A DNA stretch of 64,000 nucleotides from assembly GCA_023544565.1 (NCBI GenBank), contig JAMJFS010000007.1, forward strand, positions 1 to 64,000. Direction: 5' to 3'. Position numbers and translations under genes: made by a program. This stretch comes from Methanosarcinaceae archaeon (GTDB lineage Archaea; Halobacteriota; Methanosarcinia; Methanosarcinales; Methanosarcinaceae). Of this stretch, positions 1 to 64,000 are shown piece after piece (the stretch's first letter is position 1; each line of letters starts with the position of its first letter). The notes under the pieces are model-generated. The model did no database searches. It saw only the letters and a program-made list of their open reading frames with translations, and was not told where the DNA came from.

Positions 1-172
1 GTAGTATATATTGTGTATATATGGTGCGAGTTAATGCGAACAAAGCGAGGATTTTCGTAGTATATATTGTAAATATATAGTGCGAGTTAATGCGAACAAA
101 GCAAGGATTTTCTCGTAGTATATATTGTAAATATATAGTGCGAGTTAATGCGAACGGAGTGAGCATTTTCTC
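1..172 (+). repeat. Three tandem copies of a two-hairpin intergenic repeat (array A)
   Basis: Three copies of about 58 bp start near 1, 57 and 115. Each holds an AT-rich hairpin (TATATATT, short loop, AATATATA) followed by GTGCGAGTT and a second hairpin. In copy 3 the second hairpin is perfect: outer CGAG/CTCG, then AATGC/GCATT, a GA/GA internal loop, and AC/GT closing a GGA loop. Copies 1 and 2 have decayed stems. The same family recurs at 6004, 24538, 32997 and 56538. The array lies just upstream of the PAPS-reductase-like gene. Confidence 0.9.
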
Positions 173-236
173 GTTACCAACTTTTCACCAAACCGCCATC
201 TATATTTATAGTTTAAAAATAACTATTCAATTCACA

Positions 237-2300
237 ATGCAATCACAAAAGTACAAAACGAGTACACAAAATAAGTTTGTCAACCCAAAATCCCATTTAG
301 GAACGCAAGAGCATAGGCGTTCTAAAAAGCATAGCAACCATATTGTCAATTACGAAAATGATTACATATTCTGGTGCCATGAATGCAATGTTCCACTCCT
401 CGAGCCGCAATGTTTTACTTGTAAAAACGATGGCATCCGGCTGCAACTTTCACAACCCGCAGATGTCCGTTTCTGTTCACCATTTGAACGCAAGATACTT
501 GCAGACCAATTGATATCGGAATACGCCTGCGACCCTCTCGGCGACAGGATAATTTTGCTGAACAAGATCCCGGGTGATGACAAGACCGATGAGGTCATTA
601 TAGATGGCTTGCATTTCGGAGTTTTGCGGTTTGACCTACCTATAATGGATTACAAGTTCGACCTTTTGCCTGAAGGTGCAAAAATTATTCTTGCGCACAC
701 AGAAAAGAAAACCGTTGCGACAAAACGATCAACACGGCATCTCAGTGGTAAGAACATTAGTTTTGATCAGATCGAAAACTACACGGATGACATTAAAAAA
801 GGCGATCCCATTCTTGTAGTATCGGGAAATCTCACAGGTTTTGGCACTGCATATACTGATAGTTCAGATTTTAGTTCCACACAAGGCGCTGTCCTGAAAA
901 TCAAGAAGATCGACAGCAACCCTGCTGTCCTGAATGAAAAAATACCGGACATGGATGATATCGTAAACGCCAACCTTCCATATATCAGGCAACTTGGCAA
1001 GAACGCCATGAACACCATCAAAGGCATAGCGAACCAAAAACAACACAAAGATCTGCCGGTACATGTCTCATTCAGTGGTGGGAAAGACAGTCTTGTCGTA
1101 CTTGACCTTGCACAAAGTGCGCTTAATAAAAGACCTGTAAAAGCATTCATTGTAAACACTGGTCTTGAGTTTCCCGAAACGATCGATTTTGCAAGGAATT
1201 ACTGTAAACAGAACAATATCGACTTACATGAAGCCGACGCAGGTGAAGCTTTTTGGGAGCATCTGAAAAACTTTGGCCCGCCTGCTAAAGATTTCAGGTG
1301 GTGCTGCAAGGTTTGCAAACTCGCACCTGCAAGCACTGTAATTGAAGAATGTGCAAATAACGGCGCAGTCTGTCTTACTATCGACGGAAAACGGAAACAC
1401 GAATCATTTTCTCGCGCCCGTGTTGCTGCATCTGAGATGAACCCGTTCGTGCCGGATCAACTAAACATATTCCCGATACGCGACTGGAGGGCGATCGAAG
1501 TCTGGCTGTACATCCACTGGCGCGGATTGGAATACAATCCTCTCTACGACATGGGATTTGAAAGGGTCGGATGCCACCTGTGTCCGGCAGCATTGTCTGC
1601 CGAATACAAGAGAATGGGGGAGTTGCACCCTGAGATGCATGATCGATGGAACAACTACCTGCATAAATGGGCAAAATCCCATGGATTATCCAACGAGTTC
1701 ATAGAACATGGATTCTGGCGCTGGAAGGAATTGCCTCCAAAGATGTTGAAACTTGCCAGGGAACTTGATATTGGGATAACTCCTGCAAAGGGGGGCGATG
1801 GGGAAGCATTCAGCATACATATGACTTCAGGTGTGTCTCCATGCAAGGCTGGCGGATTTTCGGTTGAAGGCATAATACGCGGTGTGTCCACAAACCATGC
1901 TACGAATTTGATGAATATCATTGGGAAACAAGTATATTCTGAAGAACTCGGTATGTTGCGTGTAGAGGCTGATAATGGTAGTATCAATATGTTCGCAACA
2001 GGCAGCATATTGGTAAATGCGAATACAAAAGAAAAAGCGCTTGCGCTTTTCAAAGATGGTGCAAAACAATTGATGCGAGTTAATAAGTGTACAAAATGTG
2101 GTATATGCATCAAAGTTTGTCCCGTAGATGCGATACGGATCAATGATAATGGTATTGATAGCAGCAATGGGAATGGCGGGTTGCATATTGATGTGTCGTG
2201 CACGAGATGTGGAAAATGTACAGAAGCCTGTGTGGTTATCAAATATTTTGATAAACTCATGCCTGATTCGGCACTATTGTTAACGAATGGTGGGAAATAA
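237..2300 (+). CDS. PAPS reductase-like PP-loop protein with zinc ribbon and 2x[4Fe-4S] ferredoxin domain
   Basis: A 687-aa multidomain protein of the archaeal phosphoadenosine-phosphosulfate reductase-like group. In order: a zinc-ribbon-like module (Cys 47, 50, 59, 62), a PUA-like segment, a PP-loop ATP-pyrophosphatase domain with SGGKDS near residue 280 and a following CCKVCK cysteine cluster, and a C-terminal ferredoxin with two CxxCxxCxxxC motifs near 617 and 654. Family knowledge suggests adenylation or reduction of a sulfur compound, or thiolation, with ferredoxin supplying electrons. The exact substrate is unknown. The open frame extends upstream into the repeat array, so I chose the ATG at 237, where conserved-looking protein begins. 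No strong ribosome-binding site precedes it. Confidence 0.85.
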   Translation: MQSQKYKTSTQNKFVNPKSHLGTQEHRRSKKHSNHIVNYENDYIFWCHECNVPLLEPQCFTCKNDGIRLQLSQPADVRFCSPFERKILADQLISEYACDPLGDRIILLNKIPGDDKTDEVIIDGLHFGVLRFDLPIMDYKFDLLPEGAKIILAHTEKKTVATKRSTRHLSGKNISFDQIENYTDDIKKGDPILVVSGNLTGFGTAYTDSSDFSSTQGAVLKIKKIDSNPAVLNEKIPDMDDIVNANLPYIRQLGKNAMNTIKGIANQKQHKDLPVHVSFSGGKDSLVVLDLAQSALNKRPVKAFIVNTGLEFPETIDFARNYCKQNNIDLHEADAGEAFWEHLKNFGPPAKDFRWCCKVCKLAPASTVIEECANNGAVCLTIDGKRKHESFSRARVAASEMNPFVPDQLNIFPIRDWRAIEVWLYIHWRGLEYNPLYDMGFERVGCHLCPAALSAEYKRMGELHPEMHDRWNNYLHKWAKSHGLSNEFIEHGFWRWKELPPKMLKLARELDIGITPAKGGDGEAFSIHMTSGVSPCKAGGFSVEGIIRGVSTNHATNLMNIIGKQVYSEELGMLRVEADNGSINMFATGSILVNANTKEKALALFKDGAKQLMRVNKCTKCGICIKVCPVDAIRINDNGIDSSNGNGGLHIDVSCTRCGKCTEACVVIKYFDKLMPDSALLLTNGGK

Positions 2301-2394
2301 CAGGGACGATGTACCTCAAAGGAGTGAATTATTAATACTGTTGCATTGATTATATAATCTATTCAATTGAAAGTATGAATTGCAATGGTGTTCA

Positions 2395-3459
2395 ATGATA
2401 AATAATAATTCGGACGGAGTTTCTACACTTATACAGTATAAATGGATGATCGCAATAAGCATAGCTCTTGCAATTCTTCTTGTCGCTGCAGTCATAGTTG
2501 TTTTACCACTTGCAGATGGTATTGTACTTGGACTTGTTTTTGCATATATTTCACGTCCGATATGTCTGAAATTCAAAGGACATCGGAAAATTGGGGCATT
2601 TGTTGCGACAATGTTTATCGTAATACCGATAATAATCATACTGGGAAGTGGTTTAATTGAAATTATACGCCAGATAACATGGATTGTGAATAATCAGGGT
2701 CTGGTTATTGGAAGTATCTTCGATTTTATAAGGGGCATTGATTTTCCTGAAACCATACATCAGCAACTCCAGCAACTGACATGGGATTTTTCAACAACAA
2801 TATTGCCAATTATCGGAAAGATCGATTTTCTTTCATATGCAAAAAGTATCGCAATGTTTTTCGTAAATCTGCTGGTAGCCATAATAGTATGCTTTTTCCT
2901 ACTTGCAGACGGGGAAGGGTTGTATAATGCCATTATTAAGTTGACTTCAAAAGATCAGCAAGACATTGTTGAAAGGTACTCATATCATCTTGACATGATA
3001 CTCAATGGTGTTTTCATTGCCAACGCATACGCAGCACTGTTTGTTAGTGTTACATCATTGTTTGTCTTTTATGCTTTTGGTTTTTCACACCTACTTGCAT
3101 TGGCCACTCTTATTTTTATTGCATCCATAATCCCGATGTTTGCAGGTTACATGGTCATTGTGCCTCTTTCGATAATACGCTATTTAGATTCTGGATTTGA
3201 AAGCGCAGCTATCTTTTTTGTAGTTGCATCAATACTAATATACGCACCTCCTGAACTTATATTAAAGCCCTATTTTGCAAGTGTAAAATCGAACATACAC
3301 CCACTTTTATTGATGCTGGCATTTTTGGGCGGTGCGTTTGTAGGCGGAATTGCAGGTCTTTTTGCTGCACCGATACTACTTGGTGCTCTGGTTGCAGCAT
3401 ATCGAGTGTATTTGGAACAGATGCAGACCGAAAAGAGTTCGACAATTGATGTGGTATGA
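2395..3459 (+). CDS. AI-2E family (PerM/TqsA-like) membrane permease
   Basis: A 354-aa integral membrane protein with about seven or eight hydrophobic helices. The layout is typical of the AI-2E transporter family: two N-terminal helices, a charged central segment, and a glycine-rich C-terminal pair containing LGGAFVGGIAGLFAAPILLG. The family includes TqsA, UPF0118 proteins and some Na+/H+ antiporters, so the substrate cannot be read from sequence. I took the ATG at 2395, which has GGTG five bases upstream, rather than the in-frame ATG at 2380. The stop shares a base with the start of the next small gene, so the two are probably co-transcribed. Confidence 0.85.
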   Translation: MINNNSDGVSTLIQYKWMIAISIALAILLVAAVIVVLPLADGIVLGLVFAYISRPICLKFKGHRKIGAFVATMFIVIPIIIILGSGLIEIIRQITWIVNNQGLVIGSIFDFIRGIDFPETIHQQLQQLTWDFSTTILPIIGKIDFLSYAKSIAMFFVNLLVAIIVCFFLLADGEGLYNAIIKLTSKDQQDIVERYSYHLDMILNGVFIANAYAALFVSVTSLFVFYAFGFSHLLALATLIFIASIIPMFAGYMVIVPLSIIRYLDSGFESAAIFFVVASILIYAPPELILKPYFASVKSNIHPLLLMLAFLGGAFVGGIAGLFAAPILLGALVAAYRVYLEQMQTEKSSTIDVV

Positions 3460-3587
3460 TGGTTAAACACAATAAAAAAAATATTGGACTTTTTTTCGGC
3501 AAGGTCATCTGGTTAATATTTGGATTGGTCATAATAATTACAGTTGTAATGTATCTGTATATTATGATCATGAAGTTGTTTTTCTAA
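3459..3587 (+). CDS. Small single-pass membrane protein (42 aa)
   Basis: A 42-aa ORF begins on the last base of the AI-2E permease stop codon (TGATG overlap). It has a basic N-terminus (MVKHNKKN) followed by one hydrophobic helix of about 25 residues, then KLFF. The overlap and membrane character suggest translational coupling and possibly an accessory role to the permease. No family is recognised. The call rests on the coupling and composition only. Confidence 0.55.
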   Translation: MVKHNKKNIGLFFGKVIWLIFGLVIIITVVMYLYIMIMKLFF

Positions 3588-3752
3588 TGGCAGGGTTTGC
3601 AGGATGACAACTGAAAATACTCTCTGTTTTAGCTTTGGACAAAACATTATAAACCGCATAAATGCGATGTTTTCTCAATGTCCTCCATTTGAAAAAGATT
3701 ATAAGCAATTGATATAATTAAGTGCAAACACATTATCCACACAGGTGAAATT

Positions 3753-5681
3753 ATGCAATTATTACTCATCCATTCCGATTATATTGAATACGAAGTCAAA
3801 AAGAGCACTCCGGTTGCTGAGAAGATCGAGGAATCACTCAAACAGGGACGACTTGAAGATGCACTCACGGCATTCATGGCTGTTGAAAAAGTTGATGAGG
3901 CAAACACAGCCGATACGATCAAACGTACAGTTGAGGAGATCGAGAAGGTTGCAGCACAGGTAAAAGCCGAACGGTTGATGCTCTATCCTTATGCGCATTT
4001 GAGTTCGAATCTCTCATCTCCAAAGGTTGCTGTTTCGGTACTAAAAGGTATTGAAGAAGCACTTAAGGGAAAATATGAGATCATGCGGGCGCCTTTTGGA
4101 TGGTACAAAGCATTCAAGATAAGTTGTAAAGGACATCCGCTTTCCGAACTTTCCCGCTCGATCCTGCCCGAAGGAGTTGCAGAGGCACAGGCACAGGACG
4201 TGCAGGTAATACCATCATGCGCCAAATCCTCGGAAGATACAGATGTTGTATCCGAAGCACTCAAGGCTGAAAGTGTGGCAAAATCGTACTGGCACATTCT
4301 CACGCCTGATGGGGAACTTCACAGCACTGATGATTTTGATCTTTCAGAACATCCGAATCTCCAAAAGTTCGTGGATTACGAAATATCAAAAAACCGGGCG
4401 ATGGAAAAAGCCCCTCCGCATGTTGAACTAATGCGAAGACTTGAGATCGCGGACTATGAACCCGGATCGGATTCAGGAAACATGCGTTTCTATCCAAAAG
4501 GAAAGTTGATCAAAACACTTATTGAATCTTATGTACTTGACGAATCTTCAAAATTCGGGGCAATGGAAGTCGAGACCCCTATCATGTATGACATGAACCA
4601 CCCAACCCTCAAGAAATATCTTGATCGGTTCCCGGCACGTCAGTATTCGATCGAATCTGACAAACGCCATCTATTTTTGCGATTTGCAGCATGTTTCGGA
4701 CAGTTCCTTATGAACCACGACATGACGATCTCTTACAAGAACCTGCCTCTGAAGATGATCGAACTTACCAGATACAGTTTCAGGAAAGAGCAGCGCGGGG
4801 AACTCGTGGGTCTCCGGAGACTTCGTGCGTTCACCATGCCTGATATGCACACATTGTGCACTGATATGGACCAGGCAGTTTCACAGTTCGATGAACAGTA
4901 TAACATGTGTATCAATGTTCTGGATAAGGTCGGCATAAAACTTGATGATTACGAGGTTGCGATACGATTCACACGCGACTTTTACGATTCAAACCGTGAT
5001 TTCATCACCAATCTTGCAAAAACGGTTGACAAACCCGTACTTGTTGAGATGTGGGATACCAGATTCTTCTACTTTGTTCTTAAGTTCGAATTCAATTTCG
5101 TAGACGCACTTGCAAAAGCAAGTGCATTATCAACCGTCCAGATAGACGTTGAAAATGCCGAGCGGTATGACATCAACTATATCAATACGGAAGGCGAGGC
5201 TAAAAAGCCGACTGTCCTCCACTGTTCCCCAAGTGGTGCTATTGAGCGCTGTATCTATGCACTCCTTGAAAAAGAGGCTATGGCTATGGAGGAAGGTGCA
5301 GTACCAATGCTACCAGTATGGTTATCTCCAACTCAGGTGCGTATAATCCCAATTGCACAGCGACATTTTGAATTTGCAGAACAGGTTTCTGAGCAGTTGA
5401 AATGTCGTGCTGATATTGATGACAGGGACGATACTGTTGGTAAGAGAATACGGGATGCCGGCAGGGACTGGATCCCTTATGTTGTCGTTATTGGCGACAA
5501 GGAGGTTGAGGATAGTACAATAAATGTTACTATACGGTCAGAATCTCAGCCAAACAAGCCTATGAAGATAGAAATGTCCGCAGAGGACCTCAACGCCCGC
5601 ATCATGTCGGAGATCGAAGGGTTACCTTATAGGGGACTTGCGCTCTCAAAACTTGTTTCAATGAGACCAAAGTTCATATAG
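3753..5681 (+). CDS. thrS: Threonyl-tRNA synthetase, archaeal type
   Basis: A 642-aa class II synthetase that charges tRNA-Thr. The first 140 or so residues form the archaeal D-aminoacyl-tRNA-deacylase-like editing domain ([14 protein letters not shown] start), replacing the bacterial TGS/editing module. The catalytic core shows motif 2 ([18 protein letters not shown]) followed by PDMHTLC, and motif 3 near [11 protein letters not shown]. The C-terminal 100 residues are the anticodon-binding domain. GGTGA precedes the ATG at good spacing. Acylphosphatase follows after 21 bp on the same strand. Confidence 0.97.
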
Positions 5682-5702
5682 TGAAAACACGAATATTACG
5701 TC

Positions 5703-5999
5703 ATGGGAAATCGGGGAGATTTAGAATCTGAATCCTATGTAGAGATATATGTTTCAGGCAGGGTGCAGGGTGTGTATTTTAGGCAGTTTACAAAAGAGAC
5801 TGCCTTAAATGTTGGACTTGTTGGATATGTCCAGAATCTGCCTGATGGAAGAGTAAAGGCAATTGCAAAAGGCAGTCATGAAAACATCGAACGGTTTGTG
5901 AAGCAACTTCGTACCGGTCCGAGAATGGCTAATGTTGAAAGCCTTGATGCTAAGTGGTGTGAATTATCTGATCAATTTGATGATTTTATTATCAAATGA
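5703..5999 (+). CDS. acyP: Acylphosphatase
   Basis: A 98-aa protein matching the acylphosphatase fold that hydrolyses carboxyl-phosphate bonds such as acetyl phosphate. The signature GRVQGVYFR carries the catalytic arginine, and GYVQNLPDGRV carries the catalytic asparagine. The length is normal for the family, with about eight extra N-terminal residues. It follows thrS closely and may be co-transcribed. A decayed copy of the intergenic repeat starts five bases after its stop. Confidence 0.95.
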   Translation: MGNRGDLESESYVEIYVSGRVQGVYFRQFTKETALNVGLVGYVQNLPDGRVKAIAKGSHENIERFVKQLRTGPRMANVESLDAKWCELSDQFDDFIIK

Positions 6000-6003
6000 T
6001 CAA

Positions 6004-6064
6004 CAAGAAAATTTTCGCTGACGCTCGGATTGACTCTAATTATATATTAATAACATATATATTA
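6004..6064 (-). repeat. Degenerate single copy of the two-hairpin repeat
   Basis: Read on the minus strand this has the family order: AT-rich hairpin, AGAGTC, AATCC, GA, GC, loop GTCA, GC, GA, AAATT, TT, CTTG. The inner GC/GC stem and GA/GA loop are kept, but two pairs of the AATCC stem are lost. It sits immediately after acylphosphatase. Confidence 0.65.
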
Positions 6065-6120
6065 CACGCAAAATAAAAATTTACATTAATTATATATAAA
6101 TGTAACATATATTACAATTA
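6040..6120 (+). repeat. AT-rich imperfect direct repeat, probable promoter region
   Basis: Two similar blocks of about 30 bp (TAATTATATATTAATAACAT and TTAATTATATATAAATGTAA, each running into ATATATTAC) lie in tandem upstream of the DUF2226-like gene. Each contains a TATA-like core. They could be duplicated promoter or operator elements. The first block overlaps the decayed repeat copy. Confidence 0.45.
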
Positions 6121-6134
6121 AATGGGTGCTCTTA

Positions 6135-6788
6135 ATGAGAATTCCAAAAGGTAAATTGATAAAGACATATCCGACAAAATCAGAATACACAATTGTGATC
6201 AAACAATTAAAAGCTGATAAATTTAATGGATACCTGCTTGTAAATACACCAATCGATGGTATTGATGCTAAAGGGTATCTGGTTTTTGAAGAGGGTGTGC
6301 CAATATTTGCATATTATGAACACGAGGATGTTCTTAAGGGTGACCATAGCATAAAGATGAGCGCAGCCAATTTTACAAATAATGACTCGATATTGGAATT
6401 TCATGAACTATCAAAACACCAGATAGACATTTGTAAATTATATATCAATTGTATGAATGATACCGGGGCGAAGATCAATGAAATTGATATAAATAAAAAA
6501 TTTGAATTGCCCATATCTTCTAAAGAAGATTTTTGTGATAAAATAAATAGTGTGCCAAATAAATCAATTTGCAATTTATGTAATGATCAATGTGTATCAT
6601 CAATTGCTGACCCGGAACGTCTGTCCCTCGAAAACAAATCTGTGGTGCTTGATTTCATAAATAGTATCAATGTCAATTCAGAAGAGGAACTGGAAGCGTT
6701 TCTGAAGGAAAAAATGAGATCATTTAAAGAACAATCAAATGTAATGCTGGATTGTATGGGGCTTGGCCACATGAAAAAAGTAAAATGA
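6135..6788 (+). CDS. DUF2226-like protein
   Basis: A 217-aa protein beginning [12 protein letters not shown] and continuing into a segment (FNGYLLVNTP, KGYLVFEEGVPIFAYYE) that matches my memory of archaeal DUF2226 proteins, whose function is unknown. The middle carries a CNLCNDQC cysteine pair of possible zinc-binding type. The C-terminal 50 residues are charged and probably helical. The start is the ATG at 6135, because GGGTG at 6124-6128 fits as its ribosome-binding site. An in-frame GTG overlaps that site. It stands alone between intergenic regions. Confidence 0.6.
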   Translation: MRIPKGKLIKTYPTKSEYTIVIKQLKADKFNGYLLVNTPIDGIDAKGYLVFEEGVPIFAYYEHEDVLKGDHSIKMSAANFTNNDSILEFHELSKHQIDICKLYINCMNDTGAKINEIDINKKFELPISSKEDFCDKINSVPNKSICNLCNDQCVSSIADPERLSLENKSVVLDFINSINVNSEEELEAFLKEKMRSFKEQSNVMLDCMGLGHMKKVK

Positions 6789-6871
6789 GCCTTGTGATCA
6801 TGCGATTTTAATATGTATATTTTACTCTTATTGAATACCTTTAAAAGTCATGTCGCCAATACTTGCAATCA

Positions 6872-8083
6872 ATGACTGATATTATTATTGTTAGATATGG
6901 TGAGCTGGCTCTGAAAAGCACAGGCGTCCGGAACTGGTATGAAAGGAAGCTTGTCCAAAACATAGCAGCGATGCTTAAATTCAGGGGTATTGGACCTTCA
7001 CAGATAAAGCGTGAATGGGGTCGTATTTTTGTTCATACGACAGACTCGGAAGCAGCCGGAGTTGTCGCTAATGTTTTTGGAGTTGTATCGACTTCACCTG
7101 CCATATCGAGCAATGCCACACTTGCAGATGCAGCGAAAGTATGTGCTGACATTGGTGCTGGCATGATACATGATGGCGAATCTTTTGCTATCCGTACACG
7201 TCGGACCGGAAATCACAGTTTTTCATCCCGCGATATTGGTATTAAATGTGGGGATGCAGTTTGGGAGCGTCTGGTATCCATTGGTCAGAGTCCATCTGTG
7301 AACCTTACTGATCCTGATAAGGAAATTTTTGTTGAGATGCGACAGACCAGGGCATATATTTACACCACAAAATCCAAAGGTGTTGGCGGATTCCCACTTG
7401 GCACACAGGGTAAAATGATTGCACTGGTGTCAGGGGGCATCGATTCTCCTGTTTCTGCATGGCTTATGATGAAACGCGGTGTTGAGATTATTCCTGTTTA
7501 TTGTAACAACGAGCCATTCTCTGACGAGACCACCCGTGAGCGTGCAATGGATTGTATCAAGGTTCTTGCAGACTGGGCACCTGGGCATCCCATGAAAGTG
7601 TATGAGGTACCACATGGTGATAACCTGACTGCATTTTTGACTGACTGTGAATACAAAAACACGTGTCTGTTGTGTCGCCGTACAATGTATCGTGAAGCAT
7701 TTGAAATTATGAAAAAGGAAGGCGCAAGCGGTATTATCACTGGCGCATCACTCGGGCAGGTTGCATCCCAGACATCTGCAAATATGTATGCAGAGGTGTA
7801 TGGCCTTGGTATTCCTTTGTACCATCCGTTGATAGGGCATGACAAGACAGAGATAATTGACATTGCCAATCGTATCGGCACCTTCAATTCATCTATAAAG
7901 CCGGCTACATGCTGCACTGCCGTGCCTGATTTCCCTGAAGTTAAAGCAAAGGTTGATGCACTTGCACTTGAAGAGAAAAAAGTGGATATCGATGACCTTG
8001 TATCATATTCCGTGTCAAATGCAAAAGTAATTATTATCGATAGTCTGTCGAGTATTTCTGATCAAAATAACGATGGTAAATAA
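6872..8083 (+). CDS. thiI: tRNA 4-thiouridine sulfurtransferase ThiI
   Basis: A 403-aa protein with an N-terminal ferredoxin-like/THUMP RNA-binding region (residues 1-165) and a C-terminal PP-loop domain with SGGIDSPVSAW near residue 190. ThiI adenylates U8 of tRNA for thiolation and in many organisms also feeds thiamine thiazole synthesis. No rhodanese domain follows, as in other archaeal ThiI. A CLLCRR cysteine pair lies in the catalytic domain. The start is the ATG at 6872. Confidence 0.95.
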   Translation: MTDIIIVRYGELALKSTGVRNWYERKLVQNIAAMLKFRGIGPSQIKREWGRIFVHTTDSEAAGVVANVFGVVSTSPAISSNATLADAAKVCADIGAGMIHDGESFAIRTRRTGNHSFSSRDIGIKCGDAVWERLVSIGQSPSVNLTDPDKEIFVEMRQTRAYIYTTKSKGVGGFPLGTQGKMIALVSGGIDSPVSAWLMMKRGVEIIPVYCNNEPFSDETTRERAMDCIKVLADWAPGHPMKVYEVPHGDNLTAFLTDCEYKNTCLLCRRTMYREAFEIMKKEGASGIITGASLGQVASQTSANMYAEVYGLGIPLYHPLIGHDKTEIIDIANRIGTFNSSIKPATCCTAVPDFPEVKAKVDALALEEKKVDIDDLVSYSVSNAKVIIIDSLSSISDQNNDGK

Positions 8084-8110
8084 CATGGTTTTGTATAGTA
8101 TGTATAGAAC

Positions 8111-8136
8111 GTGCCGCCTGGCGGCGGTCACATTGT
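8111..8136. terminator. GC-rich hairpin followed by T run between convergent genes
   Basis: GCCGCC (8113-8118), one base, then GGCGGC (8120-8125) form a perfect stem in otherwise AT-rich DNA. A TTTTT run lies ten bases on. It sits between thiI and the oppositely oriented 84-aa gene, where a shared terminator is expected. Similar GC palindromes occur at 22983, 23113 and 62118. Confidence 0.5.
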
Positions 8137-8204
8137 TTTTAGTTTCAGATAGAATAATCCTATTTACGCAGCCATCCTAATACATCTATACAAATACACA
8201 TTAG

Positions 8205-8459
8205 TTAATCTGATATACAATCCAATAGATCATTCGCAATGTTTAAAGCTTCGGTTTCATTGGCAACACGTTTTATCAACATCCTTCCGCTTGGGAACAG
8301 TGACACCTCTACGTCAGAAAAATCAAGTATCATGATGTGTTTTGTCGCAACCTTTGCTTTTATTTTTTTAGCTGCACTTATCAGATCGATATTTTCCTTG
8401 ACCTTTACTTCATAAGCGGTTCTGCCTGAACATAGACTAACAGTGATGTTTCGTGTCAT
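8205..8459 (-). CDS. Conserved small protein of unknown function (84 aa)
   Basis: An 84-aa soluble protein. Its second half (VEVSLFPSGRMLIKRVANETEA, shortened here) resembles the C-terminal segment seen after ThiF/MoeB-like domains, where a strand ending in GR is followed by an alanine-rich helix. No catalytic residues or cysteine clusters are evident. It is convergent with thiI. GGAG lies close upstream of the ATG. A sulfur-carrier or cofactor link would be speculation. Confidence 0.6.
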   Translation of the reverse strand: MTRNITVSLCSGRTAYEVKVKENIDLISAAKKIKAKVATKHIMILDFSDVEVSLFPSGRMLIKRVANETEALNIANDLLDCISD

Positions 8460-8717
8460 TGGCTCCTTTTATGCACCGATTAATATTAAGTTTGATACAC
8501 TTCTTTAATAAACACAATGTATTTATATATCATGAACGATTATGATAGATTGCTGGCACAATATCACAAATTTATGATTTCATACACCCTACCCTCAAAC
8601 CCTGGATCAATATACCCTTCCTTACAAAGTGTGTGTGTTTGTGTCATCCCCTCTTTTCATTGATCTTTACAAATTGCTAACTGAGGTTATATTCAACAAC
8701 GTGGACCTCAAAAACAG

Positions 8718-8789
8718 TGGACTCGGCGGGAATTGAACCCGCGGCCTTTACGTTGCGAACGTAACGATCTTCCCCTGATCTACAAGCCC
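8718..8789 (-). tRNA. tRNA-Ala (CGC)
   Basis: A complete 72-nt cloverleaf on the minus strand, with acceptor GGGCTTG/CGAGTCC and discriminator A. The anticodon loop TTCGCAA gives anticodon CGC. The G3-U70 wobble, the alanine identity element, is present. The T-loop is TTCAATT. No intron and no encoded CCA are seen. It lies 42 bp downstream of the aEF-1beta gene on the same strand. Confidence 0.96.
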
Positions 8790-8831
8790 ACAAAAAAAGA
8801 AAAAAAGAATATATGTGCTGAAAAAATATAC

Positions 8832-9101
8832 TTAAACAGGTCGTCCGAGTTCAGTAACCTGAACGCTTTCAACACCTGGAACTGCTGCAAATGCATCTTC
8901 GACTTGTTCGGTGCCGCCTTCAAGATCGCCCACAAGTACGACAAGTATGAGTGCTTTTAAACCAAATGCAATTGGTTCTTCTTTTGAACTATATATTTCA
9001 GAACCTTCCGGCAATACATCTTCAAGTTTAATTTTAAGGTCTACAAGATCGGTTTCCGTGCTCTCCGGCATGATCTTGATAGTTGCTGCAACTTCTCCCA
9101 T
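8832..9101 (-). CDS. ef1b: Translation elongation factor aEF-1beta
   Basis: An 89-aa single-domain guanine-nucleotide exchange factor for aEF-1alpha. It starts MGEVAATIKIMPES and ends VPGVESVQVTELGRPV, typical of the archaeal family with its ferredoxin-like fold. FGLKALILVVLVGD is the conserved core strand. The length matches the family. It follows the zinc-ribbon gene after 10 bp, an arrangement also known in haloarchaea. Confidence 0.96.
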   Translation of the reverse strand: MGEVAATIKIMPESTETDLVDLKIKLEDVLPEGSEIYSSKEEPIAFGLKALILVVLVGDLEGGTEQVEDAFAAVPGVESVQVTELGRPV

Positions 9102-9111
9102 TCACAACACC

Positions 9112-9282
9112 TTATGGTCCTAAGAAACCACATTCTTTGCATGTGTATTCATTGCTCTGCTGCCTGCAGCTTACGCATCTTCCAAGTTCTGCATTACATG
9201 CAGGGCATGGAAAATTCACATAACCGCGCTCTACGAGATGTACACCACAGGATGTACAGAATTCGACTTTTGGTTTTGCCAT
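9112..9282 (-). CDS. Small zinc-ribbon protein of the HVO_2753 family (56 aa)
   Basis: A 56-aa protein made almost entirely of two zinc fingers: CTSCG at 9-13, CPAC at 26-29, CVSC at 36-39 and CKECG at 48-52. It ends FLGP. The archaeal HVO_2753 family has this build and sits beside ef1b. In Haloferax that protein has been tied to swarming and biofilm growth. Here GGAG lies seven bases before the ATG. A two-gene operon with ef1b is likely. The molecular role is unknown. Confidence 0.88.
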
Positions 9283-9513
9283 TAAATATCTCCTTGTATA
9301 GTTATAATTGCAAGTTTAATTTTAATTTTACATTTAAGTTTAACATTAAGTTCATTTCAGATTTAATTTTGACCTCAAATTTGAATAGTGTTAAGATCAA
9401 GATTTAGTGCTACTTAAGTAGTATATGAAATGTATGATAAATTACTAAACAGTATTTCGGCATTTTGATGATTTCAGTACATACGCGGTATATAATTTAA
9501 ATATTCCCCTTAA

Positions 9514-10126
9514 GGCTATCCCAAAAACTAAATTTTGACACAATCAAAAGTTCTAATAATTCAACAATCGAAGTAAAGACCTATTTTCAAAAAATGTATA
9601 TGCACACATGTAATCCCCATCTTTCATACAAAGTCCACCAGTGGAAATCATTTTTTGAATGTCTCTTGAACTTCTAATATTGATCATATATCCATAAAAC
9701 AAAATTTTTAACATAAGTATAGAGTGGTATGCAGAGGAGCCATTTTAAGAATATGTGGATTCGATAGCAGTAGTATCAACTGCTTTTATGATGTTATTCA
9801 GTATTCTGGCTATGTGGTCTTCCGGGAGATAATTCTCTAATCTTAAAGGTAGTAAAAACTGCTGATTTTTATTATATTTTTTGAATATGAAAAATACGCT
9901 CTATTTAATCTTCATAAAAATTATACTTTATATGTAATATTTACGACACAACTACTTAAAGAATTATATTGACGTCGATAATTATGTAAAGTGGAATAAT
10001 AAAGATAATCAATCTCTATAAATTATTCACGGAAAAATTCATTTAAAAACTAAAAAGTAAAACTTAGGTAGAATATTAGTTGTAAATATTAAAAATGATA
10101 GATTTAGTGGAGTTCTGGGACAGCCC
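9514..10126 (-). mobile_element. Decayed insertion sequence remnant with imperfect terminal inverted repeats
   Basis: The left end GGCTATCCCAAAAACT (9514-9529) and the complement of the right end, GGCTGTCCCAGAACT (10111-10125), form imperfect terminal inverted repeats about 610 bp apart. Inside is a broken transposase fragment. The element is too short for a complete transposase, so most of the gene has been deleted. The rest is AT-rich and without coding capacity. A target duplication is not clear. Confidence 0.7.
9553..9888 (-). pseudogene. Transposase N-terminal fragment, frameshifted (IS1182/IS5-like)
   Basis: Translating the minus strand gives FKKYNKNQQFLLPLRL, then LPEDHIARILNNIIKAVD, then a stop. 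After a frame change comes AYHSILMLKILFYGYM followed by IRSSRDIQKM. This is the order of conserved blocks at the N-terminus of IS1182/IS5-type transposases (LPEDH block, then YHP..LLK.LLYGY, then SSR). The would-be start is ATA and the DDE catalytic part is absent. It is a dead fragment. Confidence 0.75.
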
Positions 10127-10172
10127 GCATTACTAATTTCTGTTTGATTTTGTCAAATATTGATTCATTTAA

Positions 10173-10182
10173 TTTATATATA
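10173..10182 (+). promoter_or_regulatory. Probable TATA box of the SepCysS gene
   Basis: TTTATATATA lies about 60 bp before the start codon and is a canonical archaeal box A. It would give transcription from about 10205. AGGAGAT at 10231-10237 is the ribosome-binding site. Confidence 0.55.
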
Positions 10183-10231
10183 CACCTGATGTATATGCGG
10201 GTTGTTTATTAACATAACACTCAAAATATGA

Positions 10232-11395
<1,164 letters not shown>

Positions 11396-11422
11396 GCAAT
11401 TCAGACATGTATGAAGTTTAAG

Positions 11423-11454
11423 CGAGTGCCTGCAGCACTCGTGGTGCACTTTTT
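11423..11454 (+). terminator. Hairpin terminator-like structure after SepCysS
   Basis: CGAGTGC (11423-11429), a CTGCA loop and GCACTCG (11435-11441) form a perfect 7-bp stem 27 bp after the SepCysS stop. TTTTT follows at 11450-11454. Confidence 0.55.
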
Positions 11455-11514
11455 CATCCCAAAACCACAAAGGCTATAATCATAAAATCCTATCAATTAA
11501 AATAGACGTTATGT

Positions 11515-11585
11515 GCGGCTGTAGTTTAGTGGTATGACCTTGGCTTCCCAAGCCAAGAACTCGGGTTCGAATCCCGACAGCCGCA
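11515..11585 (+). tRNA. tRNA-Gly (CCC)
   Basis: A complete 71-nt cloverleaf with acceptor GCGGCTG/CAGCCGC and discriminator A. The anticodon loop TTCCCAA gives CCC. The T-arm CGGG TTCGAAT CCCG is canonical. No intron and no encoded CCA. TATAATCATAAA about 40 bp upstream may be its promoter. Confidence 0.96.
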
Positions 11586-11833
11586 TTCTTTCTATTTTGA
11601 GTTATAGTTGTTACTAAAAAATCCGCAATCTATAATCATAAACATTGCTTAGAATAAGTCATTCTAACCATTGTTTCCATAAATATAACTGTAAAAACAA
11701 ACAAGAGTATATTGGATAACAAACGCTTGAATGGGAAATAGATCTAACTACCCAAGAGATCTAAACTGAATTGATGAGGAGGGGACATAAAAGTGCCACC
11801 ACCCCCCCGCTTCTCCATCCAAATACCCCCTTC

Positions 11834-12970
11834 TCACTCTTCAACACCAAGAATACCAGCAAGTTCAAGCCCTTCGCTTCCGATCTCGGCCAACTGGTTG
11901 AACACTTCATTTTTGCTCACGTATTTCTCAGTTCTTGTGCCGTCAATTTGCTCGATCTTAATCGTAATCTCGGACTTTACATAACCCCTCTCAAGACATT
12001 CCTTTACAATATCCCCATACTGCTGAGCAATAAGCTTTAAGCAGTCGAATACCTCATTGTTCCTGATAGCATCCTTTCCATCTATCAAGACACGTGTCAA
12101 TGTTTGTGACTTAATATATTCCTGCACGTACGTCTTTGCCTCATCCGCAAACTCGGAGATCTCACCCTTATTCAGTAATTTTGAAAGTTCATCATCACCT
12201 GTGATGTCATAATCTTCATCATAAACTCGATAATCAAAATTGTTACCTGTGATCTTGAACTTGCGCTCAGACTTCTTATTCTCAAAAATACATTCCATAT
12301 CCCCTGAGTTATTATAATTGATAGACTTAATAATAAAATCAGATACGTCCACAGACTTGACCTTATCATCCTTTTGCAGCAAACCGGCTTTAGCCCATGT
12401 AGGCAAAGACAATTCCTTGTACAATCCCTTGACTGTCAGCACATCATTTGCAAAAATGATATTTGATTCATAATCCATACCATCAATAGATGCTTTCAAT
12501 GTACCTCGAAACACATTATCAATCATTGATGCTGAGTAACTCTTTTTAGCACCATACACACCGGCTTCAAATATCAGGCTAAGTAGCGATAGCATCTGGG
12601 ATTCCAACCTACCAACTTCACGCGTTGACACCTTTTGGCTTCGTTCAATTTCCTGATTAAGGGTTTCCCTGCTTTTCGCCGCACTTGCAACACATGAATC
12701 AATAACCGTATTTCTGAATTCAAGGATCTCATTTGCATCCGCATCCTTAGAAGCATCCTCAATAAACTTTTTCAAGTCTGCTTCAAATTTGTCCAGGTCA
12801 TAAAGCCTATTCTTAAGCAAAATAGTCTCAGATTTTTCTTCATCATTCATCTCGATCGCGGAATTTTCAAGAGGAATTACTTTAGTTGTAACCTCAATCA
12901 AATTCTTCATGTCCTGAACAAAATCTCTCTGATATGGCAATTCAGTAGAATCTTGGTATGTGTATTTCAT
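11834..12970 (-). CDS. Hypothetical protein, coiled-coil N-terminus (378 aa)
   Basis: I do not recognise this gene. The 378-aa soluble protein has a charged helical N-terminal third (about residues 30-125, with heptad-like Leu/Glu/Lys pattern) and a short hydrophobic stretch (SQMLSLLSLIFEAGVYG). A middle region looks beta-rich, and a helical C-terminus follows. No catalytic motif, signal peptide or clear transmembrane helix is visible. It stands alone, with AT-rich gaps on both sides. The reading frame is long and codon use looks like that of its neighbours, so it is probably real. Confidence 0.75.
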   Translation of the reverse strand: MKYTYQDSTELPYQRDFVQDMKNLIEVTTKVIPLENSAIEMNDEEKSETILLKNRLYDLDKFEADLKKFIEDASKDADANEILEFRNTVIDSCVASAAKSRETLNQEIERSQKVSTREVGRLESQMLSLLSLIFEAGVYGAKKSYSASMIDNVFRGTLKASIDGMDYESNIIFANDVLTVKGLYKELSLPTWAKAGLLQKDDKVKSVDVSDFIIKSINYNNSGDMECIFENKKSERKFKITGNNFDYRVYDEDYDITGDDELSKLLNKGEISEFADEAKTYVQEYIKSQTLTRVLIDGKDAIRNNEVFDCLKLIAQQYGDIVKECLERGYVKSEITIKIEQIDGTRTEKYVSKNEVFNQLAEIGSEGLELAGILGVEE

Positions 12971-13124
12971 AAAAATCCCCGCAAATTAATTATGTTAATT
13001 ACTTATTACTCTATGATTTAATTTTATATATCATTCATTGGATACAATCATTAAATAAATTTCGATGAATTGTTGAATAAATCTTAGATATTATCAACTC
13101 TTATTCAAATTCATTGCATTTTAT

Positions 13125-13544
13125 CTATTCTCCGACGATCTGAACAATCAATTTCCGTGACCTTGGTCTGTTATCAAGATCAATACAGATGATCTGCTGC
13201 CATGTCCCAAGCGCAATATTCCCATCAATTATCGGAAAAGTTTCACTTTGTCCGAGCAGGGATGCACGCACATGCGAATGGCCATTACCATCATGCCAGC
13301 GCTCATTATGCTGGTAAACAATACCTTGCGGTGCGATCCTCTCAAGTGCCTGTTTCAGATCAAAAATAAGTCCGGGTTCATACTCAAGAGTTGTCACTGC
13401 CATAGTAGAGCCTGGTGCAAAGACTGTAACGACACCATTATCAATCCCTGAATCCTTAACTGCCATTGCGACATCATCCGTGATATCAACAATATCAGTA
13501 TCACCCTTTGTATCAAAATTGAGATATTTTGTGGCTACTACCAT
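13125..13544 (-). CDS. YjbQ/UPF0047 family protein (secondary thiamine-phosphate synthase-like)
   Basis: A 139-aa protein of the UPF0047/YjbQ family. It contains the family block WHDGNGHSHVRASLLG, with clustered histidines, then GTWQQIICIDLDNRPRSR near the C-terminus. Some members show weak thiamine-phosphate synthase activity, but the true role is unsettled. The length matches the family. A small membrane-protein gene lies 35 bp upstream on the same strand. Confidence 0.92.
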   Translation of the reverse strand: MVVATKYLNFDTKGDTDIVDITDDVAMAVKDSGIDNGVVTVFAPGSTMAVTTLEYEPGLIFDLKQALERIAPQGIVYQHNERWHDGNGHSHVRASLLGQSETFPIIDGNIALGTWQQIICIDLDNRPRSRKLIVQIVGE

Positions 13545-13579
13545 TGATAATCAGTCCATTATCAGATTCATTATGATTT

Positions 13580-13765
13580 TCAATTATCCGGGATCTCAGT
13601 CAATTTAATGCCCAGCACTGATGTGATCATTATATATACCACAATTGCAACAATGAAACCATACTCCTTTTGCACCATACCGCCAACATTTACTCCAATA
13701 AGCAGTATTATGAATATCAGGGTCGAGCCAATTGCTGAAAAAATTTCGAGTAGTTTTTTGTTCAT
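13580..13765 (-). CDS. Small two-helix membrane protein (61 aa)
   Basis: A 61-aa protein with two hydrophobic helices (about residues 10-28 and 35-52) joined by the polar turn GGMVQKEYG, and a charged tail. No family is recognised. It precedes the YjbQ-like gene by 35 bp on the same strand, so they may share a transcript. The composition is convincing for a membrane protein, but there is no independent evidence of expression. Confidence 0.55.
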   Translation of the reverse strand: MNKKLLEIFSAIGSTLIFIILLIGVNVGGMVQKEYGFIVAIVVYIMITSVLGIKLTEIPDN

Positions 13766-13946
13766 TATATCCTAAGTGTTGCTTTAGGTACATCAACTTA
13801 ACGCAAATATGTTATCACAATCATGTTATCAAATAATTATGACACCATAAAGCAACATTTAATATGATTCAGGGATATCTGACACTAAAAAATCGAGAAC
13901 TTCTATCGAATATTTAAAACTAAATTTTCTATCCAATGGGCAACGC

Positions 13947-14444
13947 ATGACTGAATTTGAAAGAGTACTGGTACAATCATTCAACGCATATTTTGAGCAG
14001 ACTGGCATAAAAGGGATCTCACACCGGCTTAAACAGCACCGATTTACACCGCAGTTTCTGGATGTATTGGTAGATTCTTTGCACCCAGATTATTATTTAG
14101 GTATCGAGTGTAAAAGCATTTCAGTTGACAAAGGTGCAAATGCACTGTATTTCACTCAACATTTCACAGTAGACAAGAATGGTGTTCATCAGATCGTGCG
14201 CATATCAGATTACCTGAAAAAGTCGGGACGTACGGGTTTTTTAGCAGTTGAATTGCGGATGGGGGTTGGGCATTCGAGAAAAGCCCATATCATTCCGTGG
14301 ACAGAACTTGAAAGATTATACTATACAGATGGCGTTGTCAAGATCACTGTTGCTGATATCCAGAATTATCCTGAGATAGAGAGAAATGGTGCAAAATACA
14401 TTATAGACCCTGCAAGGTGGAGAGGCGAAGAATGTCAGAAATAA
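13947..14444 (+). CDS. Conserved archaeal protein, probable PD-(D/E)XK nuclease fold
   Basis: A 165-aa protein with a pattern like Hjc/RecB-type nucleases: an early Glu, then FLDVLVDSLHPDYYLG, then IECKS, which supplies the D...ECK catalytic motif near residues 40-60. ISHRLKQHRF resembles a DNA-binding basic patch. It overlaps the following RecJ-like gene by 13 bp, so the two are translationally coupled and probably act together on DNA. Nuclease activity is inferred from motif and context only. Confidence 0.65.
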   Translation: MTEFERVLVQSFNAYFEQTGIKGISHRLKQHRFTPQFLDVLVDSLHPDYYLGIECKSISVDKGANALYFTQHFTVDKNGVHQIVRISDYLKKSGRTGFLAVELRMGVGHSRKAHIIPWTELERLYYTDGVVKITVADIQNYPEIERNGAKYIIDPARWRGEECQK

Positions 14445-15823
14445 TAGGACTGATGAAGGAACGTGCGGCACAATGTGCAGAGGAGATCAGGAAACATAGT
14501 TCTATACATGTCGTATCCCACATTGATGCCGATGGTCTCACTTCGGCAGGGATCATCTGCACTGCACTCGACCGCATGGGTACTGACTATTCAACACGTT
14601 TTGTGAAACAACTTGACGATACGATAATCGCTGAACTTGCAGAACAGGATCATGAACTTGTGATATTTACAGATCTTGGAAGCGGGATGCTCGAATCCAT
14701 AAGATCACATGCCATAAATGCTATTGTGGCAGACCATCACCAGCCAAGAGGCGAGATGCAAAATCACCTTAACCCGCACTTGTTTGGTGCAAACGGTTCG
14801 TATGAACTGAGTGGATCTGGAACCACATACATATTAGCCAATGCGCTTGGTGATAATCGCGACCTTGCCGATCTTGCGATAGTTGGGGCAATGGGTGATC
14901 TCCAGCATATGAAAAAAGGTTATCTTACAGGTATTAATCGGCTTATCCTTGAAGAAGGGGCAAGCAGCAATGTCCTAAAATTTGAAAAGGATATCACACT
15001 TTTTGGCAAACAAACCCGTCCTGTATTCAAACTTCTACAATTTGCATCTGACCCCTACATTCCCGGGCTCACAGGCAGTGAAGATGCCTGTATCGAATTC
15101 CTTCATAAACAGGGTATCAGGTTTAGTGGTGATGAACGCTGGAGACGGTGGATCGACCTTGAAAAGGATGAAAAACAGAAAGTTGTGTCCGGACTTGTGC
15201 AGTACTGCCTGAATGCAGGACTTGCTTCATACAAGATTGAGAGGCTGATCGGCGAGGTATATATACTGCTAAAAGAAGGTGAAGGCACAGAGATGCGTGA
15301 TGCGTCCGAATATTCCACATTACTCAATGCCACGGCACGTTACGACCATGCCGATATTGGACTTGCAGTATGCATGGGTGATCGCGGGGATGAATACGAT
15401 CAGGCGTGTAAACTACTTGCCGAGCACAGGAAAAATCTTGTAGATGGTCTCATGTTCGTCAAAGAGCAGGGACTCACAAAACTCAAAAACCTTCAGTACT
15501 TTGATGCAGGGTCAAGTATACGGGAAACCATCGTGGGAATAATTGCAGGTATGAGCACATCAATTACCAACGACCGTAGCCTTCCTATTATCGCATTTGC
15601 AAACACGGATGATGGTATCAAGGTGTCTGCACGCGGTACGCAGGACCTTATTCGAAAAGGGTTGAACCTTTCAGAAGCAATGTCCAAAATTTCGGCTGAA
15701 GTTGGAGGTGCCGGTGGTGGGCATGATATTGCTGCAGGTGCCACTATTCCAATAGTTGCAAAGGATGAGTTCATCGGGAAACTTGATGCGATGATCGGAA
15801 TGCAGATACGCAAACAAATATGA
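14432..15823 (+). CDS. RecJ-like DHH/DHHA1 phosphoesterase (single-strand exonuclease)
   Basis: A 463-aa DHH-superfamily protein. Motifs in order are HIDADGLTSAG (motif I), FTDLGSG (motif II), VADHHQP (DHH, motif III) and the C-terminal DHHA1 GGAGGGHDIAAGA. Archaeal members are RecJ-like nucleases, some joining the GINS/CMG complex (GAN). I chose the ATG at 14432, with GGCGA upstream. It lies inside the end of the nuclease-like gene. A repair or replication role is likely. Confidence 0.88.
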   Translation: MSEIIGLMKERAAQCAEEIRKHSSIHVVSHIDADGLTSAGIICTALDRMGTDYSTRFVKQLDDTIIAELAEQDHELVIFTDLGSGMLESIRSHAINAIVADHHQPRGEMQNHLNPHLFGANGSYELSGSGTTYILANALGDNRDLADLAIVGAMGDLQHMKKGYLTGINRLILEEGASSNVLKFEKDITLFGKQTRPVFKLLQFASDPYIPGLTGSEDACIEFLHKQGIRFSGDERWRRWIDLEKDEKQKVVSGLVQYCLNAGLASYKIERLIGEVYILLKEGEGTEMRDASEYSTLLNATARYDHADIGLAVCMGDRGDEYDQACKLLAEHRKNLVDGLMFVKEQGLTKLKNLQYFDAGSSIRETIVGIIAGMSTSITNDRSLPIIAFANTDDGIKVSARGTQDLIRKGLNLSEAMSKISAEVGGAGGGHDIAAGATIPIVAKDEFIGKLDAMIGMQIRKQI

Positions 15824-15908
15824 TGGAGGACTTCAATAAACATCCTCGTTCATATCTGGTTAGAAAAGTCAATTGGGATGATCTATTCGCCCGGTATATT
15901 TTCAAATT

Positions 15909-16637
15909 CTATTCCAATATTTTCTCAAAAAGATCTGGATAATCCTGTGGTGATGTAAGGAATTTGAGTTTATCCATGTCGTTCACAAAACCATACATCT
16001 CTTCTCCTTTCACGAAACCAAATTCGGGGTAGTTCGTAGGTTGAAGATAACGTATTGGTGGGACATCATCATATTTCGGATTTTGGATAATTCCGGATTC
16101 AAGAAGAAAATATGCGCCGCCTGCCAGTTCTTTAATGGGTTCATATACAGATGCGAATTCACCACAGACCCAGTTCGCCATTTTGAGTATTTTGTCGGAT
16201 GCATTTATAGTTATATGTCCATAATCAGGTGGGACTATCACGTTATCACCTGCTTGTGCTTTGATGATAACCACATCTATTACCTTTCCATTATCTGTTT
16301 TTTGTAAAAGATATATTGCTTCCCCTTCAAGCACCTGGTATACTTCCGTGAATGACATATTTGCACCTGGAACTTCAGGATGGTAATGTCCTGCGGTTTT
16401 GATATATTCGCGCCCCAGCATATTAGGGGGGATCACAGTGATGTCATACCTGAGATTGTGTTTCTTGATCTCATCTGATTCGGCTTTGGTCTTGCACATG
16501 TCACGGTACATGTAATACAATTCAAAATTGTCTGCTGTTTCAAGCCATGCTTTGTCGTAGATGACCTCATCCATGTCATGTAACATTCTAATGTCCGCAG
16601 TTCTTGTCGTATCCCCAAATGTAAGTTCTTTCCCCAT
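15909..16637 (-). CDS. pgi: Glucose-6-phosphate isomerase, archaeal cupin type
   Basis: A 242-aa cupin-fold isomerase, unrelated to the bacterial enzyme, that interconverts glucose-6-phosphate and fructose-6-phosphate. The metal-binding set is visible: two histidines and a glutamate in TAGHYHPE, and a later histidine in PPDYGHITIN. The C-terminal extension (ESGIIQNPKY to the end) is longer than in the shortest family members. AGGAGG lies before the ATG. A V4R-like gene lies 30 bp upstream on the same strand. Confidence 0.95.
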   Translation of the reverse strand: MGKELTFGDTTRTADIRMLHDMDEVIYDKAWLETADNFELYYMYRDMCKTKAESDEIKKHNLRYDITVIPPNMLGREYIKTAGHYHPEVPGANMSFTEVYQVLEGEAIYLLQKTDNGKVIDVVIIKAQAGDNVIVPPDYGHITINASDKILKMANWVCGEFASVYEPIKELAGGAYFLLESGIIQNPKYDDVPPIRYLQPTNYPEFGFVKGEEMYGFVNDMDKLKFLTSPQDYPDLFEKILE

Positions 16638-16667
16638 AAATGATACCTCCTAAGTTACCTATATTGT

Positions 16668-17201
16668 TTATTTGATCAGGAATCTAGGTGCACTTATTTC
16701 TCTCTTCAATTGATTGGAAACAGACACGTTGAAAAAGTTGATCTGTCCAACACAAGTGTTTGAATCAATAGATGATTCGAAAACAAGTTCTTCAACTTTG
16801 CGTCCGGTCATTGTGGAGAGTGCACCTTCTATATACCCCTGTGTCATCCTGCACCCAATGGGATGGCTTGCGTATCCATCCCCCAAGATCTTTCGGATAA
16901 TACATCCATCAAATCGAACGGATGCACTGTATTTGTCAGGGTGCTGATCAATACCGAGGTTCGTTACTTGATAATATGGAGTTACGTAATTAATAAAACG
17001 CTGAAATGAGTCAACTATGCCCCCACTGCCAAGTTTTGTACCAAGTTTTACACCAATCTTAAATCCTGTATTATATGCAACTATTTTCGCTTCCTCGCCT
17101 CCCAAAGAAGTTTCAATGGTTTCAAGAAGCCCTTTTATAATAAATTGCTCCCCACGGCAAGTTGATGATTGTGTATTATTTGATTCTAGATTGTTGTTCA
17201 T
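16668..17201 (-). CDS. V4R-like domain protein
   Basis: A 177-aa soluble protein. The C-terminal half has the pattern of V4R (4-vinyl-reductase-like) small-molecule-binding domains: HPIGCRMTQGYIEGALSTMTG, followed by a cysteine-containing strand region (NTCVGQINFFNVSVS). It shares the QGxIEGALSxMTG block with the broken gene at 62413-63045. V4R domains usually bind small ligands in sensing or methanogenesis-related proteins, but no ligand can be named. It may be co-transcribed with pgi. Confidence 0.6.
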   Translation of the reverse strand: MNNNLESNNTQSSTCRGEQFIIKGLLETIETSLGGEEAKIVAYNTGFKIGVKLGTKLGSGGIVDSFQRFINYVTPYYQVTNLGIDQHPDKYSASVRFDGCIIRKILGDGYASHPIGCRMTQGYIEGALSTMTGRKVEELVFESSIDSNTCVGQINFFNVSVSNQLKREISAPRFLIK

Positions 17202-17284
17202 AATAAAATCCCATCCACATTCTTTTTATTATAATTTGGTTTTGATATATATTAAGCTTTATGTATCGTTTGTACAAATGTAAT

Positions 17285-19090
17285 TTACTGATTTCTATTT
17301 TTGAAATATTCAGTTATACTTTCCGCAAGTTTGACACTGATACCCTCAACTTGTGAGAGTTCTTCAACTGATGCGTTCATTATATTATCAACCGATCCAA
17401 AGTGTCCAAGAAGCGCACGTTTTTTCATTGTCCCTATACCGGGTACTCCATCCAGTGTTGAATGTGTCAACCTTGCAGAGCGCTTGCGTCTGTGTGTCGA
17501 TACGGCAAACCTGTGTGCCTCATCCCGCATTTGCATAAGCAATTTGAGCGCCATTGACGTATATGGCAGGATTATCACCTCTCCTGCACCTTTTTTGGTT
17601 GTTACGATATGTTCAAATTTCTTTGCAAGTCCAATAAGCGGAATATCCAGACCAAGTTCTAGAAGTGAACTATGTGCAGCACTTACTTGTCCTGCACCCC
17701 CGTCAACAAGTATCAGATCGGGCATGGCAGCGTGTTCTTTGAGAAGACGCGCATATCTGCGCTGGACAACTTCCTTCATCATGGCAAAATCATCGATCCC
17801 TTTCACGGTTTTGATGTTGAACTGCCGATACTCACTCTTGGATGGCATTCCATTTTCAAATACGACCATTGAACCAACTGCATCTGTGCCAGATATGTTT
17901 GAGATATCAAATGTTTCAATACGACTGGGCGGCAGATCCAATGAAAGTACATCTTTTAATTGAACAAGTGACAGTTGTGCGGCTTCGTGAGGCTTTGGTT
18001 TCAGTTGTGCCAGTTCCATTGATATCTTTGCATTCTTTGTAACCATATCCAGAAGTTTCCTTTTTTGTCCCCGCTGTGGTACATTGATACTTACATTGTG
18101 CCCCGATCTTTGGCTCAGCCACTCTGTAATAAGATCTTTGTCAGGTATTTCATGTTCGACAAGTATTTCCGGCGGAACCGGTGAATCCAGATAATACTGT
18201 TTGATGAACTCTGCCAGAACATCAGGCATTTTAGTCTCAATACCACCTTTGGTGAGTGATATATCAGCCCTGCCAACCATGTTTCCATCCCTCACATAGA
18301 ACAATTGCACGGATATCCCACTCTCTCCCGAGACTGCGGCGATAACATCCCTGTCATCTGAACCCACAGTTGAGACCTGCTGACGTGACAGCGACTTGAT
18401 TGCAACAAGTTGATCACGAATCATACTGGCAGCCTCATATTCCTGTGCGGAAGCAAAGCGATCCATTTTGTTTTCCAATTGTTTTATCAGGCCGGAAACG
18501 TCGCCTTTTAAGAATTTAACAACATCCACGACATGTTCCATGTACTCCTCCTCACTTACTTTTCCCGTACATGGTGCAAGACAGCGTTTTATGTGAGAAT
18601 TAAGACAAGGTCGCACCGGTTTTCCACTGATCTTTTTATGGCATCTTCGTATCTGGAATATCTGTGAGATAATGTCAAGTGTTTTTCTGATGGCTTTTAC
18701 ATTCGTATATGGTCCAAAATAGATCGCACCATCCATCAAGCGGCGGCGCGCTATGAATATCTTCGGGAATCTGGAATTAATGGTAACTTTAACGTAAGGG
18801 TAGCGCTTATCGTCTTTTAACTGGATATTATAGCGTGGTTTATGTTTCCTTATCAGATTCGCTTCAAGCACCAGTGCTTCGACTTCCGAATCCGTTACAA
18901 TGTATTCCAGATCTTTAATGTGCCCGACAAGTGTCCTTGTCTTCGATGACTGGTTCTTCTGGGATTGAAAATACTGGCGCACCCTATTTTTAAGGGAACG
19001 CGCTTTACCAACATATATCACGGTATCGGACTTGTCCTTCATCAGATAGACGCCAGGAGATTCCGGTATTTTGGAGATGTCAGAAAGCAT
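17285..19090 (-). CDS. uvrC: Excinuclease ABC subunit C
   Basis: A 601-aa subunit of the UvrABC nucleotide-excision repair nuclease, making both incisions around the lesion. It shows the GIY-YIG domain (PGVYLMKDK and VIYVGKA, residues 12-90), a cysteine cluster after CLNSHIKRCLAPC, the UVR helix pair (about 195-235), the RNase H-like C-terminal nuclease with VDGGAGQ, and a terminal helix-hairpin-helix. All are intact and of normal length. UvrABC in methanogens is usually thought to be of bacterial origin. UvrA and UvrB are not nearby. Confidence 0.97.
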   Translation of the reverse strand: MLSDISKIPESPGVYLMKDKSDTVIYVGKARSLKNRVRQYFQSQKNQSSKTRTLVGHIKDLEYIVTDSEVEALVLEANLIRKHKPRYNIQLKDDKRYPYVKVTINSRFPKIFIARRRLMDGAIYFGPYTNVKAIRKTLDIISQIFQIRRCHKKISGKPVRPCLNSHIKRCLAPCTGKVSEEEYMEHVVDVVKFLKGDVSGLIKQLENKMDRFASAQEYEAASMIRDQLVAIKSLSRQQVSTVGSDDRDVIAAVSGESGISVQLFYVRDGNMVGRADISLTKGGIETKMPDVLAEFIKQYYLDSPVPPEILVEHEIPDKDLITEWLSQRSGHNVSINVPQRGQKRKLLDMVTKNAKISMELAQLKPKPHEAAQLSLVQLKDVLSLDLPPSRIETFDISNISGTDAVGSMVVFENGMPSKSEYRQFNIKTVKGIDDFAMMKEVVQRRYARLLKEHAAMPDLILVDGGAGQVSAAHSSLLELGLDIPLIGLAKKFEHIVTTKKGAGEVIILPYTSMALKLLMQMRDEAHRFAVSTHRRKRSARLTHSTLDGVPGIGTMKKRALLGHFGSVDNIMNASVEELSQVEGISVKLAESITEYFKNRNQ

Positions 19091-19157
19091 TTGTGTACAT
19101 CCTCGCGTTATCTTAAAAAATTAAATAAAAGTATAAATCTGAACTGAATCCTAAATA

Positions 19158-20042
19158 TTAAACTGCATTCCATTTTTGGATGATGTCCCTAAGTGATTCA
19201 CTTTCGTACATGTCTGAATTGATAATAACCTTGTCTATCCCCTTGATCGAGGTACAATCGCTTTTCATGTAAATGGAATTTCCAAGCAACTGAAGCGGGG
19301 GATATATAGACCTCAATTCATCACTCGGCTCAGCAAATCCTGGTGGCGTGCTGGCAAGGTCGAACATATCTCGCAGTTCTATATCGATCCTACTGTTGCA
19401 CCTTTCTTTGCATACCGGTGGTGTTTCCTTGTAGAATCGTGCGGTATGGCATGAACGGGCATATGCAACAAGTACATATTCAGCATGTACGCCCACAGGA
19501 CAATCAAGAGCTGCTACGGCTTCTACGGTTCTTGGCAGAAGGTCGGTCTCAATTTCGGTCATGCCAAGTTTTGAGAAGAAATCGAACGTGCGTTTGTAGT
19601 TCAGATTTGTCTGGAGATATGCCTGTTTTATGTTCTCGGTCTCATCGCGAAGAAGATGGTCAACCCAGGGGCATCCTTCCGAAGTGTGTACAATTCCACG
19701 TCCTGCCGTAATGGCATCAAACGAGTTTGTGAGGTCTTCCTTGTGCATCCCATATAGTATTCCGACATCGTTCACTACCAGATTGATGTGACTACCCAGA
19801 TGGGATATATCCTTGATATATTTCATCACGGATCCGTAGTGGTGCTGTGGTGTGATCGGGGTGATCACTGTAAGAGCATCAAGTTTTTCAAATGCATCTG
19901 CAAATAAATTTACGTCGGGACGTTTGTATGGGCACCCCTCGCTCCCGAGCCCAACACCTGCACCGTTGTCGGATGAGGTTTCGATGATTGCTCGAAGTCT
20001 GTTTTTTTCATAGTTTGCAGTTCTGATCTCAATTTGCGGCAT
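19158..20042 (-). CDS. Peptidase U32 family partner protein (UbiV-like)
   Basis: A 294-aa protein of the U32 superfamily, which adopts a TIM barrel often carrying [4Fe-4S]. Candidate ligand cysteines lie in EGCPY, EGCPW, ARSCHTARFY and PVCKERCNSR. It is 18 bp downstream of a second U32 protein, much as UbiU and UbiV are paired in bacteria, where they form an O2-independent hydroxylase. Methanogens lack ubiquinone, so the substrate must differ. Peptidase activity should not be assumed. Confidence 0.7.
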   Translation of the reverse strand: MPQIEIRTANYEKNRLRAIIETSSDNGAGVGLGSEGCPYKRPDVNLFADAFEKLDALTVITPITPQHHYGSVMKYIKDISHLGSHINLVVNDVGILYGMHKEDLTNSFDAITAGRGIVHTSEGCPWVDHLLRDETENIKQAYLQTNLNYKRTFDFFSKLGMTEIETDLLPRTVEAVAALDCPVGVHAEYVLVAYARSCHTARFYKETPPVCKERCNSRIDIELRDMFDLASTPPGFAEPSDELRSIYPPLQLLGNSIYMKSDCTSIKGIDKVIINSDMYESESLRDIIQKWNAV

Positions 20043-20060
20043 GTTAAACTCCCATTTATC

Positions 20061-20975
20061 TCAGATATACGAATCTGCAATTGGTGTATTCATATACTTG
20101 CATCGCTGTTGTTCGCACATCATTTGCCAGAAAGGGATCTCCTCAAGAACATGTGATCTAATATCGCCTGCGTTCCCACCTTTTTCTGACATGTCGATAG
20201 CATTGCGGTATAATCCTATGATGGTTTTTATCATCTCAGGGTTCATGCACCGCCCGACAACTTTCAGGGCTGCGACTCCCACGTCCATCAGGTCTGGAAC
20301 GCTGCAAAGTGAACAGTCCATTCCTGCATCAAGGATCGGATGCAGCCTGTTATCCACACTGACCTTGTAATTCGCACGGCACGGCAATCCGAAGTTGATG
20401 GATTCATCCGCGCTGTGTATTAAGTGGCATGTACCGTTGATGTTCGAACATCCGAACTGACCGAACAGTTCAAGTTCCACTCCGGTTTTGTTAAGTTGCC
20501 GTATCTCGTCAAGTGTTATCTTAAACGGCAGTACGACCTTGGTCACACCCATGTCTTTCAGGAGTTCAAGTTGTCCCAGATTAAATGTATTAAGCAGTAC
20601 GCTCCCATGAATCTGAAGTCCGAGGTCGAGTTCATTGATAAGCTCCAGTGCGCCGAATTCCCCCACGATAAGTGCATCTACGCCTGCATTCACACCCCGC
20701 ATCACGTGTTCGATGAACATCTCTTCGAGTCCGTCTCCAAGATATGGTGTGTTCACGGTATAATCGACCTGGACACTGTGGCTGTGTGCATACTCGACGA
20801 TATCATGCAGTTGATCTGGTGTCGTGACATTGCAACTTCGTCCGCGTCCTGAAAGGTTCAGGTTCACAAATCCCGGCGTTTCCAATCCAATGTATATCTC
20901 ATCCGCGCCTGCAGAGATTACGTTCTTTGTAGTTTCCATCGACTCTGCTGGAGCCATTAAGGACATTTTTGTCAT
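20061..20975 (-). CDS. Peptidase U32 family protein (UbiU/YhbU-like)
   Basis: A 304-aa U32-family TIM-barrel protein. It shows the N-terminal MAPAESMETTKNVISAGADEIYIG and conserved cysteines in GCSNINGTCH, GLPCRANY and GMDCSLC. These match the Fe-S ligands and RANY-type strand of UbiU/YhbU proteins. I took the ATG at 20975. A TTG 42 bp upstream is in frame but adds unconserved sequence. It is the first gene of a pair with the UbiV-like gene. Confidence 0.8.
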   Translation of the reverse strand: MTKMSLMAPAESMETTKNVISAGADEIYIGLETPGFVNLNLSGRGRSCNVTTPDQLHDIVEYAHSHSVQVDYTVNTPYLGDGLEEMFIEHVMRGVNAGVDALIVGEFGALELINELDLGLQIHGSVLLNTFNLGQLELLKDMGVTKVVLPFKITLDEIRQLNKTGVELELFGQFGCSNINGTCHLIHSADESINFGLPCRANYKVSVDNRLHPILDAGMDCSLCSVPDLMDVGVAALKVVGRCMNPEMIKTIIGLYRNAIDMSEKGGNAGDIRSHVLEEIPFWQMMCEQQRCKYMNTPIADSYI

Positions 20976-21141
20976 GTTTATCGTTGTGTGTAATGTGAAA
21001 TTATTAGGACAAATCAACCAAATAGATGTTCGATTTGATTGGGGATTTAGATAGAAGATTTCGTAGAAATTTTATAGAGAGAATTTTGATAGAATTTCTC
21101 GATACTGTAATAGGATTGCTGCAATATATTAATATCCTAAA

Positions 21142-21570
21142 CTATGAATGAGGCATCGATCGAAGTTTGTAATTCTTGAACCGCGTCATCGCTTCGATCT
21201 TCTCTCTTGCACTGGCGAATTGGTTATCCTCGATCCTGTGCTTTGCATCGTTCCAGAGTTTTCTGAAATAATAAAAATATTCAGACAGGTCTACACTGTT
21301 CCCGAAAATAGTTTCGTGGTTATTGATCACTGACATCTTTATCTGTAAGGGGAGAAGTTCGAATATTTTGATATCATATATTGGAGGAGCTTGTCCCAAT
21401 ATCTCTTTCCAGAGTTTCAGGCATTTGTCCCTGTCACGTTCTCTGGTTATTACTGCAATATCAATATCTGAACGCTCATTTGCGTTTTTTGAAGCATATG
21501 AGCCAAATACGACTACTTCGTAATCCTTGAGGAATTCAAGGTCATTTTTGATATCTCTATCATAGAGCAT
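21142..21570 (-). CDS. MNT-domain nucleotidyltransferase antitoxin (MntA-like)
   Basis: A 142-aa minimal nucleotidyltransferase. The motif GS-X10-DXD is present as GSYASKNANERSDID, with VVVFG before it. In type VII toxin-antitoxin systems MntA AMPylates its HEPN partner on a tyrosine. The start overlaps the end of the HEPN gene by 11 bp, giving a HEPN-first operon. The C-terminal half adds a helical segment (residues 95-142) that could itself be HEPN-like. Confidence 0.85.
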   Translation of the reverse strand: MLYDRDIKNDLEFLKDYEVVVFGSYASKNANERSDIDIAVITRERDRDKCLKLWKEILGQAPPIYDIKIFELLPLQIKMSVINNHETIFGNSVDLSEYFYYFRKLWNDAKHRIEDNQFASAREKIEAMTRFKNYKLRSMPHS

Positions 21571-21967
21571 TCAATTTATCCTCTATTATATCAATGAATT
21601 CACTTAACATTTCTTTTATCTCTTCGATGTTTTCCAGTATTAAATCCATGTTGACTTTACCGTAATGGTGAATAATCGCATTTCGCATTCCATTCAGGTT
21701 TTTTAGGTTAGGTGCGATATTGGGATTGACTTCAAGTTTTTGTACCAGCACATCAATATTCTTATAGTCATCACTGACATCGAGACCCATATCATGAACA
21801 AGCATGGCAGCCATGTCCACTGCTGCTTCGATACTTGTCTGAACCCGATATAGAATTCCATCTAATGTAAGATCATCAAATGAATCTGTATCTTCTGGAA
21901 TGTCGTATATTTTTTCGATGATATACCCAATCTTGGATTTATATTGTTTAAGACGTTCTTCTTTCAT
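21560..21967 (-). CDS. HEPN-domain RNase toxin (HepT-like, DUF86)
   Basis: A 135-aa helical protein of the HepT/DUF86 family. The catalytic and modification motif RX4HXY is intact as RNAIIHHY. The family cleaves or trims RNA and is silenced by polyAMPylation by MntA, encoded just downstream. I chose the ATG at 21967 because GAGGAAA lies just upstream. An earlier in-frame ATG has no such site. The pair looks functional. Confidence 0.85.
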   Translation of the reverse strand: MKEERLKQYKSKIGYIIEKIYDIPEDTDSFDDLTLDGILYRVQTSIEAAVDMAAMLVHDMGLDVSDDYKNIDVLVQKLEVNPNIAPNLKNLNGMRNAIIHHYGKVNMDLILENIEEIKEMLSEFIDIIEDKLNAL

Positions 21968-22073
21968 CGATTTCCTCGCTGTGATCATTCATGACTGCTA
22001 CTGTTTGTATATAACTTTATGAACGATTGTGTTTTTAAGCATATCGTTTTTTTCGTATGTGAACTTGAAAAAA

Positions 22074-22832
22074 TCAACAATTGGCAACAGAAAATGCATT
22101 ATCCACAAACTTTTGATATGTCATCCCGATAATAGTATCAAGATTGACAATATCCTCGCGGTTGTATTCGAGCAACAATTCCAGCGCACCCTTTTCTCCG
22201 CGTTCGTATCTACGCCACAGACGTACGGCCTCAAAACCATCGATCCCTGTTGTTTCATCACTTCTCGATATCCCGAGCGTACGTTCGATATTCTTCAACC
22301 CGCCGCTAAGACCTATGCGCCGGAGAGGATACATCAGGTCGATGTGCAGTTGATTGAATTCTATCTGTGGATACTTTTGTTTAATGAATGGCAGGTCAAA
22401 ACGTGCGCCATTGAACGTGATGAGAAGTTCATACTTTGCGAGTTCTTCAACGATATCGTCAAGATCTATTCCGCGCACATATGTCTTTGCATCTTTTCCA
22501 TCATATATCCCAACGACCGTGAGGTCATCGTATTCTGGCGACAATCCTGTTGTTTCAATATCTACATAAGCAACAGAGCCAGAAAAATGCCTGTATGCAC
22601 GCCAATGTTCTGATCTTGGTAGTGCGTTGGCAAAGAATTCAAAATCCTGCGCATCGAGACGGTCGTTGGATTCATCGACCCCTGCAATTATGGTCTCTTT
22701 TTTGGTGACAGATATGGGAATTGTGTCATGTTGTTCCATGAACTCGGACCATTTTCTAATGCCGCTTGACCATATCTTGTGTTCGATAGTTTTTCCTATA
22801 CTTTGGATGTGGATGTATGTACTTGTAAGCAT
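22074..22832 (-). CDS. DEDDy 3'-5' exonuclease domain protein (YprB/RNase H-like)
   Basis: A 252-aa protein of the RNase_H_2/YprB exonuclease group. The three exonuclease motifs are visible: YVDIETTGL (motif I, near residue 88), FNGARFDLPF (motif II, near 140) and a C-terminal YNREDIVNL (motif III, DEDDy). The N-terminal 80 residues are specific to this family. The nucleic-acid target is unknown. It stands alone, divergent from mdh across a 420-bp gap. Confidence 0.85.
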   Translation of the reverse strand: MLTSTYIHIQSIGKTIEHKIWSSGIRKWSEFMEQHDTIPISVTKKETIIAGVDESNDRLDAQDFEFFANALPRSEHWRAYRHFSGSVAYVDIETTGLSPEYDDLTVVGIYDGKDAKTYVRGIDLDDIVEELAKYELLITFNGARFDLPFIKQKYPQIEFNQLHIDLMYPLRRIGLSGGLKNIERTLGISRSDETTGIDGFEAVRLWRRYERGEKGALELLLEYNREDIVNLDTIIGMTYQKFVDNAFSVANC

Positions 22833-23253
22833 GTTTTTAGTCTCGTTTTTTAGAGTCTATATGGATTGATTTGTATTAATTATAACGTTTCGCGTTTAGA
22901 GTTTAACGTTTCGTATTTATATAGATGTGATGAGATCGCTGCATAAATTATATTGTTCGATTTGAAACTAAAACCAATACAACCGCCATAGGCGGCGCAT
23001 TCCCACACCACTGCCCTCGTAATATGGACTTTTCTGACAGTCTTTTGTAAGATTGCGTACTTCGAATTTATGCGACAATAATTCATTATTTTTTCGTTTA
23101 GGAGGGAAAGTGCCGCCTAAGGCGGATTGTTTTGGCATCAAAAATAACTAAATAAATACAAAGTTTCAATAGTGTTGGTGAATGCTAATGGGCAAAACAT
23201 AATAAAGGAATCTGGCATTACTATGCACAAATCACAATAATAGGTGTTTAAAA
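22833..23253. other. 420-bp intergenic region with GC palindromes and direct repeats
   Basis: No convincing gene. It holds two short direct repeats of AACGTTTCG (22884 and 22904), two GC palindromes in AT-rich DNA (CCGCC ATA GGCGG at 22983-22995, and CCGCC TAA GGCGG at 23114-23126 inside GTGCCGCC), and the mdh leader with GGTG before the ATG. The regulatory role is unproven. Confidence 0.6.
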
Positions 23254-24177
23254 ATGACAAAAATCACAGTTATCGGCGCAGGTAATGTGGGTGCCACCAC
23301 AGTCCAGCGTCTTGCGGAATTACAACTTGGCGACCTTGTTATGACGGATGTTGTTGATGGTCTGCCACAGGGTAAGGCTCTTGATCTTATGCAAGCTGCT
23401 CCTGTTATGGGATATGATGTTGATGTACTCGGTACGACCGATTATGCAGACATTGCGGATTCTGATGTTGTTGTCATGACAGCAGGAATTGCACGAAAGC
23501 CGGGCATGAGCCGGGATGACCTGCTGGCTATCAATGGTAAGATCACAACACAGGTTTGTGAGAAGATTGCAGAATATGCTCCAAAGGCGACTGTAATTAC
23601 GGTCACTAATCCGCTTGATATAATGACTTACGTTGCACTAAAAGCAACAGGATTTGAGCACAATCGTGTGTTCGGGATGAGCGGTGTGCTTGATTCGAGC
23701 AGGTTTGCAGCGTTTATAGCAATGGAGATCGGCTGTTCTGTGCGTGATGTTGATGCAATGGTGCTTGGCGGACACGGCGATTCAATGGTTCCGGTGCCAC
23801 AGTACACAACAGTTTATGGTATTCCAATATCAGAACTGATGTCACAGGAGTCTGTTGATAGATTGGTTTTGCGTACCATTAACGGTGGAGCGGAAATTGT
23901 TGACTATCTCAAGACAGGCAGTGCATTCTATGCACCATCTGCATCTGTTGCCAAGATGGTTGAGGCTGTTGTCAAAGATTCAAAAAGAATACTTCCATGT
24001 GCTGCGTATTTGCAGGGTGAGTACAATGCGAGGGATGTGTATCTTGGTGTGCCTGTTAAATTGGGTAAGGGCGGCGTTGAGGAGATCATTGAACTTCAAC
24101 TTACGGATGAGCAATCAAAGGCTTTATCAAACTCTGTTGCTGCTGTGCGTGATGGGATTGCAAAACTACAACTGTAA
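23254..24177 (+). CDS. mdh: Malate dehydrogenase (LDH-like type)
   Basis: A 307-aa NAD(P)-dependent malate dehydrogenase. It shows the Rossmann motif GAGNVGAT (residues 8-15), the substrate loop ARKPGMSRDDLL with the arginine that selects for oxaloacetate/malate, VTNPLD, and the catalytic histidine in GGHGDSMVP. It belongs to the LDH-like malate dehydrogenase group common in archaea. It would interconvert malate and oxaloacetate in the partial TCA cycle. GGTG precedes the ATG. It appears monocistronic. Confidence 0.96.
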   Translation: MTKITVIGAGNVGATTVQRLAELQLGDLVMTDVVDGLPQGKALDLMQAAPVMGYDVDVLGTTDYADIADSDVVVMTAGIARKPGMSRDDLLAINGKITTQVCEKIAEYAPKATVITVTNPLDIMTYVALKATGFEHNRVFGMSGVLDSSRFAAFIAMEIGCSVRDVDAMVLGGHGDSMVPVPQYTTVYGIPISELMSQESVDRLVLRTINGGAEIVDYLKTGSAFYAPSASVAKMVEAVVKDSKRILPCAAYLQGEYNARDVYLGVPVKLGKGGVEEIIELQLTDEQSKALSNSVAAVRDGIAKLQL

Positions 24178-24267
24178 AATGTTATATATAATGCAGAACA
24201 TTTCATAAATTATAAATTGCTTAAGCATATGTTTAATTAACCACAATAAAGGATCACAAGGGATATC

Positions 24268-24537
24268 ATGCGCGCAGAGATCACATCATTATTTGGATTG
24301 AACGTTTATACTGACGTTGGAACATACATAGGAAAAGTCAGCGACCTTATACTTGATGCAAATGGCCGAAAAGTTAGCGGGCTTGCTGTTTCAGACATTA
24401 ATCGTGAGGTATTTGATGTTCCTACAAAAGGTATTATAATACCGTATAGATGGGTTGTGACAACCGGCGATATTGTAATTATCAGGGATGTTGTGAAAAA
24501 ATTCAGTCCTCCTAAAAAGGTGGAAGAAGAATATTAA
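24268..24537 (+). CDS. PRC-barrel domain protein
   Basis: An 89-aa protein consisting of one PRC-barrel (LFGLNVYTDVGTYIGKVSDL, then IIIPYRWVVTTGDIVII) with a short charged tail. Archaeal stand-alone PRC-barrel proteins are abundant. Some are linked to CdpB-type cell division proteins, others to RNA metabolism. I cannot assign this one. A copy of the two-hairpin repeat begins at the base after its stop codon. Confidence 0.88.
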   Translation: MRAEITSLFGLNVYTDVGTYIGKVSDLILDANGRKVSGLAVSDINREVFDVPTKGIIIPYRWVVTTGDIVIIRDVVKKFSPPKKVEEEY

Positions 24538-24600
24538 CGAGAAAATTCACCCATATGGTTGAATTAACTCGAACGATATAATTCATAAATTAACTATACT
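24538..24600 (-). repeat. Single copy of the two-hairpin repeat filling the PRC-barrel/thg1 gap
   Basis: On the minus strand the order is AT-rich hairpin, CGAG, TT, AATTC, AACC, loop ATAT, GGGT, GAATT, TT, CTCG. The outer CGAG/CTCG and the AATTC/GAATT stem are perfect. The usual GA/GA loop is replaced by AA opposite GT. It begins one base after one stop codon and ends one base before the next ATG. Confidence 0.85.
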
Positions 24601-25326
24601 ATGAAAAGGCGAGAGATCTATGCCAATCTGCGTTGCGCGCCGCCTGTGATTATACGCGTTGACGGCAGGAATTTTAAAAATACGTTATCACGTTTCAATT
24701 TTGAAAAACCATATGATAAGCGGTTCGCATCTGCAATGGCGGATTCGGTTGAACTTTTTTTTAAAAAAAGCGGCATGAGTCCGGTTTTTGCATATACATT
24801 CTCAGATGAGATTAATTTTCTGTTCACAGACACTGCTTTTAATGAGCGCGTTGAGAAACTTGACTCTATTATTCCAAGTTATATCAGCAGTGCTCTTACC
24901 ATTCTACTCGGCCTGGATGAACCAATTTCTTTTGATTCAAGGATCGTGCCCCTGAATAATGACCAGATTATTGAATATCTGATATGGCGACAACGCGAGG
25001 CATGGAGAAACTGTGTCAGTTCATACGGATATTACACGCTGCGTTCAGAAGGTTTGAATGAAAGCGAAGCTGCGTCGCAGATGAAGGGGAAAAACGTGAG
25101 CAATGTACATGAGTTGTTATTTGAGAGGGGAATAAATCTTGCAAAGACACATGCATGGCAACGGCGAGGAATTGTGATCCACAAGGAAGAATATGAGATT
25201 TCGGGATTCAATCCGGTGGAAAATGTGGAAACAGAATCCATACGTACAAAGGTGGTTCAAAACTGGGATGTACCGATCTTTAATTCCGATGAAGGCAACG
25301 CATTTTTGAATGATTGCATTAATTAA
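24601..25326 (+). CDS. thg1: tRNA(His) guanylyltransferase, archaeal Thg1-like
   Basis: A 241-aa reverse (3'-5') polymerase-fold enzyme that adds or repairs the 5' end of tRNA, classically G-1 of tRNA-His. Signature residues are visible: IIRVDGRNFKNTLSRF (first metal-binding Asp), FSDEINFLF (second acidic pair) and HAWQRRGI. The length suits archaeal Thg1-like proteins. There is no Shine-Dalgarno sequence outside the intergenic repeat directly upstream. An 18-bp tandem repeat follows. Confidence 0.93.
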   Translation: MKRREIYANLRCAPPVIIRVDGRNFKNTLSRFNFEKPYDKRFASAMADSVELFFKKSGMSPVFAYTFSDEINFLFTDTAFNERVEKLDSIIPSYISSALTILLGLDEPISFDSRIVPLNNDQIIEYLIWRQREAWRNCVSSYGYYTLRSEGLNESEAASQMKGKNVSNVHELLFERGINLAKTHAWQRRGIVIHKEEYEISGFNPVENVETESIRTKVVQNWDVPIFNSDEGNAFLNDCIN

Positions 25327-25349
25327 GGTTTTCAAACGAATTACACATT

Positions 25350-25452
25350 AAATTATACTTACAATTAAACTTATACTTACAATTAAACTTAAACTTACAA
25401 TTAAACTTAAACTTACAATTAAACTTAAACTTACAATTAAACTTAAACTTAC
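25350..25452. repeat. 18-bp tandem repeat, five full units plus a partial
   Basis: Unit AATTAAACTTAAACTTAC is repeated five times from 25363 to 25452. The first unit differs at one base, and a partial unit precedes it. It lies between thg1 and tyrS, 27 bp before the tyrS start. It looks like a slippage-prone array and could alter promoter or leader length. Confidence 0.92.
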
Positions 25453-25478
25453 AATACAGTTACACAAGCGGTGAATTA

Positions 25479-26429
25479 ATGGACAGACTTGAACTTATTA
25501 AAAGAAATGTGCAGGAAATAGTTACGGAAGAGGAACTTGACAGTCTGGTGGCATCAAAAGAACATCCTACTGCGTATGTGGGATATGAGCCAAGCGGCAA
25601 GATACACATGGGTCATGTTCTTACAGTGAATAAATTGATAGATCTGCAAAATGCCGGATTTGAGATTACTGTTCTACTTGCTGATGTGCATGCGTACCTG
25701 AACCAAAAAGGTACTCTGGAAGAGGTTCGTAAGACTGCAGATTATAACAAGCGGTGTTTCATTGCACTTGGGCTTGATGAGAAAAAAACGAATTTTGTAT
25801 ATGGTTCTGATTTCCAGCTTGGGTCTGAATATATGCTAAATGTCCTTAAACTTACACGTGCCATTTCGCTCAACCGGGCAAAACGAAGTATGGATGAAGT
25901 TGGACGTAAGATGGAGGATCCAAAGGTTTCTCAGATGGTCTATCCTATTATGCAGGCTGTTGATATTGCCATGCTTGGTGTGGATGTGGCTGTGGGTGGA
26001 ATTGACCAGAGAAAGATCCATATGCTTGCACGGGAAGGGCTGCCCGGATTTGGTTATAAGGCGCCTATCTGTATACACACCCCGATCTTGCTTGGACTGG
26101 ATGGTACGAAGATGTCATCTTCAAGTGAGAATTTCATTTCAGTTGATGATACGGAAAAGGCAATCAATAAGAAACTCAATAAGTCATTCTGCACTGCGGG
26201 TGAGATTGTGGATAATCCGGTCATTGATCTTTTCAAGTATCATATTTTCCCAAGATACGATGAGGTTGTGTTTGAGCGACCTGAGAAGTATGGGGGGAAT
26301 ATGACTTTTAGCAGCCAGCAGGAACTTGAGGATAACTTTGCATCGGGTGCTCTTCATCCGGCAGATCTTAAAGGCGGGGCAGCGAAGTATATGAATTTGA
26401 TACTTGGGCCTGTGAGGGATGTATTATAG
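25479..26429 (+). CDS. tyrS: Tyrosyl-tRNA synthetase, archaeal type
   Basis: A 316-aa class I synthetase of archaeal/eukaryotic type. HMGH (KIHMGHVLT) and KMSSS (GTKMSSSSE) are intact. YVGYEPSGKIH and QAVDIAMLGVDVAVGGIDQRK form the tyrosine-binding pocket. The short C-terminal anticodon domain is normal for archaea. GGTGA precedes the ATG at good spacing. The leader contains the 18-bp tandem repeat. Confidence 0.97.
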   Translation: MDRLELIKRNVQEIVTEEELDSLVASKEHPTAYVGYEPSGKIHMGHVLTVNKLIDLQNAGFEITVLLADVHAYLNQKGTLEEVRKTADYNKRCFIALGLDEKKTNFVYGSDFQLGSEYMLNVLKLTRAISLNRAKRSMDEVGRKMEDPKVSQMVYPIMQAVDIAMLGVDVAVGGIDQRKIHMLAREGLPGFGYKAPICIHTPILLGLDGTKMSSSSENFISVDDTEKAINKKLNKSFCTAGEIVDNPVIDLFKYHIFPRYDEVVFERPEKYGGNMTFSSQQELEDNFASGALHPADLKGGAAKYMNLILGPVRDVL

Positions 26430-26788
26430 TGATATTTATTAGCAGGTAAGTATGATTGGGTTTAATCTGAATATCAGCGAAGATTTTCTAAGAATGAATT
26501 CTAAGGGGGGTCTATTTTTTCCCATGCTTTGTGATGTCTTTCCATTATTCTAGGAGATAATTTTTACAGTCCGGATTTTGACCAGACTGTAATAATAAAT
26601 TAAGGTTCATTGCGGTTCATATTGAAAAGTGTTGAATATAATACAATTAGTTAATATAGTATAAGTGTCAAATATAATGCACAGACATATATATTGATAT
26701 ATACATAGATATAGGCATGCATATAAATGTAGATATTCAAAGTGACTAATCTGAGGGGATTTACACGAAAGCAAATCAAAAATATCAA
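26430..26788. other. AT-rich intergenic region with possible mobile-element debris
   Basis: No intact gene. An inverted pair ACAGTC (26565-26570) and GACTGT (26584-26589) sits beside a minus-strand stretch reading LSPRIMERHHKAWEKI, which resembles a short transposase-like fragment but cannot be assigned. The rest is TA-rich. The archaellin leader has GAGGGGA at 26753-26759, about 30 bp before the ATG. Confidence 0.4.
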
Positions 26789-27655
26789 ATGAACACTGAT
26801 ACCAGTGCGCAGGTCGGAATAGGGACACTTATTATTTTTATTTCTATGGTATTGGTGGCTGCAGTTGCATCTGCACTTTTGATAAAAACGTCTGGTGTTT
26901 TGCAGCAAAAAGCTTCACAGACCGGTCAGGAAACAACCAGAGAAGTTGCATCAAATATACGTGTTGACCGTGTACAGGGTGAACGTGCAACATATAAAAC
27001 AATTAATGTAGTGAATGGTGTGCCGGATTCGCTTTCTTCTTCTATCGACAAAGGTAGTATGATCGAGTGGATATCAACAAGTGGACCATTTTCAATTTCA
27101 GTAGATGGAATTAACGAAACAGTTGCAAGTGAATCATATTTTGAACATAGATTTACGACCAGTGGTAATTATAATTTTACGATAAACAGCTCAGTCGGTA
27201 ATATCACAGTTAGTGATGTTATTGATTATGGTGAAGTCACAAAACTCCATATTTCTTTGTCTCTTGGCCCGGGAAGTGAAGACATTGATCTTTCCCAGTT
27301 AATTATTTACATGTCAGATGGGATGCATATAGCGACTGTAAGATATGATACACTTGATATAAGTAGTGTGATCCATAAACCAACACATGAATATTTTTCA
27401 GTTGACTCAGTACGAATACGTGATCAGAGTGTTTTCAAGCCTTCTCAGCCGGTACTTAGAACCGGTGATATTATGCAACTGACTATAGATATACGAAAAG
27501 TATTTTCTGAAGAGGATGCTACATATACTGGATTAATGCCGAGAACGAAAATATCATTACAGATACGTCCGGAAGCCGGTGCACTTGTAGTGTCTGATTT
27601 CACAGCACCTGGTGCGTATTTTGACGATAAGTATGTTTTGTTGAGATATTTATAG
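26789..27655 (+). CDS. Archaellin (archaeal flagellin) with an inserted domain
   Basis: A 288-aa archaellin subunit. The class III signal and assembly helix [18 protein letters not shown] (residues 7-24) and the following [13 protein letters not shown] are typical of Methanosarcinales FlaB. After residue 62 about 80 residues (to 148) replace the usual short linker. They read like a small beta domain ([15 protein letters not shown], then [11 protein letters not shown]) and contain four N-glycosylation sequons (N109, N129, N133, N138). The lysine/arginine normally just before the cleavage site is missing. No other archaellum genes are in the window. Confidence 0.85.
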
Positions 27656-27829
27656 ATCTCAGCATTTTCATTTCTTTATATTTCCGTAGTGTATAATTTA
27701 CAGAATTATATGGTGCAAATTAATCTCAAAAACGTGCAGAATATTATATAAAATGCAAGTTATTGTTGTAATGAAATAAGTGCTGTTGTCACAACATAAA
27801 TACACAGACAAATAATAAGGTGTAATCAC

Positions 27830-28570
27830 ATGAATACTTCTAAATGGTATAAAATATTTGGTATATCACTGATCGTAATATCAGCAGCCGTGTATTTCAT
27901 TCATTATCTGGTGTTTCATGATATACATCATATTTTCATTTATTTTTTGGGAGACATTGCATTTGTTCCGATTGAAGTACTGATGGTGACCTTGATCTTA
28001 CATCAATTATTGACATATATGGAAAAACGAAATATGCTGGAAAAATTGAATATGGTCATTGGAGTATTTTTCAGCGAAATAGGAACAAAGTTTTTATGTT
28101 TTTTATCCGATTTTGATCCCGATCTTGATGCTGTCAGAAATGAACTTGTTGTGACAAACGATTGGAACGATGAGGATTTTTTGTACACTAAAAAACGTTT
28201 AAAAAATTATAATTATTCTGTTGATATTCGGAATATCGATCTGGTAAAACTTAGAACTTTACTTGGTGAAAATAGAAATATATTAGTTCGTTTGCTTGAA
28301 AATCCTACTTTGTTGGAGCATGAATCCTTTACTGAACTTCTAAGAGCAGTCTTCCATCTGCTTGAAGAATTAGTCGCCAGAGGTGACCTGGAAGATCTTC
28401 CAGATACTGATCTTGATCACATTTCCGGTGACATTGGAAGAGTTTATGGTCTACTTGTTGATGAGTGGCTGGATTATATGCAACATTTGAAGAATAATTA
28501 TCCATATCTGTTTTCGCTTTCCATGAGGACGAATCCCTTTGATACATCCGCTTCACCTGTGGTAAAATGA
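27830..28570 (+). CDS. Conserved membrane protein of unknown function (246 aa)
   Basis: The N-terminus has two helices (about residues 9-27 and 36-58) joined by HYLVFHDIHHIFIYFLGD. A long cytoplasmic helical domain follows, with conserved-looking blocks MVIGVFFSEIGT, LLENPTLLEHESFTELL and NYPYLFSLSMRTNPFD. I recall similar proteins in methanogens and bacteria, all uncharacterised. The three histidines between the helices could bind metal. Its 3' end has been duplicated into a tandem repeat. Confidence 0.75.
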   Translation: MNTSKWYKIFGISLIVISAAVYFIHYLVFHDIHHIFIYFLGDIAFVPIEVLMVTLILHQLLTYMEKRNMLEKLNMVIGVFFSEIGTKFLCFLSDFDPDLDAVRNELVVTNDWNDEDFLYTKKRLKNYNYSVDIRNIDLVKLRTLLGENRNILVRLLENPTLLEHESFTELLRAVFHLLEELVARGDLEDLPDTDLDHISGDIGRVYGLLVDEWLDYMQHLKNNYPYLFSLSMRTNPFDTSASPVVK

Positions 28571-28635
28571 TTCGGTACATTCACTTAACCCTTGGTAAAA
28601 TGATTTGGTACATCCACTTAACCCTTGGTTAAGTG
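28561..28635 (+). repeat. 33-bp direct repeat derived from a gene 3' end, ending in a hairpin
   Basis: The unit starting GGTAAAATGATTCGGTACAT occurs at 28561-28593 and 28594-28626 with two differences, then partially again. The first unit contains the stop codon of the upstream gene. CACTTAACC (28615-28623), CTT and GGTTAAGTG (28627-28635) make a perfect 9-bp hairpin between this gene and the convergent lhr. Confidence 0.85.
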
Positions 28636-28652
28636 ATTCGGTGGAGAGATCA

Positions 28653-31487
28653 CTAATCCCAGAACCTCTTATTCTTGGCATAGTTCCGCTCAGCAGCCAT
28701 AATATCCCTGTAAAATGCTTCCTCATCAACCCGCATCTTCTGTATCACACGCGATGCAGTATCCGGTCCAACCCCCCGGCTTGCAAGGGCGATAACCGCC
28801 TTCTTTCCCTGTGAGAGCACGATATTGGCATTGCGATGCACTCTCCTGATACGCTTAATATCCTCCTTTAAAGTGACCTTATCCTGCCTCTTTACAAGTT
28901 TGATCTCCTCTTCTTCCCAGGGCTTCAAAGCGGCGATTGTCCTTGATTCACAAATAGGGCAGATCAGATCATCAGGTACATTCTTCACTTTCCGGCGAGA
29001 AATCCATTTCTTGCAATTCACACAGAAAAGTATGACATTGTCATCCATTATCCTCTCCTTCAACGCCATCACAATTGAGCGGTCAGCCTTCTCAGGTGCC
29101 ACAAGATCACGGCTCATTGCAAAACCTGCTGCCCCTATCGGAGTGGAAACAGGACATATCTTAACTGCAATATCTCCCGACATAATCCCAAGCAGCACAT
29201 CCCGTGCTCTCTTAACGTCAAGATTATTGTGGAATATCTCCCGCATTACCTCCTCGTACATTGATGTGCCTTTATAGATCTCAAGAAGTTTTTTCATACT
29301 GATGCGATCATAATCAATATCACGACTAAGCGCCCCAAATTTTCTTGCCACATGAACCATTTTCCACTTCATCAAGGATGTGTTCTTAAGCGTCATCTCA
29401 ATAATAGGCTCGATATATTCAGGCTGTGTTTCAAGTATTAGTTCCCGGACAAGTTGCGGTCTGATCTTTCTTGGAAGTTGCAGACGTATCCTGTATGGGT
29501 CGATCTCCTGTGCAACACTACTGCCAAAACGTGCACCAAGAAGCGATGTGAGCACTTTCCCGATGGTTTCGTTCGTATTGTGTCCGAAACACGCATTGAT
29601 GACAATAGCCTCGCCATCATCCTCAATGACAATAGTATGGTCATCAGGAAGCGGATATCCTGCTGATATATGATCGCTTATGAGTTCGATAACATTCAAA
29701 ACAGTTCTCTTATCAATTGGATATACCCGTTGTAAGCGTTCTGCAATTTCCATATCCTCAAGTCCGTCACAGATAAAACCTGCTATCCTGCTTCTGATGG
29801 AACCTACTTCCTGTGCTACCTCATAAGGCACAGGGATCTCTTCTCCGACCCAGCTTGGTATCTCGCCCATACCTTTCACAGGTTCCACCTTGATCCTGTC
29901 GCGGTCAGTGACCATTTCGATAACCCTCCACATATCCCCTTTAGTGATGAATACGGCTCCGGGAGAAACAAAATTGACCACGAACGCCTCATCCAGTACC
30001 CCCACAGTCTTTCCGGTAACAATGTCGTATATCTCGTATTTCTTTTCATCCGGAATCATGGAGAGGTTGTTGTAATAATACTGCCAGCTATTTCGCCGCC
30101 GATTTATCGACTTTGACCCTTCATCATGCCACACCATCCTGTAATCGATGATCTGGTCAACAACCCGCCACAGTTCTTCTATCGTGAGGTCCTTGAATGG
30201 ATATGATCTTGTCAATATCGAATGTATCTTCTCAACTTCAACTTCTCCAAAATCAAGCACCATTCCCGATATCTGGTTTGCGACCACATCAAGGGAATTG
30301 ACATGCGGGAATACATTTTCCACCTGACCTTCAAGTGCTGCTTTTGTAATAGCCATGCTTTCAGCATTGTCATCAGAACCAACCGTCAGAATCGTCCCTC
30401 TTGAGATCTCATGTATCCTGTGTCCTGCACGCCCAATACGTTGAAGCAGTCGCGATACCTGTCTTGGCGAACCGTACTGGACCACGTGGTCAACGTTCCC
30501 TATATCGATCCCAAGTTCCATAGATGATGTGCAGATAAGACCCATCAGGTCGCCATTCTTGAATGACTCCTCTGCCTCGATACGTGACTCTACGGACAGC
30601 GATCCGTGGTGTACTCCAATGTTTGCTCCCAAAATTTTAAACCCGGATGCAAGAGCCTCTGCACTCTGGCGGGTATTTACAAAAATAAGAGTTGATCTGT
30701 GTGTTTCAACGATCTCGCGTATGCATCGCAAATGTGATGCAAACTCAACATCACATCCAATCTTTTTTACGATAGCCATATCTTCCGGTGCGACCTGTGG
30801 ACTCACTACGTTAAATTCCAGAAGACTTAACATGGAAACTTCAACGATCGTCACATCACGTTTTGCACCTGCAAGAAAACCTGCTACAACCTCTGGATTT
30901 CCAACTGTGGCTGAAAGCCCGATCCTCTGGAACTCACCGGAAAGTTCAATAAGTCTCTCAAGTCCCACGGCAAGTTGGGTGCCCCGCTTTGATGATGCAA
31001 GTTCGTGTATCTCATCTACAACTACGTGGGTCACACTTTCCAGGTTCTTGCGCAATCGTGAGCCTGTGAACATTGCCTGAAGTGTTTCAGGCGTGGTAAT
31101 TAGTATATCAGGAGGTTTCTTCGACTGTTTCTGGCGCTCGTATTGTGACGTATCCCCATGGCGTACCTTCACATCGATCCCAAGTTCCATGCCCCACCAT
31201 TCGATACGTGACAACATGTCACGATTCAAGGCACGCAGGGGTGTTATGTACAGGGCGGATATGCCTTTTCGCTCTTCATCACTCTTTGCGAGTATGCTGT
31301 CGAATATCGGAAGGACTGCGGATTCAGTCTTTCCTGAACCGGTCGGTGCTATAAGGAATGTATGTTTTCCATTCAGGATATGTGGGAACGCTTTTTCCTG
31401 CGGTTCTGTGGGTGCAGTAAAACCACGTTTTTTCAGACCTTCCTGAATATTTGGGTGAAGTGAATCGAAAATGTTATTGAACGTCAT
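28653..31487 (-). CDS. lhr: Lhr family DNA helicase (Lhr-core)
   Basis: A 944-aa superfamily 2 helicase. RecA-like domain 1 has [10 protein letters not shown] (Walker A, near residue 48) and [17 protein letters not shown] (DEIH). Domain 2 has [12 protein letters not shown] (motif VI). The winged-helix and Lhr-core domains follow, and near the C-terminus a four-cysteine zinc ribbon (FCVNCKKW and LICPICES). Archaeal Lhr unwinds forked DNA during repair and replication restart. It starts three bases after the phosphoesterase gene, so they form an operon. Confidence 0.96.
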
Positions 31488-31490
31488 TTT

Positions 31491-32354
31491 TCAAACCCCA
31501 TGCTTCTTTCCTTTCCGGCTTTTTTTCCTATTCTTTCTCGGTTCCCTTTGCTTTGATTCATCCATTCTGCGCAGGTTTTTCAGTGTGCCAAGATTTGTTC
31601 CATCCGGAAGATACGCTTTTGCATTGTCAAGGTCAAATCCTTCGGATGAAAATACAGGTCCAAGGAGGTCATCATGTAGCGATTCGTTGAAAGCCACGCC
31701 TCCGCACAGTTCATTGAATGCAGGAACAATAAATATTTGTGGGTCACCCCATGCACCGGTTTGTGAAAAGTCGATACCGGGAAAATGTTGTGCAAAAACC
31801 TCGCATTTGAGTCTTGTGCGGATCCATGCAGGTTCTACAGTTGCAAACCCAAGCGTATCTGTAAAACGTATAATCGGGTGGTTGTGTGCTGTTATAATGT
31901 ATTCCACACCCAGCAATTCAGGGTCAGGCCATGTGTGTCCGTGGAAGTATCCGACTCCGTCCAGAATTGCACCTCTTGGGGAATAAAGGGTGATGTCTAC
32001 ATCTTTTGGCAATAAAAAGTCGATATTCCCGTCATGATTTCCCGGGAATATGTCAATTGGCGCATATTTTGCAATTGATTCTAAAAAGTAGGGGATCTCA
32101 TCCCGCTCCTGCCATGATATTTGTGGGATGTTGTGTTTGATATCACCCAGCAATATTACTCTGTCAGGATTGTTTTTTTTGATATATTTATGGATGCGCT
32201 CTATTCGGTTATTCATCTGGCTTGGTATTGAAAAGCCGCTTTTATACAGGTCCCACTCGATGCCGAGGTGAATATCTGCAATGATCAGCGCTTTTTCGGT
32301 ATTTGAGACTATTAGTGCAGGTTCGTTGATTATAGGTGTTATCTCGATGGGCAT
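31491..32354 (-). CDS. Calcineurin-like metallophosphoesterase linked to Lhr
   Basis: A 287-aa metallophosphoesterase of the archaeal ICC-like group (COG1407). The metal-binding motifs are complete: IADIHLG, LLGDIKHN, FPGNHDGN, GHTWPD and TAHNHP. The C-terminal 35 residues are very basic (SKQREPRKNRKKSRKGKKHG), suggesting nucleic-acid contact. It sits immediately upstream of lhr, an association common in archaea, suggesting a nuclease or end-processing partner of the helicase. Confidence 0.9.
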   Translation of the reverse strand: MPIEITPIINEPALIVSNTEKALIIADIHLGIEWDLYKSGFSIPSQMNNRIERIHKYIKKNNPDRVILLGDIKHNIPQISWQERDEIPYFLESIAKYAPIDIFPGNHDGNIDFLLPKDVDITLYSPRGAILDGVGYFHGHTWPDPELLGVEYIITAHNHPIIRFTDTLGFATVEPAWIRTRLKCEVFAQHFPGIDFSQTGAWGDPQIFIVPAFNELCGGVAFNESLHDDLLGPVFSSEGFDLDNAKAYLPDGTNLGTLKNLRRMDESKQREPRKNRKKSRKGKKHGV

Positions 32355-32380
32355 GTTAATGATGATTATTGCCTGTTCGA

Positions 32381-32788
32381 CTAATCAGACTTTCCCTTTG
32401 CCATTTCATCCATTCTTTCCGATAGTTTCTCGATCATCTCACGCATCTGGACAACATCATTCTGAACTTCGATTATCCTGTCATACATCGGGCTGCGGTT
32501 GTCCTTTACTGCTTGTTCCTGTGAAAAACGCTGTTTGCTTGGGAAGACATATACGTATGTTAGCCACATGCCTGCTGCTGCTACTGCGAACATTCCAGCC
32601 AGGAAGAACAGGTAATCAGGAAAGATGGTACGTATGAACGAATCTCCTGAACTGTAGTACTGGAGTCGGGTTATCATAATGAAATTCAAGAGCGAGAACA
32701 GGAACATGGTCTCACCTACGATTATCAGGAGTCCGCCAACTTTAGTGGACATGTTCTTCTGCTGTGGTATCAATTTTTCGAGAACCAT
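32381..32788 (-). CDS. Membrane protein with two helices and C-terminal coiled coil
   Basis: A 135-aa protein with two transmembrane helices (about residues 17-39 and 55-84) and a C-terminal coiled coil (IIEVQNDVVQMREMIEKLSE) ending in charged residues. No family is recognised. It is 26 bp upstream of the phosphoesterase gene on the same strand and could be the first gene of a three-gene operon with lhr. A scaffold or membrane-anchoring role would be a guess. Confidence 0.65.
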   Translation of the reverse strand: MVLEKLIPQQKNMSTKVGGLLIIVGETMFLFSLLNFIMITRLQYYSSGDSFIRTIFPDYLFFLAGMFAVAAAGMWLTYVYVFPSKQRFSQEQAVKDNRSPMYDRIIEVQNDVVQMREMIEKLSERMDEMAKGKSD

Positions 32789-32996
32789 AATTACAATTCC
32801 AATAGTGTTTTTATGAGTTATATTATTTATGGCAATTAAATAATATGATAGTTATATATATGCGTGGAAGTGATGCGAAAAGTTATTATCAAATTGGTTT
32901 AAAACTCTATTTAGTTAATCTCAATATAGGGGACATTTTTTATTACAATACAAGAAACATTCTGGAATTCCAATAATTTCGTGGTGGTCACTGACA

Positions 32997-33120
32997 CGAG
33001 AAAATTCTTCCTTCGGTCGAATTGACTCGGACTATATAATCTATAAATTATATACTACAAGAAAATGCTCACTTCGTTCGCATTAACTTGGACTACATAA
33101 TCCTATAGATTATATACAAG
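32997..33120 (-). repeat. Two tandem copies of the two-hairpin repeat (array C)
   Basis: Two inverted-orientation copies of about 61 bp. On the minus strand copy 1 has CGAG, TC, AATTC, GA, CC, GAA, GG, AA, GAATT, TT, CTCG. Copy 2 has CAAG, TT, AATGC, GA, AC, GAA, GT, GA, GCATT, TT, CTTG. Three stem segments change on both strands together between copies. Their AT-rich hairpins also keep pairing (TATATAAT/ATTATATA, and TATATAATC/GATTATGTA). Confidence 0.9.
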
Positions 33121-33133
33121 AACAAAACCTGCA

Positions 33134-33490
33134 ATGAAATGGGCAGCAAATGAGATAAGGAAAAGAGGCAAAAATGTATATCTGGTTAATCTCTCAAATA
33201 AATCAGATCCAGATGCATTGAATGATATTTCTGAGATCCCGGGGGATATTCATGCTGCGATCATCGGTATTACAAAGACCGAACCGGCAGATGTGGTCAG
33301 ATCCCTTAAGGATAAGGGAGTGAACAAGATGTGGATACACTGTAATACTGAAACACCAAAAGTCAAAGAGATGCTTGATGATCCAGAAGTCGAGTATATA
33401 ACAGGAAAATGTCCAATGATGTATCTGGGAAGTGGATTAAGTATCCATGGGGTGCACAGGGAAGTGGCAAAACTTATTGGAAAGTATTGA
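33134..33490 (+). pseudogene. CoA-binding (CoA_binding_2) protein, 5'-truncated beside a repeat array
   Basis: A 118-aa reading frame matches the C-terminal two-thirds of YccU/CoA_binding_2 Rossmann proteins: RKRGKNVYLVNL, then IPGDIHAAIIGI, then WIHCNTETPKV, then the terminal cysteine ITGKCPMM. The first strand and nucleotide loop (VxGASxxP) are missing, and the coding similarity starts 14 bp after the repeat array ends. The ATG used here has no clear ribosome-binding site. It may be a pseudogene, or a shortened protein made from a new start. Confidence 0.6.
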
Positions 33491-33537
33491 GTTACAACAC
33501 TCATTTTAAAATATGTGTGTATTGATGGGCAGTTCCA

Positions 33538-34083
33538 TCAATAAAAGTGTAAACAATGACAATCTTCACATTGGGATTTTTTCACGGTTGCCATAATTAC
33601 TTTTTTGTATTCTTTATATTTATCCGGTATTTTGTACTCTATGCCCGAAATTATTCCATGGTACTTCCATAAAGTTTCAAAATGATAAAAAGGCAATTTT
33701 GGAACAATTTCTTTCATGTGTATGATGATGTATTCTTTATCAAAATGTGCAGATACATGAATATATGGTTCACTTGTTATTACAAAGGTTTCCTTATTTT
33801 CATGAGGTCCGCTTTTTACAAGGTATGATTTTTCAAGTGGATTGCCATTGAGATCACAAATTATACCGGCATCACCTTTAATACCATGCTTTCCACCAAT
33901 TTCACCTTCTGTCTGGATGCGAACATAATAATCCATTCCATCTATTAGTTCCATTAGTTTTGAATACTCATCACTTAACCAATCTGGAATATTTATGATA
34001 GTATGTCCTTCTAATGTTCTACCTTCATATCCATTTGGAATAGGCATCTCTTTCTTGATGACAATTTGTGGTGTAACATTCAT
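33538..34083 (-). CDS. Hypothetical protein with cysteine-rich C-terminus (181 aa)
   Basis: I do not recognise this gene. The 181-aa soluble protein has alternating short strands, several His/Glu-rich stretches (THISTIDINE-type patches such as HFDKEYIIIHMKE) and a C-terminal CEDCHC that could hold a metal. A PLEKSYLVKSGPHENKE loop is notable. It stands alone, convergent with the truncated CoA-binding gene and divergent from acs. The frame is intact with no disruptions. Confidence 0.65.
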   Translation of the reverse strand: MNVTPQIVIKKEMPIPNGYEGRTLEGHTIINIPDWLSDEYSKLMELIDGMDYYVRIQTEGEIGGKHGIKGDAGIICDLNGNPLEKSYLVKSGPHENKETFVITSEPYIHVSAHFDKEYIIIHMKEIVPKLPFYHFETLWKYHGIISGIEYKIPDKYKEYKKVIMATVKKSQCEDCHCLHFY

Positions 34084-34211
34084 TGCATTGCCTCCATATT
34101 TTGAATATGTTCATATAATCAGATCTCTACACAATAAGTGTATTATAAAATAAATTATATTCTATAATAATGTATCTTTATGAATAATTTATTCAAATAT
34201 GGGGTATCCAA

Positions 34212-36152
34212 ATGGCAGAAACAATTGAAGCATCACTAAAAGAACAGCGTAGATTCGAACCATTCGAAGACTTTGTCAAAAAGGCGAACATGAATGATCC
34301 AAATGTTTACAAAAGGGCAGAGGATGACCTTGAAGGTTTCTGGGGTGGGCTTGCAGATAATATCGATTGGTTCAAGAAATGGGACTCTGTTTTAGACTGG
34401 AAACCGCCGCATGCACAGTGGTTCACAGGCGGTAAACTCAATGCATCTTACAATTGTCTTGATCGTCACATTGAAAATCGTGGTGATAAGACTGCGATAT
34501 TGTGGGAAGGAGAAATGGGTGAGGTCAGGACATACACCTACCGTGAACTATTGGATGCAACAGAACGATTTGCAAACTCACTCAAGGAACTCGGTATCAA
34601 AAAAGGTGATATAGTAACTATATACCTGCCAATGATCCCTGAAGTGGTAATTGCAATGCTTGCCTGTGCAAGGATCGGTGCGCCTCATAGTGTGGTGTTT
34701 GCCGGATTCTCTGCCGATGCACTTTCACAGCGTGTAAGTGATGCCAATAGCAGACTTGTCATTACTTGTGATGGATATTCCCGCCGCGGAAAAGGGCTTA
34801 ACCACAAAGGAAAGACTGATGAGGCGGTTGCCAAAACAGGGAATGTGGAAAAGGTCATTGTAGTCAAACATTCAGACAATGATGTTGCAATGCAGTCTGG
34901 CAGGGATATCTGGTGGCATGAACTACTCGAATCTGCAGAACCTTTATGTGAACCTGAAGTCATGGATTCCGAGGATATGCTGTTTCTGATGTATACAAGC
35001 GGCACTACGGGAATGCCAAAAGGTGTTGTGCATACCACAGGCGGATACATGGTCGGGACCCATGTTACTGCGAATTGGATATTCGATCTTAAAGAGAACG
35101 ATGTATACTGGTGCACAGCTGATGTCGGGTGGATCACAGGTCATTCCTATATTGTGTATGGTCCGCTTTCCAATGGTGCAACTGTTGTGATGTACGAGGG
35201 TGCACCCGATTATCCTGACAAGGATCGGTTCTGGGACATTATTGAAAGGCATAAGGTTACGATATTCTATACTGCACCAACAGCGATACGTGTATTTATG
35301 AAATGGGGTGCGGAAATACCTGCAAAACACGACCTTTCCACACTGCGTCTTATCGGTTCTGTGGGCGAGCCTATCAATCCGAGGGCATGGTTGTGGTACT
35401 TTGAGAATATAGGTGGCAGTCGCTGTCCTCTTGTCGATACATGGTGGCAGACTGAAACAGGCATGGTTCTTATCACGCCCCTTCCGGGGCTTACAACACT
35501 AAAACCCGGAAGTGCGACAAAACCATTCCCTGGTATCAAGGCAGCAGTACTTGATGATGATGGTAATGAGGTGCCACGGGGACAGGGTGGCTATCTCGCA
35601 ATTCAGGCACCGTGGCCAAGTATGCTACGGACGATCTATAAGAATGAGGAAAGGTTCATTGGTACTTACTGGGGTAAGTGGGGTGTTGAGACATACCTTT
35701 CAGGTGATGGTGCACGTGAGGATGAGGATGGGTGTTTCTGGGTGCTTGGACGTGTGGATGATGTGATAAAGGTTGCAGGACACCGTCTTGGGACTATGGA
35801 GATAGAAAGTTCACTTGTGTCGCATCCTGCTGTTTCTGAGGCTGCGGTTGTTGGCAAGTACGATGAGATAAAAGGTGAAGCGATATTCTGTTATGTTACA
35901 CTTGAAGAGACTGCGGTTGAGAGTGAAGAACTCAGGAAGGAGTTGGTCGTGCATGTTGCCGATGAGATCGGTCCGATCGCACGTCCGCAGACAATTGTGT
36001 TTGCAGACGACCTGCCAAAGACAAGAAGTGGAAAGATCATGCGAAGGATTTTGAAAGCAATTGCGGATGGTACGGATGTTGGAAATATTACTACATTGCA
36101 GAACCCGGAGGCTGTTGAAGTGCTGAAAGGGAAGGTTAAAGAGTTGGGATGA
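34212..36152 (+). CDS. acs: Acetyl-CoA synthetase, AMP-forming
   Basis: A 646-aa adenylate-forming enzyme that makes acetyl-CoA from acetate, ATP and CoA. It shows the AMP-binding motif [14 protein letters not shown] (near residue 265), the acetate-pocket region DTWWQTETG, the hinge [16 protein letters not shown], and the catalytic lysine in [11 protein letters not shown] near the C-terminus. Length is normal. In acetate users such as Methanothrix this is the activating enzyme; elsewhere it recovers acetate. It is monocistronic. Confidence 0.97.
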
Positions 36153-36193
36153 TATTGAATTGTGGTTTTTGTTTAACTGTTATTGGTTTTGGT

Positions 36194-37480
36194 TTAACTG
36201 TTATTGGTTTTGCTTGACGTTCCGGAGGGTTCTTCAAGCATCCATTTCCACACAGGCATAACCCTTATTTTCTTATTTTCCAACGTGTCTTCAAAATCCT
36301 CGTCGTCCGTAAGTATTAGACCTTCATCAAGATCATACATTGTCAAAGCTTCCAGTAGACCTCCAAATTCTCGGGTCTTGTTGTCCTTCAAACTTGCAGT
36401 TACCTGTATTGCACAGGTTACACTGCCATTTTCCAGAACAATGAAGTCACATTCACGCTTTCCTTTGTGGTAGTAAATGTCCCTATACCTTCTCTTAAGT
36501 TCGATAAACACAAGATTCTCCAACAGTTTGCCATGATCCCGTGAGAATTTGAATGATACTAAATTTATAAGTCCGGTATCAATCACATATACTTTCTTTG
36601 GCGAGTATATCTGTTTCTTAACAGAATAATCATACTTTGGTACGGTGAATATAAGGTATGAGTTTTCTATGTAACTTATGTAGTTTTTGACGGTATTAAT
36701 GCTCACATCCAACATTACCTTTAATTTTTTGTAACTGATTTCACTGCCGTAGTTGGAGAAAAGATAAAATGACAATTCCTTCAATGCTTTTTCATCATTA
36801 AGTCCATATCTTGCAAAAATGTCTTTGTATAGAATATTCTCATATAATGTCTTGAGTATCAGTTCATTCTTATATTTCAGGTATTCAGGTATGCCTCCGA
36901 ATTTGAGGTATTCAGTGAAATGTCTCTTGATATCTGCCCGGTTTTCAGTTAACATGATATCGGGAATATCCATGTCCCTGAATTTTAAGAATTCTCTGAA
37001 TGAAAAAGGGAATAGTTCTGTACCAATATAGCGACCGGTAAGCCTTGTGCCCAGTTCCTTGCTTAGCATTGAAGAATTAAAACCTGTTATAACAAATTTG
37101 AACCCTCTATCGTGCATCCTCCTTACAAATAGTTCCCAGTTCTCTATATTCTGAATCTCATCGAAAAGCATGATCTTGCTTTTCCCAAAAAGTTCGAGGA
37201 AAGTTTCATAGAGCAGATCGAAATCTGAAACTGTGAAATCCAACAAACGTTCATCTTCAAAATTGAAATAATAAATGGTATGTCCTTCAAAAAAAGATTT
37301 GTTAATTTCTTTTAGTAATGTGCTTTTGCCTGACCGCCTAAGTCCCGAGATTATTAATATATGTGGCAATTCCATTTGGTCAGATATACTATCCAGTACA
37401 CATCTTTTTACATGATCATCATCACTTTCGAACTCACTTTTTTGCTCGATTATGAGTTCTTTTAGTGTTTTTGATTCCAT
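36194..37480 (-). CDS. AAA_14/DUF4143 ATPase
   Basis: A 428-aa protein of the archaeal and bacterial AAA_14-DUF4143 family. Walker A is SGLRRSGKSTLLKE (near residue 45) and Walker B is IMLFDEIQNIENWE. The C-terminal DUF4143 region carries a PD-(D/E)XK-like pattern (FIELKRRY, then ECDFIV). These proteins are widespread and highly duplicated, with an unknown role. The C-terminal fold hints at DNA contact. It is divergent from dys. A 13-bp inverted repeat lies upstream. Confidence 0.9.
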   Translation of the reverse strand: MESKTLKELIIEQKSEFESDDDHVKRCVLDSISDQMELPHILIISGLRRSGKSTLLKEINKSFFEGHTIYYFNFEDERLLDFTVSDFDLLYETFLELFGKSKIMLFDEIQNIENWELFVRRMHDRGFKFVITGFNSSMLSKELGTRLTGRYIGTELFPFSFREFLKFRDMDIPDIMLTENRADIKRHFTEYLKFGGIPEYLKYKNELILKTLYENILYKDIFARYGLNDEKALKELSFYLFSNYGSEISYKKLKVMLDVSINTVKNYISYIENSYLIFTVPKYDYSVKKQIYSPKKVYVIDTGLINLVSFKFSRDHGKLLENLVFIELKRRYRDIYYHKGKRECDFIVLENGSVTCAIQVTASLKDNKTREFGGLLEALTMYDLDEGLILTDDEDFEDTLENKKIRVMPVWKWMLEEPSGTSSKTNNS

Positions 37481-37551
37481 GTCAAGTATATATGCAATTT
37501 TTTACTTATATACATTGTCATTACAAATGATGATATAATGCATAAAATAAT

Positions 37552-37595
37552 CATTATGAATGATGACTTGTAGCCTAAAACTATCATTCATAATG
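37552..37595. repeat. 13-bp perfect inverted repeat in a divergent intergenic region
   Basis: CATTATGAATGAT (37552-37564) and its exact complement ATCATTCATAATG (37583-37595) are separated by 18 bp. They lie 72 bp from the start of the AAA_14 ATPase and 144 bp before dys. A dimeric regulator site or a cruciform are both possible. Confidence 0.7.
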
Positions 37596-37738
37596 AAATA
37601 TATTGTATATTCTGTCCGGATGAAATAATCCAACAACTGAATTAAAATCGATATTTTGCAGCCTGTAATCGATTACTTTATTTACTCTAAATAGACATAC
37701 GTTAACCATTTAGAACTAGATAATAAGAGGAAATACAA

Positions 37739-38686
37739 ATGCACTGCGATGAATCATCCAATAAACTTATACGACCAATTAATCAGGCAAAGATCACATC
37801 AAACATGAGTGTGGATTCGCTTGTCAGGGAATTCAACGGATGTGCATTTGGTGCGGGTCGAATTGCAGAGGCTGTTGACATTTATTGTGATATGCAGAGG
37901 GATGACACGACAAAATTCTTCGGATTTGCAGGTGCGATGGTGCCGGCAGGGATGCGCAGTATTGTTTCTGATCTCATCCGTGACGGATATATCGATGTTA
38001 TGGTGACCACAGGCGCGAACATGGTTCACGATATTGTGGAATCACTGGGTTTGCATCACTATAAGGGCACGGATATTGCGAATGATGTTGAACTTAAGCA
38101 TGAGGAGATCAATCGCATATATGATGTATTCTTACCTGAACATCATTTTATTGATTTTGAGGATAAGATGCAGTCCATCTTTGGAGAACTGGGCAGCGAA
38201 ACGCTCTCCATTCGACAACTTATGACACATATCGGCAAGAACCTTGATGACAATAATTCGATACTCAAGACTGCCGCCGACATGGATGTTCCGATATATT
38301 GTCCTGCGATACAGGATTCCATGGTTGGTCTTCAGGCATGGTTGTACAAGCAGATGAATCCGCTTAATGTTGATGCTTTTGCGGATATGAAAGAGTTCAT
38401 GGATATCTGCTACGATGCAAAAAAAGCGGGTACGCTGCTGATCGGCGGTGGAGTTCCCAAGAATTATATTTTCCAGTCAATGCTTGTTACTCCAAATGAG
38501 TTCGATTATGCGATACAGTTAACAATGGACACTCCCGAGACCGGCGGTTTGAGCGGTGCGACTCTTGACGAGGCACGTTCATGGGGCAAGGTTGGGGAAG
38601 AGGCCCGCTCGGTGACTGTTTATGCTGATGCTACTATTACGCTTCCGATCATTGTGGCTGCTGCCAGGAGTCGGTTGGGGAAGTGA
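37739..38686 (+). CDS. dys: Deoxyhypusine synthase
   Basis: A 315-aa NAD-dependent enzyme that transfers the aminobutyl group of spermidine (or an archaeal equivalent) to the key lysine of aIF5A. Recognisable blocks are TTGANMVHD, LIGGGVPKNYI, TGGLSGATLDEARSWGKV with the catalytic lysine of WGK, and VYADATITLP. The length is normal. GAGG lies before the ATG. No aIF5A gene is nearby. The upstream region contains the 13-bp inverted repeat. Confidence 0.96.
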   Translation: MHCDESSNKLIRPINQAKITSNMSVDSLVREFNGCAFGAGRIAEAVDIYCDMQRDDTTKFFGFAGAMVPAGMRSIVSDLIRDGYIDVMVTTGANMVHDIVESLGLHHYKGTDIANDVELKHEEINRIYDVFLPEHHFIDFEDKMQSIFGELGSETLSIRQLMTHIGKNLDDNNSILKTAADMDVPIYCPAIQDSMVGLQAWLYKQMNPLNVDAFADMKEFMDICYDAKKAGTLLIGGGVPKNYIFQSMLVTPNEFDYAIQLTMDTPETGGLSGATLDEARSWGKVGEEARSVTVYADATITLPIIVAAARSRLGK

Positions 38687-38766
38687 ATAGAGTATTTATA
38701 TGGAGCAATACATAAAATATAGTACTAAAGTATTTTATTAAAATTACAGGCGAAAGGAGTGATAAA

Positions 38767-39036
38767 ATGATAACAGAAAGTGACAAAAATATCATAATAA
38801 AGTATGCTAGAAAATATAATGTTACTGATGTTATCCTGTTTGGTTCCTCCGTTTTAGAAGGTAAAGAGTCTAACGATATAGATGTTGGAGTAAAAGGAAT
38901 TGAACCACGTTTATTTTTCAAATTTTATGCAGATATATTTAGGAATTTATCAAAGTCTGTTGATCTTGTCGATCTATCTAAGAAGTCATTATTTAATGAC
39001 CTGATAGAAGAAGATGGAGTCAAAATATATGGATAA
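38767..39036 (+). CDS. Minimal nucleotidyltransferase antitoxin (MntA-like)
   Basis: An 89-aa MNT-domain protein. The nucleotidyltransferase motif is GSSVLEGKESNDID, a GS-X9-DXD spacing one residue shorter than usual, preceded by DVILFG. A third acidic residue is in SVDLVDLS. It lies upstream of and overlaps a HEPN gene, the reverse gene order of the pair at 21.1-22.0 kb. AAAGGAG precedes its ATG. It probably AMPylates the HEPN partner. Confidence 0.85.
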   Translation: MITESDKNIIIKYARKYNVTDVILFGSSVLEGKESNDIDVGVKGIEPRLFFKFYADIFRNLSKSVDLVDLSKKSLFNDLIEEDGVKIYG

Positions 39037-39454
39037 ATTGCATCAACAGATTCTTGCAGAAAGAGAGAATGTTGAGATCGCATTGGATAATTTGAATCTT
39101 GCTTGGGGACGGCAGGGTAAGACAGTTGTAGAATTGGCGGCAGTTGGTACTTTTCTTCACAATATTTACAATGGAATGGAGAATATTTTAAAGCGTATTA
39201 TTTTGTCTAAAGTCATTAAGATTCCAAACTTTGCGACCTGGCACAAAGATCTACTTACTTTGTCATCATCTATGGGAGTATTATCAGATACTCTATCTAA
39301 TGATCTTTATGAATATTTGACTTTTAGGCATTATTTTGTACATGCGTATGGATTTATGCTTGAGGAGTCGCATTTAGAAGATTTGGTTCGAAATATTCCA
39401 AAAACCTGGCTGCAATTTATATCAAAAACTGATAATTTTGTGAATGATATTTGA
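39014..39454 (+). CDS. HEPN-domain RNase toxin (HepT-like)
   Basis: A 146-aa helical protein of the HepT-related HEPN group. The catalytic/AMPylation motif RX4HXY is present as RHYFVHAY. Helices flank it (AAVGTFLHNIYNGMENILKR before, LVRNIPKTWLQF after). It starts inside the MNT gene, overlapping by 23 bp (or at the ATG at 39029). Toxin activity as a tRNA or mRNA nuclease is inferred from the family. Confidence 0.83.
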   Translation: MESKYMDKLHQQILAERENVEIALDNLNLAWGRQGKTVVELAAVGTFLHNIYNGMENILKRIILSKVIKIPNFATWHKDLLTLSSSMGVLSDTLSNDLYEYLTFRHYFVHAYGFMLEESHLEDLVRNIPKTWLQFISKTDNFVNDI

Positions 39455-39565
39455 CTAGTGTCAAATGGTATGCCTTCACAAACATGTATGAATAATACTT
39501 TTGTCTAAACACTAAACTGTTTGACAACACCGATAAAAACAACTTACTCATATAAGGAGAATCAA

Positions 39566-40213
39566 ATGAATAAGAACACCCGCCTAATACTTGCACTTGA
39601 TGTCACAGACAAAGAAAGTGCACTAAAAATAGCACAGGACGTTCACGAATACGTGGATGCAATAAAAGTTGGATACCCGCTTGTACTTGCAACAGGACTC
39701 GGTATCGTCAAAGATCTCGCAAAGTATGCGCCCGTAATTGCAGATTTCAAGGTCGCTGACATCCCGAACACCGACCGCCTGATATGTGAGCAGGTATTCA
39801 AAGCAGGGGCAGATGCAGTTATTGTACACGGTTTCACAGGACAGGACAGCCTTGATGCGTGCGTGGAGACTGCGAAGGCGAGTGGTAAAGATATCTACGT
39901 GGTAACAGAGATGAGCCACCCGGGAGGCGTGGAGTTCTTCCGGCCGGTCGCAGAGTCAATTGCAAAAATGGCACTGGATGCCGGTGCGTCCGGTGTAGTG
40001 GCACCTGCAACGCGCCCGGAGCGTGTGAGTGAGATACGAAGCATAATCGGCAGTGAACTTTCCATCATTTCGCCAGGTGTCGGTGCACAGGGCGGGAGTG
40101 CGGCTGATGTGATAAAAGCGGGCGCAGATTGGGTAATTGTGGGGCGCAGTATCTACAATGCGGATTCGCCAAAAGATGCGGCTGCCGAGATTGTTATACA
40201 AATGCGGAATTAA
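39566..40213 (+). CDS. pyrF: Orotidine 5'-phosphate decarboxylase
   Basis: A 215-aa TIM-barrel enzyme that makes UMP from OMP. The catalytic DxKxxD motif is visible as DFKVADIPN. Other family blocks are RLILALDVT at the start and [10 protein letters not shown], then [11 protein letters not shown] near the end. I chose the ATG at 39566 because AAGGAG lies six bases upstream. An in-frame ATG 45 bp earlier adds unconserved sequence. It appears monocistronic. Confidence 0.96.
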
Positions 40214-40334
40214 GGATCAGGTTAGAGATTAGAAAAATGTGCCTGTGATGAGAAGCGGTTCTGACAAGTGATGAGCCCTATGAGTTCTGAGGCACATGAA
40301 ATTCACATGTTGTCATGTCATGGGACTTATGTAT

Positions 40335-40375
40335 TTACATTTACATTTACAATTACAATTACAATTACAATTTTA
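40335..40375. repeat. Hexamer tandem repeat (TTTACA/ATTACA)
   Basis: A run of six-base units, ACATTT or ACAATT, repeated about six times, lies 60 bp before the iorA start. It is a simple-sequence tract in the leader or promoter region. Confidence 0.8.
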
Positions 40376-40434
40376 GTAGCACATATAAGAAATATTTATA
40401 ATAAATGCTTTTATCAAATTAACAGGAGATCAAC

Positions 40435-42294
40435 ATGAGTACACGCGAGTACATGCTTGGCAACATCGCAATAGCACGAGGAATTGTAGAAGGAGGCGCA
40501 CAGGTTATATCAGGATACCCCGGTACACCTTCATCTGAGATAATTGATACATTGGCAAGAATGGACGAGAGGAAATTCTATGTTGAGTGGTCAGTGAATG
40601 AAAAAGTTGCACTGGAAGTAGCGGCAGGTGCCGCATGGTCGGGTGTGCGTTCTGTTGTTACCATGAAGCATGTAGGACTCAATGTTGCAGCCGATCCTTT
40701 GATGACACTTGCATATACGGGTGTCAAAGGTGGTATGATAATAATAGTTGCAGATGATCCCTCATGCCACTCATCCCAAAACGAGCAGGATACCAGAAAG
40801 TATGCAGACTTTTCACTAGTCCCATGTCTGGACCCATCCACAATACAGGAAGCAAAGGATATGATCCCTTATGCTTTTGAATTATCTGAAAAATTCGAGA
40901 TACCTGTAATATTTAGACCGACAACACGCATCTCACATGGGAAATCTGATGTAGAGCCCGGTGAGGTAGTTGAAAACAGACCACTTGCGCATTTTGAGAA
41001 ACTCATAGACAGGTGGGTGATGCTTCCTAAAAATGCACGTGTTCGGCATTCTCATCTTCTTGGCATTCAAGATAGTATTTCAAAAGAACTGGAGGGTTCA
41101 CAGTGGAATGAACTTACAATAAGCAATGGATCGGAAAAGATCGGAATAATTGCATCTGGAATTGCGTCTGTGTATACAAAGGAGGCTATTCAGAATCTCG
41201 GGATCGACGTATCATTTTTAAAAATTAGCACATATCCTGTTCCACAAAGTTTGATTAAGAAGATGCTTGAACACGCAGATACTATTCTTGTTATAGAAGA
41301 ACTTGAACCCGTTGTTGAGGATAGAGTCAAGATAATTGCAAATGAAGTTGGGTTGAATACCAGAATAATCGGGAAAACAGGAGATCTTGTTTCAAGGACT
41401 GGGGAATTGAATGTTGAACTTTGTAAGAATGCAATAGCAAATGCCTTTGGTATTCAGGGCAAATTTAAGACTAAATCTGCAATGATTGCAACTGAAAATA
41501 TTGCAGATTCGAAAATGGATGTAGAGGGTGCGATCGATATCGAACTTCCACTTCGCCCGCCAGCGATGTGTCCGGGATGTTCGCACAGAGCTGTGTATAA
41601 TGCCATGAAAAAAGTATTTGGTAACGATGCGGTGTATCCAAGTGATATCGGGTGCTATACCCTTGGTGTCCAGAGCGGTACAGTGGAAACAACTCTTTGT
41701 ATGGGATCAAGCATAACGCTTGCATCGGGTATTTATCATGCAGGCGAATCGCGTCCAATATGTTGCTCAATTGGTGATTCAACTTTTTTCCATACTGGCA
41801 TAAATGGACTTATGAATGCGGTTTATAACAAAGCGAACATCACTGTTACTATACTTGATAATCGCGTAACTGCTATGACGGGACATCAGCCTAATCCAGG
41901 TATGGGGGAGACTGCAACCGGAGAACCGACAGTTGAAATATCGATCGAGAAACTTTGTCACGGTCTTGGTGCGGAGTTCGTAGAAGTTGTTGATGCTTAT
42001 GATCGTAAAGCAACAGAGGACGTTTTCAAGCGTGCGAAAGAATACAATGGGACGTCAGTTGTTATTGCAGAACAGGCATGTGTTATTAATGCGAGACGTA
42101 TGGGTATCAAGCACAAACCGTATGTGATCGATGTTGGGAAATGTACTGGATGCAAACAATGTGTTAAATTCGGTTGTCCTGCGATTGAATTTGATGCAAA
42201 GGGCAAGCATTCGAAGATCACTGCACTTTGTACTGGATGTGGTGTGTGTGCACAGATATGTAAATTTGATGCTATTTCGGAGGTGGGGAAATGA
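40435..42294 (+). CDS. iorA: Indolepyruvate:ferredoxin oxidoreductase alpha subunit
   Basis: A 619-aa thiamine-diphosphate enzyme that oxidatively decarboxylates aryl 2-oxoacids, used in aromatic amino-acid breakdown or, run backwards, synthesis. It shows the pyrimidine-binding half with SGYPGTPSSE, the ThDP-binding motif GDSTFFHTGINGL followed by NRVTAMTGHQPNPG, and a C-terminal ferredoxin with CTGCKQCVKFGC and CTGCGVCAQIC. GGAGATC precedes the ATG. It overlaps iorB by four bases (ATGA). Confidence 0.97.
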   Translation: MSTREYMLGNIAIARGIVEGGAQVISGYPGTPSSEIIDTLARMDERKFYVEWSVNEKVALEVAAGAAWSGVRSVVTMKHVGLNVAADPLMTLAYTGVKGGMIIIVADDPSCHSSQNEQDTRKYADFSLVPCLDPSTIQEAKDMIPYAFELSEKFEIPVIFRPTTRISHGKSDVEPGEVVENRPLAHFEKLIDRWVMLPKNARVRHSHLLGIQDSISKELEGSQWNELTISNGSEKIGIIASGIASVYTKEAIQNLGIDVSFLKISTYPVPQSLIKKMLEHADTILVIEELEPVVEDRVKIIANEVGLNTRIIGKTGDLVSRTGELNVELCKNAIANAFGIQGKFKTKSAMIATENIADSKMDVEGAIDIELPLRPPAMCPGCSHRAVYNAMKKVFGNDAVYPSDIGCYTLGVQSGTVETTLCMGSSITLASGIYHAGESRPICCSIGDSTFFHTGINGLMNAVYNKANITVTILDNRVTAMTGHQPNPGMGETATGEPTVEISIEKLCHGLGAEFVEVVDAYDRKATEDVFKRAKEYNGTSVVIAEQACVINARRMGIKHKPYVIDVGKCTGCKQCVKFGCPAIEFDAKGKHSKITALCTGCGVCAQICKFDAISEVGK

Positions 42295-42878
42295 GTGGCG
42301 ATAAAACAAAACTGGATCTTGTAATTTCCGGTGTTGGGGGGCAGGGTGCCATTCTAGCATCCGATATTATAGGAAAGGCTGCGGTTTTAGAAGGAATTTC
42401 AATACGTGCAGCAGAGACACATGGGATGGCTCAGCGTGGTGGTTCGGTTGTAAACCATATCAGGTTGGAGTGCGAATTGGGTTCAATGATCCCGTTGCAT
42501 GGTGCTGATGTACTTCTTGCACTCGAACCTGCAGAAGCATTGCGGTATATCGATTCTCTTTCCGGGGATGGTGTGGTTATTGTGAATACAGAACCTGTTT
42601 TTCCGATAACAGTGACATCAGGAGGGGAAGAATATCCTGCGGTGGCGGAAATTGTGGAAACGCTCAGAGCCAATCACAAGGTTATTGCATTCAATGCATC
42701 TGAACTTGCGATGAAGGCGGGGCATCCGCAGGCGATGAATGTTGTCATGGTTGGTGCAGCATCTAATTACCTTCCTATGAGCAAGGAATTATTGATCGAT
42801 TGTATAAAAGGGATGGTTCCGCCAAAAACAGTGGATATTAATGTCAGAGCATTTGAACTTGGCAGAGATCAGATGTAA
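42291..42878 (+). CDS. iorB: Indolepyruvate oxidoreductase beta subunit
   Basis: A 195-aa subunit of the POR/IOR gamma-type domain family. It begins LVISGVGGQGAILASD, and has the AAETHGMAQRGGSV block and LLALEPAEALRY, all typical of IorB. It completes the iorAB complex and is translationally coupled to iorA through the ATGA overlap. Gene order is the normal archaeal one. Confidence 0.96.
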   Translation: MSGDKTKLDLVISGVGGQGAILASDIIGKAAVLEGISIRAAETHGMAQRGGSVVNHIRLECELGSMIPLHGADVLLALEPAEALRYIDSLSGDGVVIVNTEPVFPITVTSGGEEYPAVAEIVETLRANHKVIAFNASELAMKAGHPQAMNVVMVGAASNYLPMSKELLIDCIKGMVPPKTVDINVRAFELGRDQM

Positions 42879-42933
42879 TTGTTCAATAAAGGATAATATG
42901 GTGACGATAATGGGTGATCGTTTCGATCCCCAT

Positions 42934-43521
42934 CTATCCATCTAAGTATATTGTCTGGTCACAAAACATTGAAAGTTGTGATAGGAATTCGTCTTCTTCA
43001 CCGTGTACAAGAGATAGGAGTATTCCATTGACACCAAGTGCACGTATCTTTCCGGTCAGGAAATGAATGAACTTGGATACACTGCCTACTTGACTGTATA
43101 TCAATAGTGTAGAAAGTGAATCGAATAGCAAGAATTTTTCATCATTTGGTATTGCACGGATAGCCTGGTCGATCGCAACACCCAGGTCGGTGAGGTTTTG
43201 CATTGTATCCAGATATAGGCATTCGTCCTCTTTGTTAATTTTGCCACCAGTTGATTTTGTGATCGCATCAATGAATATGAGCATTCGCAAGTCTACTTTT
43301 CCATCAAGGTTTTTTATCATTGTCCTGTATGGTTTATTAAGTGTGACATATACCCCAGGAATGCCTTTTGTGTTCACCATATATTCAGTAAGTGTGACAT
43401 TTGCTTCATTGTATTTTTTAGCGGTAGTTAAAACTAAGCTGATCCCAGGTTCAGTTTCGTCTTTTAACGCTTCATCGATTGTTTTGATTATTTCTTCAGT
43501 AATGGTACACACACTCCCCAT
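42934..43521 (-). CDS. KaiC/RecA-like ATPase-fold protein, likely inactive Walker A
   Basis: A 195-aa protein with the middle strands of a RecA/KaiC fold: VYVTLNKPYRTMI, then LRMLIFIDAIT, then KFLLFDSLSTLLIY (Walker B-like) and VNGILLSLVHGEED. No GxxxxGKT is present, so it is probably a degenerate or regulatory domain like DUF7504 proteins of archaea. It is the last gene of a three-gene operon with two related membrane proteins. A role in membrane-associated signalling is inferred. Confidence 0.65.
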   Translation of the reverse strand: MGSVCTITEEIIKTIDEALKDETEPGISLVLTTAKKYNEANVTLTEYMVNTKGIPGVYVTLNKPYRTMIKNLDGKVDLRMLIFIDAITKSTGGKINKEDECLYLDTMQNLTDLGVAIDQAIRAIPNDEKFLLFDSLSTLLIYSQVGSVSKFIHFLTGKIRALGVNGILLSLVHGEEDEFLSQLSMFCDQTIYLDG

Positions 43522-43525
43522 TTAT

Positions 43526-43849
43526 TTATTCCGCAAATCCGAATGTCTTTGAAATTGAATATATTTTGAAGGCTGCGACAATATACACTATGGAGTATAT
43601 CCCATATTCAACATAGGCAATTGGAATGTTTGCAATTGTATATACGTCTGAAAACACTTGTAAGGAGCGCAAAAATCCGGCAACTGAGAATATCAGTATA
43701 AGCAACAATGTCATATTTGCAAATTTTTTGAAATTCCCATTGTTAAGTTTTGATATAACAATTAAATTTAGCAAGACCACGACGAAGCCAAGTAGTCCTA
43801 CTAACAATACTAACCATTGTGTAAGTGAAAAAAGTTCAATCAGGCTCAT
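43526..43849 (-). CDS. Membrane protein, paralogue of the upstream gene (107 aa)
   Basis: A 107-aa protein with three or four hydrophobic helices. It shares the pattern KKFA..LLLILIFSVAGFLRS and the ending SISKTFGFAE with the preceding gene (KKYA..ILLALGVFSIGGALRS, KMSKQFGFSD), so the two arose by duplication. Its start overlaps the end of that gene by four bases (ATGA). The KaiC-like gene follows after 4 bp. No function is known. Confidence 0.7.
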   Translation of the reverse strand: MSLIELFSLTQWLVLLVGLLGFVVVLLNLIVISKLNNGNFKKFANMTLLLILIFSVAGFLRSLQVFSDVYTIANIPIAYVEYGIYSIVYIVAAFKIYSISKTFGFAE

Positions 43850-44205
43850 TTCTTCTCACCTCTCGCTTTCAGTGCATCAGCCATCATTAAAGTCTTATCA
43901 CTAAATCCGAATTGTTTTGACATTTTGTACAATGTGTAAACTGCATAGAGCAGAACTAAATAATATACACAATAAAGTAGGTATTCGATTTCTGTGAATA
44001 TTGAACTGGTCAATATTTCTAATTCGTGAGCAGATCGCAGTGCACCACCAATTGAAAAAACACCAAGTGCAAGCAATATAAGTGTTGCATATTTTTTCAA
44101 GCTGCCTTCTGTAAGTTTTTGTATGAAAAAATAGATCATAATAAGTATTGCAATACCTAGTAATGCAACAATAATTATTGGAATCCATATCGGGTTGTCT
44201 ATCAA
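43846..44205 (-). CDS. Membrane protein, first gene of KaiC-like operon (119 aa)
   Basis: A 119-aa protein with about four hydrophobic helices and a charged cytoplasmic C-terminus (KTLMMADALKARGEKK). It is a paralogue of the next gene. The tight packing (4-bp overlap, then a 4-bp gap) indicates that the three proteins are made in fixed proportion and probably form one membrane complex. No family name can be given. Confidence 0.7.
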   Translation of the reverse strand: MIDNPIWIPIIIVALLGIAILIMIYFFIQKLTEGSLKKYATLILLALGVFSIGGALRSAHELEILTSSIFTEIEYLLYCVYYLVLLYAVYTLYKMSKQFGFSDKTLMMADALKARGEKK

Positions 44206-44758
44206 GATTTCACCACATTTTATATTATTAAGTTTATATCTATTTCGTCTCTATTGGTTATAAATCTTGCTTCTTTTGCTTTATGAGTCAGATTCCCTGT
44301 ATGCGGCCCCACGCGCAGAGTTTATATACAACATGTGGCATTCACAATGCAAAGTTAGACATTGATATGTAATTCCTGCTAAAATCAATATGCTGGAATG
44401 ATTTATCGAAGTTAATTAAGTAAGATAGCAAGTGTGAAAAGTCGGATTTAACATGAAATGTTATGGGCCAATTCCTGGAATGCCCGTTTTTGTGCGTAAT
44501 TGGCGTGCAAAAGAACATGGACCTGTTTAGATCTTTTATAGGTGAATACTGTTTAAGGGCACAATTTCGCAAAACGGAGTGTGCATTGACTCACATTGAC
44601 TTTAAAGGCAAATAATTCAAATTTATATTTTGAATAATATTTATTTGCTTTTTAGCGATGCTGAGTGTTTACAGTTTAATCATAATAATAACGGCTTACT
44701 TGTGGTTGGCTAAAAATCAGTAGAATTAAATTAAAATAATTGTATATGGAGGATAAAA
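44206..44758. other. 550-bp region between divergent operons, with a promoter candidate and no clear gene
   Basis: Apart from the promoter candidate at 44311, it holds a 25-codon ORF at 44453-44530 (MKCYGPIPGMPVFVRNWR...) with no supporting evidence, and an AT-rich block near 44610-44645 that may contain the ribosomal-operon promoter. GGAGG at 44748-44752 is the uL3 ribosome-binding site. I see no tRNA, SRP RNA or RNase P RNA signature. Confidence 0.5.
44308..44320 (+). promoter_or_regulatory. Strong TATA-box candidate ahead of an unassigned stretch
   Basis: AGAGTTTATATAC fits a purine-rich BRE followed by box A. Transcription would start near 44343, more than 400 bp before uL3. It may drive a long ribosomal leader or a separate RNA. 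Confidence 0.4.
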
Positions 44759-45772
44759 ATGGCAAAAGGACATAGACCAAGGCGGGGTTCACTCGCATTT
44801 AGTCCACGCAAGAGAGCGAAAAGCCACATAGCAAGGTTTAGATCATGGCCAGAGTCATCCGGCGAACCTAAACTGCAAGGATTTGCAGGTTACAAGGTAG
44901 GTATGACTCATGTGGCAATGATCGACGATGCAAAAAACAGTATTACAGAAGGTGCTGAGATATCTGTACCGGTAACTGTTATCGAAACACCTGCTATTAA
45001 GGTTGCAGCTATTCGTGCATATGAAAATACTACCTATGGTGATAAAGCAGTTGCAGAAGTATGGTCTTCATATCTGGATGAAAGTCTTGAGCGCACTATA
45101 ATGATGCCAAAGAACCATAATGCAGATGAAGCAATGGCTAAGATCAATTCACTTATCGATGATGGCACTGCAACTGATATCAAGGTGCTCACATACACAT
45201 TACCAAAAAGTCTCACTGGTGTTCCTAAAAAGAAACCTGATCTTATGGAGACCGGTATCAGTGGTAGTGATATTAAAGCAAAGTTCGAGTATGCACAATC
45301 AATACTCGGAAATGAAATTCGCATCAATGATGTGTTCAGTAGCGGCGGAATTGTAGATGTCGCAGCAATCACGACCGGCAAAGGTACGCAGGGTGCTGTT
45401 AAAAGATGGGGCATCAACATGATGAAGAACAAGCACTCCCGTGCAGGAAGTCTTCGTCAGGTAGGTACACTTGGTCCATGGCATCCAGCTCGTGTTAGCT
45501 GGAGAGTTCCACAAATGGGTCAGATGGGATACCACCAGCGAACTGAATATAACAAGCGTATCCTCAAGATCTCTGAAGACATTGATGGGATCAATCCATC
45601 AAGCGGTTTTCTTAATTATGGTCTTGTGCGCGGAGAATATGTATTAATTAAAGGAAGCGTACCGGGTCCATCAAAGAGATTGATCAGACTTCGAGAACCT
45701 ACCAGGTCAAAAGTGTCCGGTATGGGTGAACCACAGATCGTTCACGTAAGTACACAGTCCAAGCAAGGGTGA
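44759..45772 (+). CDS. rpl3: Ribosomal protein uL3
   Basis: A 337-aa archaeal uL3, a large-subunit protein reaching towards the peptidyl-transferase centre. The start ([20 protein letters not shown]) and the block [20 protein letters not shown] are diagnostic of archaeal/eukaryotic uL3. It is the first gene of the S10-spc cluster, with GGAGG before the ATG and uL4 five bases downstream. Confidence 0.98.
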
Positions 45773-45777
45773 TGTGA

Positions 45778-46539
45778 ATGGTTATAGCAAATATTATTGA
45801 TCTATCTGGAAACATTAAAGGCGAGATCACATTGCCTGATATTTTCGAAGAGATATACAGACCTGATCTTATCAAAAAGGCAGTGCTTTCAGCACAGGCT
45901 AACAGACTTCAGCCATACGGTCCTCGCATGTATTCAGGTATGGATACATCAGCACATTCATGGGGGTCTGGCAGAGGTGTTGCACAAATTCCAAGACTTT
46001 CAAATGGAAGTCGTGCTGCAAGAGTTCCTCAAGCAGTCGGTGGTAGAAGAGCACATCCTCCAAAACCAGAAACTGACCGTTCTGAAAAGGTAAACAAGAA
46101 AGAAAGGCGCATGGCTATTCGTTCTGCAATTGCAGCAACCATTAACCTTGAACTTGTAAAGGCAAGAGGTCACAGGTTTGATGCAAATGTTCCACTTGTT
46201 GTCGAAGATGCACTTGAAGATCTTACAAAGACTAAAGAAGTCATAAGTTTCATGCAGGCAGCAGGCATTTATGATGATGTCATCCGTGCAAAGGAAGGAA
46301 GGCATATCAGAGCCGGCAAGGGTAAACTTCGAGGTCGCAAATACAAACACAAAAAGAGTATCTTGATCGTTGCAGGTGAATATAGCCCCATACTCAAGGC
46401 TGCAAATAATTTATCCGGTGTCGATATTGCGACAGTGGATTCATTGAATGCAGAATTACTTGCACCGGGCACACACGCGGGTCGGCTTACGATATGGACC
46501 GAATCGGCAATATCAAATCTGGAAGGTGCATTTATATGA
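45778..46539 (+). CDS. rpl4: Ribosomal protein uL4
   Basis: A 253-aa large-subunit protein whose loop lines the exit tunnel. [18 protein letters not shown], the basic loop around [11 protein letters not shown], and [16 protein letters not shown] are typical of archaeal uL4. GTGATGTG precedes the ATG. Its stop overlaps the uL23 start (ATGA). Confidence 0.98.
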
Positions 46540-46784
46540 ACGCTATTAAATATCCGTTTGTTACGGAAAAAGCGATGATGGTTCTGGATAATAACAAACT
46601 CCAGTTCATTGTTGATACTCGTTCAAACAAGTATCAGATCAAAGAAGATGTTATGAAGACGTATGGATTTCCTGTAAAATCGATCTGTACAATGACCACA
46701 ATGAAAGGATTGAAAAAAGCGATCGTTACATTCGAGGGAGATGAGGCTGCCCACGAGATTGCTACAAGAATTGGATTGGTGTGA
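46536..46784 (+). CDS. rpl23: Ribosomal protein uL23
   Basis: An 82-aa protein at the tunnel exit and a docking site for SRP. It starts [18 protein letters not shown] placed the start at the ATG at 46536, overlapping uL4, with GGAAGGTG upstream. Normal archaeal length. Confidence 0.97.
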
Positions 46785-46795
46785 GGTGAGATAAA

Positions 46796-47509
46796 ATGGG
46801 ACATAGACTTATATCACAGAACAGAGGTCGCGGAACTCCTGCATATCGGGCTCCATCTCACAGGTTCAAAGCCGCATTGAAACATCCAAATGTGGATATG
46901 ACAGATACTTTGTACGGTACAGTGACTGAGGTCACACACGATCCGGCAAGGTCAGCACCAATCGTTAGAGTTTCATTTGAGAATGGCGAAGAGCGTTTGA
47001 TATTGGCACCTGAGGGAATTGCAGTTGGCCAGAAGATCGCCTGCGGTATCTCAGCAGAGGTCAAACCGGGCAACATTCTTCCATTGTCAGAGATCCCTGA
47101 AGGTGTTCCTGTATGTAACATTGAGTCAAAGCCAGGTGATGGTGGACAATTTGCACGTGCATCCGGTGTTTATGCAACACTGGTTTCCCATGATAGCAAA
47201 AAGACTGTCTTAAAGATGCCATCCGGTGAGATCAAATGGTTCAGTCCAAAGTGCCGGGCAACAATTGGAATTGTTGCAGGTGGCGGACGTGTCGATAAAC
47301 CGTTCTTAAAGGCCGGTAAAGTGTATCATAAAATGAAAACAAGAGCGGCAAAATACCCACGTGTATCGGGAGTTGCCATGAATGCGGTAGACCATCCGTT
47401 TGGTGGCGGAAACCGGAAACATCCCGGAAAGCCAACAACGGTCAGCAGGAATGCACCACCTGGTCGTAAGGTAGGTCATATTGCAGCACGCAGGACAGGA
47501 AAGCGTTAA
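46796..47509 (+). CDS. rpl2: Ribosomal protein uL2
   Basis: A 237-aa core large-subunit protein. It has the archaeal start [20 protein letters not shown] and the conserved [12 protein letters not shown] loop with the histidine near the peptidyl-transferase centre. GTGAGGTGAG precedes the ATG. uS19 follows after 15 bp. Confidence 0.98.
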
Positions 47510-47524
47510 TCGGAGGTGTAATAC

Positions 47525-47938
47525 ATGGCAAGAAAATCAACAACAAGATTACCAAAACGAAAAGGTGAGTTTACCTATCGCGGTAAGACAATAGAGGAGC
47601 TTCAACAATTGAGCTTGGAAGAGTTTGCAGAGATGTTACCCTCAAGAGAACGACGCAGTCTTAAACGTGGTCTCACAGATGGCCAGAAGAATGTAATGCA
47701 GATGTTCATTGATGGAAAGGATAAGATCAGAACACATTATAGGAATATCATTATCATGCCTTATATGATCGGCAAGAGTTTTGAGCTCTATAATGGTAAG
47801 TCATTCTTAAAGGTCGATATCCAGCCAGAGATGATCGGACACAGGTTCGGAGAGTTCGCATTGACGCGTAACAAAGTATCACACGGCAGTGCCGGTGTTG
47901 GTGCAACTCGTTCAAGCAAGTTCGTACCGCTCAAGTAA
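47525..47938 (+). CDS. rps19: Ribosomal protein uS19
   Basis: A 137-aa small-subunit head protein. [20 protein letters not shown] and the ending [24 protein letters not shown] are typical of archaeal uS19. GGAGGTG lies before the ATG. Confidence 0.98.
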
Positions 47939-47949
47939 GGTGATGAAGA

Positions 47950-48405
47950 ATGGCAAGAATCAATTATTCAATGGAATTAGACCCCGAAGTCAGTGCAAAA
48001 GCAATGGGTTCAGAACTTCACATCTCACAAAAGAAATCACGTGAACTTGGTCGTGCAATAAAAGGTATGCGCACCGGTGTTGCGAGAACATATCTTGAGA
48101 ATGTGATCAAATTGAACCAGCCTGTGCCTTTTAAGAGGCACAATGATGGTCTGGGTCACAAGAAAGGAGGAATGGCTGCAGGACGTTATCCTGTGGGCGC
48201 TTCAAAAGAGTTCTTAAAGATACTTAACAATGCGGAAAGCAATGCAGAGTATAAAGGACTCGAACCGGCAAATATGTATATTGCACATATGGCTGCAAAA
48301 CGCGGACGTGTTATCCATGGTATGAGGCCAAGAGCTCGCGGACGCGGCAGTCCTAAAAATACGGAAACCGTATTTGTTGAGATGATATTAAGAGAGGTGC
48401 TCTAA
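47950..48405 (+). CDS. rpl22: Ribosomal protein uL22
   Basis: A 151-aa large-subunit tunnel protein. It starts [13 protein letters not shown] and contains [19 protein letters not shown] and the tail [13 protein letters not shown]. It overlaps nothing, and uS3 begins two bases after its stop. Confidence 0.98.
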
Positions 48406-48406
48406 T

Positions 48407-49315
48407 ATGGCAATTGAAAAGAAATTCGTAAAGGATGGTTACGTAAAAGCATCAATGAACGAATTTTTCGCACAGCAACTCAGCAGAGCAGGTTATGGCG
48501 GCATGGAGATCAACAGGACCCCAATGGGTACCCAGATCACAATATTTGCTGAAAAACCTGGCATGGTTATCGGAAAAGCCGGAAAGGTCATCCGAAAACT
48601 TACTCGCGATATTGATCGATTATATGATCTGGACAATCCTCAGATCGATGCGCAGGAAGTTCGCAGACCTGAACTCAATGCACAGATGATGGCTTCAAGA
48701 CTTGCATCATCAATTGAACGTGGATGGTATTTCAGAAAAGCCGGACACAACACAATGCGCGCTATCATGGCTTCAGGTGCACTTGGATGTGAGATCGTCA
48801 TGTCAGGTAAGTTGACAGGAGCACGATCAAGGGTCGAGAAAATGGTTAATGGTTACATCAAACATGCAGGGAAACCTGTTGATGATATCGTTGACAAAGG
48901 TTTCGCGACTGCTATCAGGAAACTTGGTACGCTTGGATGCAGTGTTAAGATCGTTCCACCGGATGCGATTTTACCGGATAAATTCAAATTAAGGGAATTC
49001 GTTGATGAACCAGAGGTCAAAGCAGAAGATGCTGCGGCTGAAGGTGAGATCAAAGAAACTGGTATTGCAGAACTGGTCGAAGCTGAAGTGACCGGTGAAG
49101 TTGCAGAGGCTGAGGAAGTAGCAAAAGCAGAGGTTATCGAAGAAACGGTGACTGAAGTTGAGAAACCTGCAGAAACAGTGAAAGCGGCAGAAGAGTCTGA
49201 AGGTGTAATAACCGTTGATGGTGAGGATCGCAGGGAACATAATGGTACCTGGCAACACAAACACGCGGATTACACTTACTGGCATCCAATGGCAAGAGTT
49301 CATAAGGAGGTCTAA
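48407..49315 (+). CDS. rps3: Ribosomal protein uS3 with long acidic C-terminal extension
   Basis: A 302-aa small-subunit protein at the mRNA entry. The KH domain has [12 protein letters not shown]. After about residue 205 there is a Glu/Ala/Val-rich extension of roughly 70 residues, then a conserved end rich in His and aromatic residues ([20 protein letters not shown]). Extended acidic tails occur in other methanogen uS3 proteins. This one is compositionally repetitive (EA/VE pairs) and probably disordered. Confidence 0.97.
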
Positions 49316-49318
49316 ATA

Positions 49319-49522
49319 ATGGCTATCCTTAGAAACAATGAAATTCGTGATATGACTACGGAAGAGCGGATGGATGAGCTTGAAAAAATGAGAGGCGATC
49401 TTATCCGTGAACGTGCACTGTCTTCAGCGGGTGGTGCGCCGGATAATCCTGGACTTGCAGGTGAACTTAGAAGGGCAATTGCACGAATAAAGACAATTCA
49501 AAATGAACTGAAGGAGATGTAA
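49319..49522 (+). CDS. rpl29: Ribosomal protein uL29
   Basis: A 67-aa two-helix protein by the tunnel exit. [21 protein letters not shown] and the ending [12 protein letters not shown] are typical. It starts three bases after uS3. RNase P Rpp29 follows one base after its stop. Confidence 0.97.
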
Positions 49523-49523
49523 A

Positions 49524-49835
49524 GTGGATATCACACCCTCTAATTTGATCTATAATGAGTTAATAGGACTTACAACGAGGGTAATTGATTCTACTAATCC
49601 TTCACTAATAAACATACGCGGCAAAGTGGTTGATGAAACACGAAATACACTAACAGTAGAAACAGATGGTGCTCGTGAAATAGTTGTTCCAAAAATGGGA
49701 ACCATCTTTGTGTTTCAGATACCGACCCGCTCTGCGGGTGGACATGAAGTAAAGCATGTCAAAGTAAATGGAACATTATTGCTCTCACAACCCGAAAACA
49801 GAATTAAGAACATAAAGAAGAATAACATGAGGTAA
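49524..49835 (+). CDS. rnp1: RNase P protein component 1 (Rpp29/Pop4)
   Basis: A 103-aa Sm-like protein subunit of archaeal RNase P, pairing with Rpp21. [19 protein letters not shown] and the strand [15 protein letters not shown] fit Rpp29. The start is GTG, one base after the uL29 stop. The gene is normally found here in the archaeal S10 cluster, between uL29 and uS17. Confidence 0.93.
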
Positions 49836-49840
49836 TAATC

Positions 49841-50170
49841 ATGGTAAGAGATATAGGATTGGATGTACCCGTGCCTAAAACGGAATGTGACGATGTAAAT
49901 TGTCCGTTCCATGGCAGTCTTCCAGTGCGAGGACAGGTCCATGTGGGCACTGTCGTTAGCGATAAGATGGACAAAACGGTAGTCATTCAACAAAGACACG
50001 AGATATTAATTAAAAAATATCAGAGATATGAAAAGCGGCAATCAAAGATCCATGCCCACAACCCCCCTTGCATTGATGCAAAGGTCGGAGATGTAGTCAC
50101 GATCGCAGAATGTCGACCGCTTAGCAAGACTAAATCATACGTAGTGGTCAAAGCGGAGGCACAAGCATGA
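49841..50170 (+). CDS. rps17: Ribosomal protein uS17
   Basis: A 109-aa OB-fold small-subunit protein. [21 protein letters not shown] and [14 protein letters not shown] are typical of archaeal uS17, with the Cys pair near the N-terminus ([10 protein letters not shown]). It overlaps uL14 by four bases. Confidence 0.97.
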
Positions 50171-50565
50171 GGGGCATACGCTCAAGCATACCACGTTCAT
50201 TGAACGCAGGTGCTAAAATTGAATGTGTGGACAATACAGGTGCACGTACTGTTGAGATCATTTCTGTTAGGAAATACAGAGGTGTAAAGAACAGGATGCC
50301 AAAAGGAGGCATTGGTGACATGTGTGTTGTATCTGTTAAGAAAGGCACGCCAGAGATGAGAAAACAGATAGTGCTTGCTGTCATTGTTCGCCAGAAAAAG
50401 GAATTCCGCCGTCCGGATGGACTCAGGGTATTTTTTGAGGATAATGCAGTGGTCCTGACTGATGAAAATGGTATTCCAAAGGGAACTGATATCAAAGGAC
50501 CGATCGCAAGAGAGGCTGCTGAGAGATTCCCTAAAATTGGAACTACTGCTTCTATTATAGTGTGA
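50167..50565 (+). CDS. rpl14: Ribosomal protein uL14
   Basis: A 132-aa large-subunit protein. [21 protein letters not shown] and [19 protein letters not shown] are diagnostic. Its start overlaps the uS17 stop (ATGA). Confidence 0.98.
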
Positions 50566-50575
50566 GGTGTCTGTT

Positions 50576-50929
50576 ATGGTATCAAAACAACCAAGAAAAC
50601 AGAGAAAAGCACGCTATGATGCACCTCTTCATAAAAGACAACAATACATGGGTACTCCTCTTGCGAAGGATCTTCAAGAGAAATATGGACGCAGTGCAAA
50701 TGTCATTGTTGGTGATACTGTAAAGGTCTTACGAGGCGATCATGCAGGTACAAGTGGAAAGGTCGAAGTTGTTTCATTGAAAGATGGGACAATTGTGGTC
50801 GAAGGAGTCACTGTCACTAAAGTTGATGGTACGGAGGTTGCAAGACCGATATACCCATCAAAAGTAGTAATCACAAAACTTGAGTTAAAGGATGAACGCA
50901 GAGGAGCGATCATCGGTAGAAGTAGGTGA
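50576..50929 (+). CDS. rpl24: Ribosomal protein uL24
   Basis: A 117-aa KOW-domain protein. [21 protein letters not shown] and [21 protein letters not shown] are typical. I used the ATG at 50576 with GAGGTGT upstream rather than an in-frame GTG at 50567. Confidence 0.97.
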
Positions 50930-50934
50930 TAAAG

Positions 50935-51645
50935 ATGGGTAAACATCAAAAGAGAATATCAGCGCCAAAAAGTTGGCATATTTCAAAGAAATCCAATAAA
51001 TGGATCACATCCGTAAGACCCGGACCTCATCACAAAGAACAGAGTCTTCCTATTACAATTGTGCTTAGGGACATGTTAAGTCTGGTTGATAATAGGGCAG
51101 AGGCTAAGAGAGTCCTGTCTGAAGAAAAGATCCTTGTTGATGGTGTCGTGGTAAAAGACCTGCGATTTCCTGTAGGATTGTTCGATGTGATATCTATTCC
51201 ATTGAATAATGCTGCATATCGTGTATTACTTGACCGCAAGAGCAGATTGGTCCTTCATAAACTGGAAGACTCAAATGCAAACAAGTTGTGCAGGATCAAC
51301 AATAAGATATCCATCAAAGGCGGAGTAACCCAACTCAATTTGAATGATGGTAAGAACCTGATCGGTTCAAACGACTATAAGGCAAAGGATTCAGTCATTC
51401 TTTCAATACCAGATAAAAAGATTTTAAAACACCTTGAGTACAAGGTTGGAAATCTTGCTATGGTCGTTGGAGGAAGACATACCGGTGAGATCGGTAAGAT
51501 CGAGGAGATCAACACTGTACGAAGCTCAAAACATAACACTGTAAAAATATCCGGTAATTATGATTTTGAAACAATTGAAGACTATGTTGTTGTGATCGGT
51601 GAAGATGAACCTGAAATCAAATTAGGTGGTGAAGCTATTGAGTAA
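50935..51645 (+). CDS. rps4e: Ribosomal protein eS4
   Basis: A 236-aa archaeal/eukaryotic small-subunit protein with S4-like, central and KOW domains. [19 protein letters not shown] and the C-terminal [14 protein letters not shown] are diagnostic. GGTGAT precedes the ATG at 50935. Its end overlaps the uL5 start. Confidence 0.97.
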
Positions 51646-52147
51646 TCCAATGAGATTACCTGAGGTGGACAAAGTTGTTGTTCACATGGGTGTTGGAGAA
51701 AGTGGTCAACACCTTGTTGATGCAGAAGGAATTCTTGAAAAAATTACGGAACAGACCGTTATCAGGTCATATTCTAAGAGAACTCTTCCGGCATTTAGTA
51801 TCAAGAAGAATGAACCCATCGGATGTAAGGTCACACTTAGAGGCAACCATGCAGATGAGTACTTAAGAACTTCCCTTGAAATTGTTGATAATAAATTGCG
51901 AGCATCCCAGTTCGATAATTTAGGAAATGTATCATTTGGGATTGAGGAACATACTGATTATCCTGGAATGAAATACGATCCAAATATTGGAATTTTCGGA
52001 ATGGATGTCATTGTGGTAATGAAACGTCCTGGATTCAGGATCAGCAAAAGAAGGATTGCAAGACACAAAGTTCCGTCGTCGCACAGGCTTACAAAAGAGG
52101 ATTCAATTGCCTTCTTCGAAGAGAAATATGCTGTGGAGGTGGAATAA
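51638..52147 (+). CDS. rpl5: Ribosomal protein uL5 (TTG start)
   Basis: A 169-aa large-subunit central-protuberance protein. I place the start at TTG 51638, giving [20 protein letters not shown], which matches the methanogen uL5 N-terminus. GGTGGTGAAG lies upstream inside the eS4 end. No ATG precedes the conserved block except the one at 51650, which would remove three residues. It overlaps eS4 by eight bases and uS14 by one. Confidence 0.95.
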
Positions 52148-52299
52148 TGGTTCAGACAACTAAGAGTTTTGGACGTGGTGCTAACGAATGTAAACGATGT
52201 GGCAGAAAGCAGGGTCTTGTACGCAAATACGCGATATTCTTGTGCAGGCATTGTTTCAGGGAAATGGCCCATGATATGGGATTTGAAAAATATACGTGA
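52147..52299 (+). CDS. rps14: Ribosomal protein uS14 (50 aa, zinc ribbon)
   Basis: A 50-aa small-subunit protein. Two CxxC pairs (CKRC and CRHC) form the zinc site, and the sequence ends MGFEKYT. The ATG shares its first base with the last base of the uL5 stop. Confidence 0.96.
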
Positions 52300-52310
52300 G
52301 GTGAATGAAT

Positions 52311-52703
52311 ATGGTACTATTAGATCCTCTTGCTGACGCATTGTCAACAATTAAGAATGCAGAAGCTGTAGGTAAGTCATCCTGCACGATCAAACCCGCA
52401 TCAAAACTTATAGGCAATGTCCTTAATGTCATGAAAGACCGCGGATACGTTGGCGAGTTTGAGTTCATAGATGACGGTAAAGCAGGAATGTATAAAGTAG
52501 AGTTGGTTGGCAGAATTAACAAGTGTGGAGCTATTAAACCACGCTATTCTGTAGGTGCTGCGGATTTCGAGAAATGGGAAAAGCAGTTTTTACCGGCAAA
52601 GAACTTTGGTGCATTAATTCTTACAACATCCAGTGGTGTTATGTCTCAACAAGAAGCTCGTGAGAATAATATCGGTGGACAGTTGCTTGTATATGTGTAC
52701 TGA
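52311..52703 (+). CDS. rps8: Ribosomal protein uS8
   Basis: A 130-aa small-subunit protein. [21 protein letters not shown] and the ending [21 protein letters not shown] are typical. The ATG at 52311 is preferred over the one at 52305. GAGGTGAA lies upstream. Confidence 0.98.
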
Positions 52704-52715
52704 TGGAGGAATGTT

Positions 52716-53249
52716 ATGGCAAAAGAACTAAAGAAAACAGTTCCAATCCCTGATGGCGTGACTATCACGTATGAGGGTAATGTCTTTTCTGCATCAGGCA
52801 AAAAGGGAAATAACCAGAGATTTCTCTGGTTCCCAGGTATCACTATAAAAGTGACTGATTCAGAAGTGACTGTGGACGCAGTTTTATCAAGAAAAAAGCA
52901 AAAAGCGATGGTTGGAACACTTGCATCTCACATCAATAATATGATGAGAGGTGTTTCAGATGGTTTTGAGTATCGTATGAAAGTGGTATATTCTCACTTT
53001 CCGATGCAGATCAAGGTTGAAGGTAATAAATTTGTTATTGGCAATTTCCTTGGTGAAAAAAGCTCTCGGGTTGCAAAGATTCTTGGTGAGACAAAAGTAA
53101 AGACGAACGCTGACGAGGTTATTGTTACCGGGGTCAACAAAGAAGATGTTGGCCAGACAGCAGCAAATATTGAGCAGAAGACCAAGATCAAAAGATTCGA
53201 TCCGCGTGTGTTCCAGGATGGAATATATGTTGTAGAGAAGATTGCGTAG
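52716..53249 (+). CDS. rpl6: Ribosomal protein uL6
   Basis: A 177-aa protein of two similar beta-rich domains near the factor-binding site. [28 protein letters not shown] and [10 protein letters not shown]-type blocks are typical of archaeal uL6. GGAGG precedes the ATG. Confidence 0.97.
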
Positions 53250-53258
53250 GTGATGTTA

Positions 53259-53924
53259 ATGGAAGATACTATTAAGGAATTTACTAACATCAAAGGTCTG
53301 GGCGAAGCAAAAGCCAAAGCACTTGTAGATGCGGGATTTAACTCCGTTGATAAACTGGCAAATGCATCGATCGAAGACCTGACAGCTATTGATGGTATTG
53401 GTGAAGCACTTGCTACTAAGATAAAGGCAGGAGTTTTGGAATTACCATCTGAAACAGTAGAGGTGTCTGAGGAACCAGTTGAAGAACCAACTGCATCAAA
53501 AGCCACAAAGGCTGTTGAAGTCACTGAACTTGCAATGGATGATGAATCCAAGCGCTTGTTCAAGGTTAGAAGGGTTCTCAAAGGCAAGAAACCAGATTTC
53601 AAGAGAACCGATTCACACAAACTGAAGAGGCTTGATTCAAACTGGAGACGTCCAAGAGGTCTGCAGGGCAAACAGCGCAAGCACATTAAAGCAAAAGGCG
53701 CGCTTGCACAGGTAGGATATGGCAGTCCTGTTGCAGTAAAAGGACTTCATCCATCCGGATATGCCGATATCCTTGTGAGAAATGTGGGTGATATTGATGC
53801 AATTGATGCATCAATTGAAGCTATCAGAATCGCGAGAACTATTGGTGCAAAGAAGAAAGCTGTGATCGAAGAGAAGGCAGCACAACTTGGCATTAAAGTG
53901 CTAAATCCAACAAGAGGTGAGTAA
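53259..53924 (+). CDS. rpl32e: Ribosomal protein eL32 with N-terminal helix-hairpin-helix domain
   Basis: A 221-aa protein. The N-terminal 65 residues form a helix-hairpin-helix pair ([17 protein letters not shown] and [12 protein letters not shown]). An acidic linker then leads to the eL32 core ([32 protein letters not shown]). Such extended eL32 proteins are known in other euryarchaea. GGTGA precedes the ATG at 53259. Confidence 0.97.
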
Positions 53925-53925
53925 T

Positions 53926-54384
53926 ATGTCAGATCTGTCAAACCAGAAACGTATTGCTTCAAAGGTTTTAGGCTGTGGTGTCCATAGGGTGTGGCTTGAT
54001 CCCGATGCTTCCGAAGAGATCGCTGTTGCGATCACAAGGGAAGATATGCGTGGACTTATTGCAACCGGCGTTGTAAAAGCAGAGAATGTGAAAGGTGTTA
54101 GCAGAGGGCGTGCAAGAGTACGTGATGTTAAACGCAAATACGGTCACCGTAAGGGACACGGCTCACGTAAAGGTACAAAAGGTGCACGAAATCCAAGTAA
54201 AGAGCAGTGGATGAAGAGGATCCGGGCTCTTCGAAGAAGGCTAAAGGAATTGCGTGCGGACGGTTCACTTGATAAATCGACGTATTGTAAGATATACCGC
54301 AAAGCAAAGGGTGGCGAATACCGCTCAGTTGCGCACCTTAATGCACATTTGAAGACTGATAAACTTATCAAAAGTGAGGAATAG
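53926..54384 (+). CDS. rpl19e: Ribosomal protein eL19
   Basis: A 152-aa archaeal/eukaryotic large-subunit protein. [23 protein letters not shown] and [18 protein letters not shown] are diagnostic. The ATG at 53926 follows eL32 by one base, with GAGGTGAG upstream. Confidence 0.98.
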
Positions 54385-54435
54385 GTTTATGAGAACGGAT
54401 CAATTATTTATTAAACGAAGCTGGAGGATTTAATT

Positions 54436-54957
54436 ATGGCAACAGGACCCCGATATAAAGTCGCATTTAGGCGACGAAGGGAAGGCCGCACTAATTATCA
54501 TCAGCGACTCAAGTTACTTCTGTCAATGAAGGATCGTGTCGTTGTTAGAAAGAGTGCAAAACACATGCAAGTCCAGTTAGTAGCGCCAAAACCCGAAGGC
54601 GATATTACACTTTCATCTGCGATTTCAACCGAACTTAAAAAGTACGGGTATGAGGGTTCTACAGGGAACACTACTGCTGCGTATCTTACAGGATTATTAT
54701 TTGGCTTGAAAGCGCTTAAGAATGGCTATGAAAGTGGTGTACTGGACATTGGACTATCGGCATCATCGCCCGGATCCCGCATTTATGCGGTGTTGAGGGG
54801 AATTGTTGATGCAGGAATGGATGTTCCCCACGATTCTTCCGTGTTCCCATCTGATGAACGTATCAGAGGAGAGCATGTTGCAGAGTATGTGGATGGATCA
54901 AATCTGCCTGAGCAGTTTGAAGCTGTTAAGGAAAAAATCCTTTCCAAATTTAATTAG
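54436..54957 (+). CDS. rpl18: Ribosomal protein uL18
   Basis: A 173-aa 5S-rRNA-binding protein. [24 protein letters not shown] (shown in part) and [18 protein letters not shown] are typical of archaeal uL18. GGAGG lies before the ATG. Confidence 0.98.
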
Positions 54958-54965
54958 GTGATTAT

Positions 54966-55601
54966 ATGGCATATGAATATAATGAGGAATGGATTCCAAA
55001 GACACGTCTTGGAACACTTGTGGCAGAAGGGCAGATCACTTCAATGGCTGAGGCCATTGATTCTGGTCTTCCGGTCAGGGAAGCACAGATCGTAGATATG
55101 TTGTTGCCGGGACTGGAAGATGAGGTTCTCGATATCAATATGGTTCAGAGAATGACTGACTCCGGTCGTCGTGTAAAATTCAGGGCAACTGTCATTGTCG
55201 GTAACGGCGATGGTTTTGTAGGACTTGGCCAGGCAAAGGATGTACAGGTTGGACCTGCTATCAGGAAAGCTATTGATAATGCAAAGATCAACGTTATTCG
55301 TGTAAAGCGCGGATGCGGTTCATGGGAATGTGGATGCGGACTTGAGCACACAGTTCCCTATGAGGTAAGCGGTAAGGCAGGCAGTGTCACTGTTGAGCTG
55401 AAATCTGCACCTCGCGGACTTGGACTTGCAGCAGGAGATACAGCACGAAAGGTGCTTGAAAAAGCAGGCATTAAGGATGTATGGACCAGGACTGAGGGTA
55501 CAACAAGAACTACTCTCAATTTTGCAAAAGCAACATATAATGCACTAATGAACATCGATACCGTCAGGCTACCTGTCGATTATAAGGACGCGGAGGCATA
55601 A
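54966..55601 (+). CDS. rps5: Ribosomal protein uS5
   Basis: A 211-aa small-subunit protein. [20 protein letters not shown] is the double-stranded RNA-binding core, and [19 protein letters not shown] gives the archaeal cysteine-rich loop. It starts eight bases after uL18. Confidence 0.98.
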
Positions 55602-55602
55602 G

Positions 55603-56064
55603 ATGTACGCAGTGATCAGAATGCGCGGTCCGGTAAATGTACGTGGCTCTATCGAGGATACTTTGAAGATGCTTCGTCTGCACAGGGTCAACCATTGCGT
55701 GATATTGGGCGATAATCCACACAATAAGGGTATGATCCAGAAAGTGAAGGATTACGTTGCGTATGGTACAATTGATGCGGACACTCTTGCACAGATACTT
55801 AAGAACCGTGGTATGCTTGAAGGTGGTGAACGTCTTACAGATGCGTACATTACTGAGAACACAGACTTTGGTTCAATTGATGCGTTTGCAGAGGCAGTGT
55901 CTGAGGGTAATGCAGCATTTAAGGATGTTCTAAAACTCAAACCTGTTCTCAGACTTCACCCTCCACGAAAGGGACATGCTGGTATGAAAAGAACTACACA
56001 GCAGGGTGGCGTATTGGGTAACCACGGTGACGAAATTAAAGTATTATTGAACAAGATGAGGTAG
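55603..56064 (+). CDS. rpl30: Ribosomal protein uL30
   Basis: A 153-aa large-subunit protein. [21 protein letters not shown] and [19 protein letters not shown] are typical of archaeal uL30. It starts one base after uS5. Confidence 0.98.
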
Positions 56065-56073
56065 GTGTTATTA

Positions 56074-56508
56074 ATGAGCAAGACCAAAACCAAAAAGTTT
56101 AGAGGATCACGTACCTGTGGCGGCGGTACTACAAAGAACCGACGAGGTGCAGGAAATCGTGGCGGTCGTGGCAGAGCAGGTGGATGTAAACACCACAATG
56201 TTCGGGCTATGCAGCTTGGATATGCCTATGGTAAACATGGATTCAAACGCCCTCTTAAAATGCTTCACGATGTTTCAGTTGTGAATGTCGGTGAGCTTGA
56301 CGAACTTACAGAACAACTCGTAAATGAGGGGTTTGCACAGTTGGAGAATGGCGTATATAGCATACACCTTGAAGTTCTGGATATCGAAAAGGTACTCGGG
56401 ACTGGAAAGGTTACAAAGAGCCTTGCTATTACAGCCAGTGAATTTTCCGCATCTGCACGCGATAAGATCGAAGGTGCCGGCGGATCATGTATTAAAATAG
56501 AAGAATAA
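56074..56508 (+). CDS. rpl15: Ribosomal protein uL15
   Basis: A 144-aa protein. [20 protein letters not shown] and the glycine-rich [11 protein letters not shown] are typical. It is the last ribosomal gene of the cluster. Its stop codon is part of a terminator-like hairpin. GGTAGGTG precedes the ATG at 56074. Confidence 0.98.
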
Positions 56509-56534
56509 TGTCACTAAACTGACATTATTTTTTT
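56506..56534 (+). terminator. Intrinsic terminator-like hairpin after uL15
   Basis: TAATGTCA (56506-56513), a six-base loop and TGACATTA (56520-56527) form a perfect 8-bp stem, followed by seven T (56528-56534). The first three bases are the uL15 stop codon. Confidence 0.75.
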
Positions 56535-56537
56535 ATA

Positions 56538-56715
56538 GTATATATTTTGTGAATATATAGTTAGAGTTAATTCGACCGAAGGGAGAATTTTCTCGTGGTA
56601 TATATTTTGTGAATACATAGTTAGAGTTAATTCGACCGAAGGGAGAATTTTCTCGTGGTATATATTTTGTAAATATATAGTGCGAGTTAATCCGAGCATA
56701 GCGAGGATTTTCACG
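56538..56715 (+). repeat. Three tandem copies of the two-hairpin repeat (array D)
   Basis: Copies 1 and 2 are nearly identical 60-bp units: AT-rich hairpin, TAGAGTT, AATTC, GA, CC, GAA, GG, GA, GAATT, TT, CTC. Copy 3 has CGAGTT, AATCC, GA, GC, ATA, GC, GA, GGATT. All pairs of the second hairpin are kept in each while the bases differ. The array lies between the uL15 terminator and secY. Confidence 0.92.
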
Positions 56716-56845
56716 TTAATACTATATTGTTATATATATTTTGAACATCATTATATCAAAAATGAGGATGAGATAAATTCGGAACTGATATATTGGTTGG
56801 TTCAAATTAGTCATTTATTGATGTATCATATAAAAGGGTGAGTTA

Positions 56846-58321
56846 ATGAGTTTGAGGGATGTTTTAGAGCCGATATTTAATCGGTTACCTGCAGTAAAAG
56901 GTCCAGAAGGGCATGTGCACTTTAAAAACAAGTTGTGGTGGACTCTTGGAATACTAGTACTATATTTTGCTCTTGCAAATATACCATTATTTGGTCTTTC
57001 CAAGGATTCGATCGATCTTTTTGAGTCGTATAGGGCATTCTTTGCCGGAGCATCAGGTTCAATGATGTTACTTGGTATCGGTCCGATTGTTACGGCATCG
57101 ATCGTTTTGCAACTGCTTGTCGGTGCAGATGTGATTAAACTCAATATGTCAGATCCAGCTGATCAGGCATTTTTCCAGGGTGCTCAGAAATTCATGGTAT
57201 TCGTCATGATAGTACTTGAGACCATACCTCAGATTATGGGTGGTTATGTACAGCCCGATGCAGGTATTGCAGCCACACTTGGTGTCAGTCTGAGTACAGT
57301 TACATTTATAATCTTTATTCAGATAGCCATTGGTGGTGTACTGATTCTTTTCATGGATGAGATCATCTCTAAGTGGGGTATCGGTTCAGGAGTTGGATTG
57401 TTCATTGTGGCTGGTGTATCCCAGCAGATCGTTACCGGTATATTCAACTGGAAACTGGATTCAGCAGGACTTCCGATTGGACTTATTCCAAAATGGTTCT
57501 ACATCATCCAGAACGTTGGAGCAGATTATCTGTTTACCGGCGATGGATTAATGTTCATGCTTATCAGTGGCGGAATATTGGCACTTGTGAGTACAGTTTC
57601 GATATTCTTGATGGTTGTTTATGTTGAAAGTACAAGGATCGAGATCCCACTGGCACACAGTGCTGTTAGGGGTGCAAGAGGACGTTTCCCTGTGAAATTG
57701 ATCTATGCATCCGTTCTTCCGATGATCCTTGTCAGGGCACTACAGGCAAACCTGCAGATGGTAGGATTGCTTTTGTATGGACGTGGAATTACGTTCCTAG
57801 GAGAGTTTAGTGGTTCGAATCCAATTAATGGGGTTATGTATTATATTGCCCCTATTAACAGTCCGTATAATTGGATCCCATCACTTGTAAGGGAAACATT
57901 TACGGGTTATGGTGCACCTGTTCCAGATACATGGCAGATTGGGTTGCATGTGTTTGTAGATGCATTCATGTTGATCGTTGGTGGTATTGTCTTTGCATTG
58001 TTCTGGATCGAAACTACCGGAATGGGTGCTAAACCGACTGCACAGAAAATATTCAATTCAGGTATGCAGATCCCGGGATTCAGGCGAAATGTTGGAAGTA
58101 TTGAGAAAGTTATGATACGATACATTCCGAAAGTAACCATTATCGGTGGTGCGTTTATCGGGCTTTTGACACTTGTGGCAAGTCTTCTTGGTACAATTGG
58201 TGGAGCCGGTGGAACGGGATTACTGCTTACTGTGAGTATTGTATACCGCCTGTATGAAGATATTGCATCTGAACAGATGATGGAAATGCATCCAATGATG
58301 CGTTCGTTCTTTGGTAATTGA
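56846..58321 (+). CDS. secY: Preprotein translocase subunit SecY
   Basis: A 491-aa ten-helix channel protein of the Sec translocon. FNRLPAVKGPEGHVHFKNK at the start, the plug region around FAGASGSMMLLGIGPIVTASI, and GRGITFLGEF are typical of archaeal SecY. GGTGAG precedes the ATG. It is separated from uL15 by a terminator and the repeat array, so it probably has its own promoter. adk follows after 22 bp. Confidence 0.97.
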   Translation: MSLRDVLEPIFNRLPAVKGPEGHVHFKNKLWWTLGILVLYFALANIPLFGLSKDSIDLFESYRAFFAGASGSMMLLGIGPIVTASIVLQLLVGADVIKLNMSDPADQAFFQGAQKFMVFVMIVLETIPQIMGGYVQPDAGIAATLGVSLSTVTFIIFIQIAIGGVLILFMDEIISKWGIGSGVGLFIVAGVSQQIVTGIFNWKLDSAGLPIGLIPKWFYIIQNVGADYLFTGDGLMFMLISGGILALVSTVSIFLMVVYVESTRIEIPLAHSAVRGARGRFPVKLIYASVLPMILVRALQANLQMVGLLLYGRGITFLGEFSGSNPINGVMYYIAPINSPYNWIPSLVRETFTGYGAPVPDTWQIGLHVFVDAFMLIVGGIVFALFWIETTGMGAKPTAQKIFNSGMQIPGFRRNVGSIEKVMIRYIPKVTIIGGAFIGLLTLVASLLGTIGGAGGTGLLLTVSIVYRLYEDIASEQMMEMHPMMRSFFGN

Positions 58322-58343
58322 TCGAAAGAGTAAGGGAATTGTT

Positions 58344-58982
58344 ATGAACATTGTATTATTTGGACCGCCTGGTGCCGGAAAAGGCACCCAGGCAAAGAAA
58401 TTGTCTGAACACTACAACATTCCGCATATATCCACTGGTGATATATTGCGGGCAAATGTTCGTGATGGTACTGAGCTTGGTCTTGAAGCTAAAGGGTATA
58501 TGGACAAGGGAAAACTGGTTCCAGATGAAGTGCTTATAGGTATCATTAAAAATCGCCTGGCAGAGCCTGACTGTGGGTCAGGGTACTTGCTGGATGGTTA
58601 TCCAAGGACAATTCCACAGGCAGATGCATTGACTACAATTCTTGAAGAACTTGGAAAACCGCTTGATGTGGTGCTTAATATCAATGTTCCGAATGATGAA
58701 TTAGTGACAAGGCTTAGTGGCAGGCGAATGTGTACTTGCGGTGTCAGTTATCATATAAAGTTCAATCCTCCTAAACAAGATGGAATATGTGACGTTTGTG
58801 GTGATGAGTTGTACCAGCGTGATGACGATAAGGCAGAAGCAATTATGCAGAGGCTTGAGGTATACGGTACGCAGACCCAACCACTTATCGATTATTATGA
58901 GAATATAGGTATCATGGTGAATATTGGCGGTATTGGCGACATTGATAATATTTTTGCGGATATATGCAAAGCACTTGAATAA
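58344..58982 (+). CDS. adk: Adenylate kinase with zinc-type LID
   Basis: A 212-aa enzyme converting ATP and AMP to two ADP. It has GPPGAGKGTQAKKL (P-loop), DGYPRTIPQA, and a LID with CTCGVSYH and CDVCGDEL, which would hold zinc. This is the bacterial-type kinase seen in several methanogens rather than the short archaeal AdkA. The ATG at 58344 is chosen because GPPGAGKG follows seven residues later. Confidence 0.95.
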   Translation: MNIVLFGPPGAGKGTQAKKLSEHYNIPHISTGDILRANVRDGTELGLEAKGYMDKGKLVPDEVLIGIIKNRLAEPDCGSGYLLDGYPRTIPQADALTTILEELGKPLDVVLNINVPNDELVTRLSGRRMCTCGVSYHIKFNPPKQDGICDVCGDELYQRDDDKAEAIMQRLEVYGTQTQPLIDYYENIGIMVNIGGIGDIDNIFADICKALE

Positions 58983-59017
58983 CATTTACATATTTATTAA
59001 CACAATTGGTTAGGATT

Positions 59018-59638
59018 ATGGCAATATCAGATTATAAAAAGACGATCGAGCAGGCTGCGATGGCATTAGGGCTATCGATGATGTTCGGTATTATAATACT
59101 TGGACAGGATTTCAGAGATTCTGTAGGTCGTGCTGTCGGGGTATTTATGGATCCCCTAAGTGTTCTTGTTGGTGTTGAGAATTTCCATGTCATGTTATTT
59201 ATTATGGCAGCGATCACTGCCCTGTATGCATCTTTGATCCAGAAATATACTATTGATTGGGGATTGATGCGACGTACTCAGGAGACGATGAAAGTTTTCC
59301 AAAAGGAGTTTAGGGAGGCTCAACTTGCCAAAAATACTGTTCTTCTTAAGAAATTGGAAGAACAGCGTTCTTCGATGATGGGCGACCAGATGGAGATGTC
59401 AAAACAGCAGTTCAAACCAATGGCATACATAAGTATCATTTCATTGCCTTTGTTCATGTGGGCATATTCTTATATTGCCGGTCATGGCAGTGCATCTCTT
59501 GTTTTTCCATTTTGGGGCGAACATATTCTTACTGATAAGGTATTTGGGCCAATCCAATACTGGATATTCTGGTATTTTATTACCTCTCTTGCTGTGAGCC
59601 AGTTGGTAAGAAAAGCACTGGATATTGGTGGCGCATAA
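59018..59638 (+). CDS. EMC3/TMCO1-like (DUF106, Ylp1) membrane insertase
   Basis: A 206-aa Oxa1/YidC-superfamily protein with three core helices (about residues 12-30, 45-70 and 130-155) and a cytoplasmic coiled coil (QETMKVFQKEFREAQ). Archaeal Ylp1 aids insertion of membrane proteins and lies in the secY region in most Euryarchaeota. It starts 35 bp after adk and ends one base before cmk. Confidence 0.9.
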   Translation: MAISDYKKTIEQAAMALGLSMMFGIIILGQDFRDSVGRAVGVFMDPLSVLVGVENFHVMLFIMAAITALYASLIQKYTIDWGLMRRTQETMKVFQKEFREAQLAKNTVLLKKLEEQRSSMMGDQMEMSKQQFKPMAYISIISLPLFMWAYSYIAGHGSASLVFPFWGEHILTDKVFGPIQYWIFWYFITSLAVSQLVRKALDIGGA

Positions 59639-60169
59639 ATGTTATTGTCAATCAGTGGACTGCCTGGTAGTGGTACAACTACGGTATCAAAATTGCTTGC
59701 AAAGCATTATGGTGTTGACCTTGTCAATGCTGGTGATGTGTTCAGAGGACTTGCAAAGGAACATGGGATGACACTTGCTGAGTTTGGGGCTCTGGCAGAA
59801 TCTGATGCTTCTATCGATGTTAAGATCGATGAGCGCCAGAAAGAGATCGCAAGTACAAGGGACAACATCATTCTTGAGGGCAGGCTTGCTGGGTATATGG
59901 CAGAGAACGCGCTCAAGGTATGGATAAAAGCACCGATAAATGTGCGTGTCAAGAGAATTTCAGGAAGGGAAGGTACACCTGCTGATGTTATGCTTGATGA
60001 AACTATCAAACGCGAGGCTTCCGAGGCTATTCGGTATGAGGAAATATATGGAATTGGCATTGAGGACATGTCAATATACGATCTGGTAATAGATTCTGGG
60101 AAGTGGGACCAGTTTGAGATCATGAAGATCATCATTTCTGCGATTGAAAATCGTGGTGGGTTTACTTAA
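59639..60169 (+). CDS. cmk: Cytidylate kinase, archaeal type
   Basis: A 176-aa P-loop NMP kinase. ISGLPGSGTTTVSKLLAKHYG is the P-loop, LEGRLAGYMAE binds the nucleobase, and KRISGREGT lies in the LID. It starts immediately at the EMC3-like stop, so the two are coupled. Confidence 0.96.
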   Translation: MLLSISGLPGSGTTTVSKLLAKHYGVDLVNAGDVFRGLAKEHGMTLAEFGALAESDASIDVKIDERQKEIASTRDNIILEGRLAGYMAENALKVWIKAPINVRVKRISGREGTPADVMLDETIKREASEAIRYEEIYGIGIEDMSIYDLVIDSGKWDQFEIMKIIISAIENRGGFT

Positions 60170-60192
60170 GGTTTAAAGTCAGGTTCATTATC

Positions 60193-61233
60193 ATGAATGA
60201 CAATAACGATCCGAATTCGGATACAAAACTTAAATTCAAATTGCCTTCTGAAATTGAGCGGGAACTTGTGCACAGATCAAGCGCTACGACAAATCCTAAT
60301 TATGGTTGTGTTCCCCGTGAACGTTCTATGCGTGACTACATAGAGATGGGTGTTGTAAATCTTGACAAGACCCGCGGCCCTACAAGTCACGAGGTTGCAG
60401 CATGGGTAAAAAAGATCGTTGAGGTCGATAAAGCCGGTCATTCGGGTTCACTTGATCCCAAGGTTACGGGGCTTTTACCAATTATGCTTGGAAAGGCGAC
60501 GAAGGCGATTTCAGCGCTTCGACTGTCTGGTAAGGAATATGTTTGTTTGATGCACTTGCATAAAAAAGTACCTGAGGCTGATATTCGTCGTGTTTGTGAG
60601 GAGTTTACCGGTCCTATCTATCAGATGCCGCCTGTGAAATCGGCAGTTAGACGTGCAATAAGGATTCGAACGATCTATTATAATGAGGTTTTGGAGATCG
60701 ATGATGCCGGCACTTCGATTTTGATGCGTGTTGGCTGTGAGGCAGGTACATACATGCGTAAGTTGTGTCATGATATTGGTTTGGTGCTTGGCTGCGGTGC
60801 GCACATGCAGGAGTTAAGGCGAACAAAGACGGGACCGTTCACGGAAGAGACGGCCATTTCTTTGCATGATCTGATGGATGCATATGTTTTCTGGAAGGAA
60901 GATGGTGATGAATCCGAACTGAGAAGGATGATATTGCCTATGGAGGATGGTTTGAAACACATTCCAAAGATCGTTATTCGTGATAGTGCAGTTGATGCAA
61001 TATGCAGTGGCGCAATGCTCGCAGTTCCTGGGGTCGTAAGTTTTAATGCCGGGATCAAAAAGGGTGACTATGCCTATATTTTCTCACAAAAAGGGGAGGC
61101 TGTAGCACTTTGTAAGGCCGCAATAAATATTGATGAGTCCCTTAGTAAAAATACGGGAATTGCTGCTGTGACCGAAAGGGTAATAATGGATGCTGGCACT
61201 TATTCGCGAGGTTGGAAATCCAATAAAACATAA
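60193..61233 (+). CDS. truB: tRNA/rRNA pseudouridine synthase Cbf5/TruB
   Basis: A 346-aa archaeal Cbf5, the catalytic subunit of box H/ACA RNPs, also making tRNA Psi55. Catalytic aspartate in HSGSLDPKVTGLLP, then GKEYVCLMHLH and YMRKLCHDIGLVLGCGAHM. The C-terminal PUA domain (about residues 260-340) has VDAICSGAMLAVPGV. It starts 23 bp after cmk. tRNA-Ser follows eight bases downstream. Confidence 0.96.
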   Translation: MNDNNDPNSDTKLKFKLPSEIERELVHRSSATTNPNYGCVPRERSMRDYIEMGVVNLDKTRGPTSHEVAAWVKKIVEVDKAGHSGSLDPKVTGLLPIMLGKATKAISALRLSGKEYVCLMHLHKKVPEADIRRVCEEFTGPIYQMPPVKSAVRRAIRIRTIYYNEVLEIDDAGTSILMRVGCEAGTYMRKLCHDIGLVLGCGAHMQELRRTKTGPFTEETAISLHDLMDAYVFWKEDGDESELRRMILPMEDGLKHIPKIVIRDSAVDAICSGAMLAVPGVVSFNAGIKKGDYAYIFSQKGEAVALCKAAINIDESLSKNTGIAAVTERVIMDAGTYSRGWKSNKT

Positions 61234-61240
61234 TCATTTT

Positions 61241-61324
61241 GCCGAGATAGTCTAGCGGTAGGGCGCAAGCCTGGAAAGCTTGTGGGGCGTCCGCCCCTCG
61301 GGAGTTCGAATCTCCCTCTCGGCG
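61241..61324 (+). tRNA. tRNA-Ser (GGA)
   Basis: An 84-nt type II tRNA with acceptor GCCGAGA/TCTCGGC and discriminator G. The anticodon loop CTGGAAA gives GGA. The long variable arm (GGGGCG/CGCCCC) is present. No intron and no encoded CCA. It lies seven bases after truB and is followed by a run of T. Confidence 0.96.
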
Positions 61325-61337
61325 CTTTTTTTTTTAT
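61325..61337 (+). terminator. T-run terminator after tRNA-Ser
   Basis: CTTTTTTTTTTTAT directly follows the tRNA discriminator base, a common archaeal transcription stop. Confidence 0.6.
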
Positions 61338-61513
61338 ATTTTCAAAAACATAACTTAATTCAATGTTTTAACATATTGTGTCAAGTATACATCCATATTA
61401 TACCACTCTGCAGATATATTTTAGAATTGCAATAGTCACAGAGTACGCAGATGTGAAGGTACATCTTGATGAAAAAAGTACTACGTGATATAATAGTAAA
61501 AAATAGTATTTGG

Positions 61514-61598
61514 TGCGGGAGGTGCGATTCGAACGCACGAACTTCTACAAGACAGGGTCCTAAGCCCTGCGCCTTTGACCTGGCTGGGCGACCCCCGC
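61514..61598 (-). tRNA. tRNA-Leu (TAG)
   Basis: An 85-nt type II tRNA with acceptor GCGGGGG/CTCCCGC and discriminator A. The anticodon loop CTTAGGA gives TAG. The variable arm is long. No intron and no encoded CCA. Confidence 0.96.
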
Positions 61599-61710
61599 AC
61601 ATTTTAAAAATAAAGGGAAACAAAGAAAGTTTAATGTGAATCCCACTTCAAGGCCGGATACTTAAAAGCGTATATTGACAATGGACTTTTATGTCCAATA
61701 AGTTAAGGAA

Positions 61711-61782
61711 TGCGCCGACCGGGATTCGAACCCGGGTTTGAGGCTTGGAAGGCCTCAGTCATAGCCACTAAACCACCAGCGC
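61711..61782 (-). tRNA. tRNA-Gly (TCC)
   Basis: A 72-nt tRNA with acceptor GCGCTGG/TCGGCGC and discriminator A. The anticodon loop CTTCCAA gives TCC. The T-arm CCGGG TTCGAAT CCCGG is canonical. It lies about 110 bp upstream of tRNA-Leu on the same strand. Confidence 0.96.
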
Positions 61783-62412
61783 GCAAAGTGCAACCCATAG
61801 AAGTATTTTTGAGATATAACGCTTTCGGCCGACATTTGAATAAAATCTGCAAAATCGGATTAAATAAAGGGAAAAATACACAAAATTGTTGATCTTCTTT
61901 GTGTTCAACGGTGACCTATCACGCCTTGTGAGCGTAACATCTACTTATGAAGAGCATAGTGGAATTTACCTAAACTACAAAAATCATAGCATTAGTCTCC
62001 TGCAGGCGGCGTGTTCCATTTACCAAACTTATAGCCCAAACATACTATTCTCAGAACAACAAATGCGCCTACGTTTGAAAACCGTATTATATTTTATATT
62101 CATGGTGTAATAACGTGCCGCGCTTTGCGCGCGTGAGATTGCGATGTTTTTAGCATCAGTTTTAACAATTTACATCTAATGATATTGTATTATTGACTCG
62201 ATACTAATTCCAATGTGACGATTGCAACTGTAAAACAATAATTATTATCAATCATTATCAAAATATAAGAAGCCTTGAACTATTATGACACACATGTTCA
62301 TAATCGATGACAATTTATCATATTAGCGCCATATCATACATATATATGAACATATATTATTAATTTTTGTTGATAGGTAATCATTAACCAACTTAAATTT
62401 GATGGTGAAGTG
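61783..62412. other. 630-bp AT-rich intergenic region with a GC hairpin
   Basis: I see no supported gene. A 74-codon open frame at 61886-62110 has no ribosome-binding site or recognisable domain. The only structure is the palindrome CGCGC TTT GCGCG (62119-62131) inside AACGTGCCGCG, followed by TTTTTAG, resembling the GC hairpin at 8111. GGTGAAGTG at 62404 precedes the broken gene's ATG. Confidence 0.55.
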
Positions 62413-63045
62413 ATGGATACACAAAATGATAGGATAAAAAACGATATAGGCCAAGATGACAATGATTCAATAACGACAAATTTGTTTGATGTACTCGTAA
62501 ACCTGCGCGATACGGGAGTAATAAGACATAACGAACAGTCAATAATAACTGATCTATTAGATATAATATAGATACACATGGTATTGAATTTGCCAAAGAA
62601 CTTAGTCACATTTGCGAAAACAACAATGATAACGATCTATTCGATATGCTAGTAGAGTTGCATGGCATCAAAATGACAAAAGATTTCATTTACACACACG
62701 GAAAAATAAAAGGATTAAAATTTGGAAAACGACTTGGAAAATGCGATGACCCACGTTCGGCAATCAAAAACTTTAATGTGCACGTCCCAATCAAACTACC
62801 ATATTAAAATCGACGAAAAAACACTCGGCAACGAAGAACAAATATTATCCGAAAATGGATCAAACAAAAACTTTCGTAATATCAGAAAAATAGCACCCTT
62901 AAATCCACTTCACATAAACACACAAGGTTTCATTGAAGGTGCACTCTCATTTATGACTGGCATGCAAGCCAATATTGCCACTGAATCAAATGTGAACAAA
63001 ATATATTTTAAACAACCTAAAAAACATTTTTTTGGACTTTTCTGA
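62413..63045 (+). pseudogene. Frameshifted V4R-like protein gene
   Basis: Starting from an ATG with GGTGAAGTG upstream, the frame reads MDTQNDRIKNDIGQDD and stops after 52 codons (ATATAG). In the next frame it continues DTHGIEFAKELSHICENN to KGLKFGKRLGKCDDPRSAI, then stops after PIKLPY. A third frame carries NTQGFIEGALSFMTG to the end. The last block matches the V4R-like protein at 16668-17201 (QGYIEGALSTMTG). At least two frameshifts make this a pseudogene of that family, apparently recent because most of the coding sequence is still readable. Confidence 0.75.
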
Positions 63046-63049
63046 CCAA

Positions 63050-63982
63050 CTATTTTCCTTTTATCTTTTTATATCTGCCCACAAACCGCATATCGAAGAT
63101 ATCCCCTTCAACCAGTATTCTTGAAATAAAACCTAGTTGGTATAAAACAGGCACGAACTTTATTGTAGATTCTATATAACCATCAAACAAATCTGCTGAA
63201 TATTTTGGAGAAATACCATACATCTCATGCACAAAACCCGCATCAACCACGCCAACCTTATCAGCAACAATTTGTGCAGCCTTTTGCGGTTCCATGCGCA
63301 TTAAAGAACACGCCCTGTCATGAACCTCAATGAACCTTGAAACCAAATCCGGTGAATTTTCAATAAGATCGTTGCTTGCAATGATCCCATAACTCGGATT
63401 GTCCGGCCACAATTTATCAGGCGGAATCACTATCCTTACACCTATATCGGCATCACAAAAACGTTTTGCAGCAACCGCCAAAGAAGGGGTACCAACTGCA
63501 ACTTCAATATTACCATCAGCCATTCCCTCAGGGATCATGTCAGCCCACTCGTAGTTCTGCACAGTCATCTCGCCATCCAGACCTGCATTCTTGATGCAAT
63601 TCCGAATGATAACATCATGAATAGAACCACCCGGCGGGCAGGCTATGGTCAATCCCTTAAATTGCTCAAAAAAATGTTGTGGGCTCTGGCATTCTTCCAG
63701 CGACATGAATCGTGAAGATGCGATCATCACCGTACCTTCAACATGCCCACCGGCAACGCATTTGATAGGCACGCCGCGGTCGATCCCGATCATCACAGGA
63801 GGAAGCCCGACATATCCAATATCAACCTCGCCTCCCTCAAATGCCCGCACAATTGCAGGCCCGCCTCCGAAAAGACTCCAGTTTACCTTTATGTCGGCTT
63901 TTTCTAACCAGTCCGTACCCATTAGAATGAATGAGGTATGGTACATGGTCGAAAGATGACCAATATTTAAAGATTCCGGCAT
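63050..63982 (-). CDS. NitT/TauT-type substrate-binding protein lacking a signal peptide
   Basis: A 310-aa protein of the NMT1/THI5-SsuA solute-binding fold. Family features are LNIGHLSTMYHTSFILMG at the start, SLFGGGPAIVRAFEGGEVDIGYVGLPPV and KGLTIACPPGGSIHDVIIRN. It begins MPESLNIGH with no signal peptide or lipobox, so it should be cytoplasmic. Cytoplasmic members of this fold act in cofactor synthesis (for example THI5, MqnA/D). No ABC permease or ATPase genes are visible before the window ends, so a transporter may lie outside. Confidence 0.8.
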   Translation of the reverse strand: MPESLNIGHLSTMYHTSFILMGTDWLEKADIKVNWSLFGGGPAIVRAFEGGEVDIGYVGLPPVMIGIDRGVPIKCVAGGHVEGTVMIASSRFMSLEECQSPQHFFEQFKGLTIACPPGGSIHDVIIRNCIKNAGLDGEMTVQNYEWADMIPEGMADGNIEVAVGTPSLAVAAKRFCDADIGVRIVIPPDKLWPDNPSYGIIASNDLIENSPDLVSRFIEVHDRACSLMRMEPQKAAQIVADKVGVVDAGFVHEMYGISPKYSADLFDGYIESTIKFVPVLYQLGFISRILVEGDIFDMRFVGRYKKIKGK

Positions 63983-64000
63983 TTATATCAAATCCATTTT

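Follow-up and report, generated by a model that had tools for sequence, protein, structure and literature searches.

Transposons of the IS91 family lack inverted repeats, do not duplicate their target and insert at GTTC or CTTG (PMC6052338), and their transposase reportedly works in trans, with one-ended transposition giving rise to miniature derivatives and with a stem-loop at the terminus (PMC3189936). Fragments of IS801 of 229-679 nt are able to transpose (PMC3189936, PMC6052338). The PATEs of Haloquadratum are transposase-free, high-copy elements derived from IS605 that carry near-terminal palindromes and leave no target duplication; they include terminal-only 52-bp forms, and other miniature elements insert into their palindrome (PMC3119063). 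REP and REPIN sequences, which go with the Y1 protein RAYT, are short intergenic hairpins present in hundreds of copies with subfamilies and follow a single-strand HUH logic, REPINs being inverted pairs that bear a GTAG tag. Gene-less copies with a 3' hairpin and no target duplication are also characteristic of the non-autonomous Helitrons (e.g. DINE-1), rolling-circle relatives that are eukaryotic, use a RepHel enzyme and have a CTRR end lying between A and T.

The repeat described here, found in a 64-kb window (the whole stretch of DNA analyzed), compares most closely with the IS91 family (IS91, IS801, IS1294, ISCR), with which it shares the lack of terminal inverted repeats and of target duplication, a terminal stem-loop, CTTG/GTTC-type tetranucleotides at its end and at a minority of its targets, and a Y2/HUH transposase in its autonomous relative. 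Unlike IS91 derivatives, it is an archaeal, uniform 60-nt unit of two hairpins with no coding remnant, which reaches more than 100 copies per genome, forms tandem arrays and has mostly T-run-NAT targets. It resembles the PATEs in being transposase-free and high-copy, in its near-terminal palindromes, in the lack of duplication and in the insertion of other miniature elements into the palindrome, but PATE ends are like those of IS605-type transposons whereas its own ends are of the IS91 type and its arrays run head-to-tail. With REP sequences it shares short intergenic hairpins, subfamilies, a REP-like copy number and presumably the single-strand HUH logic. Compared to REPINs, it forms direct tandems, has no conserved GTAG tag and carries the ends of a Y2-transposase element. 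We regard the repeat as probably a non-autonomous, gene-less miniature element of the IS91 type (HUH, Y2, rolling-circle).

The two-hairpin repeat and its distribution

Ten units occur at five places in the window, as the original prediction had proposed, and are listed here with their targets where these could be assigned.

1-58, + strand: repeat unit at the contig start, first in an array of 3, 3' end shortened (62.4 bits)
57-116, + strand: unit 2 of the contig-start array (77.8 bits)
115-174, + strand: unit 3 of the contig-start array (81.3 bits)
6003-6063, - strand: single unit adjoining the stop codon of an ORF that, from reading its sequence, we take to be acylphosphatase-like (65.7 bits)
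24537-24598, - strand: single unit (model match) between two ORFs, presumably PRC-barrel-like and Thg1-like, as read from their sequences
32996-33056, - strand: downstream unit of a doublet (78.7 bits)
33057-33118, - strand: upstream unit of the doublet (70.4 bits)
33119-33127, - strand: insertion target TTTTGTTCT of the doublet, from the empty-site comparison
56528-56536, + strand: insertion target TTTTTTTAT before an array
56537-56596, + strand: unit 1, with hairpin H1 at 56537-56561, hairpin H2 at 56562-56596 and the end CTCGT (86.4 bits)
56597-56656, + strand: unit 2 (84.2 bits)
56657-56716, + strand: unit 3, of the other H2 subfamily (81.6 bits)

The window also contains simple tandem repeats at 25341-25455 (18 bases), 28543-28642 (33) and 40335-40372 (6), and a sequence of about 180-260 bases at 22903-23169 with many matches of roughly 70-86% identity in sister genomes, which is another dispersed repeat.

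A covariance model built from the ten units found 144 copies at 111 sites or arrays of the host genome, far beyond chance, after removal of one antisense echo; this count and the host-genome analysis cover the stretches around model matches, 369 kb in total. Searching the whole host genome with this model gave at least 148 copies at E < 0.001, the E-values being rough and one repeat model calibrated. Among the matches listed genome-wide there are 86 single units, 25 doublets and 4 triplets; tandem copies always run head-to-tail with a period of 56-63 bases, and location is mostly intergenic, with 102 of the 111 arrays free of ORF overlap. The repeat breaks assemblies at many contig ends.

Each unit consists of H1 followed by H2, starts directly behind a T-run, ends in CTYG(T) and has no terminal inverted repeats in its sequence. 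The proposal of a dispersed repeat with covarying stems is borne out for both hairpins. Of the stem cells in 142 distinct rows, 94.1% are paired, compared to 82.3% after shuffling, and pairing falls to 38-58% when the partner is slid by 1-3 columns. Stem cells changed on both sides number 203 against 67 in shuffles, although these counts overstate independent events because many of the double-sided changes are shared by descent within a few subfamilies. For H1, 658 of 816 cells are Watson-Crick pairs (shuffles: mean 577, maximum 601). Of 141 distinct copies, 115 retain the GA/GA internal loop. The predicted TT/TT loop is not general, being present in 49 of the 141; the 5' side at this position reads TC in 64, TT in 55 and TA in 20, and in genome G049 one subfamily has base pairs there. 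An apical loop of 3 bases had been predicted, and it holds for part of the copies only, as loops of 4 nt also occur (GAA, GTCA, AAA, GTTA, ATA). The original prediction knew of no described family with this build, and an Rfam search of the window at gathering score returned only tRNAs and no match to the repeat.

SecY places the host genome with the ANME-3 records HMMV ANME3_22, HMMV2 and CSMAG_2493 at 92-94% identity, and its bin (G000; 1.78 Mb, 72 contigs, 92.5% complete) represents an ANME-3-like, methane-consuming archaeon. All six genomes of the same genus carry 34-149 scored copies each, and no repeat was seen in 16 of 18 sampled genomes from other genera of the host's family. Among 160 Methanosarcinales genomes, 19 have matches: those of the host genus, 14 of a second family (f2), and three elsewhere with one match each. 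The named members of f2 are 'Methanosarcinales archaeon' MAGs, e.g. CSMAG_1931 and SMBSF02; their copies have the T-run, hairpins and tandems seen in ANME-3, and one genome (G028) has 48 of them. Identical units are found at unrelated loci of different genomes. Lone hairpins with the repeat core (AATGCGAACGAAGTGAGCATT), lacking H1 and the T-run, were seen at L303, L304 and L305 of G049, one of them at the 3' end of an ORF.

Insertion sites and tandem arrays

Units sit directly behind T-rich targets (TTTTTNAT, TTTTCTTGT, TTTTGTTCT) regardless of gene direction. The T-run upstream of the unit is equally strong where the upstream gene lies in sense (32 sites) and in antisense (41 sites), so it is not that gene's own terminator. 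Among about 95 first-unit targets the tetranucleotide is CTTG in 11 and GTTC in 5, the remainder being mostly T-run-NAT. CTTG and GTTC are reported targets of IS1294 (PMC6052338), and their reverse complements are two of the targets of IS801 (PMC3189936).

The doublet at 32996-33118 is missing from two sister genomes (L248/L249), which have a precise empty site, TTTTGTCC|TGTCAGTGA. Where the window reads TTTTGTTCT, two units and GTCAGTGA, the empty-site relatives read TTTTGTCCT|GTCAGTGA, with no target duplication on comparison of the filled and empty sites. The doublet interrupts a conserved ORF, which is continuous again once the flanks are joined. G028 of family f2 has a single unit at the same nucleotide of the orthologous ORF (L037), yet G001 and G002, which are closer to the host, are empty, a distribution most simply read as separate insertions at one target. 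This is the one clean empty site; several other orthologous sites (L184) are too diverged to read. The site at 24537-24598 is filled in three sister genomes and lacks the unit in G005, and the L15-secY site is filled in all five ANME-3 genomes seen, with 1, 1, 2, 3 and 3 units drawn from various subfamilies.

In 73% of 33 adjacent pairs the two units come from different subfamilies, and neighbors barely exceed random copies in similarity (77% vs 74%), which argues for stacking or joint mobilization and mostly against local duplication or slippage. Two subfamilies recur in the same order inside doublets of several arrays, which may reflect movement as a dimer.

Other small elements accompany the units. 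One of about 115 bp, bounded by the inverted ends TATAGAGGCTGTCC/TAACAAT, repeatedly interrupts the AT-rich hairpin of the repeat (e.g. L180:1801, L197:1972, L199:1801, L206:1801, L217:1974), much like the small elements that attack PATE palindromes in Haloquadratum. Units at L209, L211, L163 and L164 contain or adjoin a further dispersed repeat, whose ends resemble GACACTGT.CCA and AATAACTGGA.TTTGG.

IS91-type relatives and a proposed route of mobilization

Six of seven same-genus genomes, and none of 14 controls, have matches to the IS91 transposase domain PF04986, most of these matches being fragments; an IS91-type Y2 transposase also occurs in the f2 genome G049. The proteins score 246-264 bits against the NCBIfam model for IS91 (NF033538; cut-off 125), combine the domains Zn_Tnp_IS91 (PF14319) and Y2_Tnp (PF04986), and have invariant HxH and YxxxY motifs among the relatives. 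Autonomous elements start with TGTATATAATCTATAACTTTTCGTAC directly behind TTCTTTTTTAT or TTTTTTCATTTT (L363 and L353, two copies in G111), and the ANME-3 element of G005 starts with TGTATATAATTTATAAC behind TTTTCTCGT (L342); they end in TTTGCACCCGAAGGGTGCTTTCTTG, beyond which the flanks diverge. Like the repeat, the IS91 element starts with TGTATATAATCTATAA and is inserted behind the same T-run. The f2 repeat reads TGTATATAATCTATAAGATTATGTAC...GACCGAAGGGAGGATTTTCTTG; its first 16 bases are identical to the autonomous left end, and GTAC recurs at the same offset in both, the left-end matches between repeat and IS91 lying in AT-rich sequence. The right ends have in common a C-GAA-G hairpin head and a TTTCTTG tail but differ in the sequence of the hairpin stem. 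A second autonomous subfamily has the left end CGTATAGGAAAGTATAAACGCAT, which matches that of the miniature repeats in a second set (L042, L043, L053); the copies of family f4 read TGTATAGGAAAGTATAAACGCAT (L042). Repeats and IS91 elements also abut each other: an IS91 element starts right behind a repeat unit at L342, and a unit starts right behind an IS91 right end at L335.

A 25-mer of the IS91 right end gave 29 matches in 10 of 18 genomes and its reversed control none. One genome of family f3 (G060) has 13 right ends, apparently an expansion of the autonomous element. The reverse strand of L366 carries, at about 1420-1490 and directly before an IS91-type element, a tandem of 31-nt units composed of an IS91 left end plus TTTTCTTG or TTTTCTTGA. 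The transposases of an ANME-3 genome (L335) and of a different genus (G111, L363) are 84% identical, which suggests recent transfer.

Neither the IS91 transposase nor its right end was found in the host bin at 92.5% completeness, and G028 gave no PF04986 match despite its 48 copies. Across the 160 genomes the transposase is present in 4 of 19 with the repeat and 15 of 141 others, with no clear co-occurrence, so the link between enzyme and repeat rests on the matching ends and targets. Partial model matches, followed as a route to an autonomous copy, proved to be unrelated miniature elements and isolated core hairpins.

On this comparison, the unit would be little more than the two ends of an IS91-type element, with H1 (AGTATATG... 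or TGTATATAATCTATAA...) as the AT-rich left end; H2, a hairpin that has a C-GAA-G-like head and runs into TTTTCTTG or TTTTCTCG, would be the right end. An autonomous relative would provide in trans an IS91-family transposase, which would recognize the folded ends as single strands and cut at the CTTG-like end, and by a rolling-circle route through a single-strand intermediate the copy would be joined directly behind a T-rich target resembling that end, with no target duplication. Since the 3' end of the unit (TTTTCTYG) itself resembles the target, new units would land behind old ones and build head-to-tail arrays; alternatively, read-through may move several units at once. The published traits of the IS91 family account for the anatomy of the repeat.

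Weighing the other explanations

The original prediction had pointed to selection on an RNA or single-stranded DNA fold, and of these the fold itself stands and the DNA option is favored. That the unit works as RNA, as a processing signal or as an L7Ae/kink-turn site in 3' or 5' untranslated regions, is very improbable in our view, even with a stable RNA fold (z about -4), covariation and the conserved GA/GA loop; the unit folds as RNA and as DNA, so energy does not decide. Units point both ways relative to genes, antisense being somewhat more frequent (37 antisense pairs against 21 sense, with 19 convergent and 13 divergent), and GU (54) and AC (43) mismatches occur in similar numbers, which indicates no strand preference. 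The lack of an Rfam match, the precise insertion and the T-runs, as common on the antisense as on the sense side, likewise speak against an RNA role, and the processing signal finds no support. Nor does the suggested kink-turn: the internal loop is a symmetric 2x2 with no 3-nt bulge beside the GA pairs, and the related IS91 end has ordinary pairs (AC/GT in GCACCCGAAGGGTGC) at the GA/GA positions, consistent with a plain hairpin stem. A test of replication strand that used orientation blocks along contigs gave no significant signal (44/78, p 0.14). Many units are placed 0-60 bases away from a stop codon and behind a T-run, and some right behind tRNA-like 3' ends, as would be expected of transcription terminators multiplied in place; we give this equally little credence, as the T-runs are equal on the antisense side, identical units occur at unrelated loci in different genomes and an empty site exists. 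At some sites the unit may serve secondarily as a terminator.

The evidence favors the REP/MITE-like mobile nature that had been raised as one option, which leaves the question of the enzyme. If an IS200/IS605-type Y1 transposase did the moving, the unit would be a PATE- or REP-like element, which would also have near-terminal palindromes and insert 3' of a short target with no duplication; the anatomy is that of haloarchaeal PATEs, including the small elements inserted in the palindrome (PMC3119063), and a single intact Y1 gene is present in the host bin (L238). We nevertheless consider this reading unlikely. The ends of the Y1 element (AATACTTTCAC... and GGCCTTGGACTTAAGTCCGGGGTATAGTGACT) differ from those of the unit, none being common to both, and Y1 TnpA was rejected as the mobilizer on that ground; TnpB/IS605 was rejected as it is absent from most of the genomes examined. 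G003, with 149 copies at 83% completeness, has no PF01797 match, and a published survey found in archaea only IS200-type Y1 proteins and none of the REP type (PMC6006769). No RAYT gene is flanked by repeats, the nearest unit to any Y1 locus being about 1.4 kb off in one case, and no transposase family recurs among the genes neighboring arrays.

An IS91-type origin names a likely engine for a high-copy archaeal repeat. A search of the open-access literature found no high-copy miniature IS91 element in archaea, which is weak evidence of novelty, and a search with the motif letters returned nothing relevant. The occurrence of the repeat in both ANME-3 and another seep-associated family, together with the similarity of IS91 transposases across genera, suggests gene flow. 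We see about an even chance that ANME archaea have a genome-wide, REP-like system in which an IS91/rolling-circle transposase takes the place of a Y1 RAYT, with self-stacking 60-nt elements, T-run targets at gene ends and passage between ANME lineages. Such a system would be a third HUH route to genome-wide small palindromic repeats, after IS605-PATE and RAYT-REP, and the repeat offers a ready substrate for testing how IS91-type elements choose their ends and targets.
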